This document shows positions 1 through 50,933 of a stretch of 50,933 bases of DNA, in pieces (positions within the stretch are counted from its first letter, which is position 1; each line of letters starts with the position of its first letter). The DNA is from a virus. The position numbers were made by a program, and so were the translations under genes. The notes beneath the pieces are model-generated. The model was not told where the DNA came from and did no database searches. It was given only the letters and a program-made list of their open reading frames with translations. Location: IMG/VR virus record IMGVR_UViG_3300025892_000030, positions 1-50,933 of that record; one strand, given 5' to 3'.

Positions 1-127
1 CTGAAGCACCTAGTTGATTACGCTCTACAAAGAAAGAAAGATAACGGTTGACTGTCTCAGCCCACGTTTCTCTGCGTCCTTCCTCATCTAAGTAACGTGC
101 GTATCTACTCTTGTGTATGTATTGTTG
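1..127. repeat. Exact 127-bp repeat, left copy
   Basis: These 127 bases are identical to 48597-48723. The first mismatch is at 128 (a) against 48724 (g). The shared stretch encodes the N-terminal part of the class II RNR on the minus strand. Because it sits at the very end of the window and identity falls sharply just beyond it, it looks like the overlap left where an assembly graph forks between two alleles, or a recombination boundary, rather than a biological terminal repeat. Confidence 0.9.
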
Positions 128-139
128 ATATTGATCCAT
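1..139 (-). CDS. nrdJ: Class II ribonucleotide reductase, N-terminal fragment (cut by window edge)
   Basis: The minus strand starts with ATG at 139 and is still open at base 1, giving 46 residues beginning MDQYQQYIHK. The residues match the start of the full-length reductase at 46864-48735, and all but one of the underlying bases are the same. It is a truncated copy only because the window ends here. If the genome is circular, this end joins the same reductase body through the other allele of the upstream module. The start codon lies 35 nt inside the preceding small gene (105-284), exactly as in the full copy. Confidence 0.85.
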   Translation of the reverse strand, partial: MDQYQQYIHKSRYARYLDEEGRRETWAETVNRYLSFFVERNQLGAS

Positions 140-284
140 TTCTTTTTTCAAACTCCTCTTTTAAAAACGTGTTATATAGCTTTGTATATTCTAGGTATCT
201 CATTTGCTTGGTGTCTGACTTATGTTCATCACAGTATTCAGCGTACATCATACCACTAAAAATTTCAAACTCTTTCTTTTGCAT
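105..284 (-). CDS. Small unknown protein, 59 aa, upstream of RNR
   Basis: This minus-strand ORF runs from ATG 284 to TAG at 105 (59 aa, beginning MQKKEFEIFSGMMYAEYCDE). It overlaps the RNR start by 35 nt and the end of the gene before it (265-432) by 20 nt, a tight operon arrangement. It is hydrophilic and rich in Lys, Glu and Tyr, with no domain I recognise. Its last 11 residues (NGSISTIHTQE) reappear at the end of the 60-aa protein at 48701-48883. There, the rest of this gene is missing and the tail is fused to the neighbouring gene. It is shorter than most ORF finders report but well supported by its spacing. Confidence 0.55.
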   Translation of the reverse strand: MQKKEFEIFSGMMYAEYCDEHKSDTKQMRYLEYTKLYNTFLKEEFEKRNGSISTIHTQE

Positions 285-432
285 CTTGTATATCCTCTTT
301 AGCTTCTTGCTGATTAAGCTCGTCAGTTCTTAAACTTTTAAAGTTTTTCTGAGACTTTGTAGCCTTGCCCTTGTATTTTTTATTATACCTGTCGCGGCGT
401 TCAGATTTTCTGTCTAGGTAATTTTTATCCAT
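265..432 (-). CDS. Small basic unknown protein, 55 aa
   Basis: ATG at 432 and TGA at 265 give a 55-aa protein starting MDKNYLDRKSERRDRYNKKY. It overlaps the end of the DUF3310 gene by 8 nt. The first 30 residues align well with the N-terminus of the 60-aa protein at 48701-48883 (MDKNYVDRKTERRDKYDKKR), which supports real coding. It is highly charged (Lys/Arg/Asp/Glu) with no predicted membrane segment and no function I can assign. Confidence 0.6.
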   Translation of the reverse strand: MDKNYLDRKSERRDRYNKKYKGKATKSQKNFKSLRTDELNQQEAKEDIQDAKERV

Positions 433-733
433 CACTCCCTAAAACCTCTAGCAATTTATTTTCGTACCAGTCTGCTTTTTTTAAATCTTCTATTCCGTTT
501 TTGTACGGAAATCTCCAGCGGTACTTCAGACTGTTCCCGCGTAAGTAGCCTATAAATTCTTCTTTTGTCAGCATTGCTTGAATTCCGTCTATACATTCTA
601 TACCACCCTTATTGTAATGAGCAGGGTTATTAACTAAATCTTCTCTTTTTTCTTGTTGCAGCCACCTAGTATTGTTCCACTCTTCTGGCTTGACATCGTC
701 TACACTTATTTTTTTCTTAGTGCTTTGTTTCAT
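425..733 (-). CDS. DUF3310 family protein
   Basis: This 102-aa protein carries the DUF3310 signature: VNNPAHYNKGGIECIDGI near residues 34-51, then a Leu-Thr-Lys-Glu-Glu-Phe-Ile-Gly-Tyr-Leu-Arg-Gly-Asn block and a Trp-Arg-Phe-Pro-Tyr-Lys-Asn-Gly stretch before a Trp-Tyr pair. The family is common in T7-like and marine phages, where it is sometimes labelled a nucleotide kinase without firm evidence. The biochemical role is unknown. ATG 733 overlaps the stop of the endonuclease I gene by 4 nt. A second version of 88 aa lies at 48876-49142; this copy has a longer N-terminal region before the conserved core. Confidence 0.85.
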   Translation of the reverse strand: MKQSTKKKISVDDVKPEEWNNTRWLQQEKREDLVNNPAHYNKGGIECIDGIQAMLTKEEFIGYLRGNSLKYRWRFPYKNGIEDLKKADWYENKLLEVLGSDG

Positions 734-1224
734 TCCAACTCCTCCGGGTAGTCTGGGTTTTCAGTTATGACACAAGAGCTGTCAATCCATTTTTTAGGGA
801 TGCTATAGACACTGTACCATCTAAATCCATTGGCTTCTGCCCACTCTGCATGAGATCTTTTAGTGCCATCCTTTCTTCTCTTAGCTTGCGGCATAGGTGC
901 TGAAGGATCTGCAAATAAAAAGACCAGCTCTATATTCTTAGGCAGGGCCTTCTTAACCCATACATATTTGTTGTGCTCTGCATGATCCCAGAAACGACCC
1001 TTAGCTTCTAAGAAGATTGTATTCTTACCAATCTTTTTTATGAAGTCAGGGTGATAGGTATGTTTAATAATGTAGTCAACTGTATCAGAGTGTATGTCCC
1101 ATTCTTTTAAGATACCAGTATGTAGTTCGTACTCCCAGTTAGAGTCATATCCTTTAATGACACCTTTCTCGGCAGGTCTAACAACTCTACGCTTACGTGC
1201 TCCTGATTTTATTTTCCCGACCAC
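730..1224 (-). CDS. Endonuclease I (T7 gp3-like Holliday junction resolvase)
   Basis: This 164-aa protein resembles phage endonuclease I, the dimeric resolvase that cuts branched DNA and helps degrade host DNA in T7. The PD-(D/E)XK core is visible: acidic residues E31/E33, D60 within YHPDF, then E73 and K75 within FLEAKGRF. T7 gp3 is about 149 aa, so the length fits. The start is GTG at 1224, overlapping the upstream gene by 16 nt; no in-frame ATG gives a better N-terminus. The C-terminus extends past the end of the homologous version at 49139-49570. It lies within a run of four nuclease-like genes next to DNA polymerase. Confidence 0.85.
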   Translation of the reverse strand: MVGKIKSGARKRRVVRPAEKGVIKGYDSNWEYELHTGILKEWDIHSDTVDYIIKHTYHPDFIKKIGKNTIFLEAKGRFWDHAEHNKYVWVKKALPKNIELVFLFADPSAPMPQAKRRKDGTKRSHAEWAEANGFRWYSVYSIPKKWIDSSCVITENPDYPEELE

Positions 1225-1493
1225 TCTATATCCTTCAGGGTTATGGATGAAACATCGTAGCCCTTGTTCATTAAATTTTTAATATTCTTTTTAGCCCAGC
1301 GTACTGTATAAAAAGAAACCCACTTTGATTTTTTAGCAATAAAATATTTATCTTCTGGTAGAAAATTACTGAAGTTTTCAGCAGTAATCTTGTGTGCATC
1401 TTCTTCAGGTACAACACTGATAAGCCAGTCTATAATAATTTCTTTTGCTTTTACATTAGCTTTCTTTGATTGTTTACCATTCATGTATTTCAT
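1209..1493 (-). CDS. Unknown protein, 94 aa
   Basis: ATG 1493 to stop 1209. The protein is basic, with aromatic-rich middle and C-terminal parts (WVSFYTVRWAKKNIKNL). It aligns loosely with the 92-aa protein at 49737-50015: both share an E-I-x3-W-L-x-S start, an Ala/Lys block, a Tyr-x-x-R-x-A-K-x-x-I-K stretch and a final S-I-T-x-x-D-I-E motif. Conservation of this pattern between two diverged copies argues it is a real gene. It overlaps the Cas4/RecB-like nuclease upstream by 20 nt and endonuclease I downstream by 16 nt. I do not recognise a family. Confidence 0.65.
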   Translation of the reverse strand: MKYMNGKQSKKANVKAKEIIIDWLISVVPEEDAHKITAENFSNFLPEDKYFIAKKSKWVSFYTVRWAKKNIKNLMNKGYDVSSITLKDIEWSGK

Positions 1494-2322
1494 CTACCTT
1501 TGGTTGCGCTCGTACCTTAGTAAAGTATACAAGACCTTTAGCATACCTAAAAGCCCTCAATCCTTTACCGTTATTAGAATCTTTATGGCATTCTTTTTTA
1601 TGAGGACAGTAAGCACAGTTCTTAGCTATTCTCATATTGCCTGACTTACCTTCAGCCACTGGTGGGTAACAAAGTTCAGGGGGTTTGCTCAAGTCTAATT
1701 TGTGCTTAAGATCTTTGATGTGTTGTGACATATTTGGTTTGTCTAAATCTTCAGGTTCATGAAAACAAAGCTCACCTGTTTCTTTATTGATAACTAAAAA
1801 ACCAGAGTTAGCAGTGCCTTCTGCCTCTTCATAAGCAGCCAATTGAGCTATGTAACCAAAAGGATCATCTTCTCTAAGGATACCCTGCCTAAACTTACTA
1901 AAAGAAAAGCCAGAGGCAGATTTAATATCCACCACTTTACCATCAATTTTACAATCCATGTGGCCCTTGATGCCCTCAATGTCTACTTCTTTTTGTTCAT
2001 CAGAAACTTTGTGTCCCGACATGCGGACTAACAAAAGTAATACTTCTTCTAGTAGGTGGCCGTACAAAAACTTAATAAACAAAGAAGGTTCAAGTCTTTT
2101 GGCTGTTAGTTGATTTTTTTTATCAAACCACAACTGCCTAGAAGGTTTACCAATGTTAGACATTCTAAGATAAAAACCTTCCTTTCTTTTCTGGGGCTGC
2201 GCCCAAGACTTAATGGCTGCTTTAATATCCTCACCAAACTTATCTATAATTTCATCAGATAAATCTAAAGGACCGTCATTAAGACCATCTAGTTTTGTAT
2301 AAATATCTTCTACTATATTCAT
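1474..2322 (-). CDS. Cas4/RecB-like PD-(D/E)XK exonuclease
   Basis: This 282-aa protein has the RecB-family nuclease core: H89 in GHLLEE, D123 in GHMDCKIDG, D132-x-K134 in VVDIKSA, and Q160-x3-Y164 in the Gln-Leu-Ala-Ala-Tyr motif IV. Four cysteines follow a Cas4/AddB-like pattern: C218, then C236-x2-C239-x5-C245, which may hold an iron-sulfur cluster. Phages often place such a nuclease where T7 has its gp6 exonuclease, so a role in 5' resection or host-DNA breakdown is inferred. There is no CRISPR array or other cas gene nearby. ATG 2322 overlaps the next nuclease gene by 4 nt. A second allele is at 50012-50872. Confidence 0.8.
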   Translation of the reverse strand: MNIVEDIYTKLDGLNDGPLDLSDEIIDKFGEDIKAAIKSWAQPQKRKEGFYLRMSNIGKPSRQLWFDKKNQLTAKRLEPSLFIKFLYGHLLEEVLLLLVRMSGHKVSDEQKEVDIEGIKGHMDCKIDGKVVDIKSASGFSFSKFRQGILREDDPFGYIAQLAAYEEAEGTANSGFLVINKETGELCFHEPEDLDKPNMSQHIKDLKHKLDLSKPPELCYPPVAEGKSGNMRIAKNCAYCPHKKECHKDSNNGKGLRAFRYAKGLVYFTKVRAQPKVDEIHEW

Positions 2323-2627
2323 TTCCTGTGCCTTACAAATCTACATTTGCGTGTGAGGGAGTTATAGTGGAGGTACTGTACGTTAAGTTCTTTTTGAAGC
2401 GGTGTCTTTCCTGCCAGCCTACCATCCTTGTAAGACTTAACATCTATCAGTGTTACTTTCCCTCGTGGGTCTAAGGCAACAATGTCGATAGGGCCTGTGC
2501 ATCCGCAGTTCTTGAATACGTGGTATCCATTATCCCACAGCCAAGTAACGGCGTAGTGCTCTGCTAGATCTCCGATCCTGCTTGAATCGTGCTGAGGTTT
2601 AGCATTTGTTATTTTAGTTGGTTTCAT
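2319..2627 (-). CDS. Small PD-(D/E)XK nuclease, Holliday-junction-resolvase/YraN-like
   Basis: This 102-aa protein has a compact endonuclease fold signature: R17-I-G-D-L-A-E23 at the start, P46-I-D48-I-V-A, then L60-I-D62-V-K64-S. The E...D...DxK order matches archaeal-type resolvases and the UPF0102/YraN family, and the size fits the minimal domain. The Lys/Arg-rich tail could bind DNA. It overlaps neighbours on both sides (14 nt and 4 nt). The last 65 bases of the window (50869-50933) encode the C-terminus of a matching copy. The exact substrate is not predictable. Confidence 0.7.
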   Translation of the reverse strand: MKPTKITNAKPQHDSSRIGDLAEHYAVTWLWDNGYHVFKNCGCTGPIDIVALDPRGKVTLIDVKSYKDGRLAGKTPLQKELNVQYLHYNSLTRKCRFVRHRK

Positions 2628-3108
2628 TATGTAATTCCTCTATACCTTTTAACTCTGATATTGGAAGGTTATAACAGTCGGTACTAACTGTCCATCCATT
2701 AGAAGGATCTACCATTCCTTTTTTAAGGAAGGTTGCTTTTTTAAAATAATCTTCTTTTGAAAGATACCCTAGTATCCAACCTGATTCCATGGTTTTTAAA
2801 ATTCTTGTGAAGACATAGAAGTCACATTTTTGTTTTGTGTTTAGCGCTGCTATTGAGCATTCATAAAAACTTTTAGGAGGGGTGGTTACTCTTTTAGTTT
2901 TAACGTCAATTGTTAAGCTGTTTAGTTTTATATCATAATCGTAAGTATTACTTTCTTCAGCTTTTAATTCTTGGGCAGTAATAATCTCCCCTAAAAAGCC
3001 GTGGATATTTCCTGCTCCTTTTGTTATAGAGTTTCTTAGCTGACCCATCTGATTAGATTTAATTTTAGCTTTGTCTATAAAAGACTTAGAAATTTTAATG
3101 TGTTTCAC
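2614..3108 (-). CDS. Putative PD-(D/E)XK nuclease, unknown family
   Basis: The start is placed at GTG 3108 because it has a GGAG close upstream and reduces overlap with the polymerase gene to 14 nt; ATG 3138 is possible and would add ten residues. The 164-aa product contains a helix with GNIHGFLGEIITAQEL, then YDYDIKLNSLTIDVKTKR. This gives an E...D-x-D...D-V-K order like a restriction-endonuclease-like fold. A conserved Trp-Ile-Leu-Gly-Tyr-Leu block follows. The nuclease call rests on this motif order and on the location among other nucleases, so it is an inference. Confidence 0.55.
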   Translation of the reverse strand: MKHIKISKSFIDKAKIKSNQMGQLRNSITKGAGNIHGFLGEIITAQELKAEESNTYDYDIKLNSLTIDVKTKRVTTPPKSFYECSIAALNTKQKCDFYVFTRILKTMESGWILGYLSKEDYFKKATFLKKGMVDPSNGWTVSTDCYNLPISELKGIEELHNETN

Positions 3109-4840
3109 TCCAGTTATCTCCTGTCTTATACTCCCCATCTAGTGGGCATTTAAGTTCAAGAACCTTACCGGCTTCAATGATTGCCTCAACACCAAGCCTA
3201 CCAACCTCGTCAGCTTGGTCTTCTCTTACTTCTATTTGCCACTCATCGTGTACGTTAGCAACAAAGTGGGCATCTAAATCTTTAATCTTATCGTTAAGTA
3301 TAATCAACGCTTGCTTCATTACAATAGCACCAGCCCCTTGTAATAATGTATTAAGTGCAGAATGTTCAGACCTAATGTAAAGCTTACGACCATCTAGTGC
3401 TTTAAGATAGCCCTTTGCTGAAGCTCCAGCAACTCTATCTTTAAGAGCCTTGAATGATGGGAGATTACTAATAAATGATTTTCTAAGGTTCCTTCCAACA
3501 CTCTTACCTCCTCCAGCCACTGTTCCAAGCTTTGCATCTCCTGCTCCGTATAGTAGTGCATAGATGAAAGTCTTAGCCTGATTTCTTGATTCAAGTCCTG
3601 CAAGTTTTTGATTAGTGGTGTGTATGTCTCCATTAAGGATTTCATTTGTGTACTCCTCATCATTCATATAGTGGGCCAGCATTCTTAATTCTAACCCTGA
3701 AGCATCAATTCCTACAAGCTTATATCCTTTAGGTATTGTCCAACATGCTCGACACTCTTTACCGTAGCTAGAACTAGAGCTGGGTATCTGTGCCATATTA
3801 GGATTACGGTGTGTCATGCGCCCTGTAATAGTGCCGTTATGATTAACGAACCCATGAACCCTAAAGGTATCTTCATCTAGTTCTTTGAACCAAGAACTAA
3901 TTTGAGATATTCTTTTCTGGATCATAAGAAACTCAGAAATTACTTCTGCTTCAGGGATGCCTTTGATCTGCGACAAAATCTTTTCATCTATCTTAGGCTG
4001 TCCTGTAGGGGTATGCTCTAAAGGTTCCCATCCAAAGTCTTGTAGGTACTCTCCTATCTGTTGTCTAGAGGCTGGATTAAAATCTTTAACATATACCCTT
4101 TCAACAAATGCTTCTGTTTTAAGGGCAGTATACTCTTCGTCTGTAACCCTAGTATTTTTTCCGAAGTTATCTACACCTGTTTTCAACAGTTTTTTCTGAG
4201 GACTATACCTCCGAAATATTTTTCTTACTTCTTGCTTGGGCTTAAAGCATTCATTAATTTTATTTACAATCTCAGCAAGTCTGCTGTTCAAGACACCCAA
4301 TAGCTTTGTAGCTTCTTCAACATCAAACAGGAATCCATGATCTCTTTGCTGAGATAATATCTTATTTGTTTCATGCTCAAGCACAACGCTTTGACGAGAG
4401 AATCCTTTAGACTCTTTTTTTAAAGCTTTATAAACTTGATAGTTAAGATATACATCCTGCTCACAATACTTGAGCATCTCAACACTGTAACTATCATACT
4501 GATCAAACTCAATCTTAGGAGATCCTAAAGCATAGCCCCATCTTTCTAAGCCATGATTCCCCTCACGAACTGGATTAAATAATCTTGAAAGAACAAGTGT
4601 GTCTACAAGTTCTTTGTCCATTAAGTTTAAGCCAGTTAGCTTATTGATTACTGGAATATCAAAACCAATAATGTTATGGCCTATTAGCTTGTCTGCTTTT
4701 AAGAGCAGCTCAAAACCATCAGATAATTCTGACGGGCCATACGAGTATTGTTGTTCTGTATCTACATCAAGGGCAGATATGCACCATATTTTTTTGGCAT
4801 CTAGCCCATCCGTTTCTATATCAAAGACTAATGATTTCAT
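3095..4840 (-). CDS. DNA polymerase, family A (T7-like) with 3'-5' exonuclease
   Basis: This 581-aa replicative polymerase has both domains. The exonuclease shows D7-I-E9 (Exo I), H55-N56...D61 (Exo II) and Y125...D129 (Exo III). The polymerase shows motif A with D379 and E384 (GIDASGLELR), motif B with K423, Y427 and Y431-G432, and motif C H531-D532-E533. It is shorter than T7 gp5 (704 aa) but no core motif is missing. The residue equivalent to E. coli Pol I Phe762 is Tyr427, as in T7. ATG 4840 overlaps the primase-helicase stop by 4 nt, so the two replisome genes are probably translationally coupled. Confidence 0.95.
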   Translation of the reverse strand: MKSLVFDIETDGLDAKKIWCISALDVDTEQQYSYGPSELSDGFELLLKADKLIGHNIIGFDIPVINKLTGLNLMDKELVDTLVLSRLFNPVREGNHGLERWGYALGSPKIEFDQYDSYSVEMLKYCEQDVYLNYQVYKALKKESKGFSRQSVVLEHETNKILSQQRDHGFLFDVEEATKLLGVLNSRLAEIVNKINECFKPKQEVRKIFRRYSPQKKLLKTGVDNFGKNTRVTDEEYTALKTEAFVERVYVKDFNPASRQQIGEYLQDFGWEPLEHTPTGQPKIDEKILSQIKGIPEAEVISEFLMIQKRISQISSWFKELDEDTFRVHGFVNHNGTITGRMTHRNPNMAQIPSSSSSYGKECRACWTIPKGYKLVGIDASGLELRMLAHYMNDEEYTNEILNGDIHTTNQKLAGLESRNQAKTFIYALLYGAGDAKLGTVAGGGKSVGRNLRKSFISNLPSFKALKDRVAGASAKGYLKALDGRKLYIRSEHSALNTLLQGAGAIVMKQALIILNDKIKDLDAHFVANVHDEWQIEVREDQADEVGRLGVEAIIEAGKVLELKCPLDGEYKTGDNWSETH

Positions 4841-6483
4841 AACTCCAACTCTTCAGATGACTCATCTACAAATACTTCCCTGAGTCTACCACTATCTTTA
4901 TCATATAACAAGTGTGTTGCCATCCCTACATCTCCTGTGTATCTAGATTTAAGTACACGCATGTGTGTTGTGTTTGCCTCTTGCGGATCTTCTGATTGTT
5001 GATCACGTTCCAGTGCAATAACACAATCAGATACCTGAGCAATACTTGCAGAGCCTCTGAGGTGAGACAGTCCTACAGTAACGCCTTGCTCATGTCCCTT
5101 GTTTCCTTCTACTCTACGTAGATGTGATACTAATATCATACCTACATTTGTTTCTTCAACAAGCCTACTAAGGGAACCCATGATGTTATCAATGGTAGTT
5201 CTTTCATCACCAAAGGCAGCACTCATAACTAACATGTGCAGATGGTCTACGACTATCCACTTACAGTTACAGCCTATAATCATGTACCGAATCTTAGATA
5301 AAATATCATCAAAGTCGGTTGCCCCATAGTGAGCATGAATCCATAAACGATTTTCATTGTCTCCTTTAAATACTTTATTAGCAAGCTCTGTATACTTATC
5401 GTCTCCGTACTGCTCCCTAATTTGTTCTATGTACAATCTTTCATTGGCTTCAATAGACAATATACCATCTGCTGTTCTTTTCCAGTTCTCTTCAAGGGCA
5501 ATAATACCTACGTTATCTTGTGTCTCGTTGAGTAGCCAGTGCTCAAGCTCTCTAGTAATACTAGACTTACCTAAGCCAGTACCACCTGTTAAAGTAATAA
5601 GCTCTCCTCGCCGCATACCATACAACTTTTCATTAAGGCCGCTCCAAGGATAAGGTACTGACTCTATCTTTTCACGATTAATTAATTTTTCTAGGTTATC
5701 AGTTAAGTTAAGTACACCTGCTGGTGTATAGATGTTAGAGGCCCACCAAGCAGTCACATAGTTTTGATGAAGTCCCTGCCTTAGCATGTCATTAGGATCT
5801 TTGTAGTCCTCTGACAGTGTTAATATCCTAGCCTTACCGGGAGTTAAAAGCTTTGCTACTTTACGAGCAGCCTCTTTACCTACCTTGTCATTGTCAAATG
5901 ATATGACTACGTTATCAAACTTTTCTAGGTACTCTAGATTTTGCTTGACATCTTTAACAGAACCACCAGCACCATTCTTTACTGATAGCACAGGCCACTT
6001 AGAACCAAGTAGTTCATAAGCTGCCATAGCATCACACTCGCCCTCTGTTAAGGTGACGTACTTACCCCCAGAGTTGAATGCTTGCTGACCAAAAAGGCCA
6101 GACTCTTTTGCCTGACCCTGCCATGAGAATAGTTTATTAGGCTCTCTTACCTTGTAGCCACTGATCTCGTTTGCTGTGTAGTAAGGATAGTAATGTTTAA
6201 CTATTTCTCCTTTACTATTTACTACTGCCTTAACACCGTACTTCTTTGCTGTTGCTAAAGAAATCTTACGATCTCTTAGCTCCAAGTATTCTCCATCTAT
6301 ATTATTCATTGAGTTATTCTTATAGGTTTTAAAATCGCTAACGGGTTCACCATTCATGGCTTTCTCATAGTCTCTAAAATAAGTTTGACAACTAAAACAT
6401 TTAGCTGATCCATTGTCATTTATCTGAACGGGGTCACTGCCACCACATTCAGGGCAAGGCTTTCTAAAGGCAACAAAAGACAT
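4837..6483 (-). CDS. Primase-helicase (T7 gp4-like)
   Basis: This 548-aa bifunctional protein unwinds the fork and makes primers. A zinc ribbon (C10, C13, C29, C32, spacing as in T7 gp4) is followed by the TOPRIM primase core with E148 in TEGECDA and the D-N-D at 197-199. The RecA-like helicase follows, with Walker A GGTGLGKSS at about 300-308, Walker B VVDHLHM at about 411-417, SHLRR at 453-457 and an Arg-containing LKSRYTG near 511-517. The length is close to T7 gp4A (566 aa). ATG 6483 has AGGAG five bases upstream. A terminator lies just before the gene (6499-6526), so some transcripts must read through it or start nearby. Confidence 0.95.
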   Translation of the reverse strand: MSFVAFRKPCPECGGSDPVQINDNGSAKCFSCQTYFRDYEKAMNGEPVSDFKTYKNNSMNNIDGEYLELRDRKISLATAKKYGVKAVVNSKGEIVKHYYPYYTANEISGYKVREPNKLFSWQGQAKESGLFGQQAFNSGGKYVTLTEGECDAMAAYELLGSKWPVLSVKNGAGGSVKDVKQNLEYLEKFDNVVISFDNDKVGKEAARKVAKLLTPGKARILTLSEDYKDPNDMLRQGLHQNYVTAWWASNIYTPAGVLNLTDNLEKLINREKIESVPYPWSGLNEKLYGMRRGELITLTGGTGLGKSSITRELEHWLLNETQDNVGIIALEENWKRTADGILSIEANERLYIEQIREQYGDDKYTELANKVFKGDNENRLWIHAHYGATDFDDILSKIRYMIIGCNCKWIVVDHLHMLVMSAAFGDERTTIDNIMGSLSRLVEETNVGMILVSHLRRVEGNKGHEQGVTVGLSHLRGSASIAQVSDCVIALERDQQSEDPQEANTTHMRVLKSRYTGDVGMATHLLYDKDSGRLREVFVDESSEELEL

Positions 6484-6498
6484 ATTAACTCCTGATAT

Positions 6499-6526
6499 AA
6501 AAAGAAAGGGGGCTTTTACACCCCCT
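6499..6526 (-). terminator. Intrinsic terminator between the SSB unit and primase-helicase
   Basis: On the minus strand, AGGGGG, an 8-nt loop and CCCCCT form a 6-bp GC-rich stem (6507-6526), followed at once by a T-rich run. It sits directly after the 75-aa gene downstream of SSB. With the promoter at 7220-7248 it brackets a two-gene SSB transcription unit. Confidence 0.8.
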
Positions 6527-6531
6527 GTTAT

Positions 6532-6759
6532 TTAAGACTCTGCCTGATCCTCTTCGGCTATTAAAGCTTCGGGATCTAGATTCTCTTGCAACATGCCATT
6601 GTATGTTTTAGCTGCTGCGTTGAGAACGTCAATCTTTTTACTAAGCATTTGAACTTCAGACTGTACTTCAGCAAGATAATTAAAAGCTACTTTACCAGCA
6701 TCATTTAATTTTTCTACATCATACAAACCATCATCAGTTTTATATGTGAACTGTGTCAT
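6532..6759 (-). CDS. Small acidic coiled-coil protein, 75 aa, cotranscribed with SSB
   Basis: ATG 6759 overlaps the SSB stop by 4 nt and the stop is 6532. The N-terminal half has a short Tyr/Asp pattern (YKTDDGLYDVEKL), followed by a helix with heptad-like hydrophobic spacing (AEVQSEVQMLSKKIDVLNAA) and an acidic tail. Proteins of this layout, some filed as DUF6447, are common in marine phages; I recall this only loosely. Coupling to SSB and sharing its terminator suggest high expression and possibly a partner role in replication, which is inference. Confidence 0.7.
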   Translation of the reverse strand: MTQFTYKTDDGLYDVEKLNDAGKVAFNYLAEVQSEVQMLSKKIDVLNAAAKTYNGMLQENLDPEALIAEEDQAES

Positions 6760-7187
6760 AGTTCATCTACCTCCTCTTCATCTTCAATGATATCAAACTC
6801 ATCTAAACCGCCCTTACTGAAAGAGACTAAGCTTTTAACCTGTACAGCTTGTAGGTCTAGTCCTTTATACAAAGTACCTTGGCGAGTGATTTCCCACTCT
6901 TTATACTGGACACGTACAGTAGATCCATTACCGATCTGACAGTCCATTTCATTTTTCATATTGTCAATTAACTTAGGTGCAGTTCTAATCATACCATTAG
7001 GTCCATGCACTTTACGTTTAACAACAATGGTTGGGCCTTCTTCTTTATCTTTAACAGTAAAGCCTCGGCTCCTGAAGTCATTAGCAACTTCATTATCTAC
7101 TACTACATTAATACTGTAGACAGGTTCATAGGTTGTGTTGGGGGTAGTGACACTAGCCCAGTAAGCAACTCCATCAACAATAGCCAT
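6756..7187 (-). CDS. Single-stranded DNA-binding protein (T7 gp2.5-like)
   Basis: The start is ATG 7187, with AGGAG seven bases upstream; an in-frame extension to 7235 would run into the promoter and is rejected. The 143-aa protein has an OB-fold-like pattern of beta strands, opening MAIVDGVAYWASVTTPNTTY, and ends in a strongly acidic tail (FDIIEDEEEVDEL). The tail is typical of phage SSBs that contact polymerase and helicase. It has its own strong promoter (7220-7248) and ends in a terminator after the next gene, consistent with the large amount of SSB a T7-like replisome needs. The family call is from tail, size and context. Confidence 0.8.
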   Translation of the reverse strand: MAIVDGVAYWASVTTPNTTYEPVYSINVVVDNEVANDFRSRGFTVKDKEEGPTIVVKRKVHGPNGMIRTAPKLIDNMKNEMDCQIGNGSTVRVQYKEWEITRQGTLYKGLDLQAVQVKSLVSFSKGGLDEFDIIEDEEEVDEL

Positions 7188-7219
7188 CGTATTTTCTCCT
7201 ATAGGTTTATGGTTTGGGA

Positions 7220-7248
7220 AGTATAAGCGATGCAAAACTTCTTGTCAA
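7220..7248 (-). promoter_or_regulatory. Sigma70-like promoter for the SSB unit
   Basis: On the minus strand, TTGACA (complement of 7243-7248) is followed by exactly 17 bp and TATACT (complement of 7220-7225). Transcription would start near 7213, giving a leader of about 26 nt with an AGGAG site before the SSB ATG at 7187. It lies in the longest gap of this part of the operon. The same -35, spacing and -10 occur in the leftward promoter at 14534-14562. Confidence 0.85.
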
Positions 7249-7523
7249 GCGTACAAATTCTTCCAGTTTCTAGGGCGTTTGCCCTGCCTACTAGAATGCC
7301 ATGTCGCAGCACTCCAGTAAGTTTCTTTAAGCTCTTGTTTAAAAGAACTTAATCTCTTCTTGCTCCTGTTACCTCCTACAAGGGGTGTTAAGAAACAATA
7401 CTTGTTACCTACTTTTACTTTAAAGTATCTCCAACCTTCAATGTATAAGGGTACAATAAACTCATCACTTCTTTTAGGATTTAACAGTTGTTCTTTTAGT
7501 TGTAAAATATCTTCTACAAACAT
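7245..7523 (-). CDS. Unknown basic protein, 92 aa
   Basis: The ATG at 7523 is preferred: it overlaps the upstream stop (TAATG) and has AGGAG eight bases upstream. A TTG at 7529 is possible. The product is rich in Lys, Arg and aromatic residues (EGWRYFKVKVGNKYCFLTPL, later TWHSSRQGKRPRNWKNL), suggesting nucleic-acid contact, but I see no known domain. Its stop abuts the SSB promoter, so it ends the first part of the leftward operon. Confidence 0.65.
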   Translation of the reverse strand: MFVEDILQLKEQLLNPKRSDEFIVPLYIEGWRYFKVKVGNKYCFLTPLVGGNRSKKRLSSFKQELKETYWSAATWHSSRQGKRPRNWKNLYA

Positions 7524-7765
7524 TACCAATCTCCTAAGTATTCAATAAAGTCAGGGATCATGTTGATGATGTCATCGGTGCTACAAGAAAGGTCATCGTT
7601 TACACTCATAATAGTATCTGAAACAAACTCAATAAACTTTTGTTTCGTAACATCATTAGGAGTACGAGTACCTAAGCTCATAACAAAAGCATAAGCCCAT
7701 GCGTCATCTACTGCTGAGTAGAAGTCTGCCATCCCTTCAATCCAACCTTCCTCGTCTGCTGTCAT
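7523..7765 (-). CDS. Unknown acidic protein, 80 aa
   Basis: ATG 7765 overlaps the upstream gene stop by 4 nt; the stop is at 7523. The protein is very acidic (many Asp/Glu) with a Trp-rich, mostly helical pattern (YSAVDDAWAYAFVMSL). Such small acidic early proteins in phages are sometimes host-protein inhibitors or DNA mimics, but nothing here proves that. I do not recognise the family. Confidence 0.65.
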   Translation of the reverse strand: MTADEEGWIEGMADFYSAVDDAWAYAFVMSLGTRTPNDVTKQKFIEFVSDTIMSVNDDLSCSTDDIINMIPDFIEYLGDW

Positions 7766-7953
7766 ACACCTTCTCCTGTAAGATCTCCCGTAAGTATAGC
7801 ATCATCGCCCCAACAATAGATAGTCACGTTCTCACCTCTATCATCTGTTATCGTAATGTCCCAAGTATCTTTAGACTGTTTGTCATCCGCTAAAGATCTT
7901 TTGATATTAATTTTAACAGTATCGTGTACAAAAATCCTAGTGCCTATTGACAT
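7762..7953 (-). CDS. Unknown protein, 63 aa
   Basis: The start is ATG 7953 (MSIGTRIFVHD), with GGAGAGAATT just upstream; an earlier in-frame start at 7965 would overlap thyX further and has a weaker site. The pattern is mostly beta strand (TRIFVHDTVKINIKRS, then WDITITDDRGENVTIYCWGD), suggesting a small beta fold. It lies in a string of 4-10 nt overlaps behind thyX. No function is assigned. Confidence 0.6.
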   Translation of the reverse strand: MSIGTRIFVHDTVKINIKRSLADDKQSKDTWDITITDDRGENVTIYCWGDDAILTGDLTGEGV

Positions 7954-8585
7954 AATTCTCTCCAAGAATACTCAATTTGTGGGGTGTTGTCTAACTCTTT
8001 TTTAATCCTATTTGCTATGTGCTGACACTCATACTGTGCATCAGGACTAGATCTTAACTTAACTACCCTAGCAAATGCAACCAGTGATCCTGTCCATATC
8101 CACTCAGTCATCATAGACTGCGGTAGAATCATACGAGCCTGTTCAGGGGCTACACCAGAAGCAATCATGATATCGTAGATAGTCTTACAAGTTTCCATGT
8201 GGCCCCAATATATTGTATCCCAATGCTCCTCATCTATCCCTGTAAATGTTTCTAATAGTGAACCTTGTTTCTTATCTGGCGCACGTTTCCTCCAAGCTTC
8301 GGGGGCATGAAACTCTGGCTCGCTATCTACATACCTACGACTCGTCTCGTTCCAGACCATGCCCACCTGATGCTTAACCAACTGCCTTGCGACAAAGACC
8401 GGAGCCTTAATCCTGAACTGTACTTGAACGTGTCCAAAGGGAGTCCAGTGGTCGTGTGCTGCTAGGTATCTAATTAACTTCTGGTCTGACTCCTTAACTT
8501 TAGATGCTATCTTATCAAAGGAAACTCTGGCACTGTTTACAACAGTCAAGTCCCCGCCCATCAAATCAATCAATTCTACTTTCAT
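7944..8585 (-). CDS. thyX: Flavin-dependent thymidylate synthase ThyX
   Basis: ThyX makes dTMP from dUMP using FAD, NADPH and methylene-tetrahydrofolate. The 213-aa protein is near family length. The start ATG 8585 overlaps the upstream membrane-protein stop by 4 nt (ATGA), so it is preferred to ATG 8597. The signature region reads RQLVKHQVGMVWNETSRRYV at about 68-87. It matches the ThyX motif RHRxxSxNExSxRY only loosely: Lys-His-Gln replaces Arg-His-Arg, Met sits near the usual Ser, and one residue is added. Related marine phage ThyX proteins show similar changes, from memory. It acts with the phage RNR in dNTP supply. Confidence 0.9.
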   Translation of the reverse strand: MKVELIDLMGGDLTVVNSARVSFDKIASKVKESDQKLIRYLAAHDHWTPFGHVQVQFRIKAPVFVARQLVKHQVGMVWNETSRRYVDSEPEFHAPEAWRKRAPDKKQGSLLETFTGIDEEHWDTIYWGHMETCKTIYDIMIASGVAPEQARMILPQSMMTEWIWTGSLVAFARVVKLRSSPDAQYECQHIANRIKKELDNTPQIEYSWRELCQ

Positions 8586-8752
8586 ATTGTCACCCATACA
8601 TAAAGAAATAATAAAAATATAACGGCAGATGTTTTAATATAAGTTCTTTCGTTCTCACTTAACTCACCTGCTGTCATGTCTTCCCAAACCCCTTTAATTA
8701 AAGAGGTCAATCTGGCTAAGGTGTTTTTGCCTTTGTCCCGCAATAAACGCAT
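8582..8752 (-). CDS. Small tail-anchored membrane protein, 56 aa
   Basis: ATG 8752 has GGAG six bases upstream, and the TGA at 8582 overlaps the thyX ATG by 4 nt. The product begins with a basic amphipathic stretch (MRLLRDKGKNTLARLTSLIK), has a charged middle, and ends in one hydrophobic segment (TSAVIFLLFLYVWVTI) with almost nothing after it. That is a C-terminal membrane anchor. Its first 59 nt lie inside the 3' end of the preceding gene in another frame. It also fixes the thyX start. Function unknown; a small inner-membrane effector is possible. Confidence 0.6.
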   Translation of the reverse strand: MRLLRDKGKNTLARLTSLIKGVWEDMTAGELSENERTYIKTSAVIFLLFLYVWVTI

Positions 8753-8951
8753 GTGCTTCTCCTTTAGGTAGTATGTATTTTAAAACAGTTTCAAAGCATT
8801 CAACCCTCCACTCATCGTCATAAAAATCTTCTTTATGATCAGCGTTTTCAGGATCATACCCACTGAATGTTTCAAGTAATCCCGCATAGGATTCTTTAAC
8901 AAACTCTATACCGATTGCATCTATTGTGTCCCAGTCTATATCAAATTTCAT
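8694..8951 (-). CDS. Unknown acidic protein, 85 aa
   Basis: The start is set at ATG 8951 (MKFDIDWDTIDAIG) because GGGAAG lies just upstream and the longer form from 9017 would overlap another gene. The product is acidic, with GYDPENADHKEDFYDDEWRV in the middle and a basic C-terminal stretch (AGQRQKHLSQIDLF). Its first residues resemble the start of the gene just upstream (MKFNIDIIDCLI at 8941-9084), suggesting an old partial duplication. No domain recognised. Confidence 0.65.
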   Translation of the reverse strand: MKFDIDWDTIDAIGIEFVKESYAGLLETFSGYDPENADHKEDFYDDEWRVECFETVLKYILPKGEAHAFIAGQRQKHLSQIDLFN

Positions 8952-9084
8952 TTTCTTCCCTTGCTTTATAAATTTCTTCCCATGTAAAAAACTTCCCAGT
9001 CTTATCGTTGTAAACACCTTCTAAGTCTGTTGTTCTTTCAGCGGTATCAATTAAACAATCAATAATATCTATATTAAATTTCAT
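8941..9084 (-). CDS. Small unknown protein, 47 aa
   Basis: ATG 9084 overlaps the upstream stop by 4 nt (ATGA), and the TGA at 8941 overlaps the next gene by 11 nt. The 47-aa product starts MKFNIDIIDCLIDTAERTTD and ends with Trp-Glu-Glu-Ile-Tyr-Lys-Ala-Arg-Glu-Glu. The N-terminus resembles that of the next gene. Tight overlaps on both sides and the shared start sequence make it a likely real gene despite its size. Confidence 0.6.
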   Translation of the reverse strand: MKFNIDIIDCLIDTAERTTDLEGVYNDKTGKFFTWEEIYKAREENEI

Positions 9085-9335
9085 CCGTTTACGAGCTCCT
9101 CTTTAATAGTTAACTTAACAACCACATCACCATCGGGATGATAGCGGTATGCTACAGTAAGCGCATCTTTTAAAGCTAGTATTTCCTCAAGCTGCCCCGA
9201 AGGATCTTCATATTCTTTATAACATGCTATACAAGCTAACATATGTTTCTTCTTACGTTTAACTACATTGTCTACTAGCTTGTGCTCCCACCAGTAAGCC
9301 TCAAGTACATAGTCTGCATCGGTATCTATATTCAT
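9081..9335 (-). CDS. Unknown protein, 84 aa
   Basis: ATG 9335 overlaps the upstream stop by one base. The product has an aromatic/acidic N-terminus (MNIDTDADYVLEAYWWEHKL), a basic patch with a Cys-x2-Cys (RKKKHMLACIACYKEY), a helix, and a beta-rich C-terminus (GDVVVKLTIKEEL). The Cys pair alone is too little for a zinc-site call. No family recognised. Confidence 0.65.
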   Translation of the reverse strand: MNIDTDADYVLEAYWWEHKLVDNVVKRKKKHMLACIACYKEYEDPSGQLEEILALKDALTVAYRYHPDGDVVVKLTIKEELVNG

Positions 9336-9652
9336 TACGCTTCCTCCATAATATTTTTTTCAAACTCTTTTGCCGAACTTTCTAACTCTTTAAAGATCTT
9401 TCTCAACATAGAATATTCTATATTACAATACGTGCAGTCTTCTAATAATTCTATTTGACCTCCTTCTGTTTCATAAATTTCAGAGTACCCTTTAATTAAC
9501 AAGGCTCCTCCATCTGCATCTGTATAAATACAACCATCGCAATCGTACCCATTATTAAAAAATCTATAGCCACTCCTTTTAAGATTATTAATCCAGCTCC
9601 AAAGCTCATCTTCTGTTTGATCTAAATATCCAGCAGCTTCACTGAGAGTCAT
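9335..9652 (-). CDS. Unknown Cys-containing protein, 105 aa
   Basis: ATG 9652 overlaps the stop of the DUF932-like gene (TAATG). The N-terminus looks like a short helix-turn-helix or winged segment (LSEAAGYLDQTEDELWSWIN). Two Cys-x2-Cys pairs follow (CDGC about 38-41 and CTYC about 73-76), then an acidic helical tail. The paired Cys motifs could form one zinc site, so a small DNA-binding regulator is conceivable, but this is inference. Confidence 0.65.
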   Translation of the reverse strand: MTLSEAAGYLDQTEDELWSWINNLKRSGYRFFNNGYDCDGCIYTDADGGALLIKGYSEIYETEGGQIELLEDCTYCNIEYSMLRKIFKELESSAKEFEKNIMEEA

Positions 9653-10593
9653 TACGCTGCCTCCCGAAAGTTAGAAATAATTGTATCACGAACAGTCTCA
9701 CCACGCTTATAAGATATAGAAGCAATGTTTACCTGAGAAGATTCCCTTGCTGCTGGAGCATGAGTAGACCAATCAGTAAGTGTATTGTATACAGCCCATT
9801 GATTCGTACCCATTTTCTTAGAGTAATGTGTAGTATATTTATCCCACATATACATCAGAGCAGTATTGCTATATATCTTAGGTTGTAAAAGCATCTCGCT
9901 TATAGGGGATGTTGGGTATTCCTTACGCCAAGCAAACACTGCCTTTGCATTAGCTGCTTTAGCAAAAGCAAAGAAGGCATCCATATTATGTACACCAATC
10001 TCAGACCAGACAAACCACTTGTCTACCTCATCTTTAAATATATCTACAGCTTGATACATAATCTTAGCGGCATGATCTACATCTAATTTCTTAGTGTGTC
10101 TAGATTTATACATGGTAGCTGCACCATTAGTAAATACTTGACCATTCATACAGGCCCACTGATTGGCTCCTGTTGTAGATATAAAGGGGAAGGTGCCATC
10201 TAGGCTACTAACAGTTAAGAATGTTAGGGCTGCTTGATCACCATCTGGAGTTCGTAGTTTTACATCTGGTAGGGTATGTTTAACAAAGCACTTAGCACCG
10301 TTATGTGATACTTGTATGTCTTCGCTAAGACCTCCGAGGTCTAAACCAGATTTATTAATACAATCTCTTTGGTTATCTATCATTCTCTTATAAGATAAAT
10401 TATATAAGTCTGAGTACCGTGAGCCGTGTATACCTAACTCTTCTCCAGTATCTGTTCTATATATTACATGCTTGGATGCTTTCTGAATACCAGACTCAGT
10501 AATATAAGTAAGAGGCGCTTGATCAATATCAAAATCAGCAGGGCCGTAGTCAGCAACTTTGGCGTTTTCAAACATATTAATTACGTTGTTCAT
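9652..10593 (-). CDS. DUF932-like phage/plasmid protein
   Basis: This 313-aa protein has the layout of the DUF932/TIGR03299 phage-plasmid family: an N-terminal segment with YRTDTGEELGIHGSRY, a central beta region (VKHTLPDVKLRTPDGDQAAL), the conserved Ser-Leu-Asp-Gly then GANQWACMNGQVF segment, and a long helical C-terminal half. Members are widespread on phages and plasmids; their biochemical role is unknown. It is the largest gene in this part of the early operon and overlaps its neighbours by 4 nt and 1 nt. The family assignment is from motif memory, not a search. Confidence 0.6.
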   Translation of the reverse strand: MNNVINMFENAKVADYGPADFDIDQAPLTYITESGIQKASKHVIYRTDTGEELGIHGSRYSDLYNLSYKRMIDNQRDCINKSGLDLGGLSEDIQVSHNGAKCFVKHTLPDVKLRTPDGDQAALTFLTVSSLDGTFPFISTTGANQWACMNGQVFTNGAATMYKSRHTKKLDVDHAAKIMYQAVDIFKDEVDKWFVWSEIGVHNMDAFFAFAKAANAKAVFAWRKEYPTSPISEMLLQPKIYSNTALMYMWDKYTTHYSKKMGTNQWAVYNTLTDWSTHAPAARESSQVNIASISYKRGETVRDTIISNFREAA

Positions 10594-10772
10594 ACTATTA
10601 CTTCCTTTTGTTTTACAGTGATTGTGTAACCTAGTTCTTTAATATACTTTAGTACCTGTACCGATAAAGTTTTTGTGGCAGCTATCTGTGCAAACTTACA
10701 AGCGTTTGTACAGGCTGGGTAATATAAAGTATTACCGTAGCTGTTTCTTACGTCTATTAATACTTGCTTCAT
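10590..10772 (-). CDS. Small conserved marine-phage-type protein, 60 aa
   Basis: ATG 10772 and stop 10590. The core reads VRNSYGNTLYYPACTNACKF, followed by AQIAATKTLS and a last part IKELGYTITV. I recall proteins with the same Tyr-Gly-Asn...Tyr-Pro-Ala/Val...Leu-x-x-I-K-x-L-G-Tyr pattern in cyanophages and other marine phages, always small and without known function. It overlaps the upstream gene by 41 nt and the DUF932-like gene by 4 nt. Confidence 0.65.
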   Translation of the reverse strand: MKQVLIDVRNSYGNTLYYPACTNACKFAQIAATKTLSVQVLKYIKELGYTITVKQKEVIV

Positions 10773-10992
10773 TGTCTATCCTATGTAATCTATTACCTGA
10801 GAAATTATAAACTCCATGAAGGTGATCAGGTTTAACTCCCTCATATATATAATAGTTGTCACTGTTTTTTTCTAGTTCCTCCTGTGCTTGTGCTAGTGTA
10901 TTAAACTTTTTAAACCTCCTTATAGTGTGTTCTTTATAGCCTTTAAAATGAATAACTTCTATGTCTTGTGTAACCCAAAGTGTTAAGCTCAT
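10732..10992 (-). CDS. Unknown protein, 86 aa
   Basis: ATG 10992 overlaps the upstream stop by one base. The protein is basic with a beta-rich N-terminus (MSLTLWVTQDIEVIHFKGY), a helical middle (FNTLAQAQEELEKNSD) and a Lys/Arg C-terminus (NRRKKQLR). It has an N-terminal layout like small single-domain early phage proteins. Its end overlaps the next gene by 41 nt. No known family recognised. Confidence 0.6.
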   Translation of the reverse strand: MSLTLWVTQDIEVIHFKGYKEHTIRRFKKFNTLAQAQEELEKNSDNYYIYEGVKPDHLHGVYNFSGNRLHRIDNEASINRRKKQLR

Positions 10993-11234
10993 TAATAATC
11001 TCCATAAGCTAAGTAGTCTTTTTGTTCTTGTTCAAAAGCTTGTTCCATAATTCCAAATAAAACATCATTAATACTTTCAAAAGGTATTAGTTTATTATTA
11101 ACATCTACATGAGAGAACTCAATATACTGTTGTTGAATCATGTTGGGTGGCTCGTATTGAGGAGGCTCATAATAAACAAGGCAAGAACCTTTTACTTTAC
11201 CTACATTAAACTCTAATATTTTATTATACCTCAT
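10992..11234 (-). CDS. Unknown protein, 80 aa
   Basis: ATG 11234 (MRYNKILEFNVGKVKG) is chosen: it overlaps the upstream TGA (ATGA) and has GGAG upstream; a start at 11258 would add eight residues with no better signal. The product has an Arg/Lys-poor, Tyr/Pro-rich segment (YYEPPQYEPPNMIQQQY) and an acidic C-terminus. Function unknown. Confidence 0.6.
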   Translation of the reverse strand: MRYNKILEFNVGKVKGSCLVYYEPPQYEPPNMIQQQYIEFSHVDVNNKLIPFESINDVLFGIMEQAFEQEQKDYLAYGDY

Positions 11235-11458
11235 AGTCCTAACTCCCTTTTCATCCACATTACATTAATTGCTTTCTTAGGGTGGCGCTTAACCTTTCCA
11301 TCTATTACTGTATAATAATAACCGTAGTCGGCAGTGTCTGGTTTTTTCTTACAGATGAGAATCTCGTCGCCATCATGAAATTTCTTGACAAAGCCTTTTA
11401 AAGTTTTATTAACAAACCAAATCCCGCTACATGAATCAACCCTAGTTGCGTAATACAT
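11231..11458 (-). CDS. Unknown basic protein, 75 aa
   Basis: ATG 11458 to stop 11231. The pattern is largely beta strand, with Gly and aromatic residues (SGIWFVNKTLKGFVKKF, later YGYYYTVIDGKVKRHPKK), which looks like a small SH3-like or OB-like barrel, but that is only a shape guess. The next gene overlaps it by 4 nt. Confidence 0.6.
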   Translation of the reverse strand: MYYATRVDSCSGIWFVNKTLKGFVKKFHDGDEILICKKKPDTADYGYYYTVIDGKVKRHPKKAINVMWMKRELGL

Positions 11459-11459
11459 C

Positions 11460-11633
11460 TTATAACCTCCTTAAAAAGGCGTCTATGTTTGTTGACCTAT
11501 AATCAGAACCTTCACTACTATACCGACGAATCAAAGAGCCGTTTTTGGCAGTCTCATCAATGCAAATATGGTAGTCACAGTTGCCCACAGTTTTTACATA
11601 TACACAGTTTTTACAGTCATGTTTGTATAACAT
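11460..11633 (-). CDS. Small Cys-rich protein, possible zinc finger, 57 aa
   Basis: ATG 11633 has a strong AGGAGG six bases upstream, placed within the end of the HhH gene. The TAA is at 11460, one base before the next gene. The product starts MLYKHDCKNCVYVKTVGNCD and has four cysteines (C7, C10, C19, C24) arranged as a small zinc-ribbon-like site, then a basic Ser-rich tail. The ideal ribosome site and exact fit between neighbours make it a confident gene. Its function is unknown; nucleic acid or protein binding is possible. Confidence 0.7.
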   Translation of the reverse strand: MLYKHDCKNCVYVKTVGNCDYHICIDETAKNGSLIRRYSSEGSDYRSTNIDAFLRRL

Positions 11634-11634
11634 C

Positions 11635-12255
11635 TCAGCCCTCCTGAGTCAGATAAGTATAGTGTACTTCCGAGGCATGGAACCCGTCAACCCATTTACT
11701 ATTAGATCCTGAGTCGTTAGCCAAAAATTCACACCAATTATTCCAAAGAAATTCTGTGCCATACTCATGGCAAATCTTAATATAATTCCTTTTCTTTTCA
11801 ATAAGTAACGCCTCCTTCTTAATATTTTTATCATACTCTAAACACTTTGGCTCAATGCCAAATAACTTTACATTATGGCTATCCATACACCCAACTAATC
11901 CAGCAGTTAACTGACAAACAAAGCCAGCTTTAGCTAATCCAAGCCCCGGAATCCTAATGAATATTTTCATAAGTGATAATGCTTTCTCGTCATCGTTCTT
12001 ATGTGAGTTAATTACTGCCAGCATCTGGCTATAAATTTTATGCTTGTGAGTCATAATATACATATAACCTTTGGCCCTAGTTTTGTTTTTAAGAAACCTA
12101 GAGTCTAATTTAAACTTTTTAATATCCGTTAACTGAAAACCTACGGTTAACCAATTCATTCTGATTGAACAAATAACCATAATAACAACCCATGCCATGT
12201 TATCGGCAGATCTTTGTGCATAAGATTGAACTTTAGTAGCGTGAGTTTTATACAT
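11635..12255 (-). CDS. HhH-domain protein resembling the HhH-GPD DNA glycosylase superfamily
   Basis: The 206-aa protein has, near residues 103-133, a helix-hairpin-helix I-P-G-L-G-x-A-K-A-G followed about 15 residues later by G-C-M-D-S-H-N-V-K. This copies the spacing of the hairpin plus catalytic-Asp block (V-D-T-H-V) of endonuclease III/AlkA-type glycosylases. No 4Fe-4S cysteine set is visible, and the catalytic Lys of bifunctional enzymes is not in register, so a monofunctional glycosylase or a DNA-binding derivative is likelier. The N- and C-terminal parts are not recognised. Overlaps: 1 nt upstream gene; 1 nt gap downstream. Confidence 0.55.
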   Translation of the reverse strand: MYKTHATKVQSYAQRSADNMAWVVIMVICSIRMNWLTVGFQLTDIKKFKLDSRFLKNKTRAKGYMYIMTHKHKIYSQMLAVINSHKNDDEKALSLMKIFIRIPGLGLAKAGFVCQLTAGLVGCMDSHNVKLFGIEPKCLEYDKNIKKEALLIEKKRNYIKICHEYGTEFLWNNWCEFLANDSGSNSKWVDGFHASEVHYTYLTQEG

Positions 12256-12494
12256 TATATTGTCTCCACATTTAATTCAGTTTCTATCCAGACCTTGGCA
12301 CCACAGGACAGTGGCTTGTCTGGACTATATACTAACTTAGCAACTACGTTACCTTCGGCATCTTTAATTAATGCCTGATTACATTTCCTATTTTGTTTAT
12401 AATCTTTAACAGTAAGTACTGGTAGATCCTTTGGGTAAGCCCCTTTACTATTAGCTCTAATGTTATGCTGATTAACATGTAATATAGTTTTCAA
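12255..12494 (-). CDS. Unknown protein, 79 aa
   Basis: ATG 12494 overlaps the upstream stop by 4 nt. The N-terminus is basic and polar (MKTILHVNQHNIRANSKGAY); the C-terminal half is beta-rich with two Cys residues (EGNVVAKLVYSPDKPLSCGA). I do not recognise a family. It is placed by context as one of the early accessory genes. Confidence 0.6.
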   Translation of the reverse strand: MKTILHVNQHNIRANSKGAYPKDLPVLTVKDYKQNRKCNQALIKDAEGNVVAKLVYSPDKPLSCGAKVWIETELNVETI

Positions 12495-12697
12495 GTATTT
12501 CTCCTTTTATTTAACTCCATAGCACAATAAAGAATCTCATCTTGATATTGTCCTGCCTTTGGATTGTCAGGCATAGCCTCTAAAGCTCTGCTACAATCAA
12601 ACATAATATATTTTAATGACTCAGTTTCTAAGTCATTGAATCTCTTTATGGTTTGGCTATGCCACTTACCAGACCCATCGCCATAAGAATAATACAT
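12491..12697 (-). CDS. Unknown protein, 68 aa
   Basis: The start is ATG 12697 (MYYSYGDGSGKWHSQTIKRF), with GGAG about six bases upstream; an upstream TTG at 12703 adds two residues only. The N-terminus is aromatic and Gly-rich, the rest helical with Cys and acidic residues. Function unknown. Confidence 0.6.
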   Translation of the reverse strand: MYYSYGDGSGKWHSQTIKRFNDLETESLKYIMFDCSRALEAMPDNPKAGQYQDEILYCAMELNKRRNT

Positions 12698-12718
12698 ATT
12701 CAATCTCCATTATGAATT

Positions 12719-12916
12719 TTATTCATCTCCAAATACACTATCCCACTCATCTTTAGTAATACCCGACACAATAAACTCTCTTTCATCCGATGTTAAATTA
12801 GGCATAGCATCCTGAATTAACATACCACAACGCCAAGCCTCAATTTGCCTAGGGGTTACATCTAGATCTAAAGTATTTTCTTTCTTACTAATCATTGATA
12901 CTCTGGTAATTTCCAT
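12719..12916 (-). CDS. Unknown acidic protein, 65 aa
   Basis: ATG 12916 with AGGAG nine bases upstream. The product starts MEITRVSMISKKENTLDLDV and includes TPRQIEAWRCGMLIQDAM, which has the feel of the start of a helical binding motif, then a run of Asp/Glu and an acidic end. The ATG lies two bases after the stop of the membrane-protein gene before it. No family recognised. Confidence 0.65.
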   Translation of the reverse strand: MEITRVSMISKKENTLDLDVTPRQIEAWRCGMLIQDAMPNLTSDEREFIVSGITKDEWDSVFGDE

Positions 12917-12917
12917 A

Positions 12918-13085
12918 CTAAAAACTCCTTAAACTTTCATCCCAAACTATTGTAAACAACATCATCAGTGGTACTGTGATTGGTAATAAATATATATTAA
13001 ATACACTCACACAAAGCAGCGAGATTATTAATAATAAATATATTAAAAATATAAATACACTAACCATAAAATCTACAAACCACAT
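12918..13085 (-). CDS. Small membrane protein, two TM segments, 55 aa
   Basis: ATG 13085 with GAGGTGG upstream, TAG at 12918. The product is almost wholly hydrophobic: MWFVDFMVSVFIFLIYLLLI opens a first membrane segment, and a second spans roughly residues 24-47, followed by a short charged tail. It is the second gene of the leftward operon, right after the AT-hook protein. Small early membrane proteins in phages can block superinfection or alter the membrane; here function is unknown. Very AT-rich. Confidence 0.6.
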   Translation of the reverse strand: MWFVDFMVSVFIFLIYLLLIISLLCVSVFNIYLLPITVPLMMLFTIVWDESLRSF

Positions 13086-13151
13086 AAACCACCTCGTAAT
13101 ATTAATTAAATTCAGGCGAGTAGTTTATTCACATACTCAGGTGACTCAGGA

Positions 13152-13610
13152 TTACTTCGCAGTTAGAATTTCTAAGATTTTATCCATCTTAGATTCTAAG
13201 GAATCTACCCGTTGCTCTAAAGTCTCTGGAGACTTCGTAGTCTCTTTTGCTTTATTCTTAGACCCTTTGGGTCTGCCTCGGCCCTTCTTAGGAGCCTCTG
13301 CAACCTTTGGTTGAACCTTGGGTGTAGCCTTCGGCTCAACACTAGGAATCTTAATAGTAATTAAGATGTCTGAGGGAACCACAGTGGCTTGAAAAGCCAA
13401 TTGCACATCGCCATGAGTCATCTTAGAGTTCAATACTTCTCCGAAGTAATGACCTACAGCACCTCTCATCCTGTTAAACAGGACATAACGGTCCTGTGAA
13501 GTTAAATTTAACTTCGTGGCGAGTAGGTTAGTGTAGTGTGAGCATACAGCGTTGAACTGCTTGCCAGATGCCAGCTTGTTGTCGTCGATGTTGTATGTGA
13601 ATGTCGCCAT
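13152..13610 (-). CDS. AT-hook DNA-binding protein, first gene of leftward operon
   Basis: The start is ATG 13610, with AGGAG seven bases upstream; the longer ORF to 13712 is probably untranslated leader. The 152-aa product has an N-terminal domain (MATFTYNIDDNKLASGKQFN onward, to about residue 95), then a Lys/Pro-rich linker, a clear AT-hook core G-R-G-R-P-K-G-S-K-N-K at about residue 110, and a C-terminal coiled coil (EQRVDSLESKMDKILEIL). An AT-hook binds the minor groove of AT-rich DNA. As the gene next to the repeat-filled control region it could bind that region; that is inference. Confidence 0.75.
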   Translation of the reverse strand: MATFTYNIDDNKLASGKQFNAVCSHYTNLLATKLNLTSQDRYVLFNRMRGAVGHYFGEVLNSKMTHGDVQLAFQATVVPSDILITIKIPSVEPKATPKVQPKVAEAPKKGRGRPKGSKNKAKETTKSPETLEQRVDSLESKMDKILEILTAK

Positions 13611-13681
13611 GATAAAACTCCTGAGTTGCCAAGCAGCCGAATTGCTGGAGGCCATATCAAGGTGCTGGAATCCGATTTGAT

Positions 13682-14011
13682 TGTCAAGGCTTTCTGGTGC
13701 GCGATTAATCATGATCGCATTATGCGCCTGTTAACACGCGAAGAAAGCCTGCATCATGTGCACATGTCATCAGTGCATGTTGTGATCGTCCCTAGCAGTT
13801 GCCGAAACCCTTGTCAACACTTATTTTTTAGAACGTAGTTCTAGGGGTCGTGTGCATGTGCGGCCATGCGCGATGGCAAACTTTTTGAGCTTTGTCACAT
13901 GAATTATTTTCATAATCATAGATTATGATGGGGTTGTGCATGTGTATATACCTGCGCGATTGGCAGCTTTTTGGCGGGTCTGTCAAGTATTTTTTAACTA
14001 CTTTGTAGTTA
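13682..14011. repeat. Degenerate ~85-bp repeats with TGTCAA box and 3-nt-loop hairpin
   Basis: TGTYAA/C boxes start at 13729, 13812, 13893 and 13981 (steps 83, 81, 88), with another at 13682. In the units starting at 13812, 13893 and 13981 a perfect inverted repeat with a 3-nt loop follows 14-17 bases later: TAGAAC/GTTCTA (13829-13843), TCATAATC/GATTATGA (13910-13928) and TAACTAC/GTAGTTA (13995-14011). The unit starting at 13729 has a 12-bp palindrome CATGTGCACATG (13755-13766). GTGCATGT recurs at 13773, 13852 and 13936, and GCGCGAT at 13699, 13868 and 13954, each followed in the last two by CTTTTT. Stem sequences differ while position and loop size are kept. Confidence 0.8.
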
Positions 14012-14024
14012 GTTCTGGAATTCT

Positions 14025-14340
14025 CATAGTATTATTATACTATGGATAGAAATACTCGTAAGTCTCTGAAAATCCTCGGAGAGTTTTAAAGAATCTTTAA
14101 AACTAACACACTAGGGAGTCCTCTGGGACTCTATCAAGTACATAAGAATTACAAAGTAATTTTATTTAATATTACTTTAAAGAACTTTAAAGTATTCTGG
14201 AGTACTCTGGAGTTTCTTAAGAAACTCTGAGGCTTGGACTCTGGAAATCTTTAGAGTTTCTTAGGAAACTCTGGAGTCCTTGGAGGGTGGGCAGGAGGCC
14301 AGTACCCCCCACCCCCATATATACTAAATGTTATACATTT
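14025..14340. repeat. Cluster of perfect short-loop inverted repeats
   Basis: At least seven perfect inverted repeats sit in 316 bp: CATAGTAT/ATACTATG (14025-14044, 4-nt loop); AGTTTTAAAG/CTTTAAAACT (14082-14104, 3-nt loop); GAGTCC/GGACTC (14116-14131); AATTAC/GTAATT (14147-14161, 3-nt loop); TACTTTAAAG/CTTTAAAGTA (14173-14194, 2-nt loop); the loopless GAGTTTCTTAAGAAACTC (14210-14227); AGAGTTTC/GAAACTCT (14253-14272), itself enclosed by GGACTC (14236-14241) and GAGTCC (14274-14279); and AAATGT/ACATTT (14326-14340, 3-nt loop). None has a terminator-like T-run. Confidence 0.8.
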
Positions 14341-14373
14341 TTGGAAACTCTGGAGTGTCAAGCAGGTACTTCT

Positions 14374-14483
14374 GGGCGGGGCTAATAGACCCACTAAGGG
14401 CGGGTATTTAAAGACCCACTAACCGGACAACATCCTATAAGGATCTTATAGCTTCCTGTCCGGTTAGGGCGGGTATTTAAAGA
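14374..14483. repeat. GGGCGGG direct repeats flanking a nested hairpin
   Basis: Two adjoining units of 24-25 bp, GGGCGGG then an AT-rich spacer then AGACCCACTAA, lie at 14374-14397 and 14398-14422. A third partial unit (GGGCGGGTATTTAAAGA) is at 14467-14483. Between units two and three lies a two-step hairpin: outer 10-bp stem TAACCGGACA (14420-14429) with TGTCCGGTTA (14457-14466), symmetric 5-nt internal bulges, and an inner 7-bp stem CTATAAG/CTTATAG (14435-14451) closed by a 3-nt loop. The unit-plus-hairpin layout looks like a protein-recognition or origin element. Confidence 0.85.
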
Positions 14484-14533
14484 AGATAAACTTATACATA
14501 TATCTATATGTAACCGGGGGGACCGATTACGTT

Positions 14534-14562
14534 AGTATATAGCTGAAAGTGCGTTTTGTCAA
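14534..14562 (-). promoter_or_regulatory. Leftward sigma70-like promoter
   Basis: On the minus strand TTGACA (complement of 14557-14562), 17-bp spacer, TATACT (complement of 14534-14539). Start point near 14527. It would drive leftward transcription through the repeat region into the AT-hook gene at 13610, with a leader of about 900 nt full of hairpins. Its -35 box is one arm of a palindrome shared with the rightward promoter. Confidence 0.75.
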
Positions 14563-14576
14563 GTTAAATTTACTAC

Positions 14577-14604
14577 TTGACAAAATGGCTATAAGCTCTA
14601 TAAT
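14577..14604 (+). promoter_or_regulatory. Rightward consensus promoter for terminase/structural operon
   Basis: TTGACA at 14577-14582, 16-bp spacer and TATAAT at 14599-14604: both boxes are perfect. The expected start near 14611 is next to the ATG of terS at 14612, so the message would be leaderless or nearly so. The two -35 boxes lie in a perfect inverted repeat, TTTTGTCAAG (14554-14563) and CTTGACAAAA (14576-14585), with a 12-bp AT-rich centre. This could also act as an operator governing both directions. Confidence 0.85.
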
Positions 14605-14611
14605 GATAAGT

Positions 14612-15001
14612 ATGAATAAAGAACTGACAGATAAACAACACTCTTTCTTAGAACACCTAGTGGAACAAGGAGGTGATCCGAAGAAGGCAGCGGAGTTGGC
14701 TGGGTACAATAGTGGTCATTATCAGGTTGTAAAATCATTAAAAAAAGAAATATTAGACATAGCTGAAGGAATCCTAGCCCAGTCAGCTCCAAAAGCTGCT
14801 TTAAAACTTGTAGAAGTCATGAACTCTGATGTGCCTATTCCACAGGCTAACATGAGGCTACAAGCAGCACAGACAATCCTAGACCGTGTAGGCTTAGGTA
14901 AATCAGAACGTATAGATGTAAGTCATAAGGCTGAAGGAGGTTTATTTATACTACCTTCTAAACAAGAGGTTATTATTGATGGAGAATACGAGGAAGCTTA
15001 G
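14612..15001 (+). CDS. terS: Terminase small subunit
   Basis: This 129-aa protein begins MNKELTDKQHSFLEHLVEQG and continues with a helix-turn-helix-like block (DPKKAAELAGYNSGHYQVVK), as in phage small terminases that bind packaging sites and recruit the large subunit. The gene stands just before terL, which supports the call. ATG 14612 is chosen since upstream starts (GTG 14549, ATG 14585 or 14603) fall within or before the promoter. No ribosome site precedes it, consistent with leaderless translation from a start near 14611. Confidence 0.75.
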   Translation: MNKELTDKQHSFLEHLVEQGGDPKKAAELAGYNSGHYQVVKSLKKEILDIAEGILAQSAPKAALKLVEVMNSDVPIPQANMRLQAAQTILDRVGLGKSERIDVSHKAEGGLFILPSKQEVIIDGEYEEA

Positions 15002-15212
15002 GGGACATGTACCTTTCGGCTATAAGAAAGAAAAAAAAGAATTAATACCTGTGCCTCTAGAACTAGAAGCATTAGAAGATATTAAACAAGCAGTAATTAA
15101 TAAGCAGTTATCTTTACGTGATGGCTCTATGTGGTTAGAGCATAAAACAGGTCGTAAACTAAGTTATCAAGGTTTAAAGAATATAATTGACAATGAAAGA
15201 TTGGGAAATTAA
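14979..15212 (+). CDS. Small protein between terminase subunits, 77 aa
   Basis: ATG 14979 overlaps the terS end by 23 nt; the stop at 15212 overlaps terL by 20 nt. The product begins MENTRKLRGHVPFGYKKEKK and ends SYQGLKNIIDNERLGN. A Pro-Phe-Gly-Tyr segment followed by a helical region resembles the domain that in serine recombinases follows the catalytic part, and similar short proteins sit by the terminase in several marine phages, from memory. It lacks any recombinase catalytic domain. Possibly a DNA-binding packaging helper. Confidence 0.6.
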   Translation: MENTRKLRGHVPFGYKKEKKELIPVPLELEALEDIKQAVINKQLSLRDGSMWLEHKTGRKLSYQGLKNIIDNERLGN

Positions 15213-16869
15213 TCCAGATAAGTATCTTAAAGATGAAGATAATAACTTTATCTTTAAGGTAGACGGTACACCTAGATTAAAAGGTGGTAGACCTAAAGGC
15301 TCAAAAGGCAGAGGATATAATTATCATAGTCAAACTAAGGCTAAGTTAACTGCTAACCGAGTTATAAAAGATAAACAAAAGAAAATAGCTAAGACTGAAT
15401 CTAAGCTACATGCTTATAAAGAATCTTTAAAAAACACAAAGCAAACAATAAAAAAGCTAGAAAACTCAGACTCCGATAAAATTATAACCCCCGAAGAGCT
15501 ATCAAACACCCCCAAGCAAGTTCAACAAGAAGCAAAAGAAAATGTTATCTTTGCTCCAAATGAAGGGCCTCAGACAGAGTTCCTTGCAGCAGCCGAGACA
15601 GACGTTCTGTACGGCGGAGCAGCAGGGGGTGGTAAGAGCTATGCAATGCTCGTAGATCCTCTCAGATACGCTCACAGAGCCGCACACAGGGCCTTAATTA
15701 TTAGACGGTCTATGCCAGAGCTACGAGAGCTAATAGACAAAAGCCGAGAGTTATATCCCAAGGCTTTTCCCGGTTGTAAATACCGTGAAGTAGAAAAGCT
15801 TTGGAACTTCCCCAGCGGAGCTAAGATAGAGTTCGGCTTCCTTGAGCGTGATGCAGATGTATATCGTTATCAGGGACAAGCATATAGTTGGATAGGTTTT
15901 GATGAAATTACTCACTTACCCACAGAATTCTCTTGGAACTACCTAGCTTCAAGATTACGTACTACTGATTCAGAAATTGTTCCTTACATGCGTTGCACTG
16001 CTAACCCCGGCGGCGTGGGCGCTCACTGGGTAAAGAATAGATATATATTACCATCAGATCCTGATACAAGCTTTGTAGGCAAAGATGGCCTTACAAGAAA
16101 GTTTATACCGGCTCGTTTAGAAGATAATCCTTTCCTAGCAATGGATGGTCGTTATGAAAAGATGCTTAAAGCCTTACCTCCTACACAACGTAAGCAATTA
16201 CTAGAAGGTAACTGGGATGTTAATGAGGGCGCAGCCTTTACTGAATTTAGTTTAGAAGAACATGTAATACCGCCATTTCAAATCCCGATTCACTGGGATA
16301 GAGTTAAAGGAATAGATTATGGCTACGCTAGTGAGTCAGCCTGTGTTTGGGCTACTATAGACCCAAGTGATGGCACCCTCATTGTTTATAGAGAATTATA
16401 CCGTAAAGGCTTGACAGGACAGGATTTAGGCACTATAATAACAGAGATGGAAGTAGAAGACCCCTTCTCAGTTCAAGGTGTACTAGATACAGCAGCATGG
16501 TCCCGTACTGGGACTACAGGCCCTACAGTCGGTGAAACATTAGTAAGACAGGGCCATAAGCTGCGTAGAGCAGATAAAAACAGAATACAGGGCAAAATTC
16601 AAATCCACGAATACTTGAGGCTTCAGCCAAGCGGACGACCAAGATTACAGATTTTCAGTAGCTGTCCTAGCCTGATACGCGAGCTTCAAAGTATTCCTCT
16701 GGATAAGACTAATCCTGAAGATGTCAATACTCATGCGCCTGACCACGCCTATGATGCCTTACGGTATCTTATTATGTCAAGGCCAAGAGTAAATGACCCA
16801 CTAGCACAAATGCGGCACTTACGTATGGAACAGGCTTATACACCAGCAGACGCAGATTTCGGATATTAA
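15193..16869 (+). CDS. terL: Terminase large subunit
   Basis: This ATPase-nuclease packages DNA into the prohead. The start ATG 15193 (MKDWEINPDKYLK) is preferred to TTG 15187; 558 aa. The N-terminus has an AT-hook-like GGRPKGSKGRG (about 31-41), then a Lys-rich coiled coil. The ATPase shows Walker A GGAAGGGKS (about 141-149) and Walker B with F-D-E at about 236-238. The nuclease domain shows GIDYGYA with Asp about 375, then LDTAAW and a final DHAYDALRYL. Unlike most terminases it carries about 90 extra N-terminal residues before the ATPase core. Confidence 0.92.
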   Translation: MKDWEINPDKYLKDEDNNFIFKVDGTPRLKGGRPKGSKGRGYNYHSQTKAKLTANRVIKDKQKKIAKTESKLHAYKESLKNTKQTIKKLENSDSDKIITPEELSNTPKQVQQEAKENVIFAPNEGPQTEFLAAAETDVLYGGAAGGGKSYAMLVDPLRYAHRAAHRALIIRRSMPELRELIDKSRELYPKAFPGCKYREVEKLWNFPSGAKIEFGFLERDADVYRYQGQAYSWIGFDEITHLPTEFSWNYLASRLRTTDSEIVPYMRCTANPGGVGAHWVKNRYILPSDPDTSFVGKDGLTRKFIPARLEDNPFLAMDGRYEKMLKALPPTQRKQLLEGNWDVNEGAAFTEFSLEEHVIPPFQIPIHWDRVKGIDYGYASESACVWATIDPSDGTLIVYRELYRKGLTGQDLGTIITEMEVEDPFSVQGVLDTAAWSRTGTTGPTVGETLVRQGHKLRRADKNRIQGKIQIHEYLRLQPSGRPRLQIFSSCPSLIRELQSIPLDKTNPEDVNTHAPDHAYDALRYLIMSRPRVNDPLAQMRHLRMEQAYTPADADFGY

Positions 16870-16874
16870 TATAT

Positions 16875-19049
16875 ATGTCAGATGAAAATAGTTTAACAGC
16901 CAATGGTCTATACTTTGAACAAGTAGAAGACGAGCAAGGTATGCAATTGACTTTAGAAGAGTCCTTGCGTAATAACTTTGTTGGTCTTCTTATGGATCGT
17001 TACGAACAAGCTGAAAGCTCTAGAGACATTGATGAACAGCGTTGGTTAACTGCATATCACAATTATCGCGGTTTATACGACAAAAATGTACGATTTAGAG
17101 AGTCAGAAAAATCTAGAGTTTTTGTTAAAGTAACAAAGACAAAAGTCCTCGCAGCTTTTGGACAGCTTGTAGATGTTATATTCGGAGCTAACAAGTTTCC
17201 TATTGGCATTTCAGAGACTAAAATACCAGAAGGTATTAGCGAGTATGCCCATTTAGACCCTCAAAATCCTTTGCCCGGTATTGAAACTTCGGCAGAAGAA
17301 AACCCTGAAGGTAAGGAAGAGAAAAAAGATAATCCATTTGATGTGGGTTTTGAGGGTGATGGTAGAGTATTAAAGCCCGGAGCTACTTACGGGTCTGGAA
17401 AGTTTGACGAAATTTCTATTGAGGCACAAGGAGCAGACAAACTTGTAGATGGATCTAGTCCTAACCCAGCAGTAATGGAAGTTAGTCCAGCAAAAGAAGC
17501 TGCAAGACGTTTAGAGAAGCTTATTCATGATCAAATTGAAGAATCTAACGGCGCTAGTGAAATACGCAACGCTCTTTTTGAGTCTGCTCTATTTGGAACA
17601 GGCATCGTAAAAGGCCCATTTAACTTTAATAAGACATTGAGTCGCTGGGAAGAAAATGAAGAAGGATCTAGGAGATATTCTCCAATTGATGTGCGCGTCC
17701 CTCGTATTGAGTTTGTTAGCATTTGGGATTTTTTCCCTGATCCAAACGCTACAAACATAAACGAAGCAGAATATGTATTCCATCGCCACCGTATGAACCG
17801 CACTAAGCTGCGTTCGTTGGCTAAAATGCCATATTTTAACAAAGACGCTATTCGTGAAGCCTTAATGCTAGGGCCTAATTACGAAGAAAAAGACTATGAA
17901 CAAGAGCTGAAAGATGACCATCGCACAGGCGAAGAAGGGTCAGGACAGTTTGAAGTTCTAGAGTATTGGGGAGTAATAGACGCTGAGTATGCTCGCCAAG
18001 TTGGTATGGATATTCCAGATGAAGTAGATGACCTAGATGAAGTACAAGTTAACGCTTGGATCTGCAATGGTCAAATGTTACGAGCAGTAATAAATCCCTT
18101 TACGCCTTTCAGATTGCCTTATCATGCCTTCCCATACGAAAGAAATCCTTATAGTTTCTTTGGTATTGGCGTTGCAGAGAACATGGATGACTCTCAAAAG
18201 ATCATGAATGGTCATGCACGTATGGCAATTGACAATCTAGCGTTGTCAGGGTCATTAGTCTTTGATGTAGACGAAACTGCTCTTGTGGGCGGTCAAAGTA
18301 TGGAAATATTTCCGGGTAAAGTATTCCGAAGACAAGCAGGAGTACCGGGACAGGCAATTAACGGCTTAAAGTTTCCTAACACCTCACAAGAAAACATGAT
18401 GATGTTTGATAAATTCAGACAGCTTGCAGATGAACAGACAGGTATCCCAAGCTATTCTCATGGTCAGACAGGTGTCCAGAGTATGACGCGAACTGCTTCA
18501 GGAATGTCCATGCTACTTGGCGCAGCATCCCTTAACATCAAGACTGTTATTAAAAACCTTGATGATTTCTTGTTAAAGCCTATGGGCGAAGCATACTTCC
18601 AGTGGAACATGCAGTTCTTAGAATCTAAGTTAGATGTTAAAGGTGACTTAGAAGTAAAAGCCACAGGTACTAATAGCTTAATGCAGAAGGAAGTACGTAG
18701 CCAACGCTTGACTATGTTCTTACAGACTGCTCAAAACCCTGCTATTGCACCATTCATTAAAATGAACAAGCTAATTAGCGAGCTTGCTTACAGTCTTGAC
18801 CTTGATCCAGATGAATTGATCAACGATCCAGAAGAAGCAGCACTAATGGCTCAAATTATAGGGATGCAAAATAATGTTGGACAGGCAACTGGCCCGGAAG
18901 CTGGCCCCACTGGTGAACAACCCGGACCTATGGCTCCCCCTGAAGGAGCACCTCAGCAGCCTCAAGAGCTTGGAGCTACAGGTACTGGCGGTGGCAACAT
19001 CGGAACTGGAGCTGTACCGCAGTCAGGGGAGGCTGAGTTCTCTGGCTAA
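16875..19049 (+). CDS. Portal protein
   Basis: The 724-aa protein follows terL by 5 bp, where the portal is expected, and is the size of P22-type portals. The N-terminal part is helical (LLMDRYEQAESSRDIDEQRW), followed by an acidic insertion (about residues 125-200) and the wing/stem region with typical Arg-Arg-Arg and Trp-Asp-Phe-Phe-Pro-Asp-Pro segments near 285-295. The C-terminal region is Gln/Gly/Pro-rich (ending GAVPQSGEAEFSG), a likely flexible tail. Start ATG 16875 lacks a strong ribosome site. The call rests on position, size and segments characteristic of marine phage portals. Confidence 0.85.
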   Translation: MSDENSLTANGLYFEQVEDEQGMQLTLEESLRNNFVGLLMDRYEQAESSRDIDEQRWLTAYHNYRGLYDKNVRFRESEKSRVFVKVTKTKVLAAFGQLVDVIFGANKFPIGISETKIPEGISEYAHLDPQNPLPGIETSAEENPEGKEEKKDNPFDVGFEGDGRVLKPGATYGSGKFDEISIEAQGADKLVDGSSPNPAVMEVSPAKEAARRLEKLIHDQIEESNGASEIRNALFESALFGTGIVKGPFNFNKTLSRWEENEEGSRRYSPIDVRVPRIEFVSIWDFFPDPNATNINEAEYVFHRHRMNRTKLRSLAKMPYFNKDAIREALMLGPNYEEKDYEQELKDDHRTGEEGSGQFEVLEYWGVIDAEYARQVGMDIPDEVDDLDEVQVNAWICNGQMLRAVINPFTPFRLPYHAFPYERNPYSFFGIGVAENMDDSQKIMNGHARMAIDNLALSGSLVFDVDETALVGGQSMEIFPGKVFRRQAGVPGQAINGLKFPNTSQENMMMFDKFRQLADEQTGIPSYSHGQTGVQSMTRTASGMSMLLGAASLNIKTVIKNLDDFLLKPMGEAYFQWNMQFLESKLDVKGDLEVKATGTNSLMQKEVRSQRLTMFLQTAQNPAIAPFIKMNKLISELAYSLDLDPDELINDPEEAALMAQIIGMQNNVGQATGPEAGPTGEQPGPMAPPEGAPQQPQELGATGTGGGNIGTGAVPQSGEAEFSG

Positions 19050-19104
19050 GTTAGAGAGTTTAAAGGACAGCGTTAAAGAAGCAATGGAGAGAAAAGATGC
19101 CTAA
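19042..19104 (+). CDS. Possible mini-gene at the portal 3' end (non-ATG start)
   Basis: After the portal stop (19049), a different reading frame stays open to a TAA at 19104 and encodes AKLESLKDSVKEAMERKDA, a well-formed charged helix. It fills the gap to the next gene, overlapping its ATG by 8 nt. A strong AGGGGAGG at about 19025-19032 precedes CTG codons at 19033 and 19042, so a CTG start is possible. The same frame reaches back to an ATG at 18874 inside the portal gene. It may be a tiny gene, or a tail reached by frameshift. Confidence 0.35.
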   Translation: MAKLESLKDSVKEAMERKDA

Positions 19105-20965
19105 AAGTATGTTAAGCAGAGAGAAAAAAGCTATTGGTGGACAATTAGCTTCAAAACTAATTAAAGTTCTCAAACCTGCACAGAAAAAAAAGTTACTTGA
19201 TGTTGCTGAAGAACTAGAGTTTGTAGACAGTCCTGAAGGACGTACTGCTGCACAGTTTAAACAAGATTTTAAAGATTTTGCAGAAGAAAAAACACCGTTA
19301 ATGGAACAGTTATCTAAAGACTATGATCCAGAAACAGAAATGTTGGATATGGTTGATGATTACTTTATGGGTCTAAAACAAAGTAATAATGGAGAAGTTA
19401 TAAAAAGTTTTAAACCTTTAGAACGTCTTGAACAAAAATCAAAAAGTACTACAGCCCCTGTTAAAAAAATAAGTCCTGTTAACGCAGCTCAAAACCTTGA
19501 ATCCTTTGATGGCGTTGATGACATTGAAAATTATATGGATTCTTTAAGCACTAAAGATTTAGAAAAATTTAAAGACTCATTATCAGAAGATGACTTTGCA
19601 GCTCTTGAATCTTTTTTACCTAGGTCTACTTTAAATCGCAGAGAGCAAAAATCATTGGGTGGTAAATTAGCAAAGCCTCTTCTAAAAAGGGTGGCTAAAT
19701 TTTTTCCTGATGCAGAAGAAAAAGAAATTAAAACTACGCTAAAAAAAATAAATACTGAACTAGAAGCTGCTTCACAAACAATGAAAAAAGAAGATGCTAT
19801 TATAAAAGTAGCAGAAGATAATGGTGTAACTCCCGGCGCAGTTAGAGATATGGCAAAAGTAGAAGCTAGAAAACGCGGTGGAGGTAAAAGCGACAATACT
19901 TTAGAACGAATTGTACAAATAGGAAGAGCAGCTTTTACAAAACCTACTGCTGGTCAATCCCTTTTAGAGGGGGTTGGCGATCAAACTAGAGCGGCTAATG
20001 TTTTAGCAGGAAAAACTGCTTTAGTTGGTACAGGTGTAGGCTCTTTATTAGGGGCTGGTGCTATGAAAGCTTGGGATTCTCAAAACGACTCCGCACCCAC
20101 AAAAAAAGAATCTACAGCTTTTGAAAAAGCTTTTAGTAAAGCTCATAACGCAGGTAAAAAAACTTTTAAGTTTGAAGGTAAAGAATACACTACTGACGTT
20201 AGAAAAGGAAAAGCAGAAGGCGGTGAAATATCTGACGAAGATAGCTTTCGTATGATGTATAACTCATATAAACAAGAAATGGAAGCGGCTGAGTCACCTG
20301 AACAACAAGAACGTATTCAGCAAAACTTTCAAAAACAGACACAAAACGTAGATCAAGAAGTAAAAATGTCTGTGTTTAAAGAACAGGACAGGACTATGAA
20401 AGCTGAAGGCGGTTCACTGCTTGTACCCCCTGAAATGGGTATGGAAGAAGAAATGCCTGTAGATACTTTTACACCTGAAGAACAAGCAATGGCAGAAGAG
20501 TCACAGGTTCCAGACGATCAAATGGAAGATGACTACATGGGCTTTGTGCTTGATGAGTCTTTAGACGAAACAGAACAACAATATTTAATGGGAGCTTTGG
20601 AATCAGATTCAAGGCTTAGTGAAATCTTTGATAAAGTCATTATGACTGCATCAGAGTTTTCGGGAGCTGGAGAAGTTGAAGGCCCCGGAACAGGTGTATC
20701 AGATTCTATTCCTGCGCGATTGAGCGATGGAGAGTTTGTAATCACCGAAGAAGCCACCAGTGAAATCGGAGCAGACAACCTTCAAACAATGATGGATGAT
20801 GCAGAACGAAAAGCTAGTGGAGGTAAAGTCGGATACGCAGAAGGCGGTTTATTAAGTAATCCTTATGGGATGCCTAATAAACAAATGGAAGAAGAGGAAA
20901 ACCGCATAGAGCAATCTATGTTGGGTGCTAATCAAATGCCAAGCCTAATGGGAGGAAGACGCTAA
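19097..20965 (+). CDS. Large unknown virion-associated protein, 622 aa
   Basis: It lies between portal and scaffold. The N-terminal part has two related blocks: MLSREKKAIGGQLASKLIKV near residue 5 and TLNRREQKSLGGKLAKPLLK near residue 178, so an internal duplication is likely. The middle is Lys/Glu-rich and helical with a Gly-rich hydrophobic stretch near residue 315. The C-terminal third is acidic and ends with GPGTGVSDSIPARLSDGEFV, a block I recall in many marine phage virion proteins of unknown role, then Gly-rich repeats (Ala-Glu-Gly-Gly). Possibly an internal or scaffolding-related protein; not assigned. Confidence 0.7.
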   Translation: MPKSMLSREKKAIGGQLASKLIKVLKPAQKKKLLDVAEELEFVDSPEGRTAAQFKQDFKDFAEEKTPLMEQLSKDYDPETEMLDMVDDYFMGLKQSNNGEVIKSFKPLERLEQKSKSTTAPVKKISPVNAAQNLESFDGVDDIENYMDSLSTKDLEKFKDSLSEDDFAALESFLPRSTLNRREQKSLGGKLAKPLLKRVAKFFPDAEEKEIKTTLKKINTELEAASQTMKKEDAIIKVAEDNGVTPGAVRDMAKVEARKRGGGKSDNTLERIVQIGRAAFTKPTAGQSLLEGVGDQTRAANVLAGKTALVGTGVGSLLGAGAMKAWDSQNDSAPTKKESTAFEKAFSKAHNAGKKTFKFEGKEYTTDVRKGKAEGGEISDEDSFRMMYNSYKQEMEAAESPEQQERIQQNFQKQTQNVDQEVKMSVFKEQDRTMKAEGGSLLVPPEMGMEEEMPVDTFTPEEQAMAEESQVPDDQMEDDYMGFVLDESLDETEQQYLMGALESDSRLSEIFDKVIMTASEFSGAGEVEGPGTGVSDSIPARLSDGEFVITEEATSEIGADNLQTMMDDAERKASGGKVGYAEGGLLSNPYGMPNKQMEEEENRIEQSMLGANQMPSLMGGRR

Positions 20966-20980
20966 AAACAACAATAGTAC

Positions 20981-21053
20981 GGCTACCTTGTATTAACAAG
21001 CCCCAGATTTTAAAGACGTTTTAAATTGGCTACCTTGCAAGAAAACAAGCCCC
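20981..21053 (+). repeat. Duplicated element upstream of the scaffold gene
   Basis: The sequence GGCTACCTTG, a 6- to 8-nt spacer, then ACAAGCCCC or CAAGCCCC occurs twice, at 20981-21004 and 21028-21053. CTTG pairs with CAAG in each copy (CTTGT with ACAAG in the first) and GG can pair with CC, so both could fold into small hairpins. They occupy the 106-bp gap before the scaffold and capsid genes, the first real gap in the late operon, just before an AGGAG ribosome site. A role in boosting or processing the capsid message is inferred. Confidence 0.7.
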
Positions 21054-21071
21054 GTAGAAAAGGAGAGTATT

Positions 21072-21935
21072 ATGTCCGAACAGGCATACGAAGAGGAAGA
21101 AGTCGCAAACCCGTATAATGCACGTAAACCTTGGCACACACAAGATCGCAAACAATCTTTAAATGCTGCTGAAAGTTTGTATTACCCGGAAGATGAAGAC
21201 GAAGAACCTCAACAGAAAAAGGCTACCCGCAAAAAGGCCCCTTCTTCTGAGGATGAACCCAATACTAATTATAAAAAACGCTATGATGATTTAAAGAAAC
21301 ATTACGATCAGAAGCTTTCTGAATTTAAACGTAAAGAGCAAGAACTATTGGATCAAGCTAGAGTAGCTGAACCCCAATACCAAGCTCCTAAGTCTCAAGA
21401 GGACTTAGATCGTTTTAGGCAAGAGTATCCTGATCTATATGATACGGTAGAAACTGTAGCTCACATGAGGAGCCAGCAAGAAGTAGAAGCATTGCGATCT
21501 AAGCTTTCTGTTATTGAACAGCGGGAAGCAGAAATTGCAGCGCGAGAAGCTGAGACGGCTTTACAGGAACGTCATCCTGACTTTGATCAAATCAGAGGAG
21601 ATGATGGGTTCCATGAATGGGCGCAGGAACAACCGGATCAAATACAAGATTGGATTTATAACAATCCAAACAATGTTACTTTAGCTGTTAAAGCGTTAGA
21701 CCTTTATAAGTTAGAAACTGGGAAAGGACAGAATACTCAAAAAAGACGTTCAAATCGTAAGCAGCCACAAAGTTCTGCTGCTGATATGGTATCTACTAAA
21801 ACAACCAATATAGATGCTAAGGAAGCTAAGATTTGGACAGAAAGTGAAATTGCGAAAATGTCCCTCGACCAATTTGATAGACACGAAGAAGAAATCAATA
21901 TTGCGATGATTGAGGGAAGGGTTCGTAGAGGATAA
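21072..21935 (+). CDS. Scaffolding protein
   Basis: The 287-aa protein is highly charged and helical, as expected for an assembly scaffold. The N-terminus is acidic (MSEQAYEEEEVANPYNARKP), followed by Lys-rich runs and a long coiled coil (EVEALRSKLSVIEQREAEIA). The C-terminus is basic/helical (FDRHEEEINIAMIEGRVRRG), the usual capsid-binding end. It sits directly before the major capsid gene, the normal position. ATG 21072 has AGGAG seven bases upstream. Confidence 0.82.
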   Translation: MSEQAYEEEEVANPYNARKPWHTQDRKQSLNAAESLYYPEDEDEEPQQKKATRKKAPSSEDEPNTNYKKRYDDLKKHYDQKLSEFKRKEQELLDQARVAEPQYQAPKSQEDLDRFRQEYPDLYDTVETVAHMRSQQEVEALRSKLSVIEQREAEIAAREAETALQERHPDFDQIRGDDGFHEWAQEQPDQIQDWIYNNPNNVTLAVKALDLYKLETGKGQNTQKRRSNRKQPQSSAADMVSTKTTNIDAKEAKIWTESEIAKMSLDQFDRHEEEINIAMIEGRVRRG

Positions 21936-21961
21936 TCTTTTCTACTTAGGAGTAATATAAT

Positions 21962-22951
21962 ATGGCTTTTAACCAATCAGACGCTCTATTTGAGCAAGGT
22001 ACAGACACTAACGGTAACTTTGGTAATTCAGTAGCAGGTCAAACGAACTCGTTTTTCCTACCCAAAGTATATTCTAAACAGGTACTCAACTTCTTTCGGA
22101 AGTCTTCAGTAGCAGAAGCTATTACGAACACCGATTATGCTGGTGAGATTTCTGGTTATGGTGACACTGTACGAATCATCAAGGAACCTGTCATCACTGT
22201 TTACCAGTATGAGCGTGGCGCAGATATAACTAAAACAGCTTTGACTGACCAAGAAGTTAGTCTTGTTGTTGACACTGCTAACGCATTCAAGTTCATCGTT
22301 GATGATATTGAAACTAACATGTCGCATGTAAACTTCCGCGATGTAGCAACCTCTTCAGCAGCTTACGCTTTGCGTGATGCTTTTGACGCAGGTGTAATTG
22401 CTACGATGTTCGCTGGCGTTTCTGCTGCAACCCCTAACCACATCCTTGGTTCTGACAATGCAACTGACCTTGCTGCTGGTACTTTTGACGGTACTGGTAA
22501 CTTGGACATTGGCTTTGGCTCATCTGAGCACGATCCTATTGACGTTCTTTCTCGTATGGCCCGTCTTCTTGACGAGCAAAACATCCCTGAAGAAGGTCGT
22601 TGGTTCTTGGCTTCACCTGAGTTTTACGAAATTCTCGTACAAAGCTCATCTAAGCTTTTGTCAGTAGACTACAACGCCGGTCAAGGCTCCATCCGTAATG
22701 GTTTGGTAAGCTCTGGCAAGCTGCGTGGCTTTGACATGTATAAGACTAACAACATTGCTGCAACGTCTAACGCTGCTGGTCAATGTCTTGCTGGTCACAT
22801 GTCTGCTACTGCTACGGCTCAGACCATTACTAGCACTGAAGTCATTCGTGACCCAGATAGCTTTGGCGACATTGTACGTGGTCTTCACGTATATGGTGCT
22901 AAGGTACTGCGGCCAGATGCTATGGTTTCAGCGTTTTATGGTATCGACTAA
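21962..22951 (+). CDS. Major capsid protein
   Basis: The 329-aa protein lies after the scaffold and before a terminator. The N-terminal arm (MAFNQSDALFEQGTDTNGNF, then a Phe-Leu-Pro-Lys-Val-Tyr-Ser-Lys block) and the central mixed alpha/beta region (SGYGDTVRIIKEPVITVY; FVVDDIETN-like helix FKFIVDDIETNMSHVNFRDV) fit HK97-fold podovirus capsids. The short leader has AGGAG before ATG 21962. The codon use is richer in C-ending codons than many neighbours, fitting high expression. Confidence 0.88.
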   Translation: MAFNQSDALFEQGTDTNGNFGNSVAGQTNSFFLPKVYSKQVLNFFRKSSVAEAITNTDYAGEISGYGDTVRIIKEPVITVYQYERGADITKTALTDQEVSLVVDTANAFKFIVDDIETNMSHVNFRDVATSSAAYALRDAFDAGVIATMFAGVSAATPNHILGSDNATDLAAGTFDGTGNLDIGFGSSEHDPIDVLSRMARLLDEQNIPEEGRWFLASPEFYEILVQSSSKLLSVDYNAGQGSIRNGLVSSGKLRGFDMYKTNNIAATSNAAGQCLAGHMSATATAQTITSTEVIRDPDSFGDIVRGLHVYGAKVLRPDAMVSAFYGID

Positions 22952-22958
22952 ACTGAAC

Positions 22959-22987
22959 GGGGGCCGTAAAAAGCCCCCAATCTTTTT
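22959..22987 (+). terminator. Intrinsic terminator after the capsid gene
   Basis: GGGGGC (22959-22964), 8-nt loop, GCCCCC (22973-22978), then AATCTTTTT. The stem is 6 bp of pure G-C, and it begins 7 bp after the capsid stop codon. It should limit readthrough into the connector and tail genes, giving relatively more capsid message. Confidence 0.88.
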
Positions 22988-23002
22988 ACACAGGATTTAT
23001 GT

Positions 23003-23191
23003 ATGCCACAAATAGGAAGTAAAGATAAGCCAGTAATGTTTAGGAAAGCGATTGTTTCTCAAGAAAGTCGTTTTCGTAAGGGTTTTGACAAAGATAAATA
23101 TCAAAGCAACTATGATCGTATCTTTGGTAATAAAAATGAATTAGAAATAGCTAGAGAGACTTCTAAAACTTTTAGCATGGAGCAAGAATAA
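23003..23191 (+). CDS. Unknown small basic protein, 62 aa
   Basis: ATG 23003 to 23191, overlapping the next gene by one base. It starts MPQIGSKDKPVMFRKAIVSQ and is charged and helical at its C-terminus (NELEIARETSKTFSMEQE). The position after the capsid suggests a minor virion or assembly protein, but I do not recognise it. Confidence 0.6.
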   Translation: MPQIGSKDKPVMFRKAIVSQESRFRKGFDKDKYQSNYDRIFGNKNELEIARETSKTFSMEQE

Positions 23192-23391
23192 TGAAAGATA
23201 AATATATGCGTGGCGGTTATATGGGTGGAAGCATGGTAGATCAAATGCAAGGCCAGATGAAAAAGAAAATGACCGAACCTCGTGGTGGCTATGCTCATGG
23301 TGGTAAAGCTATGGGCGGTAAAGCTGATATTGCTGCTATGGAAAAAGCTTGTAGCGCAATGGCCGGTAAGAATAAAAGCGTAACTTACTAA
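23191..23391 (+). CDS. Gly/Met/Lys-rich small protein, 66 aa
   Basis: Product begins MKDKYMRGGYMGGSMVDQMQ and is unusually rich in Met, Gly and Lys with repeated Gly-Gly-Lys and Gly-Gly-Tyr motifs; a Cys-containing helix ends it. It overlaps its neighbours by one base on each side. Such low-complexity small proteins follow the capsid in several marine phages and may be minor virion parts; role unknown. Confidence 0.6.
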   Translation: MKDKYMRGGYMGGSMVDQMQGQMKKKMTEPRGGYAHGGKAMGGKADIAAMEKACSAMAGKNKSVTY

Positions 23392-23531
23392 TGAAAGTAG
23401 ACGCCCCTAAAGGTTATCATTGGATGAAGGTTGGTAAAATTCAGAAACTAATGAAAGATCCTAAAGAAGGGTTTAAGCCTCATAAAGGTGCAAGCAAAAA
23501 AGCTAACTTCACAATTCAAAAGGCACACTAA
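23391..23531 (+). CDS. Small basic protein, 46 aa
   Basis: The ATG at 23391 overlaps the preceding stop (TAATG), and TAA ends at 23531, two bases before the next ATG. The product begins MKVDAPKGYHWMKVGKIQKL, is Lys-rich and ends KKANFTIQKAH. It is too short for routine ORF calling but fills its gap exactly. Unknown role; possibly a DNA- or capsid-binding peptide. Confidence 0.55.
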   Translation: MKVDAPKGYHWMKVGKIQKLMKDPKEGFKPHKGASKKANFTIQKAH

Positions 23532-23533
23532 TA

Positions 23534-24301
23534 ATGGCAACATTTCTTACGTTAACAAATGAGCTACTGCGAGAGCTAAATGAGGTTGCTTTAACTTCAG
23601 CTACTTTTGCAAATGCTATCGGTGTTCAGCAACACGCTAAAGACTGTATTAACAGAAGCTATTTAGACATTGTTAACGAAGAACCTCAGTGGCCTTTTTT
23701 AGCTACTGATGAAAGCGGTGCTACAGATCACATGTACGGAAATGCGTATGTAGAAACAGTAGCTGGTACTCGTTGGTACGAGTTAAAACCTTCTTCTAGC
23801 AGCGTGACAACTGATTATGGTTACATTGATTGGGATAATTTCCTATTAACAACTGTTGATGTGTCTGGAGAAACAGCGCCGCATACTATTCGTAACCTCA
23901 AGTACACAACTACTGAAGAGTGGAAAGACTTCTTTAGAGTCTCGCAGAACAAAGACGCTTCAGACACCCAACAGTATGGTGTTCCTTCTCGCGTAATACG
24001 CAGCCCAGACAGTCGTAAGTTTGGTCTAAGCGCCATACCTGACAAAGTATATCGTATTTGGTTCTATGCTTACGACCTTCCTACAGAGCTTGATGCTTTT
24101 GGAGATGCTATTGTATTTGCAGACACTTACAAGCCTGTGCTGTTAGCAAGGGCTAGATACTACATGCACCAGTTTAAAGAAAACTCACAAGCTGCTGCAT
24201 TTGCACTAGACGATTATAAGCGTGGTTTAAAACTTATGCGCCTTCATCTTATGGAACCAGCTCCCGGTTATTTCAAAGATGACAGAATGAGATTTGTGTA
24301 A
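23534..24301 (+). CDS. Head-tail connector/adaptor protein (tail tubular A-like)
   Basis: The 255-aa protein begins MATFLTLTNELLRELNEVAL and has the helical N-terminal and beta-rich middle layout of podovirus adaptor (gatekeeper) proteins, with a conserved Trp-Pro-Phe-Leu segment and a Trp-Phe-Tyr-Ala-Tyr-Asp-Leu-Pro block. It stands after the capsid cluster and before the nozzle candidate, the place of T7 gp11. The call is by position, size and general motif pattern. Confidence 0.65.
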   Translation: MATFLTLTNELLRELNEVALTSATFANAIGVQQHAKDCINRSYLDIVNEEPQWPFLATDESGATDHMYGNAYVETVAGTRWYELKPSSSSVTTDYGYIDWDNFLLTTVDVSGETAPHTIRNLKYTTTEEWKDFFRVSQNKDASDTQQYGVPSRVIRSPDSRKFGLSAIPDKVYRIWFYAYDLPTELDAFGDAIVFADTYKPVLLARARYYMHQFKENSQAAAFALDDYKRGLKLMRLHLMEPAPGYFKDDRMRFV

Positions 24302-25896
24302 TGTCTCAGCCTTGGGGATATTCTTGTAGAGGCGGTTTAAACGTCAACCTAAACCAGCTTGAAATGCTTCAGCAGCCGGGACAAGCCACAAGACTTCGTA
24401 ACTTTGAAGTAGATCCTGATGGCGGCTACAGGCGCATTGATGGCTTTACACCCTTTGGTGACACAAAACCAAATGGTAGTGAAGCAGTATTAGGCATGGC
24501 TGTTTACGCTGATGGCGTTATTGTATGTTCAGGCACTGGTATATTCTTCAGTGTTGATGGTGAAGAAACATGGATGCAAATAAACAAGGCTTCTGTTCAT
24601 AGTAGCGGTGATGACTACGGAACTTTTAACAGCCGTGCAAATGCCGATAGAACAAATCAGGGACGCTGTACTTTTGCAATCTATGAAGGTACTTCAGATT
24701 ACGGGCAAATTGTAATCTGTGACGGGGTCAATGAGCCATTTTTATTTCAAATGACAGGAACAGCGGGTTTAAGCTCTAGAACCTTTTTTGCTAAAGAAAT
24801 TACTGTAAGTAGCACTGTAGGCCCTGCAATAGCAGTTATACACGATAAACACCTTGTGGTTGCTGGTGATGCGTCATCTAAAAATACTGTGTACTATAGT
24901 GGTACAAATGATATAGATAGCTTTAGTAGTACAGGATCAGGCAGTGTAGTAATTTCTGATGCTGTTGTAGGACTAGCAAGCTTTCGTGGTGATTTAATTA
25001 TTTTCTGTAAAAACAGTATTCACAAGCTTTCTAACATTAACGATGCTGCTAGTATATCAGTTACGCCTATTACAACTAACGTAGGTTGTTTATCTCACGG
25101 CAGCATACAAGAAATTGGTGGTGATATTTTATTTCTTGCACCTGATGGTGTGCGTACTGTGGCAGGCACAGCGCGTATTGGTGACGTAGAGTTAAGCTCT
25201 GTTAGTAGACAAATACAAGAAATATTAAAAGATGTAGCGGCTAACTCTGGTTTTATTATTACTAGCGCAGTTTTAAGAAGTAAGTCTCAGTACAGATTAT
25301 TTTATAGTACTAATACTGAAAGTCCTTCAGTTGCTAAAGGTATTATTGGAACATTAACCTCTAATGGTTTTGAATGGTCAGAAACACTAGGCATTCAAGC
25401 ACTGGGTATTATTTCTGACTTAGATGCAAATGGCGTAGAGCAAGTATATCATGGTGACAAAGATGGTTATATTTACAACCATACAACAGGTACTTCTTTC
25501 TATAATGCAGGAGCGGCTACTAATATTTCATCAGTTTACCAAACTCCTGACTTTGACTTTGGTGACGTAGGAACTAGAAAAACTTTGAAGTATGCTAGAG
25601 TTTCTTTTAGTCCTGAAGGAGAAGTTCTTCCTAGTTTTAGGGTGCGTTATGATTATGAAGATCCTAACATACCTCAACCAGAACCTTTTTCTATAGCTAC
25701 AATTGCTTTACCAGCTATCTTTGGAACAGCAACATTTAATGCTGTAACCTTTGGAGCAACCAGTGATCCTATGGAGCGTCTTACATTGGAAGGCTCTGGA
25801 CATACATGTAGCTTTAGAATTTTTAGCGACGATCAAAAACCATCATACGCTGTAAACGGTATTTACATAGATTATATGCCTTCAGGCAGGAGATAA
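24301..25896 (+). CDS. Tail nozzle/hub protein (tail tubular B-like)
   Basis: The 531-aa protein overlaps the adaptor gene by one base. It starts MSQPWGYSCRGGLNVNLNQL with a Leu-Arg-Asn-Phe-Glu-Val segment and RRIDGFTPFG, then runs as repeated beta strands with GVIVCSGTG-like turns, resembling a beta-propeller or beta-barrel tail tube protein. Proteins with this opening are found between the adaptor and tail fibre in many marine podoviruses. T7 gp12 is about 794 aa, so it is shorter. Confidence 0.65.
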   Translation: MSQPWGYSCRGGLNVNLNQLEMLQQPGQATRLRNFEVDPDGGYRRIDGFTPFGDTKPNGSEAVLGMAVYADGVIVCSGTGIFFSVDGEETWMQINKASVHSSGDDYGTFNSRANADRTNQGRCTFAIYEGTSDYGQIVICDGVNEPFLFQMTGTAGLSSRTFFAKEITVSSTVGPAIAVIHDKHLVVAGDASSKNTVYYSGTNDIDSFSSTGSGSVVISDAVVGLASFRGDLIIFCKNSIHKLSNINDAASISVTPITTNVGCLSHGSIQEIGGDILFLAPDGVRTVAGTARIGDVELSSVSRQIQEILKDVAANSGFIITSAVLRSKSQYRLFYSTNTESPSVAKGIIGTLTSNGFEWSETLGIQALGIISDLDANGVEQVYHGDKDGYIYNHTTGTSFYNAGAATNISSVYQTPDFDFGDVGTRKTLKYARVSFSPEGEVLPSFRVRYDYEDPNIPQPEPFSIATIALPAIFGTATFNAVTFGATSDPMERLTLEGSGHTCSFRIFSDDQKPSYAVNGIYIDYMPSGRR

Positions 25897-25900
25897 ATTA

Positions 25901-28900
25901 ATGGCTCAGAATTATACAAGACAAAGTTCGTTTGCTGATGGCGATACAATTACAGCGGCTTTATTTAACAATGAATTTAACCAAGTAGTAAACGCTTTCG
26001 CATACTCTGCAAGCAGTGACAGCTCTACTGGACACAAGCACGATGGTACTAGCGGTCAAGGCGGTAACATTCCGCAGATTGGTGACATAGACTTTTTAAA
26101 CAAGATTGTTGTAGATAACACAAACAACAGGTGGGGTTTTTATGTACAAGTTTCAAGCGGTACAGTTGAACAGCTTCGTATCCAAGATGGTGCTATTGTT
26201 CCTGTTACTAACAATGATATTGATCTTGGGACATCCTCACTGGAGTTTAAAGATTTATTTTTGGATGGAACAGCTCACATTGATACTCTGGATGTCGATG
26301 TCAACGCCACGGTTGCTGGAACTCTAGGCGTTACAGGTGCTTCTACACTTACTGGAAATGTAACGGCTACTAATGATCTTAGCGTAGGTGGCAATCTTAC
26401 TGTTACAGGCAACGCAACTATTGCAGGTAACTTAACCTTTGGTGATGCTGCTACGGATACAGTAGCCTTTAGTGCTGACGTAGCTTCTAATCTTCTTCCT
26501 AGCGTAGACAATACTTATGACTTAGGCGCAGCAGGTTCTGAGTGGAAAGACCTATACATTGACGGTACTGCAAACATTGATAGCCTTGTAGCTGATACCG
26601 CAGACATTAATGGCGGAACTATTGATGGGGCAACTATTGCAACATCAGACATTACAGTAGGATCAGGAAAAACTTTAAATGTTTCAGCGGGTACATTAAC
26701 TCTTGCAGACGATCAAATCTCTGGTGACAAAGTTGAAGGTGGCACTATTGCCGCTACTACTATTACTACACTTACATCAACTACAGGTAACATTACATCA
26801 GTTAATGCAACTACAGTAGATACTACAAATCTTGAAGTAACTACTTTAAAGGCTAAAGACGGCACTGCCGCAGGTTCTATTGCAGACTCTACTGGTGTTG
26901 TAACACTAGCAAGCTCTGTACTTACCACTACAGATATTAATGGCGGCACAATTGATAGTGCTGTTATTGGTGGCACAACTCCTGCGGCTATTACGGGTAC
27001 AGCCATTACAGCAACAGGCATAATGACGGCTACAGGAACTTCAGTCTTTGCAAGCCTAGATATTTCTGGAGACATTGATGTAGACGGCACAGCTAACCTT
27101 GATGTCGTGGACATTGATGGCGCTGTGGATATGGCGAGTACTCTAGCGGTTGGTGGTGTTGTTACAGCCAACGCAGGTGTAGTAGTAGATAACATCACAA
27201 TAGATGGCACTACGATTGCCCTAAGCTCTGGCGACCTAACACTAGATGTTGCAGGAGATTTGATTCTTGATGCAGATGGCAGTGATATATATTTCAAAGA
27301 TGGTGGTTCAGAAAGATATAGATTTAGGCTCGATGTCACGCCAGAATTTATAGCAACAGGCGGAAATTTTAGAATCTCCAACGCTACTTCAGATGCTGAT
27401 ATATTATTTGTCGGCAACGATGGTGGTTCAACTATCACAGCCCTTACCCTTGATATGTCAGCGGCAGGTGAAGCCACATTTAACGCAGGAATTAAATTAA
27501 GTGATGGTAACGCGGCAAGTTTTGGAGCAGGTGGAGATTTACTTGTTTATCACTCAAGCAATGAAAACATAATACAAACTAATACTAGCGACCAAGATTT
27601 ATTATTCAAAGGCAAAGATGGCGCCTCAACCATCACAGCCCTCACCCTTGATATGTCAGCGGCAGGTGCGGCTACGTTTAATGGCACTATTGCAGGTACG
27701 CGAATCAGCTTGTCCGACGGTGTAGATGACGCAGGGTCAGCAGGGTCTGAATCAGTCTTTAATAACGGACAAACCACTGCTAATTTTAGAGTGGCTACTA
27801 CTGGCAACGCGAATACGCTGTTCGTTGACGGTGGTACTAATAACGTGGGAATAAATGTCGCAGACCCGACTCACAGGTTGGAAGTAGTAAAAGACAACAC
27901 CTATGCAGTTAAGTTTGGCGGAGATGGCGGTGGCTTAGACGCTTCTATCGAAATCGGACAGTCTGGTACAAGTGCTAGTCCGGGCTTTAACGCAACTGCG
28001 GGTAGTATGCTGTTTTCCATAGCTGGCTCAGAAGCCATGCGCATCGATACCAGCGGCAACTTGGGGATTGGTGTCACTCCTGCAGCGGGTGTACGACTAG
28101 ACGTTAGGAGCAATGCGGCGGCTACTATAGGTGACTTTAGAAACGCATCAGCTACAGGCTTCGGATTATATGTTGCCGCAGGAGACACATCGTCTCAATA
28201 CGCGTTTAGGGCGGCTGACTATCAGAACAATTTGTTGTTTACTGTTCAGGGTGACGGCAACGTGGGTATTGGTACGAGTTCGCCAGCTACGCAGTTGCAT
28301 GTAGCAGATGCGTCTGACTCAAACGCTCAAATTAGAATTAATGGCAGCACAAGCACCGTGTATTCGCGTCTCTATTCTGACAATAACGGCGTACTGGCAA
28401 TCAGCACTGACGTAGGAAATCAAGTTGCTGGTAGCTACATGATGTTTGAGGTAAAAGGCACAGAACGCATGCGCATCGACAGCCTTGGAGGTATTACTGC
28501 CGCATCACAGGCTGGTGGGCATGTGGTTTTCAACAGCAACACAGTTGATGCCGATTTCAGAGTAGCGCACAACGGCGGGACACACGCTCTATACGTTGAT
28601 GGGGCTACGGGCAAGGTGGGTATTGGTGCTAGTAGTCCACGCTCCTTAATTAACGCATCGTCTGCAACAGGTGCAGTTCTTACTTTAGAAAGTAGCGATA
28701 CAACTCTAGGTGAAAATGACGTTGTAGGTCAGATTGATTTTTATGCCAATGATGCTTCAACCAACTCAACAGGTAACAAGGCATTCATCAAGGCTTACTC
28801 AGAAACAGCAGGTGGCAACAAAGTAGGTCTTGATTTTGCAACGTCTGGTAGCGATTCAGCTACTGGTGTTGTCGCTATGACGATTGATTCGTCTCGAAAC

Positions 28901-29713
28901 GTGGGTATTGGTAATTCTGGTGTAGTCAGCACAAGACTCGCTGTAACTGGTGCAGTAGTTGGCGCAAACATTGAGACCACTTCAAGCAATACGGGTCATG
29001 AAGCCCTAATCGTCAACCGCCAAAACTCATTCGGTACGTCTATTTCTATCAACAAGGCGGGAACAGCCATAGGTGGTATCAGTGTAGTAGATTCAGATCC
29101 AACTGGTGGTGGCGGCGAGCTTCTTATTGCATCTGGAAACACAGGGCTAAAATTTGATGACCAAGCTAATTACATTCGCCCCTCCAATGCGGCAGGAGCC
29201 TTGCGAGACAACATTATTGATTTAGGCAAGTCTGATTCACGCTTCAAATACCTCTACCTATCAGGCGGTGTTGTCTTCGGAGCCACAGGCGGCAGCGTAT
29301 CAAGCAAAACGCTGGATGACTATGAGGAGGGGACTTGGACTCCTGCTTATGAAGCGGTTAGTGGCGCGGCGACATACGGCACACAAGAAGGTTCGTATAC
29401 AAAAATTGGCAACAAGGTAATGGTCACAGGTGTATTACAAGCTCAAAGAGGAACTTTAAGCGGTACTACAGTTATCACTGGGCTACCTTTCTCAGTAAAC
29501 GGTAATGGGGGTGGCGTTCATATTAATTTTGCGCTGAACTTCGCTACTGATATGCCAAATTTAAAAGGGTACACAAGCGGCAATCAAATAAATTTTAGAA
29601 CACAGGCGACTAACGCTTCTGCTTCAAGCCCGCTGGTTCCAACAAATCTAAGCGATGCAGCAACTACACATAATTATATGTATTTCACTGCCCATTACTT
29701 TACAGCAGCATAA
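25901..29713 (+). CDS. Tail fibre / receptor-binding protein, 1270 aa
   Basis: The N-terminal about 60 residues (MAQNYTRQSSFADGDTITAA) resemble the virion-attachment end of podovirus fibres. The main body is made of repeated beta units such as KDLYIDGTANIDSL and GNLTVTGNATIAGNLTF, and twice STITALTLDMSAAG then Ala/Glu-Ala-Thr-Phe-Asn, typical of fibre beta-helices. Near the C-terminus, segments such as GNVGIGTSSPATQLHV and LDDYEEGTWTP are hallmark parts of a receptor-binding C-domain seen in many marine phages and prophages. It is very Ala/Thr/Asp-rich. The stem repeats may vary in number between strains. Confidence 0.88.
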   Translation: MAQNYTRQSSFADGDTITAALFNNEFNQVVNAFAYSASSDSSTGHKHDGTSGQGGNIPQIGDIDFLNKIVVDNTNNRWGFYVQVSSGTVEQLRIQDGAIVPVTNNDIDLGTSSLEFKDLFLDGTAHIDTLDVDVNATVAGTLGVTGASTLTGNVTATNDLSVGGNLTVTGNATIAGNLTFGDAATDTVAFSADVASNLLPSVDNTYDLGAAGSEWKDLYIDGTANIDSLVADTADINGGTIDGATIATSDITVGSGKTLNVSAGTLTLADDQISGDKVEGGTIAATTITTLTSTTGNITSVNATTVDTTNLEVTTLKAKDGTAAGSIADSTGVVTLASSVLTTTDINGGTIDSAVIGGTTPAAITGTAITATGIMTATGTSVFASLDISGDIDVDGTANLDVVDIDGAVDMASTLAVGGVVTANAGVVVDNITIDGTTIALSSGDLTLDVAGDLILDADGSDIYFKDGGSERYRFRLDVTPEFIATGGNFRISNATSDADILFVGNDGGSTITALTLDMSAAGEATFNAGIKLSDGNAASFGAGGDLLVYHSSNENIIQTNTSDQDLLFKGKDGASTITALTLDMSAAGAATFNGTIAGTRISLSDGVDDAGSAGSESVFNNGQTTANFRVATTGNANTLFVDGGTNNVGINVADPTHRLEVVKDNTYAVKFGGDGGGLDASIEIGQSGTSASPGFNATAGSMLFSIAGSEAMRIDTSGNLGIGVTPAAGVRLDVRSNAAATIGDFRNASATGFGLYVAAGDTSSQYAFRAADYQNNLLFTVQGDGNVGIGTSSPATQLHVADASDSNAQIRINGSTSTVYSRLYSDNNGVLAISTDVGNQVAGSYMMFEVKGTERMRIDSLGGITAASQAGGHVVFNSNTVDADFRVAHNGGTHALYVDGATGKVGIGASSPRSLINASSATGAVLTLESSDTTLGENDVVGQIDFYANDASTNSTGNKAFIKAYSETAGGNKVGLDFATSGSDSATGVVAMTIDSSRNVGIGNSGVVSTRLAVTGAVVGANIETTSSNTGHEALIVNRQNSFGTSISINKAGTAIGGISVVDSDPTGGGGELLIASGNTGLKFDDQANYIRPSNAAGALRDNIIDLGKSDSRFKYLYLSGGVVFGATGGSVSSKTLDDYEEGTWTPAYEAVSGAATYGTQEGSYTKIGNKVMVTGVLQAQRGTLSGTTVITGLPFSVNGNGGGVHINFALNFATDMPNLKGYTSGNQINFRTQATNASASSPLVPTNLSDAATTHNYMYFTAHYFTAA

Positions 29714-29722
29714 CAACCATAC

Positions 29723-29740
29723 GCCTAGTGGATTCTAGGC
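29723..29740 (+). other. Hairpin downstream of the tail fibre gene
   Basis: GCCTAG and CTAGGC form a perfect 6-bp stem with a 6-nt loop in the 46-bp gap between the tail fibre gene and the next gene. No T-run follows, so it is not a classic terminator. It may mark an RNA-processing or attenuating site. Confidence 0.55.
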
Positions 29741-29759
29741 ACAGACAGGAGCAATACAA

Positions 29760-30011
29760 ATGGCTTTAGAAAAAGTAATATCAGAAGACAAGATTGAAAT
29801 AATTGGCCCATACAAGGCTGTTCAAATCAGGACTTGTACGCAGGTATTAGAGGACGGCGTAGAGCTATCCTCTGGCTACCACAGGCACGTCATCACGGCT
29901 GGTCAGGACTACAGCGGCGAATCAGCAGAAGTACAAGCGATTTGTGCAGCGGTTCACACTGCTGAAGTCATCGCAGCATTTGAAGCATCACAAGAAGGAG
30001 ACGCACCATGA
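29760..30011 (+). CDS. Small protein after tail fibre, possible fibre chaperone, 83 aa
   Basis: ATG 29760 has AGGAG upstream. Starts MALEKVISEDKIEIIGPYKA, with a central beta segment (VQIRTCTQVLEDGVELSS) and a helical acidic C-terminus (EVIAAFEASQ). Small proteins of this type directly follow fibre genes in marine phages; I recall the pattern but no tested role. It overlaps the next gene by 4 nt. Chaperone or fibre accessory is inference from location. Confidence 0.55.
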   Translation: MALEKVISEDKIEIIGPYKAVQIRTCTQVLEDGVELSSGYHRHVITAGQDYSGESAEVQAICAAVHTAEVIAAFEASQEGDAP

Positions 30012-30331
30012 CAACAGTATGGCAAATCAGCCAAATGGAACGAACGCTTGCAGACGGTGGCGTTATCGTATGTCACTGGCGAGCTAACGCATCAGAGACT
30101 GTAGGAGAAGGCGATGACGCTGCGACCTACTCAGCGACTAACTACGGCACTGCTGGTTTTACACCAGATCCTTCTGCTTCAGACTACGTTCCTTACGACG
30201 ACATCACAGAAGAAGTAGCTTTAGGTTGGTGCTGGGCTAACGGTGTTGACAAGGACGCTATTGAAGCAAGCCTACAGGCTTCCATTGACCTCCAGAAGAA
30301 CCCAACGCAAGCATCAGGAGTTCCGTGGTAA
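30008..30331 (+). CDS. Unknown protein, tail-fibre neighbour, 107 aa
   Basis: ATG 30008 (in an ATGA overlap) has AGGAG nearby. Product begins MTTVWQISQMERTLADGGVI and includes VCHWRANASETVGEGDD, then acid/aromatic segments (Trp-Cys-Trp). Similar proteins follow fibre genes in marine phages and may help fibre assembly or form a fibre tip; unproven. The last base overlaps the next gene. Confidence 0.55.
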   Translation: MTTVWQISQMERTLADGGVIVCHWRANASETVGEGDDAATYSATNYGTAGFTPDPSASDYVPYDDITEEVALGWCWANGVDKDAIEASLQASIDLQKNPTQASGVPW

Positions 30332-30492
30332 TGACTAATGCACTAGATTATATTAATGCTTTAACGGCTCTTGTAACAGCTTGTAGCGCTATCACGGCTT
30401 TAACTCCTACACCAAAAGATGATAAAATTATAGGTAAACTATATAAGTTCTTAGAAATGTTTGCATTGGTTATTGGTAAGGCTAAAAAATAA
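30331..30492 (+). CDS. Small hydrophobic/basic protein, 53 aa
   Basis: The ATG at 30331 overlaps the previous stop (TAATG), and TAA ends at 30492. The product begins MTNALDYINALTALVTACSA, amphipathic and partly hydrophobic, and ends in Lys-rich sequence. It is one of a pair with the following holin-like gene. No family recognised; a small membrane-associated lysis partner is possible. Confidence 0.5.
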   Translation: MTNALDYINALTALVTACSAITALTPTPKDDKIIGKLYKFLEMFALVIGKAKK

Positions 30493-30662
30493 TGCAAGAA
30501 GAAACTAAAGCAGTTATAGACGCAATAGCGGTGGGTGGCACAGTAGGTACGTTAGCTGGTTGGCTACCACCTTTAGCTGCTTTAGCAACCATTATTTGGA
30601 CTTGTATTAGGATCTTAGAAACAGAGACTGTCCAGAAACTTTTTAAAAAAGATAAAGAGTAG
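30492..30662 (+). CDS. Putative holin (T7-like, one TM), 56 aa
   Basis: The ATG overlaps the previous stop (30492) and the TAG ends at 30662. The product has an acidic N-terminus (MQEETKAVIDAIAVGGTVGT), one hydrophobic segment with Gly and Pro (LAGWLPPLAALATIIWTCIR), and a charged Lys-rich tail. This pattern matches small T7-gp17.5-like holins known in marine podoviruses. A separate three-segment holin candidate lies at 42999-43388, so the cell may be breached in two ways or one of them serves another role. Confidence 0.6.
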   Translation: MQEETKAVIDAIAVGGTVGTLAGWLPPLAALATIIWTCIRILETETVQKLFKKDKE

Positions 30663-30667
30663 ATATT

Positions 30668-33600
30668 ATGAGCAATAAAAATAAAGCCTTGACTGCTTTG
30701 AAGCGTAAAAAGTTTAATACTGGTAGTACTGCTACAGCCGATACTACTACTAGTCGTGGCCCCGGAAGTCCCGGATATGTAGGCCCTGTTGTTAACCCTC
30801 TAGACGATGTTGAAATTGATGATCCTGCAAAAAATAGTTTAGCAATTCAGCCAGAGCCTTTTGAAGTTACGGCTGCTAAAGTAGATAAAGCTGGTGTGGC
30901 TTTTAATAATAAAGCACTGGATAAAATATTAGCGCAGAAAAGTATAGACGCTACTTATGATCCTGAAACAGGTAACTACTCTTATAATGCTTTTGGAAAT
31001 ACTTTTGAAAGAACTCCAGCACAAATGGCACTTGCAGCAGGTTATAAAAATTTAAGCCCTTTTATGGGAGGTCAAAGTTTTCAAACTCAAAACGAAGACA
31101 TATCAAAACTTGATACAGGAACTCCTGCAGTAAACACAAAAGCTGCTATAGGGGCTTCTGCTACAAAAGGAACTGCTACAACTAGCACTGCGGACACAGC
31201 AAAATCACCGTTGGGTTTTGATGCTCAGAATGTTGCGAGAGCTTTTAAAGAAAAAACAGGTTTTAATTATAAGGTTAGTAGTGACGGTAAAATTAGATTT
31301 CAGGACGGTGCAGGTAGATCATTTACAAGAGATCCTGAGGACTTAGCTGAAGAGTTTAAGTTAGAGGGAGACTTTGGAACAAGTTTAAAGGCATCTACCT
31401 ACACTGCCGGTGAAGTAAAAGAAAGTGAGTTTGTTAAAGCCGCTGGTGCTAAAAGAGATAAAGACCCTATAACAGGTTTACCTATTGAGCCAACAAAAGC
31501 CGAAGCTGGTAAAGCAACTCTTACTGATGCGGCTGTTGCAGCAGAGCGTGATAGTTTTGAAGAAACACTTGCTAAAGGTACTGCGGCTCAAAGACCCACC
31601 GAAGAACCCCGTGTACTAAGCGATAAACAGGCTAAAGTAGAGTACAGCCAGTCTGAAGCAGGTAGAGCTGTCTATACTGCAAAAGCTCAAGCAGAGCAAC
31701 AATATGCTAATAAAGAAAGATCTATAAGAGAGCAAATACGTAGAGCAGCTACACCAGAAGAACGTGATAAGTTAAATGATGAGCTTGTTGCTAACAGCAG
31801 GAACAGATCAAAAATGCTTTCTGATTTTAGCCTTGCAGTTAAAGAAGGAGCAGCATTAACAAAACAAAACGCAGCCTCTGGAATAAAGCAATACGCAGAA
31901 GGTGTAACCACAGCTCAAACACAAGAAGTAGCTGATGTAGCTGGCCCCGCTGTTACGACAAGCGAAGGCGTTACTATTAGTGCAGATGATATAACTAAGT
32001 TAAAACTAGAGGCTGATAAGCGTGGCGTAGGCGTTGAAGAATTAAAAGAGTATCAAGATTTAATTGCTACTAAAGATCGTACAGAACAATCAGGAACTGC
32101 CGCTACAAGGGTTGATCCTGTTACAGGTCAGCCTATATCTCAAGCTTTAGATGTTACAGAAGAGGGTTTACCTACAGCCGAAGCCGCTACGGCTGCTTTT
32201 GTTGCTTCTGATTATACACCTGATGGTGGTAATACTACTATAGATAATACACCGGCTTATAAAAAAGCTGCGAGCCGTGAAGCACAGGTAGGCACAGCAG
32301 CAGAGCGTACAGCAGCAGACCTTGGTACGGCTCCTTCAGTAGACTTTGAAAGCCGTGAAGCTATTACAGGTACAGCACCTCAAGGAGATGCTTCTCAGAT
32401 TGGTGGTGTCCCTACAATGGCTGCTGCAAGTCGTAACGCTGTACAGGGCAAAGAAAGAAAAGTAGCTGCCGCAGACATGATGGCAGTTGTTGCTGGAGTT
32501 CCTGAAGAAGTTACTGCTGCAATCTCTGAAGACCCTGCAACTGTACAGGCTCAAATAGATGAAGGAGCTGATCCACAAGTAACCGCAGCGGTAGCAGCTT
32601 TACCTGAAGAAGCCCTTGTTTCTGTACAGATGGAGAACCTCTTAGCCGGTATGGAAGACGGTGAAACTCCTGCGTGGGCTAGACCTGCGGTAGCACAGAT
32701 AGAGCAGATGATGGCTCAGAGAGGCTTGTCAGCGTCTACTGTAGGTCGTGATGCTTTGTTTAATGCTATTATTCAAAGTGCTTTACCTATGGCTCAGAGC
32801 AATGCTCAAGCTCTTCAGCAGAGAGCACAACAAAACCTTAGTAACGAGCAGCAAGCTAACTTAGCATCTGCTCAAAATACTATGACTGTGCGTATGCAGA
32901 ACCTTGCTAATCGTCAGACTGCTGCTTCTCAGACAGCTTCTATGGCCCAAGAGATTAAAGTACAACAAGGCAGCTTTAAGCAGCAAGCAACTATTACTAC
33001 AGCGCAGCAAGAACAACAAACTGAGATGGCTACTTTTCAAGCTGCTCAACAGAAATCACAACAAGAGTCTGCACAGCGTCAACAAGCTGCTATAGCTGAA
33101 TTAAATACTAATGCTCAAATGGATCTAGCAAACCTGCAAGCCATGAATGCTGCTGATTCCGAAAGCATGAGTGCTGAACAACAAGCTCGTTTAACTGGTT
33201 ACAATGCTCAGATTGCTAAGGTTATGCGTCAAGCAGACTTAAAGCAGGACATGGAAAAAGCCAACTTAAACGCTTCTTTACAGCTAGAGCTTTCTAATTT
33301 ATCAGAAAAGAATGCTGCTGCTAAAGATACAATGACAGCAGAAAACCAAGAAAAGCTGACTAACCTACAGACTCTTGTAGAGTTTAGAAAAGGAGATGCA
33401 CAGTTTGCTCAACAGATGGATATGGCTAACATGTCTAATGAGCAGCAAATGGAATTAGCTATGTTGCAAGAAAGGGCAGCTACAGACGCCGCTAACTTTA
33501 CAGCAGACAATCAATTTGAACTAACTCGCTTAAATAATGTAGTAGCTAGATCAATAAGACAAGCTGAACTTAATCAGCGTATGGAAGAAGTAAATCTTGA

Positions 33601-34999
33601 TGCAAAGTTAAAATTAGAATTATCTGAATTAACTGAAGCAAATGCAACTTCTAGAGCTAACATGAGTGCTGAACAGCAAACGCGATTAGCTAACTTAAAT
33701 GTTTTAGTAGACTTTAAAAAGACTAATGTAGCTATGGCCCAGCAAATGGACTTAGCTAACCTAGGCAACGAGCAACAGATGGAGCTTGCTAACCTAGCTG
33801 AAAAGGCCGCTACAGATTCAGCCAACATGACTGCTGAGAATAAACTTAGATCTCAAAAGTTAAATAACTATGTTCAAGTTATGTCTCAAGATGAGCAGCT
33901 TAAAATGCAAGCAGATCTTGCTAATCTTTCTATGGAAGAAAAGATCTCTTTAGCAAATCTAAGCAATCAGCAACAGTCTGACATGGCCTCTATGAGTGCT
34001 GAGAATGTAGCTGAACTACAGCGTTATGAAAAACAAATGGGTGCTGCACAGCTTAATGCTAACTTAGCACAGCAAATGGGCTTGGCTAACCTTAGTAATC
34101 AGCAACAAGCATCTATGTTTAATGCTCAAATAGACGCTAATTTAGACATGAAGCAGTTTGATGCTAATCAGCAGATGGCATTAGCTAATAGTCAGTTTAT
34201 GCAATCAATGACTATGAAAAACCTAGACAACAAACAGCAAGCGGCTATGCAAAATGCTACTGCAATGGCTTCTATGGATCTACAAGCGGCTGATAATTTA
34301 ACTAAAGTGTCTATTGAAAATGCTAGGAACTTTTTAGCTATGGACATGGCTGAGTTAAATAATGATCAGCAGGCTGCTATGTTAAACGCACAGCAAGCCC
34401 AGCAAACTTTGTTATCTAATTTTGCAGCCGCTAATGCCTCAAAACAATTTAATGCTACCTCTGAGCAGCAGACAAATCAGTTTATGGCTAATCTTGGTCA
34501 GACAATGAATCAGTTTAATGCTTCACAGGCTAACGCCATGACGCAATTCAATGCTTCAGAAAAGAATAGGTTGGCTGCTATAGACGCTGGCAATGCTTTA
34601 GAAGCTGATAAAATGAATACTCAGATTAATGCACAAGTTGATCAATATAATGCTGACAATGAACTTAAAAGAGAGCAATGGAATGCTGCGAATGAACAGG
34701 CAGTAGAGCAATCAAATGTTGCGTGGCGTAGACAGGCTAATACTATAGACACTGCGGCTCAAAATGCTGCAAATCAATTAGCAGTTCAACAAGCTTTTTC
34801 GTTAAATGCTACAGAGCAAAACATGTTATGGCAGCAATTAAGTGATGAGCAAAATTATTTAAGGCAGGGTTATGAAAACGAGCAGCAAAGAAGAACTACT
34901 TTGTATGCTACAGCTTTAGCTAATGAAAGTGCCACAGGCCCTTCTGGGACTGTAAATTCAATTGTTACTGCAATCTTAAAAGCAATGGGAGGAACTTAG
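30668..34999 (+). CDS. Very large Gln-rich repetitive virion protein, 1443 aa
   Basis: ATG 30668 is 5 bp after the holin-like gene. The N-terminal half is charged and has two related segments with Tyr-Asp-Pro-Glu-Thr-Gly...Phe-Glu-Arg-Thr-Pro and a later version with Phe-x-Arg-Asp-Pro. The C-terminal half (roughly residues 710-1400) is a Gln/Ala/Asn/Met-rich array of helical repeats such as QMDLANLGNEQQMELANL and QMGLANLSNQQQASMF. It is likely long helical bundles, as in internal core or ejection proteins. The family is unknown to me; the role is deduced from length and location before other virion proteins. Confidence 0.65.
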   Translation: MSNKNKALTALKRKKFNTGSTATADTTTSRGPGSPGYVGPVVNPLDDVEIDDPAKNSLAIQPEPFEVTAAKVDKAGVAFNNKALDKILAQKSIDATYDPETGNYSYNAFGNTFERTPAQMALAAGYKNLSPFMGGQSFQTQNEDISKLDTGTPAVNTKAAIGASATKGTATTSTADTAKSPLGFDAQNVARAFKEKTGFNYKVSSDGKIRFQDGAGRSFTRDPEDLAEEFKLEGDFGTSLKASTYTAGEVKESEFVKAAGAKRDKDPITGLPIEPTKAEAGKATLTDAAVAAERDSFEETLAKGTAAQRPTEEPRVLSDKQAKVEYSQSEAGRAVYTAKAQAEQQYANKERSIREQIRRAATPEERDKLNDELVANSRNRSKMLSDFSLAVKEGAALTKQNAASGIKQYAEGVTTAQTQEVADVAGPAVTTSEGVTISADDITKLKLEADKRGVGVEELKEYQDLIATKDRTEQSGTAATRVDPVTGQPISQALDVTEEGLPTAEAATAAFVASDYTPDGGNTTIDNTPAYKKAASREAQVGTAAERTAADLGTAPSVDFESREAITGTAPQGDASQIGGVPTMAAASRNAVQGKERKVAAADMMAVVAGVPEEVTAAISEDPATVQAQIDEGADPQVTAAVAALPEEALVSVQMENLLAGMEDGETPAWARPAVAQIEQMMAQRGLSASTVGRDALFNAIIQSALPMAQSNAQALQQRAQQNLSNEQQANLASAQNTMTVRMQNLANRQTAASQTASMAQEIKVQQGSFKQQATITTAQQEQQTEMATFQAAQQKSQQESAQRQQAAIAELNTNAQMDLANLQAMNAADSESMSAEQQARLTGYNAQIAKVMRQADLKQDMEKANLNASLQLELSNLSEKNAAAKDTMTAENQEKLTNLQTLVEFRKGDAQFAQQMDMANMSNEQQMELAMLQERAATDAANFTADNQFELTRLNNVVARSIRQAELNQRMEEVNLDAKLKLELSELTEANATSRANMSAEQQTRLANLNVLVDFKKTNVAMAQQMDLANLGNEQQMELANLAEKAATDSANMTAENKLRSQKLNNYVQVMSQDEQLKMQADLANLSMEEKISLANLSNQQQSDMASMSAENVAELQRYEKQMGAAQLNANLAQQMGLANLSNQQQASMFNAQIDANLDMKQFDANQQMALANSQFMQSMTMKNLDNKQQAAMQNATAMASMDLQAADNLTKVSIENARNFLAMDMAELNNDQQAAMLNAQQAQQTLLSNFAAANASKQFNATSEQQTNQFMANLGQTMNQFNASQANAMTQFNASEKNRLAAIDAGNALEADKMNTQINAQVDQYNADNELKREQWNAANEQAVEQSNVAWRRQANTIDTAAQNAANQLAVQQAFSLNATEQNMLWQQLSDEQNYLRQGYENEQQRRTTLYATALANESATGPSGTVNSIVTAILKAMGGT

Positions 35000-35000
35000 G

Positions 35001-36224
35001 ATGGGATTTTTTAGTAAGCTTTGGAAGGGCGTTAAGAAAGTTGTTAAAAAGATTGGCAGGGGCATTAAAAAAGTTGTAAGCAAAGTTGGTAAGTTTGTAG
35101 GTAAACTTGGCATTGTAGGGCAAATAGGAATGTTTTTTCTCATGCCCCATGTGGCTGGTTTTCTTATGAAGGGACTAGGCGCAGCCGCAGGTGGACTATT
35201 AAATGTGGCTGGTCAAGGCTTAGGCGGTACTTTAGCTAGAGGCTTAGGAACTGTATTAAAAACAGCTCATAGTTTTGCAGGAACTGTAGGAAATGTTTTT
35301 GGTACTATTACTGAAGGAGTAAGTAATTTTGCTAAAACAGCCCTAAATAAAATCCCCGGTATTACTATTGACGGAGCTGCTACAAACTTTTTTGGTAATG
35401 ATAGTGCTTGGTCTAGGACTCTAGATACAGGTTCTAAAATTCTTGATCCCTTTAAAGGTCAAACTAATTTTGGTAAAGACACTACTTTTGCAGATGCCTC
35501 TAAAGAAGTTGGTATTAAAGAAAGTACATTGCGTGAATTAAATCCACAGTTTGGGGGAGATGTAATTCCAGCAGGTGCTAATATGAGTACGGACTTTAGC
35601 TCAAAAGGTTTTAAAATAGCTGATGCTTATAGATCTGGTTTAGAAGTAGCGCAGCCTAGTTTTAGTATTACAGAAGATTTTATCAAAAGCTCTACTCCTA
35701 ATGTTTATGGTGGGGCAGAAGATAGTATAATTCCCACAAAAGATAGCTTTAGTTTACAAACAGCTCCTGCTGTTGAAGCAGCACAGCCTTTAGATGTTTT
35801 TGGCAATGTACTTCCTGAAACAGGTTATCAATATGATCCAACAACAGGTACAAGAGTGCCGGGATCTACTGAATATGTTTTCCCTGCTGCTAGTTCCGAA
35901 GCAGTAAAAAAGGGGACAGCAAGCTCTATACTAAGTAAAACAGCCAGTACTGTAGGAGAGCGTTTTTCTGCAGACCCTTTAGGTACAATATCCGCAGGTT
36001 TAGACATAGCACAGCAGGGTAAAAACTTAGTAACTGATGAGGATTATTACCAACCACAGCGAGGTCAAGTAATGGATTTTGGCAACGCTCCTACCATACA
36101 AAGTCGCCAAGTGGCTGGTGTAGATACTTCATGGATGCAGTTTGGTACTCCTGCTTATCAATCAGGCTACTCAAACTATGATCCTTTTGCTTATTTACAA
36201 TTCATGCAATCACGGACAGCTTAA
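35001..36224 (+). CDS. Putative internal virion/ejection protein with cationic amphipathic start, 407 aa
   Basis: The N-terminus is an unusual cationic amphipathic helix (MGFFSKLWKGVKKVVKKIGR), like membrane-active peptides, followed by a hydrophobic Gly-rich stretch (about residues 42-80). Near residues 165-200, segments DASKEVGIKESTLRELNPQF then IPAGANMST look like a LysM-type fold: helix, Leu-Asn-Pro, Ile-Pro-Ala-Gly. Part of it may bind peptidoglycan or membrane during DNA ejection. That reading is inference. The rest is low-complexity and Thr/Ser-rich. Confidence 0.6.
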   Translation: MGFFSKLWKGVKKVVKKIGRGIKKVVSKVGKFVGKLGIVGQIGMFFLMPHVAGFLMKGLGAAAGGLLNVAGQGLGGTLARGLGTVLKTAHSFAGTVGNVFGTITEGVSNFAKTALNKIPGITIDGAATNFFGNDSAWSRTLDTGSKILDPFKGQTNFGKDTTFADASKEVGIKESTLRELNPQFGGDVIPAGANMSTDFSSKGFKIADAYRSGLEVAQPSFSITEDFIKSSTPNVYGGAEDSIIPTKDSFSLQTAPAVEAAQPLDVFGNVLPETGYQYDPTTGTRVPGSTEYVFPAASSEAVKKGTASSILSKTASTVGERFSADPLGTISAGLDIAQQGKNLVTDEDYYQPQRGQVMDFGNAPTIQSRQVAGVDTSWMQFGTPAYQSGYSNYDPFAYLQFMQSRTA

Positions 36225-36226
36225 TT

Positions 36227-36751
36227 ATGGATGAAGAATACAGAAAAGTAATAACTAAAATGGACAGGCCTATTCCGGGGTCTTCGTTAACGGTTCCTGT
36301 AGAAGAAGCTACTTGGCGTAAGCCTCCTGAATATACATCTGTCCATAAAGCTTCAGAGTTTATTTTTGAAAAGGTTACAGAAGAAGAAACGTATGTAAGC
36401 TTAATGAATGCTATTGATGATGGAACTCCTATTATGGATGTTGTTCAAGTTTTAGCCTTTCAAGGTTTTAACCAGAACAAGTGGAACCCTGATTTAATGA
36501 TGCTTATCATTGAGCCAACTGCGTATATTTTAATGGCCTTGGCAGAAAGAGCTGGTATTGATTATACAATCTACCGTGGCGAAGAAGAAGATGAGCCTTC
36601 TGTAATGGGCGTACAGTTACCTAAAGACAGGGTTGATAAGCTTAAAAACGCTCAAGAGACTTCTCAAATTCCTGACAATGCTATACCGCAAGGTATTCAG
36701 GAAAAAATAGAAGAAATGCCAGAACCTAAAAGTTTACTAGCGAGAGATTAA
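36227..36751 (+). CDS. Unknown virion-associated protein, 174 aa
   Basis: Starts MDEEYRKVITKMDRPIPGSS. A central hydrophobic/helical region (MMLIIEPTAYILMALAERAG) is bracketed by acidic and Pro-rich parts, ending in Pro-Glu-Pro-Lys. A protein of this make-up lies among ejection or core genes in related marine phages, from memory. Not assigned a function. Confidence 0.6.
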   Translation: MDEEYRKVITKMDRPIPGSSLTVPVEEATWRKPPEYTSVHKASEFIFEKVTEEETYVSLMNAIDDGTPIMDVVQVLAFQGFNQNKWNPDLMMLIIEPTAYILMALAERAGIDYTIYRGEEEDEPSVMGVQLPKDRVDKLKNAQETSQIPDNAIPQGIQEKIEEMPEPKSLLARD

Positions 36752-36753
36752 TT

Positions 36754-38799
36754 ATGGGTATTGAATCATTAGGTGAAAGCCTGTTAGCAGGCCGTAGAAA
36801 AACACGTAAGAAAATGCGTAAAGAAGAAAACTTAGGTGCTCTAATAACTGGCGGGTTAACTATAGCTAATGCTATGTTAAAGAAAAAGTCAGACGATTTT
36901 TTACAGAATGAAAATGTTCTTTCTCAACAAATGGCATATGAAAAAAGTGCTGCTTCAGCGGCTCAAACACAAAAAGATTGGGAGAATGCTAACAATCATA
37001 TAGGAGGCGTTAATGGCTGGTTTAAAGACAAGCTACGTCCCCAAGTTAAATCACAAGCCGATCTGTTAATTAGAGAAGAACGTCTGTCTAATATGGATGA
37101 GTATAATCAATATATAGAAGATCAGTTAGACACTTTAATAGGTGAAGAAGATGGTGATGGTTTGTATGGTAAATTTTCTACAGCCTTTAAAACTGCTTCT
37201 AGTTTAGCACCTACCTCTCAGTTTAATGATTATATTAAAAATAAAAATCCAGCTTATAGGAATGTAGGTAGTGCTGTTGCTGGCTGGTTGCGTAAAGAAA
37301 ATCCTAGTACTGAAAGAGCTTTAGAAACTATTGCATCTAGTAGATATGTACAAAATCAACAGGCTTATACTACAGCTTTGGAAAGTTATCGGGGTGGTTT
37401 ATCTGCAACTGCTAGTCTTGAACTTGCTGATATAGCAGCGCAAGAATTTAAACAAAAGCCTGAAGAAGTTATAATAAAGTCAGAAATAATTTATATCGAT
37501 CATGGTAAAGAAGGGTCTAGGGTTAAAATCCCTGTTATGCAAAAAACAGCTAAAAATAGAGATGGCAGTGTGCGTACATTTCAAACCGCAGTCAAAGATA
37601 ATCCACTTAGTAAAAAGTTTTTTGATAATAAACCTATACAAGTAGCACAGCAAGTTGAAATAGAAACTGTAAATGCTTATACGGGTGAGAAAATTAAATC
37701 AAAAAGGACTTTAGTAACTGATCCTTTTGGGGTTCCTATAAATAATGGAAAGCCGTATCATTTAGACGCACAAAAAACAGGCACAACAATTGATTCTCCA
37801 CCTACTATTAGTGCTATTAATATAAAGTTTGCAGAAACTATGATGTCTCCTATTGATAGTAGTTTTAGTTTTAGATCACCAGACGATAAAGCCCTTTTAA
37901 AAGCAGCTATTGCAAGCACAGACGATACTGAAGCAGGTAAAAGAAAAGCAGTAACTTTTCAAAAACTTACTTACGGGGTTTCTCAACGCTTACAAGAACA
38001 AGTAATGGGAGGCCCTTCAGACACAAGAGTCCCTTTACGTTCGCCTAAGACTAGCCCTTTTTCTAAAAACTTAGCTTCTGATTTAGCGGCTGAAATAACG
38101 ACAATGGGTCTTTTGTATACACAGAAAGCTTCTGCTGACGAAGCGCCCGGAACCCCTTTAATTCAAAATTTACAAGGGGTTGTAACAGATGGTCAAGACG
38201 TTAACGGAGTTTTAGTAGCTTTAGGTTTAGAATCTTTAAATGGTAGAAGTAATTATAACGCTTATCAGTTACCCGGACAAGCTACTGTTTCTTTATTTAA
38301 TTCCGCACTGTCCCCAAAAAACTTAGAAGTTTTTAATGAGTCAGCTTCTGAACACGCTAAAACTTATGTTAAGGATATGATTAAGGCCAGCTTAGAGGCT
38401 GGTAGAGTAGACGGTGGTAATCGCTCTTTATGGGCTATGCCTTTAACTGGGACAGGCGTTACAGGGGCTGAGTTGCTAGGTGTTATGTCTAAGCAAGAAG
38501 AAGAAGAGCAAACGCAAGAGCAAGAACTTTTAAGTACTTCAAATGATTTTTTAGGCTTTGGAAAAACTTTTACTCCTAGAGACAAAGAGAAAGAGCTAAC
38601 TGAGCCAGATCAACGCAAAAGAACAAACTTAGATGATAAATATGATCAAGCTTTAAGGCAGTTAAAGGGAGCAGCTAAATACCCAAACAGATTTCCAGAG
38701 TTATATGCTAGAGCAGTTAAAAAAGAAGAGCGGCTAAGAAATACTTTGGGAACAAGGTATCCAAGACCCGATAGTTTATTGGACCTAAACACTAAATAG
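36754..38799 (+). CDS. Large putative internal virion protein, 681 aa
   Basis: ATG 36754 follows the previous gene by 2 bp. Starts MGIESLGESLLAGRRKTRKK with a basic segment, then a hydrophobic Gly/Thr patch (LGALITGGLTIANAML), then long helical and mixed regions to the C-terminus rich in Lys/Glu/Arg. Large, mostly helical, no enzymatic motif visible. The location in the ejection cluster suggests an inner core part. Confidence 0.6.
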   Translation: MGIESLGESLLAGRRKTRKKMRKEENLGALITGGLTIANAMLKKKSDDFLQNENVLSQQMAYEKSAASAAQTQKDWENANNHIGGVNGWFKDKLRPQVKSQADLLIREERLSNMDEYNQYIEDQLDTLIGEEDGDGLYGKFSTAFKTASSLAPTSQFNDYIKNKNPAYRNVGSAVAGWLRKENPSTERALETIASSRYVQNQQAYTTALESYRGGLSATASLELADIAAQEFKQKPEEVIIKSEIIYIDHGKEGSRVKIPVMQKTAKNRDGSVRTFQTAVKDNPLSKKFFDNKPIQVAQQVEIETVNAYTGEKIKSKRTLVTDPFGVPINNGKPYHLDAQKTGTTIDSPPTISAINIKFAETMMSPIDSSFSFRSPDDKALLKAAIASTDDTEAGKRKAVTFQKLTYGVSQRLQEQVMGGPSDTRVPLRSPKTSPFSKNLASDLAAEITTMGLLYTQKASADEAPGTPLIQNLQGVVTDGQDVNGVLVALGLESLNGRSNYNAYQLPGQATVSLFNSALSPKNLEVFNESASEHAKTYVKDMIKASLEAGRVDGGNRSLWAMPLTGTGVTGAELLGVMSKQEEEEQTQEQELLSTSNDFLGFGKTFTPRDKEKELTEPDQRKRTNLDDKYDQALRQLKGAAKYPNRFPELYARAVKKEERLRNTLGTRYPRPDSLLDLNTK

Positions 38800-38809
38800 G
38801 AATTATTAA

Positions 38810-41800
38810 ATGCTTTATGATGAAAACGAAGAACTAAGCACTTTTAAACGTGTAGAGCCTACCTATTCTGAAAAGTATGTTGCTTCAGATAATAATAAAC
38901 TTAGTGTTACGCAGTTTCAAAATGACCCTGAAGTTCAAAAACAAGGTCAAGTATATTTAGAGTGGGTAGCTCAGAATCAAGCGCTAACCCCCGGAAGTAT
39001 TGGTGGCTACGAAGATCTTACAGAAACTCTACGAGATGAAGATTATCGTCTTGGCGATATTATTGGTAGAGCCGCTGTTTCTAAAGACATGCCTGAAAAT
39101 GTTAAAAAAGCATACTCATTTTTAAGAGATACTTGGGACACTAAAACAGAAAGCAAGGGCTTTAGGGAGCACATGGAATCTGTTGCAGATATAGGAACAG
39201 ACATTATTGCAGACCCTTTAAATCTTTTAAGTCTTATTTTTACAGGCGGTTCAGGAACCGTAGCATCTAACGTAGTTGCTAAAGAAGGTGTAAAAGCCAC
39301 TCTTAAAAGGTTAGCAGTTTCCGATAGCACCTCTGACACGTTAATTAGGGGCGCTATTTCAGGGGCTACGTGGACAGGCGTTGATGACTTTGCGCGTCAA
39401 AATGTAGAAGTTGATGCTAACATGCGCGACGAGGTTTCTTATGGACAAACAGCAGGAGTTACAGCATTAGGCGCAGGGCTTGGTGCAGGTATGGGTGCCT
39501 TGTTTGTAAAAGCAAGAGGCTCTAAAGATTTAACAGAAGCTATTGATGAAAATAACATTGCACAAGCCAGAAAAGAATATGCAGATGTAGATACAGATGC
39601 TGTTATTGATGCAGATGTAGAAACTATAGTGAGCAATGCTGAAGCCAGAGGGGTATCTACCAATGTTAAAGATGACTCTTCTGTTGTGCTTGAAGGCGAT
39701 TTTAATGTTATAGATGATGAAATAGTAACAGTTAGTTCTAAAGCAGGTGGTGGCACTAAAACCTCAGAAGAGCTTCAAGATACTGTAGATGAAATTGTTA
39801 GTGAAGGTGGGCCAAGCTCTGTTATTAAAAATAAAATATTATTTGAAATAAAAAGGATGGGTAATACCTTAGCATCTAAGGTGGCTTTTAAACCTGCTTC
39901 TTTGTTAGATTCATATACAAAATATTCCCCTGCGGCTGCACAGCTACAGAAAAAATTTAGATACGATTTAGGTAGAAATATTTGGGGAGACAGAAAGTAC
40001 GATGCACAAGATTTTAACGAGGTTTATAAAGAAACCGCAGGAGGCTACTACGTTGACATTAAAACAGCTATGGAGCCAATACAGAAAAATGTACGAGGTG
40101 ATTTATCAAAAGAAGTAAACTTAGATCTTATAAGAGCTTTAAGGGGTGCAGAATCTAAAGATGTAAATGTTAATAGTATTGCTGCTACGCTGCGTGAATC
40201 TGTATTAGATAAACTTGGAGTAGAATTAAGTGCTAGAGGTTTCATAGATACTCCCGTAGATAAATATTTTCCCCGCTCTTGGGATCGTAAAGCATTAGAA
40301 AATAAACCTGAAGAGTTTGTTGCAAAGCTTAAAAAAGCTGGCGAGGTAGAAACAGACGAAGAAGGCTTTGCTGTTATAAAAGAAATGTTAGATAAGAAAA
40401 ATCAATTAGACAATGGTAGTGGTGCTGGGTCACGTTTCTTCTCTAAAAGAGTCTTTAAAAATATAGATGATAATGACTTTGAAGAGTTTTTAAACAACGA
40501 TGTTAATACCGTTCTTATTGATTATGCTTTTCAGGCTTCTAAGCAACTAGCTAAGAAAAAAGTATTTGGCGTAAAGAACCAAACAGAGTTTGAAAATCGT
40601 TGGCTAAACCCCATCGTAAAAGAAATGGATCAAGCCGGGAAAACTTTAAGTTCTGGAGACAGGAAAAACATTTTAAAATTATATCAGACAGCTACTGGAG
40701 AAGGCGTGTCACGTTTTGAAAGCGAGGCTGTCAATAATACAGTAGATATCTACTCTACTGCCAACAGACTTGCTTATCTACCACTAGCTACCGTATCTAG
40801 TTTAACTGAAATATTTATTAATGTACAAAAAGCAGGACTTCTAAAAACTATCAAAGGTTTCACAAGCGCATCTAACACTGCACGAAAAACAATTCAAACT
40901 GATTTGCTTGATAAACTAACAAAGCAGCAGGGTCTTACTGAGCCAGAAGCTTGGAAAGAATTAAACCAGTTTGCAATGGCTCTAGATCCAGCAACAGGTG
41001 ATGTAGCAGAGCGTTTGGCAGGTGATGCACTTACAAGCGGCACAACTAGAAAAATTAACAATGGTTTCTTTAGATTTACCATGCTAGATCAGTGGACAAA
41101 GCTTGTTCAGCTAACTTCTTTTACTGTAGGTAAAGATTTAATTACTGATAACCTACAGAAAATAGCAGCTCGCGGAAGTTTAAAAGACTCTAGAAGAATT
41201 AAAAATATGCGCGGCGAGCTTAACGAGCTAGGTGTAGATATAGATAAAGGACTAGCTTGGATTCAAGGAGGCTCAAAACAAGATGATCCTTTTTATAAAG
41301 AAGTTATGCGGGGAGCATCCCGCTATACTAACGAGGTTATTCTTACTCCTACCGGCGAATCTGGTATGAAACCTTTGTGGATGAGCAGTCCTAAAACATC
41401 TATTTTATTTCAGTTTATGGGCTACCCTGCTGCTTTTACAAATACTATTCTTAAAAATGCAGCTACAGCTATGATTAAAGACCCTGTAGGTAATGTTCCG
41501 AAGACCTTAGCTGCTGGTTTAATTATGACAGAAATGGCTCGTTGGACCAACTACTCTAGGTCTTATGGCAAAAGCGAAGAGAATAAAACAGAAGAAGAAA
41601 TATATGTAGAAGCTATTAAGCGTTGGGGTGGTAATGGTTTAACCGCTGATATGCTTTCTAGAGGTAGAAAAGCAGCAGAGATTTATCAAGATCCAGTTGC
41701 TTATGCAACGGGCTTCGGAGGCCCTATTGTTCAAGATGTTTACAAGCTTGGTAAACGCGGTGATGTTGTAAGATTTTTAGGTGAAAAAGTTCCTTTTTAT

Positions 41801-42637
41801 GGGGCTTTAAATACCGTAAGCCCAGAGCTTAAGAAAGACTATGCAGCCAAGCTAAAAGAAATGGACAAGTCTTTTAAAAAAGCAGTCGTGCCAGAAAGAC
41901 AGGAAGAGCCTTATAGGTATTTTTCTAAGGGCGGTGAAGTTCTAAACGTGCCTAATGCTCCTAAAGAGCCTGACCAGCGTATAGATAAAATGACGGGTAG
42001 GCCCTATGACCAGCAAGCGGGTGCAGCCTTTACTGATCAAGAAGATCGTCAAGACCCACTACAGCGCATGGGTTTTGGGGCTGGCGGTAAAGTGCTTAGA
42101 CAGGCAACTGAAGCTATATATGATATGCTAAGTAAAGACTTACCGTACATAATTAAAACCCATAGCAACAGAAATGTTTCAGATGATGAGGCTAAAGAAG
42201 CAGCAGAAGAAATCTATTCTAACTTTAGGGGAGATCCTGATATGCCTTCTGAGCTAGATGATCTAGACTTTGAAGACTTTATTAAGCTAGAAACTAGAGC
42301 CTTGCTAGAAGAAAAGCATGACCTAGAAGATCCTATAGTGGCTGCTCAGTTCAGTAAAGACTTTCCCGGTTTAAAACCTGCTGGAGAAGATTTTAGCAGA
42401 GCGCGTGATTATACAGAAGAAGCTATAGTTAATTTTAAAATGTCTGGTAAACAAGCAGATCTTTTAAGAGAGTTAGGATTAGAAAGCGACCCTCAAGATG
42501 TAACATTTTTATTACAAAAAATATTAGATGAAAGGAAATTAACTCAAAAAGTACCGACCAGCAAGAGTGTAAGAGCACCTAAGAAAAGAGGTGGTAAAGT
42601 TGTAAACTCTTTAAGGAGCAAGTTAAATAATGTATAA
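38810..42637 (+). CDS. Very large putative DNA-ejection/internal core protein, 1275 aa
   Basis: This is the third and last giant gene of the cluster. Starts MLYDENEELSTFKRVEPTYS; a Gly/Ala-rich hydrophobic stretch (TAGVTALGAGLGAGMGALFV) lies near residues 216-235; mostly helical charged regions follow. A C-terminal part with KGGEVLNVPNAPKEPDQRID and MTGRPYDQQAGAAF recalls a block found in large proteins of marine podoviruses, then acidic and Lys-rich ends. Location and size suggest the T7 gp16-like inner core protein that enters the cell with DNA. No transglycosylase motif is clear. Confidence 0.65.
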   Translation: MLYDENEELSTFKRVEPTYSEKYVASDNNKLSVTQFQNDPEVQKQGQVYLEWVAQNQALTPGSIGGYEDLTETLRDEDYRLGDIIGRAAVSKDMPENVKKAYSFLRDTWDTKTESKGFREHMESVADIGTDIIADPLNLLSLIFTGGSGTVASNVVAKEGVKATLKRLAVSDSTSDTLIRGAISGATWTGVDDFARQNVEVDANMRDEVSYGQTAGVTALGAGLGAGMGALFVKARGSKDLTEAIDENNIAQARKEYADVDTDAVIDADVETIVSNAEARGVSTNVKDDSSVVLEGDFNVIDDEIVTVSSKAGGGTKTSEELQDTVDEIVSEGGPSSVIKNKILFEIKRMGNTLASKVAFKPASLLDSYTKYSPAAAQLQKKFRYDLGRNIWGDRKYDAQDFNEVYKETAGGYYVDIKTAMEPIQKNVRGDLSKEVNLDLIRALRGAESKDVNVNSIAATLRESVLDKLGVELSARGFIDTPVDKYFPRSWDRKALENKPEEFVAKLKKAGEVETDEEGFAVIKEMLDKKNQLDNGSGAGSRFFSKRVFKNIDDNDFEEFLNNDVNTVLIDYAFQASKQLAKKKVFGVKNQTEFENRWLNPIVKEMDQAGKTLSSGDRKNILKLYQTATGEGVSRFESEAVNNTVDIYSTANRLAYLPLATVSSLTEIFINVQKAGLLKTIKGFTSASNTARKTIQTDLLDKLTKQQGLTEPEAWKELNQFAMALDPATGDVAERLAGDALTSGTTRKINNGFFRFTMLDQWTKLVQLTSFTVGKDLITDNLQKIAARGSLKDSRRIKNMRGELNELGVDIDKGLAWIQGGSKQDDPFYKEVMRGASRYTNEVILTPTGESGMKPLWMSSPKTSILFQFMGYPAAFTNTILKNAATAMIKDPVGNVPKTLAAGLIMTEMARWTNYSRSYGKSEENKTEEEIYVEAIKRWGGNGLTADMLSRGRKAAEIYQDPVAYATGFGGPIVQDVYKLGKRGDVVRFLGEKVPFYGALNTVSPELKKDYAAKLKEMDKSFKKAVVPERQEEPYRYFSKGGEVLNVPNAPKEPDQRIDKMTGRPYDQQAGAAFTDQEDRQDPLQRMGFGAGGKVLRQATEAIYDMLSKDLPYIIKTHSNRNVSDDEAKEAAEEIYSNFRGDPDMPSELDDLDFEDFIKLETRALLEEKHDLEDPIVAAQFSKDFPGLKPAGEDFSRARDYTEEAIVNFKMSGKQADLLRELGLESDPQDVTFLLQKILDERKLTQKVPTSKSVRAPKKRGGKVVNSLRSKLNNV

Positions 42638-42998
42638 ATATTTTAGCATGGATGAGCTTAAATGTCAACACTGTGGTGAGCAAGGCATGGATGAAGAGTT
42701 TATGACCAAGGTAGAAGCCTTGCGACATGAACTAAAGTTTCCTTTTACTGTTACATCTGCTTACCGCTGCAAAGACCACATCATAGAGCGCAAGAAAAAA
42801 ACACCCGGAGCACATGCTTCTGGACATGCTATAGATATTGCTGTTACTGGCAACCAAGCCCACAGGCTCTTAGAAGCTGCACTAAGTATGGGCATGACAG
42901 GTATAGGCGTTAATCAGAAAGGCGCTAATAGATTTATCCACCTTGACGATCTTGAGTGGGCTGAGAACCGCCCTAGACCTTGGGTATGGAGTTACTAG
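42630..42998 (+). CDS. Endolysin, peptidase M15 family
   Basis: The 122-aa protein cleaves peptidoglycan stem peptides. It overlaps the previous gene by 8 nt. The zinc-site pattern of M15_3 is visible: SAYRC about 43-47, then GAHASGHAIDI with H62 and D69, then FIHLDD with H104. The N-terminal FSMDELKCQHCG is a known start of this family. The size is near the domain minimum, so there is no separate cell-wall-binding domain. It is followed one base later by the three-segment holin. Confidence 0.88.
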   Translation: MYKYFSMDELKCQHCGEQGMDEEFMTKVEALRHELKFPFTVTSAYRCKDHIIERKKKTPGAHASGHAIDIAVTGNQAHRLLEAALSMGMTGIGVNQKGANRFIHLDDLEWAENRPRPWVWSY

Positions 42999-43388
42999 AT
43001 GACTGTCTTAAACGCTCTCATAGGGCCTGTGACGGGCTTGTTAGACAAGTTCATAGAGGACAAAGACCAGAAGAACGCCTTGGCGCATGAAATTGCAACA
43101 ATGTCGCAGAAATACGCGCAAGAAATTGCTCAGGGTCAGATGGCTATCAATGAGGTCGAGGCGGCTCACAAGTCGCTGTTCGTGTCAGGCTGGCGACCGT
43201 TTATTGGCTGGACATGTGGCTTGGGCATGTTTGGTAACTTTATTACCATCCCGTTTAGTAACTTTGTTTTGGCTCTACTTGAGTTAGACATAGTTATACC
43301 TCTCGTACCCTTGGAAACTATGATGCCTGTGTTAATGGGTATGCTTGGGCTAGGTGCAATGAGAACCTTTGAAAAAACAAGAAAATAA
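42999..43388 (+). CDS. Holin, three-TM (GTA-holin-like) type
   Basis: The 129-aa protein begins MTVLNALIGPVTGLLDKFIE, then a helical Glu/Gln/Lys-rich part leading to the signature SLFVSGWRPFIGWTCGLGMF, followed by hydrophobic segments (about 74-95, 100-122). This is the holin-3TM type next to many phage and gene-transfer-agent endolysins. It directly follows the endolysin by one base, which supports a lysis role. Confidence 0.78.
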   Translation: MTVLNALIGPVTGLLDKFIEDKDQKNALAHEIATMSQKYAQEIAQGQMAINEVEAAHKSLFVSGWRPFIGWTCGLGMFGNFITIPFSNFVLALLELDIVIPLVPLETMMPVLMGMLGLGAMRTFEKTRK

Positions 43389-43397
43389 GTTACTTAA

Positions 43398-44117
43398 ATG
43401 CGTTGGTTATTACTTATACTTATGTTGCCTTTGCTATCCTTTGCAGCCGACGAGGCTATCATGGGAGACACAACTGATAGCACAAATAATCAAGAAGGCA
43501 GTTTAAATACTAATACAGTAGGAAGCGTTGTTAGCAGTAACAATCAATCAGAAGATAAGTCTGTTAGCAACACGTACAACGGAGCAGGAAGCTCCTCAGA
43601 TATGCCTGTAGGCTCTGCAATAGCACCTACATACATGTCTAATGGTATAGAAACCTGCTTGCAAGGACAAGGTTCTAGTCTTCAAACAGGTATTGTAGGC
43701 ATTACAAGAGGTAATTACAAAGCTGATGAGGACTGTAACAGGCGTAGAGACTCTAAAGTTTTAAGTGATTTAGGTATGAAGGTCGCGGCTATTGCTAGAA
43801 TGTGTGAAGACGTACATGTATGGCGCAGTATGTTTGTTTCTGGAACGCCTTGCCCTATTCTTTCTGGTAGTAAACTTGTAGTAGGTAAGAGAGCTTTCTT
43901 GCTTATGAAGCGTGAGCCAGAATTATATATACCAGACTACGGAAAAATTAAAATGCGGGTACATGCTACTTATAGTAGTAAGCCTTCTTACCCTACATAC
44001 ACAGAAAACCAGAAATGGTATAACCAGATATTAAAAATAGGAGAAACTATTAATGATGAAGAGAGCACTGATGACGTTATCTCTATATCTGTTAAGTTCC
44101 GCAGCTCACTCCAATGA
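43398..44117 (+). CDS. Secreted protein with signal peptide, 239 aa
   Basis: The N-terminus MRWLLLILMLPLLSFAADEA is a typical signal peptide with a likely cut after Ala (SFA-ADEA). The mature part is Ser/Asn/Thr-rich (about 17-75), then has Cys residues in a periplasm-like globular part, and a C-terminal Lys/Tyr-rich region. It may be exported to the periplasm or outer membrane, late in infection. I do not recognise a spanin lipobox. Its end overlaps the next gene by 65 nt. Confidence 0.65.
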   Translation: MRWLLLILMLPLLSFAADEAIMGDTTDSTNNQEGSLNTNTVGSVVSSNNQSEDKSVSNTYNGAGSSSDMPVGSAIAPTYMSNGIETCLQGQGSSLQTGIVGITRGNYKADEDCNRRRDSKVLSDLGMKVAAIARMCEDVHVWRSMFVSGTPCPILSGSKLVVGKRAFLLMKREPELYIPDYGKIKMRVHATYSSKPSYPTYTENQKWYNQILKIGETINDEESTDDVISISVKFRSSLQ

Positions 44118-44898
44118 GTTAGATCAGTTAATTAATGCAAGCTCTGCAATAGTTAGTCAAATTGATAAAGGTATTAAGATGGCAGGTGCTGGTTATGGCT
44201 ATGCTAATCAAGGAGGTGCTTTATCTAATGGTCAACTAGCAGGTACTGCCCATATAAGTACAGAACAATTAAACGCATACAATTCTGCATTATCTAATAT
44301 GTCAGGCTATGAAGCATACGGAAGCGTACAGGCTCTGTTAGAAACGCAAGCCGCTACAGAACTACAGCTAATGGATAGTGCTATAGAAACTTTTACAGAA
44401 GTTGTCGTAGACATGATTGCTGTTGTAGAGGTAGCAGAGATAGCAGCAGAAGCAGAAACACCAGAAGATAAGGCAGAGGTACAAACCTATGTTTCTGAAA
44501 ATGAAGCAGCTTTAGTTATTACTCAAGCAGAAGTAGAAACATATAATCAATCTTTAGATGATATTGAAGCGCATGGTAACAAGGCCAGTGCTTATTTAGG
44601 GGTAGCTGCTAACACAGAAGCAGTAGCTTTTTTACAAGAAGGTGCAGAAGAAAATAATAGCAATGCTGACTTTGCTACTTTAAGTTATGATTCAAATCAA
44701 CAATGGGTTGCTATAAACTACCAAGGTACTGCTAACTCAAATTCAGTGTTTGTTAACGGACAAGACGCTTTTAATATGAACTTTTATCTTACTGAAACAG
44801 AAATACTAGCAGCAGGAGCAGAAAGCGAACTGTATTTAACAGGCCCTACAGCTTTAGGCTATCGTTGCTTTATGTACAATGAGGATTGTGATCCATGA
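44053..44898 (+). CDS. Secreted protein with signal peptide, 281 aa
   Basis: ATG 44053 (or 44056) begins MMKRALMTLSLYLLSSAAHS, a signal peptide with a cut probably after the Ala-His-Ser region. The mature protein is acidic and Ala-rich with helical repeats and an ending Cys pair. It is coded partly inside the previous gene in another frame. The two secreted proteins together suggest a late envelope-directed pair, possibly outer-membrane disruption; that is inference. Confidence 0.6.
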   Translation: MMKRALMTLSLYLLSSAAHSNELDQLINASSAIVSQIDKGIKMAGAGYGYANQGGALSNGQLAGTAHISTEQLNAYNSALSNMSGYEAYGSVQALLETQAATELQLMDSAIETFTEVVVDMIAVVEVAEIAAEAETPEDKAEVQTYVSENEAALVITQAEVETYNQSLDDIEAHGNKASAYLGVAANTEAVAFLQEGAEENNSNADFATLSYDSNQQWVAINYQGTANSNSVFVNGQDAFNMNFYLTETEILAAGAESELYLTGPTALGYRCFMYNEDCDP

Positions 44899-45404
44899 GC
44901 CTAGCTGAAACAGAACTAACTATTGGTGGTACGTCTTTTAAAGGCGTGTACATCGCTATATTACTTAGCCTAGCTACAACACTAGGAGGCGGTGTATGGA
45001 CTGCCAGCAGCTTGTACAGTCGTCTAGAGGCGGTAGAAGCCTTGCAGATACCAGAGCTTGCGCCATTAGAAGAGCAGCTTTTAAAAGTAAGGCAAGACTT
45101 AAAAACTAAAATTGAACTGATTGAGCAAGAGTTAACGGCTAATGATGTTAGTCAGCTTCAAGGAAAACTAGCTACACTTGGTGTTAACCTAGAAACTATT
45201 GCAACGCAACAATCCAAGCTACTTACAATTAACGACAAGGTAGTAGAGCTTGAAAAAGAAGTAGAGTCTATGCGAGTCACTGTAACACAGGCTGAGTTAA
45301 TAACAAAAGATTTACAAGACGTAGATTCTAAAATTAAAAAAATTGATACAGAAATAGAAGACCTTTGGTCAGGTATGGACTATCTTTCTAATCCTTTAAA
45401 CTAA
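44895..45404 (+). CDS. Membrane-anchored coiled-coil protein, 169 aa
   Basis: ATG 44895 overlaps the previous stop by 4 nt. One membrane segment (VYIAILLSLATTLGGGVWTA) near residues 18-37 is followed by a long coiled coil (SRLEAVEALQIPELAPLEEQ and onward to the end). This single-anchor plus coiled-coil layout suits an inner-membrane spanin-like or structural periplasm-spanning role, but no known spanin partner motif is certain. Confidence 0.6.
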   Translation: MSLAETELTIGGTSFKGVYIAILLSLATTLGGGVWTASSLYSRLEAVEALQIPELAPLEEQLLKVRQDLKTKIELIEQELTANDVSQLQGKLATLGVNLETIATQQSKLLTINDKVVELEKEVESMRVTVTQAELITKDLQDVDSKIKKIDTEIEDLWSGMDYLSNPLN

Positions 45405-45416
45405 ACGGAGTTTGCA

Positions 45417-45584
45417 ATGTCAACAGTTAATAAAGCAGGTAACTATACTAAGCCTACCATGCGTAAGAATCTTTTTAATAAAATTAAAGATGGGACTAAG
45501 GGCGGCAAAGCCGGTCAGTGGTCAGCACGTAAGGCTCAGATGTTAGCTAAACAATACAAAGCTGCCGGTGGAGGGTATAAGTAA
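45417..45584 (+). CDS. Small Lys-rich protein, 55 aa
   Basis: ATG 45417 with CGGAG upstream; TAA ends 45584, overlapping the next ATG. Begins MSTVNKAGNYTKPTMRKNLF; a KDGTKGGKAGQWSARKAQML block follows, and it ends AAGGGYK. I recall this kind of small basic protein in many marine viruses; function unknown. It is the first of a set of tiny lysine-rich genes closing the late operon. Confidence 0.65.
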   Translation: MSTVNKAGNYTKPTMRKNLFNKIKDGTKGGKAGQWSARKAQMLAKQYKAAGGGYK

Positions 45585-45829
45585 TGGCTATTAGGAAACC
45601 ACAGAAGTCTTTAAAAGCTTGGACAAAGCAAGACTGGGGTACAAAGTCTGGTAAAAAGTCTAGCGAAACAGGTGAGCGATATTTACCTAAAAAAGCTAGA
45701 GAGTCTCTAAGCTCTGCTGAGTACGCTCAGACAAGCGCAAAGAAGCGTAAGGATACTAAGGCAGGTAAGCAGCACAGTGCACAGCCTAAGAAGATTGCAA
45801 AGAAAACTAAAAAGCATAGAAAGGTATGA
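45584..45829 (+). CDS. Small Lys-rich protein, DUF5872-like, 81 aa
   Basis: Begins MAIRKPQKSLKAWTKQDWGT, then a Ser/Lys-rich part and a GERYLPKKARESLSSAEYAQ block, and ends in Lys-rich repeats. The order Trp-Thr-Lys-Gln-Asp-Trp...Gly-Glu-Arg-Tyr-Leu-Pro matches a small family I believe is DUF5872, widespread in marine viruses; that label is from memory. Possibly DNA- or RNA-binding by charge. Confidence 0.65.
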   Translation: MAIRKPQKSLKAWTKQDWGTKSGKKSSETGERYLPKKARESLSSAEYAQTSAKKRKDTKAGKQHSAQPKKIAKKTKKHRKV

Positions 45830-45915
45830 TACGTTTTATTGGTGTAACATTTTTATTATTTATACTGTCTTGGATGACTAAGAAAGAAGAGGAGATTCTA
45901 AATGGCAAAAGGTAA
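45826..45915 (+). CDS. Tiny membrane peptide, 29 aa
   Basis: An ATG at 45826 overlaps the previous TGA (ATGA). The peptide MIRFIGVTFLLFILSWMTKK plus a short Glu/Lys tail is one hydrophobic helix with a charged end. It ends at 45915, 14 nt into the next gene. It fills most of an otherwise 72-bp gap, which favours a real tiny gene, but at this size it could be chance. Confidence 0.4.
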   Translation: MIRFIGVTFLLFILSWMTKKEEEILNGKR

Positions 45916-46192
45916 AGATCCTAGACTAGAACGCGCAGGAGTCAGCGGTTTTAATAAGCCTAAAAGAACTCCTAAGCATCCTAAAAAATCTCATGTTGTT
46001 GTAGCTAAAGAAGGCGACAAAATAAAAACAATCCGTTTTGGTGAGCAGGGAGCCAGCACAGCCGGTAAACCTAAAGCAGGTGAATCTGATCGTATGAAAG
46101 CAAAACGTAAATCATTCAAAGCTAGGCACAGTAAAAACATAGCTAAGGGAAAAATGTCTGCGGCTTACTGGGCTAATAAAGAAAAATGGTAA
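45902..46192 (+). CDS. Small Lys-rich protein, DUF6321-like, 96 aa
   Basis: ATG 45902 has GAGGAG nine bases upstream. Starts MAKGKDPRLERAGVSGFNKP; a conserved block follows with RFGEQGASTAGKPKAGESDR and the segment KRKSFKARHSKNIAKGKMSA, ending in AYWANKEKW. I recall this block in cyanophages as DUF6321; unknown function. Very basic. Confidence 0.7.
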   Translation: MAKGKDPRLERAGVSGFNKPKRTPKHPKKSHVVVAKEGDKIKTIRFGEQGASTAGKPKAGESDRMKAKRKSFKARHSKNIAKGKMSAAYWANKEKW

Positions 46193-46446
46193 AAATATAT
46201 AAAGTTACGTGGTTTGATGCAGCAGGCGGTGGCAACATAGGCTGGAGAGCTTTGGAGGATTTAGTAAAAACTAAACCTGCTCGCGTTGTTTCCTGTGGTA
46301 TCAAGCTGCATGAAGATGACATATCTTTAATTATCTGTCCTCATTTTATCTTAGATGAGAGCGGTCAAGTAGAGCAAGGAGATGCTGAGATTGTTATACC
46401 TAAGCAGTGGCTCCTAGACTGTCAACTTCTTACCAGTTATAGTTAA
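46186..46446 (+). CDS. Unknown protein, 86 aa, last gene of late operon
   Basis: ATG 46186 overlaps the preceding gene by 7 nt. Begins MVKIYKVTWFDAAGGGNIGW; beta/alpha mix with VVSCGIKLHEDDISLIICPH in the middle. I recall similar small proteins in marine phages. It ends with no gap before the converging gene on the other strand; no clear terminator is visible at this meeting point. Confidence 0.6.
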   Translation: MVKIYKVTWFDAAGGGNIGWRALEDLVKTKPARVVSCGIKLHEDDISLIICPHFILDESGQVEQGDAEIVIPKQWLLDCQLLTSYS

Positions 46447-46656
46447 TTATCTAACCACCTTTACATCTAGGCGTTCTGCCTGTACTGCTTTTTGAGAAAC
46501 CTCTAACACAAAGGATGAGTGCTGATGTAGAAGGGTTGTAATTACTTCAATGTTTTCTTCAGCCAGCTCAACGCTGGCTAAGGCTGCAATAATTTCTGAG
46601 TTTATTCGCAAGGTCATTCCCAACCTTGTTTCTGGTGTAAAAAATAATTCTTCCAT
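46447..46656 (-). CDS. Unknown protein, 69 aa
   Basis: ATG 46656, stop 46447. Starts MEELFFTPETRLGMTLRINS; helical acidic middle (IIAALASVELAEENIEVITT) and a basic C-terminus (ERLDVKVVR). Last gene of the leftward unit if the genome is circular. No family recognised. Confidence 0.55.
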   Translation of the reverse strand: MEELFFTPETRLGMTLRINSEIIAALASVELAEENIEVITTLLHQHSSFVLEVSQKAVQAERLDVKVVR

Positions 46657-46657
46657 G

Positions 46658-46867
46658 TTATAGCGCCTGTAATTGTTTTTCTAAATGCTCATGTAAAGGA
46701 TCTAACTTAACGTGTGCCTCTCTTAATATATTACGAATATAACTTTGAGTATATATATCCGAAAATACGTTTGTAATTTCAGAGTCGGGAAAAAAACTAA
46801 GCTCTGTACTTAGCCTTCCCCGCTCATCAATTATAACCTTGAAGGAAATTAAGTTACCTTCCTTCAT
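46658..46867 (-). CDS. Unknown protein, 69 aa
   Basis: ATG 46867 overlaps the RNR stop by 4 nt. Starts MKEGNLISFKVIIDERGRLS; a beta-rich start then helical C-terminal half (SYIRNILREAHVKLDPLHEH). Cotranscribed with RNR. No family recognised. Confidence 0.55.
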   Translation of the reverse strand: MKEGNLISFKVIIDERGRLSTELSFFPDSEITNVFSDIYTQSYIRNILREAHVKLDPLHEHLEKQLQAL

Positions 46868-48735
46868 ATCTCACATACTCCTGCAACACAAGCAAGTGTC
46901 TGAGTGCCTTCAGTGTTGTCATCTGCTTCTTCAATGTCCCACTCCATGTCTTTGGGCATTTCTTTTAAAAGCTTTTGATATGTATCCTTATCTATCTTCT
47001 GGTACGGAGCTTGTTTATATACGTGCTCTGCTTCAGGAAGAAAGCTAATGCCGCTGACGCTATCAAAGTTTTCCCAGATCCACTGACACACAGAGTAGAA
47101 GTTATCGTCGTTATAGTAACAAGTCATAGAAGGTTTATGCTCGCACCAATAATCTTGGTAAGTCTTCCAGAGCCTAAGCTGCTCCATAGCTCCCATGCTT
47201 TCTACTGTTATCGCTTTGTTAGGGGCCTTCTGAGGAAAGCTGAATACCCAGTTAGAGTTATTCATTACATCTTCTTCGTGAGGAAAACCCTTGTCAATCA
47301 TTGCTGTAGCCAGAGGATCTTTCTTATCAGCTCGTACAGTCCTAATGTAGTAATCACTAAACCTTGGATGAATACCGCTGGCGCTGTCAGTCAACTGAGA
47401 TACAGTCCCTGAAGGCTTAACACAAGTAATAGCAACTGATGGATTAACTCCTAGCTTATTTGCCCAATCCTTGTTGGTAAGTATTGCAACGTCTCTAAGA
47501 GTTTCTAAGAGCCGCCCTAAAGCCTCTTCACCTGTTGACCCATTAGTTAGCTTGCAGTCCATGATGCCCGTCATAGACACCCCTAGAAGAGCCTCTTCCT
47601 CTGTGTTCTTTTTCCAGATGTTACGTAGGTAACGGAAGTCAGTCATGGTGGATTGAAGAGTTCCTAAGATTGTAGCAACCCGCACCTTTTCTACAAGGGT
47701 ATCTTCTGTATCATCTGCTCTAACAATAACTTCTGATAGATTACAGAACTGATAAGGGCGTAGGATAATCTCAGAGCATGGATTAGTACCAAACTTATAT
47801 GTAGCGTCACGCCTTTCGTTACGCGCTGCTACTTTCTGAGCTGCAATACGGCTGAAGATACCACGTTCACCAGACTTAGAATCATACAGACGCTTCATTT
47901 CAGAGGAGTAAGTATCAAAGTCAGGCTTCTCAGAGTACACAGCACTGTTGTTAGCCAATGCACGTTGACCGTTACCCAAGTACCACTCACCGTTCTTAGC
48001 GTTAGCCATGCGGTTATCAGTTACGTTACTCAGTGAAATCAGAGCAGAGCGTCTTACGCCACCTACAACAACGATGTCAGCAATCTTACACACTAAGTCA
48101 TGACACTCTAGTGACGTTAGCTTGCGACCTGTAGCAACTTTAAACAGATCAACAGTAAAATTAAACAAGTCAGCCAAAGGCTGTGGGCCGCTGGCTCTGC
48201 CGCCAAAGGTCTTCAGTCTAGCTCCAGCAGGACGTACCCTAGTCAAGTCACACTTAGGAATCTTACCGGCGTACAAGAGGCTGATAAGCTCTCTGAAGGC
48301 ACTTGCCCAGCCTACCTTGCTGTCAGAAACCACAACCGTGGAGTCAGTCTCATGGAAGCTGTCGGCTACTTCTGGTAATTTGTTTACGTAATCTCGCTCA
48401 ACACTAAATCCTACTCCTGTACCACACAACAAGATATACATAAGCTCGTCAAAAGAGCGAGGGCTGTCGATAGGAAGATAAGAGCAGTTAAAGCCTGCAA
48501 CATTGTCACGGTGTAAGGCTGGCCCTGCTGTCATCATACAGCGCATAGAGGGCATTACTTCTTGATCAGCGATAGCATTGAAAAGCTCTTCGGCTTCTGA
48601 AGCACCTAGTTGATTACGCTCTACAAAGAAAGAAAGATAACGGTTGACTGTCTCAGCCCACGTTTCTCTGCGTCCTTCCTCATCTAAGTAACGTGCGTAT
48701 CTACTCTTGTGTATGTATTGTTGGTATTGATCCAT
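46864..48735 (-). CDS. nrdJ: Adenosylcobalamin-dependent class II ribonucleotide reductase, monomeric type
   Basis: This 623-aa enzyme makes deoxynucleotides using adenosylcobalamin as the radical source. The thiyl site and partners are visible: C84 in GFNCSYLP, N318-P-C320-S-E322 (radical cysteine C320, with N318 and E322), C331 in FCNLSE, and the C-terminal redox pair C616-x4-C621 in LACVAGVCEI. Lactobacillus RTPR is about 739 aa, so this is a compact version, as in marine phages. ATG 48735 lies 35 nt inside the previous small gene. The host or its surroundings must provide cobalamin. A truncated N-terminal copy is at 1-139. Confidence 0.93.
   Translation of the reverse strand: MDQYQQYIHKSRYARYLDEEGRRETWAETVNRYLSFFVERNQLGASEAEELFNAIADQEVMPSMRCMMTAGPALHRDNVAGFNCSYLPIDSPRSFDELMYILLCGTGVGFSVERDYVNKLPEVADSFHETDSTVVVSDSKVGWASAFRELISLLYAGKIPKCDLTRVRPAGARLKTFGGRASGPQPLADLFNFTVDLFKVATGRKLTSLECHDLVCKIADIVVVGGVRRSALISLSNVTDNRMANAKNGEWYLGNGQRALANNSAVYSEKPDFDTYSSEMKRLYDSKSGERGIFSRIAAQKVAARNERRDATYKFGTNPCSEIILRPYQFCNLSEVIVRADDTEDTLVEKVRVATILGTLQSTMTDFRYLRNIWKKNTEEEALLGVSMTGIMDCKLTNGSTGEEALGRLLETLRDVAILTNKDWANKLGVNPSVAITCVKPSGTVSQLTDSASGIHPRFSDYYIRTVRADKKDPLATAMIDKGFPHEEDVMNNSNWVFSFPQKAPNKAITVESMGAMEQLRLWKTYQDYWCEHKPSMTCYYNDDNFYSVCQWIWENFDSVSGISFLPEAEHVYKQAPYQKIDKDTYQKLLKEMPKDMEWDIEEADDNTEGTQTLACVAGVCEI
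48597..48723. repeat. Exact 127-bp repeat, right copy
   Basis: Identical to 1-127. It lies inside the complete RNR gene. Beyond 48723 the two versions share only another 11 bases after one mismatch, then diverge. See the left copy for meaning. Confidence 0.9.
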
Positions 48736-48883
48736 TTTTTAAATCCTCTATGTCCTCAAGTTTTTTTATTTCTTCAAGCTTAATACTCTTAAAGTTTTTA
48801 TGGTCTTTAGTAATCTTTCCTTTGCGTTTCTTATCGTACTTATCTCTACGCTCAGTTTTTCTATCTACATAGTTCTTATCCAT
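48701..48883 (-). CDS. Small charged protein, 60 aa, apparent fusion of two small genes
   Basis: ATG 48883 to TAG 48701. The first about 50 residues (MDKNYVDRKTERRDKYDKKR onward) match the 55-aa gene at 265-432, and the last 11 (NGSIPTIHTQE) match the end of the 59-aa gene at 105-284. In the other version the two are separate and overlapping genes. A deletion of roughly 130-150 bp between them fused both in frame here. It overlaps the RNR start by 35 nt. Confidence 0.65.
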   Translation of the reverse strand: MDKNYVDRKTERRDKYDKKRKGKITKDHKNFKSIKLEEIKKLEDIEDLKNGSIPTIHTQE

Positions 48884-49142
48884 TACTCTCTAGAATCCTT
48901 AGTAGTCTTTTCTCGTACCACTCTGCTTTCTTTAGATCCTCCGTCCCGTTTTTGTACGGGAACCTCCAGCGGTACTTCATGCTGTTTCCTCTCAAGTAAC
49001 CTATAAACTCGTCTCTTGTTAGCATGGCTTCTATTCCGTCGATGCACTCAATATCTCCACTGTTGTAGTGAGCTGGTCTAGAAACATTATCCCACTCTTC
49101 GGGAGTAACGTCATTAAGTTTCTTTCTAGTATTCTGTTTCAT
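48876..49142 (-). CDS. DUF3310 family protein, second allele
   Basis: The 88-aa protein starts MKQNTRKKLNDVTPEEWDNV and carries RPAHYNSGDIECIDGIEAML then Arg-Gly-Asn-Ser-Met-Lys-Tyr-Arg-Trp-Arg-Phe-Pro-Tyr-Lys-Asn-Gly, as in the copy at 425-733. It lacks about 14 residues of the N-terminal part found there. ATG 49142 overlaps endonuclease I by 4 nt. Confidence 0.85.
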   Translation of the reverse strand: MKQNTRKKLNDVTPEEWDNVSRPAHYNSGDIECIDGIEAMLTRDEFIGYLRGNSMKYRWRFPYKNGTEDLKKAEWYEKRLLRILESNG

Positions 49143-49570
49143 TCTTCACTTCTCCATTCGTCAGGCAGCGTGTCAACAGTAAACCACCTGAAGCCGTTGT
49201 CAGAGGCCCACTCACCGTGAGTACGCTTAGTACCGTCCTTCCTTCTCTTAGCTTGAGGCATAGGAGAGGAGGCGTTAGCAAACAAGAATACCAGTTCAGT
49301 TGTACTAGGTAAAGCTTTCTGAATCCAGATATACTTGGTGAACTCTGCGTAATCCCAGAACCTACCCTTAGCCTCAATGATAATCTTCTTCCTACCGATA
49401 CGCTTTGTAAAGTCGGGATGATAGTTATGTTCTATTACATAAGGAACCTTGCCATCATGGTGTACCCAATCTTGTAGGAGCGTATCATGTAAAGTCTTTT
49501 CCCACTTAGAATCATAGCCACTAGGCTTGTCTTTCTCTATAGGTCGTTTTGCTCTAGGTTTTCTTTTCAA
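49139..49570 (-). CDS. Endonuclease I (T7 gp3-like), second allele
   Basis: This 143-aa version has the same core as 730-1224: an early acidic Lys-Trp-Glu (about 23-25), YHPDF, IIIEAKGRFWDYAEF, then AKRRKDGTKRTHGEWASDNG. The C-terminus is shorter (ending DEWRSEE). The best start is TTG at 49570 (the first version uses GTG); there is no in-frame ATG at that point, and AAGGGG lies upstream. It overlaps the 57-aa gene before it by 4 nt. Confidence 0.83.
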   Translation of the reverse strand: MKRKPRAKRPIEKDKPSGYDSKWEKTLHDTLLQDWVHHDGKVPYVIEHNYHPDFTKRIGRKKIIIEAKGRFWDYAEFTKYIWIQKALPSTTELVFLFANASSPMPQAKRRKDGTKRTHGEWASDNGFRWFTVDTLPDEWRSEE

Positions 49571-49740
49571 TGTATAACCCCTTCTCTTTTTATAACTTCC
49601 AGCTCTAACAGAACTAATAGTTGTTGGATAACTTCTGTAGGAACCTCAGCAATACTACCATTGCTACCTAAGAAAAAACGAGCAAGCTCTACAATCGTTA
49701 TCTCTGGTTCTGTGTCTATGTCTGGAAGCGTTGTGATCAA
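49567..49740 (-). CDS. Unknown acidic protein with TTG start, 57 aa, only in this allele
   Basis: TTG at 49740 overlaps the previous stop (TTGA), and TGA at 49567 overlaps the start of endonuclease I. Product (reading TTG as Met): MITTLPDIDTEPEITIVELA then RFFLGSNGSIAEVP and a Leu/Val-rich helix. It has no ATG, so translation must use TTG. No counterpart lies between endonuclease I and the 94-aa gene in the other version, so it is an insertion or loss. No family recognised. Confidence 0.5.
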   Translation of the reverse strand: MITTLPDIDTEPEITIVELARFFLGSNGSIAEVPTEVIQQLLVLLELEVIKREGVIH

Positions 49741-50015
49741 GATCGCTGAGTCCTTCTAACTACTTCTTCAATGTCTTGAGTGGTGATTGAATCTAACGGC
49801 ATTGTTCTTAGTAGCCTTTTGATAATAGCCTTAGCACCTCTGTACGAGTAAGGTATTGAGTATGCTGTACCATTTTTAAAAGTATATGGATTGTCTCTAG
49901 GTATGTGCTTGGCATTCACCTTAGCAGCTTCTGCGTCTGACAACAAGCTCTTGAGCCACTCTACTGATATCTCTAAAGCTTTCTTGCTAACTCTTTTGGA
50001 TAGTCTTCTGTTCAT
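49737..50015 (-). CDS. Unknown protein, 92 aa, second allele
   Basis: ATG 50015 overlaps the nuclease stop by 4 nt. Starts MNRRLSKRVSKKALEISVEW; shares with the gene at 1209-1493 a W-L-x-S block, a Tyr-x-x-R-x-A-K-x-x-I-K block and a closing S-I-T-x-x-D-I-E. Basic; likely DNA-binding or nuclease partner, by context only. Confidence 0.62.
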   Translation of the reverse strand: MNRRLSKRVSKKALEISVEWLKSLLSDAEAAKVNAKHIPRDNPYTFKNGTAYSIPYSYRGAKAIIKRLLRTMPLDSITTQDIEEVVRRTQRS

Positions 50016-50872
50016 CGTAAGGGAATCTCCAGCACATTAGGTTGTGATATTACTCTGGTAAAGTATTTAACGCCGTTAGAATATTTAAAAGCTCTAAGAC
50101 CACTTCCATTGTTAGAGTCCTTCCAGCACTTAGCTTTGTGAGGGCAGTAGACGCAGCCAGAAGCGAGCCGTAGATTACCTTTCTTACCCTCTGCAATAGG
50201 AGGATAACAAATAGAAGGCGGTTCATCTACCTCTAAGCTATCTTTGATATTGCTTATCTTTGTTCTAATGTTCGGCTTGGATAACTGTCCCGGCCTGAAC
50301 AAGCAGATCTCTCCTGTCTCTTTGTTGATAGCGAAGAAGCCGCCATCCTCTGTACCTTCTGCTTCCTCGTACCCAGCAAGCTGTGCCATGTAACCGAAGG
50401 GATCATCGTCAACCAATGCACCAGAGGAAAACTTTTTAAAAGAGAAGTTAGAGGCTGTCTTAATATCAACTACCTCTCCGTCGATCTTACAGTCCATGTG
50501 ACCTTTGATGCCATCAACCTCTACTTCTTTCTGCATGTCAGTAACAGTATGCCCTGACAGCTTGATGAGGAGGATAGCAACAGACTCAAGAAGATGACCA
50601 TACAAGAACTTAATAAAGGTTGACGGCTGCATACGCTCCTTTGTAAGGTCGGTGTCCTGCATGTCGTACCACACGCGGCGCAGCGGCCTTCCTACATTAG
50701 ACATACGTACTGTCTTAGACTGTAGGTGAGGGGTTGACCAGCCTTCAAGAGCTTCTCTTGTGTTAACAAGAAACTCTTCCATTAGTTCTTCAGGTATGTC
50801 CACTCCCTTGTCGCTGTTGAGGCCGTCAAGTACAGTGTATATGTCATGGATTAGTGTGTCTAAGTTTTTCAT
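50012..50872 (-). CDS. Cas4/RecB-like exonuclease, second allele
   Basis: This 286-aa protein repeats all motifs of 1474-2322: FIKFLYGHLLE, GHMDCKIDGEVVDIKTA, DDPFGYMAQLAGYEEAEGTE, and the Cys cluster with ICYPP then CVYCPHKAKC. By eye, about 60% of residues match the first version. The difference is spread along the length, not in blocks. ATG 50872 overlaps the truncated gene before it by 4 nt. Confidence 0.8.
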   Translation of the reverse strand: MKNLDTLIHDIYTVLDGLNSDKGVDIPEELMEEFLVNTREALEGWSTPHLQSKTVRMSNVGRPLRRVWYDMQDTDLTKERMQPSTFIKFLYGHLLESVAILLIKLSGHTVTDMQKEVEVDGIKGHMDCKIDGEVVDIKTASNFSFKKFSSGALVDDDPFGYMAQLAGYEEAEGTEDGGFFAINKETGEICLFRPGQLSKPNIRTKISNIKDSLEVDEPPSICYPPIAEGKKGNLRLASGCVYCPHKAKCWKDSNNGSGLRAFKYSNGVKYFTRVISQPNVLEIPLR

Positions 50873-50933
50873 TTGCGATGCCTTACGAATCTACACTTGC
50901 GTGTGAGGGAGTTATAGTGGAGGTACTGTACGT
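50869..50933 (-). CDS. C-terminus of the small resolvase-like nuclease (cut by window edge)
   Basis: The minus strand from 50933 to the TGA at 50869 encodes VQYLHYNSLTRKCRFVRHRK, the same 20 residues that end the protein at 2319-2627. The last 37 bases of the window are identical to 2349-2385. This marks the second anchor of the end overlap, so the nuclease gene continues at 2386 in a circular reading. Confidence 0.8.
   Translation of the reverse strand, partial: VQYLHYNSLTRKCRFVRHRK

Follow-up and report, generated by a model that had tools for sequence, protein, structure and literature searches.

The window, a 50,933-base virus record (IMGVR_UViG_3300025892_000030) analysed at its full length, has a GC content of 40%. 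Its terminase is nearest to those of the Pelagibacter phages HTVC115P, HTVC103P and HTVC104P (63–68% protein identity); HTVC103P-related genomes without isolates, which have GC contents of 31.9–44.4%, are known as "group IV" (PMC8528129). The left arm, on the minus strand, encodes a Cas4-like exonuclease, a family A DNA polymerase, a primase-helicase, a Gp2.5-like SSB and ThyX. The right arm, on the plus strand, encodes terS, terL, portal and structural genes, with ribonucleotide reductase beyond these on the minus strand. The junction nuclease endonuclease I is also encoded in the record. Genes for endonuclease I and the Cas4-like exonuclease occur twice, in the same order and on the minus strand, at both record ends (730–1224, 1474–2322, 49139–49570 and 50012–50872); either the pair has been duplicated or the contig is chimeric. 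Searches of Pfam and PDB sequences with a 1443-aa ORF in the structural arm (30668–34999) gave no match, and PHROGs gave none beyond E 0.9. No tRNA genes were found in a tRNA search.

The replication and packaging arms diverge from a non-coding spacer of approximately 1 kb, one end of which is occupied by an array of short boxes and hairpins (Table 1). The cumulative GC skew reaches its minimum at this spacer, where both arms diverge, although skew here is fully confounded with gene direction. Two consensus promoters face away from each other at the far end, with their -35 boxes facing. The most conserved core includes an AT-rich stretch, TATATATACTAA...ATACATTTT, at about 14316–14340, a candidate unwinding element.

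Table 1. Features of the spacer and of the adjoining early gene, in window positions
Feature	Position	Strand	Description
Small basic protein gene, 152 aa	13152–13610	-	Helical N-domain, linker with AT-hook GRGRPKGSK, C-terminal helix
Non-coding spacer, palindrome field	13612–14611	none	Between the AT-hook gene and terS
Upstream element	13682–13760	none	TGTCAA, then CTTTCT....AGAAAG flanking GCGCGAT and GCATTATGCG
Box 1, TTGTCAA	13811–13817	+	6 of 7 columns invariant; TGTCAA itself at 13812–13817
Hairpin 1	13829–13843	none	TAGAAC(GTA)GTTCTA; 6-bp stem, loop GTA
TGCGCGATGGCA	13867–13878	+	Holds first half of the TGGCA...TGTCA direct repeat
Box 2, TGTCAC	13893–13898	+
Hairpin 2	13910–13928	none	TCATAATC(ATA)GATTATGA; 8-bp stem, loop ATA (AAA in relative L005)
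TGCGCGATTGGCAG	13953–13966	+
Box 3, TGTCAA	13981–13986	+
Hairpin 3	13995–14011	none	TAACTAC(TTT)GTAGTTA; 7-bp stem, loop TTT
Further tight palindromes	14025–14044, 14082–14104, 14116–14131, 14147–14161, 14173–14194, 14210–14227, 14253–14272	none
Most conserved core	14285–14361	none	GGGCAGGAGGCCA, C-run, TATATATACTAA, ATACATTTT, TGTCAAGCAG
Palindromic cassette	14390–14490	none	GGGTATTTAAAGACCCACTAACCGGACA...TGTCCGGTTAG; copy number and stem vary among near-identical relatives
Consensus sigma70-type promoter	14534–14562	-	TTGACA-17-TATACT, toward early genes, through the spacer; kept in near relatives
Consensus promoter	14577–14604	+	TTGACA-16-TATAAT, toward terS; kept in near relatives

The initial annotation had described the array as four regular repeats of approximately 85 bp. 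It consists instead of two full units (81 and 88 bp) followed by a terminal box and hairpin. The supposed first box at 13729 reads TGTTAA, belongs to another element, is out of register and lacks a hairpin; the upstream box that does keep the register is a TGTCAA at about 13682–13688. The remaining three boxes (13812, 13893 and 13981) are each followed, 14–17 bp on, by a perfect hairpin with a 3-nt loop, just as had been described, with the second box reading TGTCAC. The stem letters do differ between the three hairpins (TAGAAC, TCATAATC and TAACTAC), and the recurring motifs lie where they had been placed: GTGCATGT at about 13775, 13850 and 13935, and GCGCGAT near 13700, 13868 and 13954. Each unit also carries a direct repeat, TGGCA...TGTCA, spaced 19–20 bp start-to-start (approximately two helical turns), which is present in relatives as well. 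The array is too divergent to be called in a TRF tandem-repeat scan. In its 85-bp form it is limited to near relatives and to relatives L005 and L009, while the upstream element is conserved in more relatives than the array.

A shuffling test, which the initial annotation had named as a possible refutation, placed the hairpins far above chance. Three box-linked triloop hairpins (stem of at least 6 bp, loop of 3 nt, starting 14–17 bp past a TGTCA box) occur in 13682–14011, and two or more such hairpins were found in none of 5000 dinucleotide shuffles of this segment, in which triloop stems of at least 6 bp averaged 0.09 per shuffle. Across 62 related spacers, TGTCAA occurs 145 times against 13.6 expected, a count that partly reflects promoter -35 elements. 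GCGCGAT occurs 15 times against 0.55 expected, and since its complement occurs only once, the motif is oriented. The boxes had also been read as minus-strand TTGACA elements without -10 partners, and this reading holds: no -10 hexamer lies 16–18 nt past TTGACA at the array boxes, the consensus promoters of the region lie elsewhere, and a sigma70 promoter array on the minus strand was rejected.

The repeats fall within the minus-strand operon's leader, on the downstream side of the conserved consensus promoter at 14562–14534, and the direct repeats are phased at 19–20 bp. A phage or host regulator acting on the TGTCAA/TGGCA repeats may tune the early operon and the divergent promoters with no part in replication. 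However, the nearest consensus promoter is 550–850 bp upstream of the boxes, no helix-turn-helix regulator was recognised in the adjacent protein, and the sequence-free palindromes are left unexplained. We regard a purely transcriptional role as possible but rather unlikely.

Palindromes do not end at 14011, where the feature had been closed, but run on in perfect form to 14512. The whole window contains 15 perfect hairpins with a stem of at least 7 bp and a loop of 3–4 nt, 12 of them within 13190–14512 (three of these within the AT-hook gene). For 62 distinct related spacers, shuffles predict 1.9 palindromes with arms of at least 10, and 103 were observed; their gaps are mostly 0–4 nt, with a sharp drop at 5. 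Palindrome density in long relatives is 2.06 per kb of spacer versus 0.035 elsewhere, a 59-fold difference. No such palindromes were found in the similarly sized non-coding spacers of the cultured pelagiphages HTVC103P, HTVC104P and HTVC115P. About half of the related spacers are palindrome-poor, and the TerL tree requires at least 11 switches between the rich and poor states; palindromes are therefore not essential to the group.

Local variants of the field were also noted. Among relatives whose spacers are almost the same along most of their length, the cassette carries stems such as CCGGACA, CCGAACA, GGTGTCA and GGGGACA, each with matching arms. Relatives L062 and L077 have a different array at the same place, composed of GGTAATGATATTACTGATGCGCGATAAAG-type hairpins beside GCGCGAT motifs. 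A non-palindromic motif, GTAAGTCTCTGAAAT, at 14062–14081 recurs at the same place in distant spacers. Literature searches turned up no relevant account of hairpin-rich spacers in phages of this kind.

The small basic protein encoded next to the array is the first early gene, with a likely ATG at 13610 preceded by AGGAGT. Its alignment defines a family with a helical N-domain, a disordered lysine-rich or AT-hook linker and a C-terminal helix, and the predicted model of the 152-aa protein has an N-domain pLDDT above 90. The AT-hook itself is found only in near relatives of the window and in L009. The protein belongs to no Pfam family, has only a weak PHROG match, and has no match in phage isolates, PDB sequences or fold libraries. 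The family lies beside 20 of 24 palindrome-rich but 7 of 26 palindrome-poor spacers (Fisher p = 7.5e-5, ignoring ancestry), a co-occurrence that may reflect linkage or joint exchange by adjacency alone. An AT-hook-like motif is also present on the other side of the spacer, in the N-terminus of the large terminase TerL (15187–16869), where it reads GGRPKGSKGRG.

The comparison across relatives that had been suggested for co-varying stems showed stems that are kept while their sequence is altered. The stem of hairpin 1 reads TAGAAC, CACTAC, TGCTAC or TTAATC in different relatives, and hairpin 3 has its loop inverted to AAA in L005 and its stem compensated in L088. The distance from box to stem is kept in near relatives whose stems differ (12, 12–13 and 8–9 nt for the three array hairpins). 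Over all spacer pairs, 586 stem changes are two-sided, compared to about 164 expected if the sides were independent and about 210 with shifted partners; 80% of these two-sided changes stay Watson-Crick, compared to about a third in the shifted controls. With one relative taken per sequence, 111 double changes are Watson-Crick and 18 are unpaired. The initial annotation had concluded from kept structure and changing sequence that selection acts on the fold. Pairing is indeed maintained in relatives, and neither of the refuting conditions named there holds; selection does not follow, because the changes favour neither strand, double changes are about as frequent as single ones in long stems, and template switching also yields homogenised arms and inverted loops, so that covariation alone is no proof.

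Template switching between inverted repeats is known to homogenise the arms and invert the spacer (PMC8604942), and the T7 replisome has been documented to switch templates in vitro (PMC9484634). Both signatures are found between relatives: among orthologous triloop hairpins with identical 7-nt arms, four of seven loop differences (a small number) are exact inversions, three TTT/AAA and one TTC/GAA, with hairpin 3 of the array among the four. In long stems, paired double changes are about as frequent as single changes (84 versus 77), and no strand bias is seen. The palindromes might then be a mutational by-product: template switching between imperfect inverted repeats would both create and re-perfect them in a spacer under no constraint, with function confined to the boxes. 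Quasipalindrome hotspots do share these features (PMC8604942, PMC7202029), but the spacer differs from them in holding dozens of palindromes in a fixed relation to conserved boxes. Template switching accounts for some of the pairing that persists as the letters change, but not for the restriction to the spacer or the fixed distances to conserved boxes. The sharp cut-off above 4-nt gaps and the palindrome-free spacers of the three cultured phages also stand against a by-product alone, an explanation that we consider unlikely.

Structured RNA is expected to show G.U intermediates on one strand. Single stem changes give 37 G.T and 30 A.C (ratio 1.23, 95% bootstrap 0.79–1.94), and stems of at least 9 give 18 of each. 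A larger, redundant count (358 G.T, 248 A.C) leans mildly to the plus strand but is distrusted for shared ancestry; among palindromes found without strand preference, G.T:A.C is about as base composition predicts. Folding z over 408 segments is -1.69 for the plus and -1.83 for the minus strand. Because G.T changes are as common as A.C changes and neither strand folds better than the other, the hairpins and palindromes are probably kept as DNA, not as RNA. A plus-strand non-coding RNA, or a structured leader of the minus-strand early operon, was at first favoured by plus-strand folding and was dropped once the unbiased strand tests came out even. Compensatory changes are present, the consensus fold is better on the plus strand (-286 versus -254), G.U pairs appear on that strand in the second stems of the units (alternating purine-pyrimidine sequence can self-pair by composition alone), and a conserved promoter precedes the minus strand. 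However, no plus-strand promoter was found upstream of the array, and the minus strand, which bears the promoter, is not favoured. Rfam gave no match at gathering score, and an RNase P search, as a route to a known-RNA control for the G.U test, returned no loci. Hairpins selected as RNA are therefore improbable.

It is very improbable that the array is a pac site recognised by the small terminase encoded next door: the spacer does lie directly upstream of terS and terL, with repeats and palindromes near terS and the AT-hook-like motif in TerL, but the array is 600–900 bp away from terS, toward the replication genes, and palindrome-rich and -poor states alternate across the TerL tree.

Iteron-type replication origins are known from lambda ori and the plasmids RK2, F and P1. 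The spacer resembles these in its tandem short boxes (TGTCA, and TGGCA...TGTCA at the spacing given above), some dyad symmetry, helical phasing, an AT-rich stretch and adjoining replication genes. It differs in having only two full units, palindromes that are sequence-free and vary per unit, and no recognised initiator gene; searches with the adjacent protein recognised no replication initiator family near the spacer.

The early promoters of phage N4 are hairpins with 3-nt loops whose stem letters are free if paired and which extrude in vivo from supercoiled DNA (PMC4496689). The array hairpins resemble these promoters of the N4 virion RNA polymerase in their short stems, 3-nt loops, common C-G closing pair and free stem letters (PMC4496689). 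Only hairpin 1, with its GTA loop, fits the N4 pattern of a 5–7 bp stem, a 5'G...3'A triloop and a C:G closing pair; loops ATA and TTT do not, and the boxes differ from N4 promoters. No T7/N4-family RNA polymerase was found among the large ORFs of the record, which may be incomplete, and N4-type hairpin promoters were rejected on this ground. REP and other palindromic extragenic elements (PMC12306157, PMC8266576) are likewise extragenic palindromes with cassette-like copy changes of the kind seen at 14390–14490; here, unlike there, a single spacer is involved and the stems form no repeated sequence family. No REP-type transposase was recognised in the proteins scanned.

We conclude that the spacer is a real, well-bounded cis-acting DNA region, most likely for origin and/or control functions, in which the hairpins are either functional DNA or by-products of template switching. 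The array itself would belong to a control region that acts in cis as double-stranded DNA, most likely a replication origin and/or a master control spacer; this is the explanation we favour, tentatively. Origin iterons and regulator binding sites, both named in the initial annotation, remain the leading candidates. In favour are the association of boxes and hairpins beyond chance, the palindrome excess concentrated in this spacer, the changes without strand bias, the N4 precedent for extrusion, the TGTCAA excess, the position where the arms diverge, the kept distances, the phased TGKCA repeats, the AT-rich core, the divergent promoters, and the presence in the record of family A DNA polymerase, primase-helicase, Gp2.5-like SSB and endonuclease I. 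Against it are the lack of a recognised initiator, the many palindrome-poor spacers (those of HTVC103P, HTVC104P and HTVC115P included), the narrow distribution of the 85-bp array, the possible linkage effect behind the co-occurring gene and a skew confounded with gene direction.

Under the origin or control explanation, a sequence-specific protein would bind the TGTCAA/TGGCA boxes and GCGCGAT as iteron-like sites. The tight-loop palindromes would be extruded into small hairpins or cruciforms where the DNA is negatively supercoiled or single-stranded, helping the duplex to open or labelling the site. Stems would stay paired while their letters drift, partly through template switching by the replisome between palindrome arms, and the adjacent basic protein may serve the region. 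More speculatively, and doubtful in our view, the signal may be partly the fold and not the letters: sequence-free DNA hairpins with 3–4 nt loops, set apart by conserved boxes, that a new family of small basic proteins encoded alongside would recognise.

RNA structure is normally proved by compensatory base changes. Since template switching can produce such changes in DNA palindromes, the spacer, where they occur in bulk and without strand bias, is a warning to anyone predicting structured RNAs in phages. If it is an origin or master switch, it would offer both a site and a candidate protein for experiments in the uncultured marine HTVC103P-related group (cf. group IV, PMC8528129).
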